From Candidatus Cloacimonadota bacterium (GTDB lineage: Bacteria; Cloacimonadota; Cloacimonadia; JGIOTU-2; B8-G9): 8,333 bases of DNA. The notes under the pieces were generated by a model. It ran no database searches and was not told where the DNA came from. It saw nothing but the letters and a program-made list of their open reading frames with translations. Shown here piece after piece: positions 1-8,333 of the stretch. Position 1 is the first letter of the stretch. The number at the start of each line of letters is the position of its first letter. Position numbers and translations under genes: made by a program. The DNA is taken from contig QMNM01000046.1 in NCBI GenBank assembly GCA_003647765.1, positions 1-8,333 on the forward strand. The letters are read 5' to 3'.

Positions 1-70
1 CGCTAAGTCAAAAAAAGTGTTCTAGTATTATTAAAGCCACGAATTCACAAATTAAAATATTTATTTTTTA

Positions 71-90
71 CTAAAGAACGCTTTAGCGTT
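71..90. repeat. Two overlapping, mutually exclusive short hairpins
   Basis: AACGCT-TT-AGCGTT (77-90) is a perfect 6-bp inverted repeat. CTAAAG-AACG-CTTTAG (71-86) is a second perfect 6-bp stem using some of the same bases, so only one can form at a time. An AT-rich run follows. This could be a weak terminator for a gene left of the window or a repeat fragment. The sequence does not decide between these. Confidence 0.3.
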
Positions 91-314
91 ATTTATTTGA
101 TTCAGCCTCGGTGTTTACACAGTCGCAACCTTGACTAAAAAACATATTATTAAAATATTTGACACATATTTAATAAACTCACAGCAATATAGAAAAATAT
201 AAAAATAGTGCTTATACTTTTTGTTTAGCTGTTATACTTGATTGCACATAGAAATTTTTGTTATTCTTTTATGTGATTCTGCGACTAAATTTGACAATAT
301 CAAAATAATGATAT

Positions 315-342
315 TTGCAAAATAGAGTTTTCTTGTTATAGT
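315..342 (+). promoter_or_regulatory. Possible sigma-70 type promoter for the stress cluster
   Basis: TTGCAA at 315-320 is followed after 16 nt by TATAGT at 337-342. A TG one base before the -10 gives an extended -10 element (TGTTATAGT). Transcription would begin near 349 and leave a leader of about 137 nt before desulfoferrodoxin. The left edge overlaps the 7-bp inverted repeat at 296-315. In such AT-rich DNA similar matches occur by chance; another TGTTATACT lies at 230-238 without a good -35. Confidence 0.35.
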
Positions 343-355
343 GAATTTGCAATCG

Positions 356-389
356 CGAACTTATACGAACTATACGAACTTACGCGAAC
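356..389 (+). repeat. Short direct repeats of CGAAC (four copies)
   Basis: CGAAC begins at 356, 366, 375 and 385, with spacings of 10, 9 and 10 bp and intervening TTATA/TATA/TTACG. The array runs straight into the 18-bp dyad at 388-405. It looks like another of the short intergenic repeat families that fill this window rather than a classical operator. Confidence 0.5.
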
Positions 390-405
390 ACTGATTTATC
401 AGTGT
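388..405. promoter_or_regulatory. Perfect 18-bp dyad, possible operator or 5' UTR hairpin
   Basis: ACACTGAT-TT-ATCAGTGT is a perfect 8-bp inverted repeat with a 2-bp centre, 80 nt before the desulfoferrodoxin start. It does not have the spacing of an FNR/CRP box (TTGAT-N4-ATCAA). It could be bound by a dimeric regulator, form a leader hairpin, or be part of the adjoining CGAAC repeat element. Confidence 0.4.
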
Positions 406-485
406 GGAATAATCTCATCTTATTGGAATGGCATTGTTTTTACCTATTTTACATAACTCATTGACTAAATAAATTGGAGGTAAAA

Positions 486-863
486 ATGGCAAAAAAAATG
501 GAAGTGTACAAATGCGAAATTTGTGGAAATATTGTAGAAGTGCTTCACGCTGGTAAAGGAGAACTTGTCTGCTGCGGACAACCTATGAATCTTATGCAGG
601 AAAAGACAGAAGATTCGTCTATTGAAAAACATGTGCCATTTGTAATAAAAGAGGATGGAAAAATTACAGTTAAAGTTGGTGAAAATACTGCTCATCCAAT
701 GGAAGAAAAACATTATATTGAATGGATTGAATTACTTATGGATGGCAAATCTTATAGGCAGTTCTTAAATCCCGGAGATAAACCAGAAGCAGAGTTTTTG
801 GTTGAAGGAAAAGAAATCTCAGCAAGAGAGTATTGCAACATTCACGGTTTGTGGAAAAGTTAA
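486..863 (+). CDS. dfx: Desulfoferrodoxin (two-iron superoxide reductase)
   Basis: This cytoplasmic protein reduces superoxide to hydrogen peroxide without making oxygen, using electrons usually supplied by rubredoxin. The start is the ATG at 486, set by GGAGG at 476-480; that gives 125 aa, the usual length for the 2Fe class. The N-terminal desulforedoxin-like centre I has all four cysteines (C10, C13, C29, C30). The catalytic centre II in the C-terminal domain has H49, H70, H76, C117 and H120. E47 and K48, which in the family assist superoxide binding and protonation, are present in EKHVPF. The closing C-x2-HGLW motif is intact, so the enzyme should be active. It heads a stress cluster with the DUF2249 protein and Hcp. 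Assignment is firm; the electron donor is not visible here. Confidence 0.96.
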
Positions 864-865
864 TT

Positions 866-1020
866 GCCACAAAACTACACCAAAAAACACGAAAAAGAAA
901 TTATGTTCAAAAAACGGATATTATGAAATTATGAAATGGAATTTCATTTACATAATATTGAAGGAAAGAATTAGACTAATATTCTATATTTTTTTATGAA
1001 CTTTTGTGAATTTTTGTGGC
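866..1020. repeat. Inverted pair of GCCAC/GTGGC-type short repeats with internal hairpin
   Basis: GCCACAAAA at 866-874, immediately after the dfx stop, is the exact reverse complement of TTTTGTGGC at 1012-1020, and similarity extends further inward with mismatches. Both look like decayed members of the TTCGTGTTCTTCGTGGC repeat family seen near the window's right end. Between them are two copies of TTATGAAA (921-936) and a 7-bp hairpin, ATGAAAT-GGA-ATTTCAT, at 931-947. No gene is supported in this 182-nt gap. A weak promoter-like pair (TTGAAG 958-963, TATTCT 980-985) could serve the next gene, but support is poor. Confidence 0.5.
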
Positions 1021-1030
1021 AAAACAAATA

Positions 1031-1037
1031 AGGAAGG
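1031..1037 (+). promoter_or_regulatory. Ribosome binding site that fixes the DUF2249-CMD start
   Basis: AGGAAGG lies 8 nt before the ATG at 1046. The alternative upstream GTG at 1016 lies inside the GTGGC repeat and has no Shine-Dalgarno sequence, so 1046 is preferred. Confidence 0.7.
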
Positions 1038-1045
1038 CATTAAAT

Positions 1046-1789
1046 ATGGCAAAAGAATGGGAAAACAATAAAGAGTCATTTGATGTGATTGATGTAAGAA
1101 AGTTAACTGGCAATTTTCTGCCAATGATTCTTAAAAAAGCGAATGAAGTTAAAGTTGGCAAAGGAATTTGTGTTGTCCAAAGTTTTGAACCAATCCCATT
1201 ATATTCAGCCCTTACCAATTTTGGGTTTGAATATTCTACAGAGAAAATTTCAGATAATGAATACAAGATATATTTTTACCGAAAAGAGATGATAGAACCC
1301 TCAAAGCCGAGTATGATGGATCTTCCCTTAAAGCCAACCGCAATGGTCAATTTTAGTAATATTGATAGCAATCTTGCTAATATTGCTGTAAATTTCTGGG
1401 AATACACATGGAGCAAAAAGAATCCTGCAATTGATATGAAAACAAAGTTACTATTGTCTCTTTCTAATGCTGTTGGTGCAGGAAGATTTCGCCAGGCAAC
1501 GCGAGAACTGGTTAAGGCTTATGCTCTTGGTGTAACAGTGCAGGAACTTGATGAACTTTTCGCTCTATTCGTATGGAATGAAGGATTTGGTGCATTTGCT
1601 TCAAATATAGGACCATCAGCTCTTTTTGGAGCATATCAATATATTAAAAAACTTGAGGAATCTGGGAAAAAGCGTGAAGAGATAGCAAAACTTCTGGTGG
1701 AAAAATTCGGTGAGAAAAATCCTCGCACCAGTACAATGTTCAAAGACAAAGTAAGAATGTGTGAAAAAATTTTAGGACTACAAAATTAG
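1046..1789 (+). CDS. DUF2249 / carboxymuconolactone decarboxylase-like two-domain protein
   Basis: The 247-aa protein has two parts. Residues about 12-79 look like a DUF2249/TusA-like fold: an opening D-V-R, then V-V-Q-S-F-E-P-I-P-L-Y at 43-53, which matches the family's conserved Pro-x-Pro-Leu region, and closing beta strands. Residues about 105-205 are helical and resemble the carboxymuconolactone decarboxylase (CMD/AhpD-like) fold, including A-L-G-V-T-x-x-E-L-D-E. The CxxC of AhpD peroxidases is absent; the only cysteines are C42 and one near the C-terminus, so AhpD-type peroxidase activity is unlikely. No signal peptide or membrane segment is seen. It lies 44 nt before hcp, probably co-transcribed, and downstream of dfx. 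DUF2249 genes often sit near nitric oxide and denitrification genes, so a nitrosative-stress role is a reasonable inference; the reaction is unknown. Confidence 0.75.
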   Translation: MAKEWENNKESFDVIDVRKLTGNFLPMILKKANEVKVGKGICVVQSFEPIPLYSALTNFGFEYSTEKISDNEYKIYFYRKEMIEPSKPSMMDLPLKPTAMVNFSNIDSNLANIAVNFWEYTWSKKNPAIDMKTKLLLSLSNAVGAGRFRQATRELVKAYALGVTVQELDELFALFVWNEGFGAFASNIGPSALFGAYQYIKKLEESGKKREEIAKLLVEKFGEKNPRTSTMFKDKVRMCEKILGLQN

Positions 1790-1833
1790 TAAAATTATAT
1801 TAAAAAATACAACAATAATTTAAGGAGAGTGAG

Positions 1834-3144
1834 ATGAATGAAAAAAAAGCACTAAAAATGTTCTGCTACCAATGTTCCCAAACAGTAAAAGGAACTGGTT
1901 GCACGATTAAAGGCGTATGTGGAAAAGAGCCAACAGTAGCAAGGCTGCAGGACAACTTAATTTATATAACAAAAGGAATGAGTGCATACTTATATCATGC
2001 CCGAGAACTTGGATATACTGACATGGAAATTGATGCTTTTTTAGAAAGAGCCTTCTATGCTACATTTACAAATGTAAATTTTAATGCAGAAAATCTTGTT
2101 GAGATGGCACTTGAAGCTGGCAGAATGAATCTTAAAACAATGAAACTTTTAAAAGAAGCACATATCAATACCTATGGTGAACCAGAACCTCAAAAAGTCC
2201 AAACAGGAACAGTAAAAGGTTCAGGCATACTTGTTACAGGTCATGGATTAAAAGCACTCGCAGAGCTGTTAAAACAAACAGAAGGCACAGGAGTGAATGT
2301 TTATACTCATTCAGAGATGCTACCTGCACACGGCTATCCTGAATTGAAAAAATATAAACATCTTGTTGGAAATCTTGGAAAAGCATGGTTTGACCAGAAA
2401 AAATTATTCACAGAATTCCCTGGAGCAATCCTTGCAACTTCAAACTGTGCTTTAATTCCAAAAGAAGAATACAGAGATAGAATGTTCGCAACTGGTCCTG
2501 TAAGTTTACCTGGTGTAAAATATATTAACGGTTATGATTTTACAGAGGTAATAGAAAAAGCAAAGGCATTACCAGAACTTGAAGAAAAACCCGGTGATGT
2601 TGTATTGACAACAGGTTTCTCAAAATCTATTGTATTATCATTAGCTGATAAAATTAAGAAATTAGTTGAGAGTGGAAAGATTCGTCATTTCTTCCTTGTT
2701 GGCGGTTGTGATGCTCCACTAAAAAAAGATGAATATTACAGAGAATTCGTTAAACTTCTTCCAAAAGACACTATTGTTCTAACGCTTGCCTGTGGAAAAT
2801 TCAGATTCAATGATTTAGATTTGGGAGATATAGAAGGTATCCCTCGTCTTATTGATTTAGGTCAATGTAATGATTCTATTGTTGCAGTTGATATTGCGGT
2901 TGCGCTTGGGGATTTATTTGGAGTTGGAATAAATGAACTGCCACTTTCCATTATATTGATGTGGATGGAACAAAAAGCAGTCGCAATTCTCTGGACTTTG
3001 CTTTCACTTAATATTAAAGGTATGTATCTCGGACCAATACTTCCTGCATGGATAAATGATGACATACTAAAAGTGCTTCAAGAAAACTATGATATAAAAC
3101 TTATCGGAGAACCAGCAGAAGATATTAAAAATATTTTGGGATAA
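1834..3144 (+). CDS. hcp: Hybrid cluster protein (hydroxylamine / NO reductase), short class III-like form
   Basis: Hcp is a cytoplasmic iron-sulfur protein linked to nitric oxide detoxification and able to reduce hydroxylamine in vitro. The start ATG at 1834 follows AGGAG at 1823-1827. The N-terminal motif is C11-x2-C14-x8-C23-x5-C29, the spacing for the [4Fe-4S] cluster of class I and III proteins. Expected ligands of the hybrid 4Fe-2S-2O cluster are all visible: H137, E161, C205, C292 (in GGCD, the persulfide position by family analogy), C320, C345 (GQCND) and E379 (EQKA). At 436 aa it lacks roughly 110 residues relative to the ~550-aa class I/II proteins; the missing part is the helical segment after the cysteine motif, typical of class III. 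No hcr reductase follows, so the electron donor is unknown. Probably co-transcribed with the DUF2249-CMD gene. Confidence 0.95.
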
Positions 3145-3204
3145 AATTGGAGCTGTTATCAATGCAAATAAGTGTGGGATCTCTATGTAGAATTCACAAG
3201 ACAT

Positions 3205-3246
3205 GATTTATTACAGATGGGTCTGGATTTATTACAGATGGGTCTG
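3205..3246 (+). repeat. Perfect tandem duplication of a 21-bp unit
   Basis: Two identical 21-bp units (3205-3225 and 3226-3246), each beginning GATTTATTACAG and ending GGTCTG, sit between hcp and ylxR. Because 21 is a multiple of three, they would encode D-L-L-Q-M-G-L twice in the ylxR frame, but they lie upstream of the likely ylxR start. The 141-nt gap holds no other convincing gene. A 14-codon open frame at 3162-3206 has a TTGGAG 9 nt upstream but no recognisable content. Confidence 0.8.
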
Positions 3247-3285
3247 GGCAGCTATACTTCCGATACATTGGATAAGTGGACTAAT

Positions 3286-3504
3286 ATGAAACATATTCCT
3301 CAAAGAAGCTGCGTTATATGCAGAAAGACGGAAAATAAATCTAACTTACTGAGATTTGTTTTACTATCGCAAAATAGGATTATTTTTGACCTGAAGCAAA
3401 ATCTATCCAGACGAGGATATTATTGCTGTGATGACAATAGTTGCTTAACAAAATTAAATAAATGGAAGATGACAAGAAAACAAGATGACAAGAAAACAAG
3501 ATGA
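3286..3504 (+). CDS. ylxR: YlxR-family RNA-binding protein, C-terminus replaced by repeat-encoded tail
   Basis: YlxR (DUF448) is a small protein almost always encoded between nusA and infB, and is thought to bind RNA or nucleoid. The preferred start is the ATG at 3286, preceded by a weak AAGTGGA; an upstream GTG at 3172 would add 38 residues with no family similarity. Family features are P5-x-R7-S-C9-V-x-C12-R13, the L21-L22-R23-F segment, the R42-R43-G44-Y core (normally GRGAY) and C48/C53. The protein is 72 aa against the usual ~90. The final helix expected after C53-L is cut short: residues 62-72 (M-T-R-K-Q-D-D-K-K-T-R) are encoded entirely by the 8-bp ACAAG repeat array that begins at 3469. 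It is the first gene of the translation cluster in this window. Confidence 0.85.
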   Translation: MKHIPQRSCVICRKTENKSNLLRFVLLSQNRIIFDLKQNLSRRGYYCCDDNSCLTKLNKWKMTRKQDDKKTR

Positions 3505-3557
3505 CAAGATAACAAGATAACAAGAAAACAAGAAGACAAGATAACAAGAAAATCAAG
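3469..3557 (+). repeat. 8-bp tandem array, NNNACAAG phase (about 11 units)
   Basis: Ten consecutive 8-mers ending ACAAG (ATGACAAG, AAAACAAG, ATAACAAG and AAGACAAG variants) run 3469-3548 without interruption, then a 9-base variant, AAAATCAAG, to 3557. The array starts inside ylxR, supplies that gene's last 11 codons and stop, and continues into the ylxR-infB gap. Confidence 0.95.
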
Positions 3558-3567
3558 AAGAGATATA

Positions 3568-3663
3568 ACTCTTGGACTCTTGACCTCTTGACCTCTTGAA
3601 CTCTTGAACTCTTGACCTCTTGACCTCTTGAACTCTTGAACTCTTGAACTCTTGAACTCTTGA
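3568..3663 (+). repeat. 8-bp tandem array, ACTCTTGA phase (12 units)
   Basis: Twelve consecutive 8-mers, ACTCTTGA with C-for-A variants at position 1 and one final G, fill 3568-3663. The reverse complement is CAAGAG-type, so this array opposes the preceding CAAG array head to head across a 10-nt gap. It ends 12 nt before the infB Shine-Dalgarno. Confidence 0.95.
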
Positions 3664-3675
3664 AATTATAAATTT

Positions 3676-3680
3676 GGAGG
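3676..3680 (+). promoter_or_regulatory. infB ribosome binding site, decides a TTG start
   Basis: GGAGG lies 8 nt before the TTG at 3689. The TTG at 3674 overlaps the Shine-Dalgarno itself and cannot be served by it, so the IF-2 start is TTG 3689. The resulting N-terminus, [12 protein letters not shown], matches the usual IF-2 beginning. Confidence 0.85.
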
Positions 3681-3688
3681 CTTTTAGT

Positions 3689-6070
3689 TTGGGAAAAGAG
3701 AGAATTTATAAAGTTGCCAGAAAATTAAAAATATCTACAACTGCTTTGATGTCTATTCTTAGTGATTTAGGAATACCGGCAAAAAGTCATATGAACTTTA
3801 TTCTTGCAGAAGACATAGATAAGGTTAAAAATCTATTTGAACAGCAGAAGGAAATGGTTAGAAAACGCGAGGAGAAAAGGAAAAAATATAGTAGTAAATT
3901 GAAAAAAAGATATAAAGAAGTTAAAGCTCAAGAACAAGTTTCAAAACCAGAAATGCCTTCTAAAAAACCTTATAAAAAGCGAATTATCACAGAAAAAGAA
4001 AAAAAATATGGCAGATATCGTCCTAGGTATTGGAGAAAAGCAAGAGAAGAGAAAGGAAAAGAAAAAGTAGAGATAAAGCCAGAGATAAGACTAAAACCTA
4101 AAAAAGTATTACCTGCTGCTTCTGTAGAGAAACTCCCACAAAAGAAAAAACAGAGAAGAACTAAACCAATAGCAATATCTAAAAAAGATAGAAGAGCAGA
4201 GGAACAGGAGAAAAAATTCTATAGTGAGGAGCAGATTCGCAGAAGTATTAGGATAACTTTGTCAAAAGATAAAAAGAAGAAATATAAAAAAGTAAAAGAA
4301 GAAGTAAAACGGGAAAGTAAAATTGTTATTTCTGAATTTACTTCTGTCAGGGAATTAGCGAAAATAATGAATATTGAATCAGTAGAGATAGTAGGCAAAT
4401 TTTTAGAATGGGGCAAAATGGTTACTATTAACCAGCGTCTTGATAAAGAATCCTTAATTATGATTTGTGATGAGTTCAATTTTGATGTTGAATTTGCTGA
4501 CCAGTATGGGAGTGATATTATAGAGGGCTTAAAGCAGGAAGTATCAGAAGATCAATTAGTTATTCGTCCTCCTGTTGTTACTATTATGGGGCATGTTGAT
4601 CATGGCAAGACATCGCTTTTGGACTACATAAAAAAAACGAATGTAGTAGCTGGCGAGGTAGGAAAAATAACTCAACATATAGGGGCTTATAATGTCAAAT
4701 ATAAAGGTAAGAGTATAACTTTTATTGATACACCTGGACATGCGGCATTTACTGCGATGAGAGCTAGAGGTGCTAATATCACTGATATTGCAGTTATTCT
4801 TATAGCGGCAGATGATGGAGTTATGCCACAAACTATAGAAGCAATTGACCATGCTCGTAATGCTGATGTGCCTATTATTATTGCAATTAGCAAAATAGAC
4901 CTGCCTGAAGCAGATTCAGAAAAAGTAAAAAAGCAGCTTGCAAATATAAATGTTCGTCTTCAAGGATGGGGCGGAAAAATAGAATATGTAGAATGTTCAG
5001 CAAAAACAGGACAAGGTGTAGATAAGTTATTAGACCTAATTAGTTTAACCGCAGAATTAGAAGAATTTAAGGCAAATCCACAAGGAAAGGGCGAAGGAAC
5101 TGTTATTGAAGCTGAATTAGATGAAGGCAAGGGACCTTTGGTTACTATATTATTAAGAGATGGAAAGGTAGAAATTGGAGATATTGTAGTTTGTGGACCT
5201 TTTGAAGGTACAGTAAGATCTATGTATGATGAAAGAGGAAACCCTATAAAATACTGTGGACCTTCAGGTGTAGTAAGATTAGTAGGACTATCTGGAGTAC
5301 CGCAAGCAGGGGATACTTTTAATGTTGTAGAAGACAAAAAAACAGCACGAGAAATCAGCAGTAAGAGACATCAGATATTTAGAGAGAGACAAATTATGCA
5401 TGAAGGAACTGTAACCTTAGATAATTTATTTGATAAAATTAAACAAGGAAACATAAGTCATTTAAATGTAATAATCAAAGCAGATATGGATGGTTCTGTT
5501 GAGGCAGTAGCTGATGTGCTACAAAAAATCTCTACTCCTCAAATACCTATAAATATTGTTCACCGTGGCGTAGGAGGAATCACAGAAACGGATGTAAATC
5601 TAGCTATTGCTTCATCATCTATAATCATAGGATTCCATATAAGACCAAATAATAATGCTAAACAATTAGCAAAAAAGAATAATATAGATATAAAATTATA
5701 CGAAATTATATATAATATTGAAAATGATATTAAAAAATCAGTAGATGGAATGATCGCTCCAATAATGCGTGAAAAAGTACTTGGTACAGCAGAAGTTAGA
5801 CAAATATTTAAAATCCCAAAAGTAGGTGTTATTGCTGGTTCAAATGTGCTTGAAGGAAAAATTTCTCGTAATAGCAAAATTAAACTATACAGGAATAATG
5901 TAAAAATATATGAAGGTAATGTTATTTCTTTAAAAAGACTTAGTGATGATGTTAATGAGGTAAAACAAGGTTTTGATTGTGGTATAAGAATAGAAAATTT
6001 CAATGACATAAAAGTAAGCGATATTATTGAAGCTTACGAAATTGTAGAAGAAAATACTAAAACAGGTTAA
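3689..6070 (+). CDS. infB: Translation initiation factor IF-2, with SKID in place of NKxD
   Basis: IF-2 is the GTPase that brings initiator fMet-tRNA to the 30S subunit and promotes 50S joining. Starting at TTG 3689 it is 793 aa, a normal bacterial length. Order of parts: IF2_N domain 1-52; a Lys/Arg/Glu-rich linker about 55-210; a second IF2_N-like domain about 214-270; G domain about 290-460; beta-barrel domain II from about 470; domain III from about 575; and the C-terminal fMet-tRNA-binding barrel from about 695, closing in [14 protein letters not shown]1 is GHVDHGKT (301-308), G2 is in [11 protein letters not shown]3 is DTPGH (347-351) and G5 is SAKTG from 437. G4 reads S401-K-I-D404 where NKID is expected (codon AGC). 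It is otherwise intact. It follows ylxR and the repeat arrays, and ylxP follows after 43 nt. Confidence 0.97.
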
Positions 6071-6113
6071 AGTAATTTACTAAATCCAGACATATTATAC
6101 TATTTTTAGATAT

Positions 6114-6392
6114 ATGATAATAAGAGTAAAAATATACAATATGTATCTCCCATTATCACAATCCCTTAAAGATAAACGCTCTGTCATTAAAAGCATTATT
6201 ACTAAAATCCATAATAAGTTTAATGTATCAATATCGGAAATAGATAATTTAAACAAATGTAAATATTGCACAATTGGAATTGCCTTGATTACTAATAATA
6301 ATGCGTATGCTGATAATGTGTTTAGTAAAATTGAAGATTTTATTGACTCTTACCAATATATCCAAATTGTTAGTATCCAGCAATATCTATAA
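6114..6392 (+). CDS. ylxP: YlxP / DUF503 family protein
   Basis: This 92-aa protein belongs to DUF503 (YlxP), a small alpha/beta protein commonly found between infB and rbfA; its biochemical role is poorly defined but it is linked to ribosome maturation by context. The signature S17-L-K-D-K-R22 followed by a helix and K-F-N-V-S-I-S-E-I is clear, as is the middle strand with I-G-I-A-L-I-T-N-N. The length matches the family. The start ATG at 6114 has no convincing Shine-Dalgarno sequence and lies 43 nt after infB, so translation may depend on coupling or a leaderless-like mode. No signal peptide or membrane segment is visible. Confidence 0.9.
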   Translation: MIIRVKIYNMYLPLSQSLKDKRSVIKSIITKIHNKFNVSISEIDNLNKCKYCTIGIALITNNNAYADNVFSKIEDFIDSYQYIQIVSIQQYL

Positions 6393-6442
6393 AAATCTTA
6401 TGCATAGAACTGTAATTTATTGATTTGACATACGATTATATC

Positions 6443-6500
6443 AGCCATAGAGAGGAAACAAATTTATTTAAGCAGACCAACTCTATGGCTTTGTCTCTCT
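6443..6500. repeat. Long-range inverted repeat with a competing stem
   Basis: AGCCATAGAG (6443-6452) pairs perfectly with CTCTATGGCT (6481-6490) across a 28-nt loop. AGAGAG (6449-6454) could instead pair with CTCTCT (6495-6500). Such alternative stems in an mRNA leader before rbfA could be regulatory, but no T-run follows directly and no known riboswitch or protein-binding leader is recognised. Confidence 0.45.
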
Positions 6501-6534
6501 TAATTGCACATAAGTAATATTTTTTTGTATCTTC

Positions 6535-6590
6535 TTACGCTTTACGCCCTACGCCATACGCTTTACGCATTGCGCCCTACGCCCTACGCC
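6535..6590 (+). repeat. Heptamer tandem array, NTACGCN, 8 units
   Basis: Eight uninterrupted 7-bp units based on TTACGCC/CTACGCC (one GCGCC variant) fill 6535-6590. A sister array lies after rbfA at 7044-7085. The units are markedly more GC-rich than the flanking DNA. Confidence 0.95.
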
Positions 6591-6600
6591 TTGTATGTTT

Positions 6601-6611
6601 TTCGTGGCTAA
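6601..6611 (+). repeat. TTCGTGGCTAA repeat fragment
   Basis: TTCGTGGCTAA here is identical to 8217-8227. It looks like the end of the dispersed TTCGTGTTCTTCGTGGC family whose other, more degenerate members are at 36-53, 866-895 and 1001-1020. Confidence 0.6.
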
Positions 6612-6652
6612 TACCAGTACAAAAGTGACTAACCTGAAAAAATTTATGAAAA

Positions 6653-7027
6653 ATGGGATTATATATGTTAGAGTATAGAATACAACGAATAAATAAGTTA
6701 TATAAGAAAGTAATTGCGAATATATTAGAGTTTCGTATTCGTGATAAAAGATTAAAGTGGGTTACAATTACTGATGTAAATGTCTCGTCTGATTTATCTG
6801 TTGCAAAAGTATATTTTACTATTTTTGGGGAAAATGATACAAAAACAGTACTACAAGGATTGGATAAAGCCAAAAATTTCATAAAAAGAGAGGTGGCTAA
6901 AAGGGTCTCTACGAGAAATATTCCAGAGCTTTATTTTTGTTTTGATGAAACAGAAGAAAAAGCTAGAAAACTTGATTATATTCTGAGGGACATTGATGCG
7001 CCTGATGTAAATGCGAAAAAACCTTAA
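6653..7027 (+). CDS. rbfA: Ribosome-binding factor A
   Basis: RbfA is a small KH-fold protein that binds the 30S subunit and helps mature the 16S rRNA 5' end. The 124-aa product has family landmarks: R-I-Q-R-I near the start (equivalent to the usual R-V), a helix ending R30-D-K-R-L, the strand T38-I-T-D-V-N-V-S-S-D-L-S-V-A-K-V-Y, and I90-P-E-L-Y-F-C-F-D. Length is typical. Two starts are possible, ATG 6653 and ATG 6665. The second has a weak GGGA at 6655-6658 and gives 120 aa; family alignment does not separate them. It lies between the two heptamer arrays. The usual neighbours infB and nrnA support the identity. Confidence 0.93.
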   Translation: MGLYMLEYRIQRINKLYKKVIANILEFRIRDKRLKWVTITDVNVSSDLSVAKVYFTIFGENDTKTVLQGLDKAKNFIKREVAKRVSTRNIPELYFCFDETEEKARKLDYILRDIDAPDVNAKKP

Positions 7028-7043
7028 ATTTTATAAAATATCT

Positions 7044-7085
7044 CTACGCCCTACGCATTACGCTCTACGCCCTACGCATTACGCA
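7044..7085 (+). repeat. Heptamer tandem array, NTACGCN, 6 units
   Basis: Six 7-bp units are organised as two 21-bp higher-order units (7044-7064 and 7065-7085) differing only in the final base. If read in the nrnA frame they would give the peptide R-P-T-H-Y-A-L twice, a spurious N-terminal extension. The array fills most of the 76-nt gap between rbfA and nrnA. Confidence 0.95.
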
Positions 7086-7103
7086 TATATCGGTATTTTT
7101 ACA

Positions 7104-8252
7104 ATGATAAATTTACAATATTTTAAAAGGTCTATTATAGAACTAATTAAAAATAGTAATGATATTGTTATCACTGGGCATGAAAATCCTGATGGCGACT
7201 CTATAGGTTCAGAAATTGCATTATATTTACTTTTATCGCAGATGGGTAAAAATGTACGAATTATAAATCATGATCCTTGTCCAGAAACATATTATTATCT
7301 AACAGGAGCAGAAAAAATAGAAACATCATATTCAAATGATTCTTCGGATAATAAGAAAATTTTTCAACTCGCTTTTATGTTAGACCATAATGAGAGGAAA
7401 CGAACAGGACAAAATCTTGTTAAAATCTATGATAATTCGCGAACCTTAATCAGAATTGATCATCATAAAGAAAATGAAAAAATAGAGCAAAGTATTAGCT
7501 ATATTGATGAAAGTTATGCGGCTACTTGTGAAATTCTATATTTCATCTTCTATAAAGAGATAGAAAATCTGCCTACAAAAATACGACTACATATTGCTAA
7601 TGCTTTGTATACTGGCATTATCTATGATACAAACAATTTTGTGAACAGAAATACAAATTGCAGAACATTTTCTGTATGTGCAAAGTTGACTGAATGGGGT
7701 GTTGAACCGAGTTATGTATATGAGAAAATTTTTAATATGCGCTCTGTTTCAGAGGTTAAATTGCTTGGTTATTCATTAGCCAATATTGAACCTTATATGG
7801 ATGGAAAACTAATTCTAATGATAACACATAAGGACATTGCAAATGAATTAAATGTTGATATTGACAAGACTAATAAGTTTTTAGCGGAATTGCAAATGAT
7901 AAAGGATTGGGAAATCATTGTGTATATTAGAGAATTGGATAAGGATTATTTTAGGGTAAGTTTACGGGCAAAACATATTGATATTAGACAAGTGGCTGAA
8001 TATTATGGTGGTGGTGGACATAAGCTAGCTGCTGGCTTTAAAGTTAGACAAAATCTATTTAATCTAAAAGAAGAGCTAATCAAGACCTTATGCAACCTGA
8101 TAAATTACAAGAGTTCAAGAAAACAAGAAAACAAGAGTTCAAGAAAACAAGAAAAGAATGCTGATGCTGTGAAAAGGAATATTTTGTTAGAAATTTTTTC
8201 GTGTTTCTTCGTGTTCTTCGTGGCTAACAAGAGTAGAACGCTGATACTGTGA
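7104..8252 (+). CDS. nrnA: DHH-family nanoRNase / pAp phosphatase, with repeat-encoded C-terminal tail
   Basis: NrnA-type DHH/DHHA1 phosphoesterases degrade 2-5 nt RNA fragments and can remove phosphate from pAp. The first ATG after the heptamer array, 7104, is preferred; an upstream ATG at 7011 would overlap rbfA and translate the array. The product is 382 aa. Metal-binding motifs are H26-x-N-P-D30-G-D32-S, D94 in LDHNERKRTG (usually DxSDxxR, so divergent), D119-H-H121, and D175 in GIIYDTNNF. The DHHA1 domain has the substrate-binding G302-GGG-H306-K. Normal family proteins are about 310-340 aa; the core here ends near residue 335. Residues 336-382 are encoded by three repeat families in a row: K-S-S-R-K-Q-E-N twice, then A-D-A-V-K-R-N-I, then F-S-C-F-F-V-F-F-V-A. 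The enzyme is probably functional, with an odd basic and then hydrophobic tail. Confidence 0.93.
   Translation: MINLQYFKRSIIELIKNSNDIVITGHENPDGDSIGSEIALYLLLSQMGKNVRIINHDPCPETYYYLTGAEKIETSYSNDSSDNKKIFQLAFMLDHNERKRTGQNLVKIYDNSRTLIRIDHHKENEKIEQSISYIDESYAATCEILYFIFYKEIENLPTKIRLHIANALYTGIIYDTNNFVNRNTNCRTFSVCAKLTEWGVEPSYVYEKIFNMRSVSEVKLLGYSLANIEPYMDGKLILMITHKDIANELNVDIDKTNKFLAELQMIKDWEIIVYIRELDKDYFRVSLRAKHIDIRQVAEYYGGGGHKLAAGFKVRQNLFNLKEELIKTLCNLINYKSSRKQENKSSRKQEKNADAVKRNILLEIFSCFFVFFVANKSRTLIL
8108..8155 (+). repeat. CAAG 8-bp tandem array (6 units) inside the nrnA 3' end
   Basis: Units CAAGAGTT, CAAGAAAA, CAAGAAAA are repeated exactly twice, giving a 24-bp higher-order unit (8108-8131, 8132-8155). 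CAAGAGTT is the reverse complement of the AACTCTTG register of the array before infB, and CAAGAAAA matches a register of the other array there. It thus joins both types in one orientation. Confidence 0.95.
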
Positions 8253-8264
8253 AATAGGAATATT
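8156..8264 (+). repeat. Near-identical approximately 28-bp direct repeat flanking a TTCGTG element
   Basis: The segment 8156-8183 (GAATGCTGATGCTGTG, then AAAAGGAATATT) recurs at 8236-8264 with a few base changes and one insertion. Between the copies is the TTTCGTGTTTCTTCGTGTTC / TTCGTGGCTAA element (8199-8227). The first copy and the element are translated as the nrnA tail; the second copy supplies the TGA stop at 8250-8252. Confidence 0.85.
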
Positions 8265-8271
8265 AGGTTTT

Positions 8272-8332
8272 GTAATTTGACATTTGTAATTTGTCATTTT
8301 ATTAGAAATTAGAAATTTGTAATTTGACATTT
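8272..8332 (+). repeat. 14-bp repeat GTAATTTGACATTT, three copies at the window end
   Basis: GTAATTTGACATTT at 8272-8285 is followed directly by GTAATTTGTCATTT at 8286-8299. A third copy (8319-8332) follows after a 19-nt AT-rich stretch containing TTAGAAA twice. The array appears to continue past the window edge. There is no gene in 8253-8333. Confidence 0.85.
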
Positions 8333-8333
8333 C

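Follow-up and report, generated by a model that had tools for sequence, protein, structure and literature searches.

Why do two arrays of 8-bp repeats face each other between ylxR and infB, and does the RNA hairpin that they can form serve infB? The locus lies in a stretch of 8,333 nucleotides (the window) from a 1.97-Mb Cloacimonadota MAG of 360 contigs and 88.8% completeness, and the nearest named relatives of its InfB are also Cloacimonadota proteins. An earlier note on this DNA had described two opposed arrays ahead of infB, forming a ladder that starts inside ylxR and stops 12 nt short of the infB Shine-Dalgarno (SD) sequence, and had suggested a possible role in ylxR-infB read-through, RNA stability or processing. 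The coordinates and geometry of that description are correct, with 11 CAAGA units opposed to 12 TCTTG units (Table 1).

Table 1. Repeat arrays of the window and the genes on either side of the facing pair
Feature	Position	Strand	Description
ylxR (PF04296)	3286..3504	+	72 aa
Array A	3473..3558	-	11 CAAGA units on + (TCTTG on -), at the ylxR stop
Junction separating arrays A and B	3559..3569	no strand	11 bp
Array B	3570..3662	+	12 TCTTG units, one per 8 bases, 3570 to 3658
infB	3689..6070	+	793 aa from putative TTG start; SD GGAGG 3676-3680
Heptamer TACGCNN array	6534..6592	+	ylxP-rbfA gap
Heptamer TACGCNN array	7042..7086	+	rbfA-nrnA gap
Second octamer array, CAAGA sense	8108..8152	-	in the 3'-terminal part of the nrnA frame

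The CAAGA cores of array A follow a period of 8 from 3473 and 3481 through to 3545, with the last unit, at 3554, at a period of 9. Its spacers are TTT, TCA, TTA and TCT, while those of array B are GAC, ACC and AAC; the TRF scores of the two arrays are 111 to 161. The last ∼10 codons of ylxR and its stop TGA (3502-3504) fall within array A, and 12 to 14 nt separate the end of array B (about 3662-3664) from the infB SD. InfB most likely starts at the TTG at 3689, the point from which its relatives align. Upstream of ylxR (3205-3247), there is also an exact 21-bp tandem duplication, GATTTATTACAGATGGGTCTG.

Folding of positions 3460-3700 as RNA gave -56.9 kcal/mol compared to -38.4 ± 3.8 kcal/mol for shuffled sequences (z = -4.8), with a predicted structure in which 5-bp helices are stacked and most of the internal loops are 3x3, and the ladder is thus more stable than shuffled sequence, the comparison that the earlier note had proposed. 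This low energy, the position of the ladder directly between the ylxR stop and the infB SD, and the presence in the genome of five facing pairs with none in the opposite order could all be read as signs of a selected RNA element that protects, processes or uncouples the ylxR and infB cistrons. The spacers, however, do not behave as this would require. Holding the cores fixed and replacing the right-arm spacers with random draws from ten that are frequent in the genome gave hairpins of -86.7 ± 7.7 kcal/mol, while the actual hairpin in the infB gap has -53.9 kcal/mol and is therefore about 33 kcal/mol (about 4 sd) weaker than the redraws; a perfect inverted repeat in place of the arms gave -136.9 kcal/mol. 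The arm spacers are anti-complementary relative to random draws, the opposite of what is expected under selection for a stem, which would fit either two separate subfamilies or a loss of perfect long inverted repeats. Together with the absence of arrays from relatives, the weaker-than-redrawn hairpin argues against selection for an RNA ladder, and facing pairs of mixed families, which cannot form a ladder, share the same arrangement. No intrinsic terminator (a GC-rich stem followed by a T run) was found at the array site and an Rfam covariance-model search of the array region gave no match, so we rejected both a terminator and a known structured RNA. A selected RNA element is, in our judgment, highly improbable, and the proposed role in read-through, stability or processing is unsupported; among the options raised at the outset, a neutral cruciform-prone array has the best support.

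The local history of the operon can be followed in relatives of the same taxonomic order, where the genes run nusA-ylxR-ylxQ-infB, with overlapping or tightly spaced genes and no arrays (the gene that we take to be ylxQ was named from its operon position and general knowledge of this operon). Here, the gene ahead of ylxR encodes a Prismane-family (hybrid-cluster-protein-like) product, ylxQ is missing between ylxR and infB with no intact copy found elsewhere in the MAG, and the ylxR-infB interval is occupied by the two arrays. This comparison of gene order indicates that the facing pair stands where ylxQ has been lost and provides the last part of ylxR. The ylxP-rbfA gap, a few bp in relatives vs about 270 bp here, contains a heptamer array. 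The arrays thus entered an operon that is functional in relatives in their absence.

The arrays in the infB gap are not a unique infB device but one of many such gap arrays. This genome has 137 + 97 occurrences of the TCTTGNNN triple pattern, compared to 1 + 0 for a reversed-pattern control; of the other 123 genomes of the phylum, just 2 contain the pattern, at few places in each. A heptamer family, TACGCNN, is similarly common (117 + 134) and is almost missing from the rest of the phylum. In a TRF survey of about 875 kb of contigs, we found 140 arrays of period 5-12 belonging to at least eight families, those beyond the octamer and heptamer having periods of 7-10 bp and including TTCGTGTTTC, CTCTGTGTT, CAATCTTTT and ACACTGATT. 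Array counts are lower bounds, as several contigs end inside arrays, and array lengths may be collapsed by MAG assembly. A literature search by the literal repeat sequences found no description of these repeats.

We then assigned every array to its nearest gene edge, with genes called by a codon-score script and hence approximate starts, in 115 sequentially numbered contigs (C1-C115) from which the window and contigs chosen for octamer pairs were left out. Within 10 nt of stop edges, 0 arrays were forward and 23 reverse, that is, with CAAGA, GCGTA or CACAGAG reading outward from the gene. The bias was still present at 11-30 nt (16 reverse and 3 forward) and was gone beyond about 30 nt (12/11 at 61-250 nt). 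At start edges, 30 arrays were forward and 3 reverse up to 120 nt, with TCTTG, TACGC, TTCGTG or CTCTGTG reading toward the start, and no bias was left at 121-250 nt (7/7). Within 30 nt, the Fisher test gave 2.6e-7 for all families pooled and 0.0017 for the TACGC family alone; the octamer alone was weaker in the unbiased sample, with 1 forward and 10 reverse at stops, 3 forward and 1 reverse at starts, and a p of 0.03. The rule holds in ++, --, -+ and +- gaps and for several unrelated cores. A k-mer test that does not depend on array definition agrees with it, both toward starts (TTCGTG, 34 vs 5; CGTGGC, 21 vs 1) and toward stops (ACGCAT, 27 vs 5). Copies placed without any orientation rule, which the earlier note had counted as evidence against its ladder, are therefore not what this genome contains; the rule is strong, but what it relates to is gene edges and not hairpins. 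In gaps across L068-L190, TTCGTG and CTCTGTG arrays often end in GTGGCTAA ahead of the start codon (GTGGCT, 43 vs 6 of 381 start edges).

Facing pairs follow from the outward reading of the arrays at the two edges of a gap. The genome contains 5 CAAGA-to-TCTTG pairs within 60 bp (C18, C72, C123, C143 and C293) and 0 in the reverse order, and mixed-family neighbors in the unbiased sample are facing in 8 cases and opposite in 0, across all four gene arrangements. Each of the five same-family pairs combines one AAC/ACC/GAC arm with one TTA/TTT/TCA-type arm. The proposal that the opposed arrays derive from one family by inversion lacks support in that form, given that spacer triplets differ between the arms at 5/5 facing loci, and we rejected a simple inversion of one array on the same grounds.

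Some of the pairs are a composite block that recurs at several loci, in which an octamer (CAAGA) array is followed by a GCTGATGCTGTGAAATAGGAATATT linker, a TTCGTG array and GTGGCTAA, and this recurrence suggests that part of the spread occurred by block copying. The window contains such a composite element, with the octamer array at 8108-8152, a linker and a TTCGTG array at 8194-8222. The nrnA reading frame continues across all three (8108-8252), which would give the protein an array-coded C-terminal tail.

The recurrent block, the same two arm types in all five same-family pairs, the right-arm start CTCTTGGACTCTTGACCTCTTGACC shared by C72 and C293, and the presence of one Y1 transposase gene in the genome are what one would expect if a facing pair and its linker were copied as one unit, as in REPINs or MITEs, with lone arrays as remnants. 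In the unbiased sample, nevertheless, octamer arrays mostly stand alone, and no arrays flank the single Y1 transposase gene within the 1.9 kb examined, for which reason a REP/RAYT link was rejected. We therefore regard mobile composite elements as an unlikely explanation.

A directional generating process would also account for the rule. If broken or excised gaps were healed by repeats added outward from both ends and then joined, every array would read outward and every pair would face. The validity of the rule in all four gap types for several unrelated cores and the fact that the arrays here stand in for a lost gene agree with such end-directed synthesis, as does the toward-edge k-mer bias, which is correlated between start and stop edges for GC-rich 6-mers (rho 0.40); over all k-mers, where the start-edge bias is dominated by SD sites, the correlation is nil (0.035). 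Yet there is no candidate enzyme, the absence of any match to the reverse transcriptase domain (PF00078) led us to reject a reverse transcriptase as the source of the arrays, and the rule fades tens of bases from stops, which selection explains equally well. End-directed synthesis is thus very doubtful. The broader proposal, that an unrecognized process works outward from either side of a gap, adding or inserting short repeats, and thereby gives several unrelated families one gene-edge polarity law and leaves facing arrays as scars, seems to us a slender prospect, if a little less so.

We consider it reasonably probable that the infB-gap pair consists of two separately descended arms of dispersed, noncoding intergenic tandem arrays at gap edges, with the ladder as a by-product. 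The array unit is a 5-nt CAAGA/TCTTG core with a 3-nt variable spacer, placed at the edges of gene gaps, where the octamer and the other families read outward at stop codons and inward at starts; a gap with the same family at both edges has a facing pair, whose RNA can form a ladder, as seen at 5 loci. Slipped-strand replication most likely multiplied the units, and copying of composite blocks most likely dispersed them; their orientation was probably filtered by selection, which could favor stop codons supplied by the arrays at 3' ends and, before starts, sequence free of decoy starts or SD-like sites. As for the RNA ladder, it most likely has no dedicated role and arises as a by-product. Two points speak against this overall explanation. 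The TTCGTG and CTCTGTG arrays contain no stops and obey the rule all the same, a polarity that selection for stop-codon supply leaves unexplained. In addition, 5 same-family facing pairs were seen where a rough estimate under independent occupancy gives about one, so the arms may to some extent be linked, may be copied together, or may have a role through pairing.

Tandem repeats with similar placement are known in other bacteria. The STRR heptanucleotide repeats of cyanobacteria are likewise short tandem intergenic arrays, although with a period of 7 and other cores. Heptanucleotide repeats of Calothrix have also been mentioned (PMC4692102). The closest parallel is with the GGGAATC heptamers of Xanthomonas, which lie no more than 50 bp from stops when on the coding strand and from starts when on the opposite strand, have all stop-overlapping arrays in one orientation, and form 70 to 75 convergent pairs per genome (70 and 75 cases) (PMC4692102). 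Our arrays resemble them in being dispersed, intergenic and of short period, with a conserved core and variable positions, and in having both a two-sided orientation rule and close convergent pairs (5 vs 0). They differ in comprising an octamer and several other families with 7- to 10-bp periods in an AT-rich genome, and in their composite blocks, their mixed-family pairs and a CAAGA core that lacks G-tracts. The TAACTGA direct repeats of marine Beggiatoaceae, Cyanobacteria and Bacteroidetes are heptamers with a fixed orientation toward the start codon and an occasional reverse set just after the stop, for which a translational role has only been proposed (PMC4679880). They share with our arrays the pointing at starts and the reverse sets after stops but have mainly a start-side rule, one core and few inverted pairs (one in BOGUAY) (PMC4679880). 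REPINs are dispersed, extragenic and hairpin-capable, with two inverted copies around a short spacer; each REP unit is a conserved palindrome, changes in the hairpin are compensatory, and a RAYT is associated (PMC3116915). The infB-gap pair is also an inverted doublet with a short spacer, but it is built of nonpalindromic octamer arrays whose spacers are anti-complementary rather than compensatory, and no RAYT link was found within the 1.9 kb examined at the single Y1 transposase gene.

For GGGAATC, a polarity rule covering both stops and starts, together with convergent pairs, is thus already published, as is a start-side rule for TAACTGA; new here are the different core, period and phylum, several families together, and the absence of the G-quadruplex feature. 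The published two-sided rule had been discussed for one G-rich heptamer family, GGGAATC/GGGGA(T/C)T of Xanthomonas and Nostoc, tied to G-quadruplexes (PMC4692102). There is no GGG in our octamer core or common spacers. With dispersed arrays of 7-8 bp units around a conserved core, a two-sided orientation rule and close convergent pairs, the octamer arrays belong to a wider gene-edge polarized kind and not to G-quadruplex repeats. Since an unrelated phylum shows the same rule, with cores that lack G-tracts and periods of 7, 8 and 9-10, its general cause cannot lie in G-quadruplexes. Whether polarity originates in selection at stops and starts or in a directional generating process becomes testable across genomes, and even a conspicuous inverted-repeat hairpin in a gap of this kind is not necessarily an RNA element.

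In another Cloacimonadota genome (G072), higher-order tandem units of CGCATAA/CGGATAA heptamers joined with AATCTGTGAAATCCGTGTAATCTGTGTGAGACC occur at several places (L230, L243 and L249); few of its CGCATAA arrays lie near called genes, with 4 reverse at stops and 3 forward and 1 reverse at starts. Within the window, the gap between the desulfoferrodoxin and DUF2249 genes (863-1046) begins with GCCACAAAACTACACCAAAAAACACGAA and ends with TTATGAACTTTTGTGAATTTTTGTGGC; the two form an inverted pair that is degenerate and has GCCAC/GTGGC at its ends.
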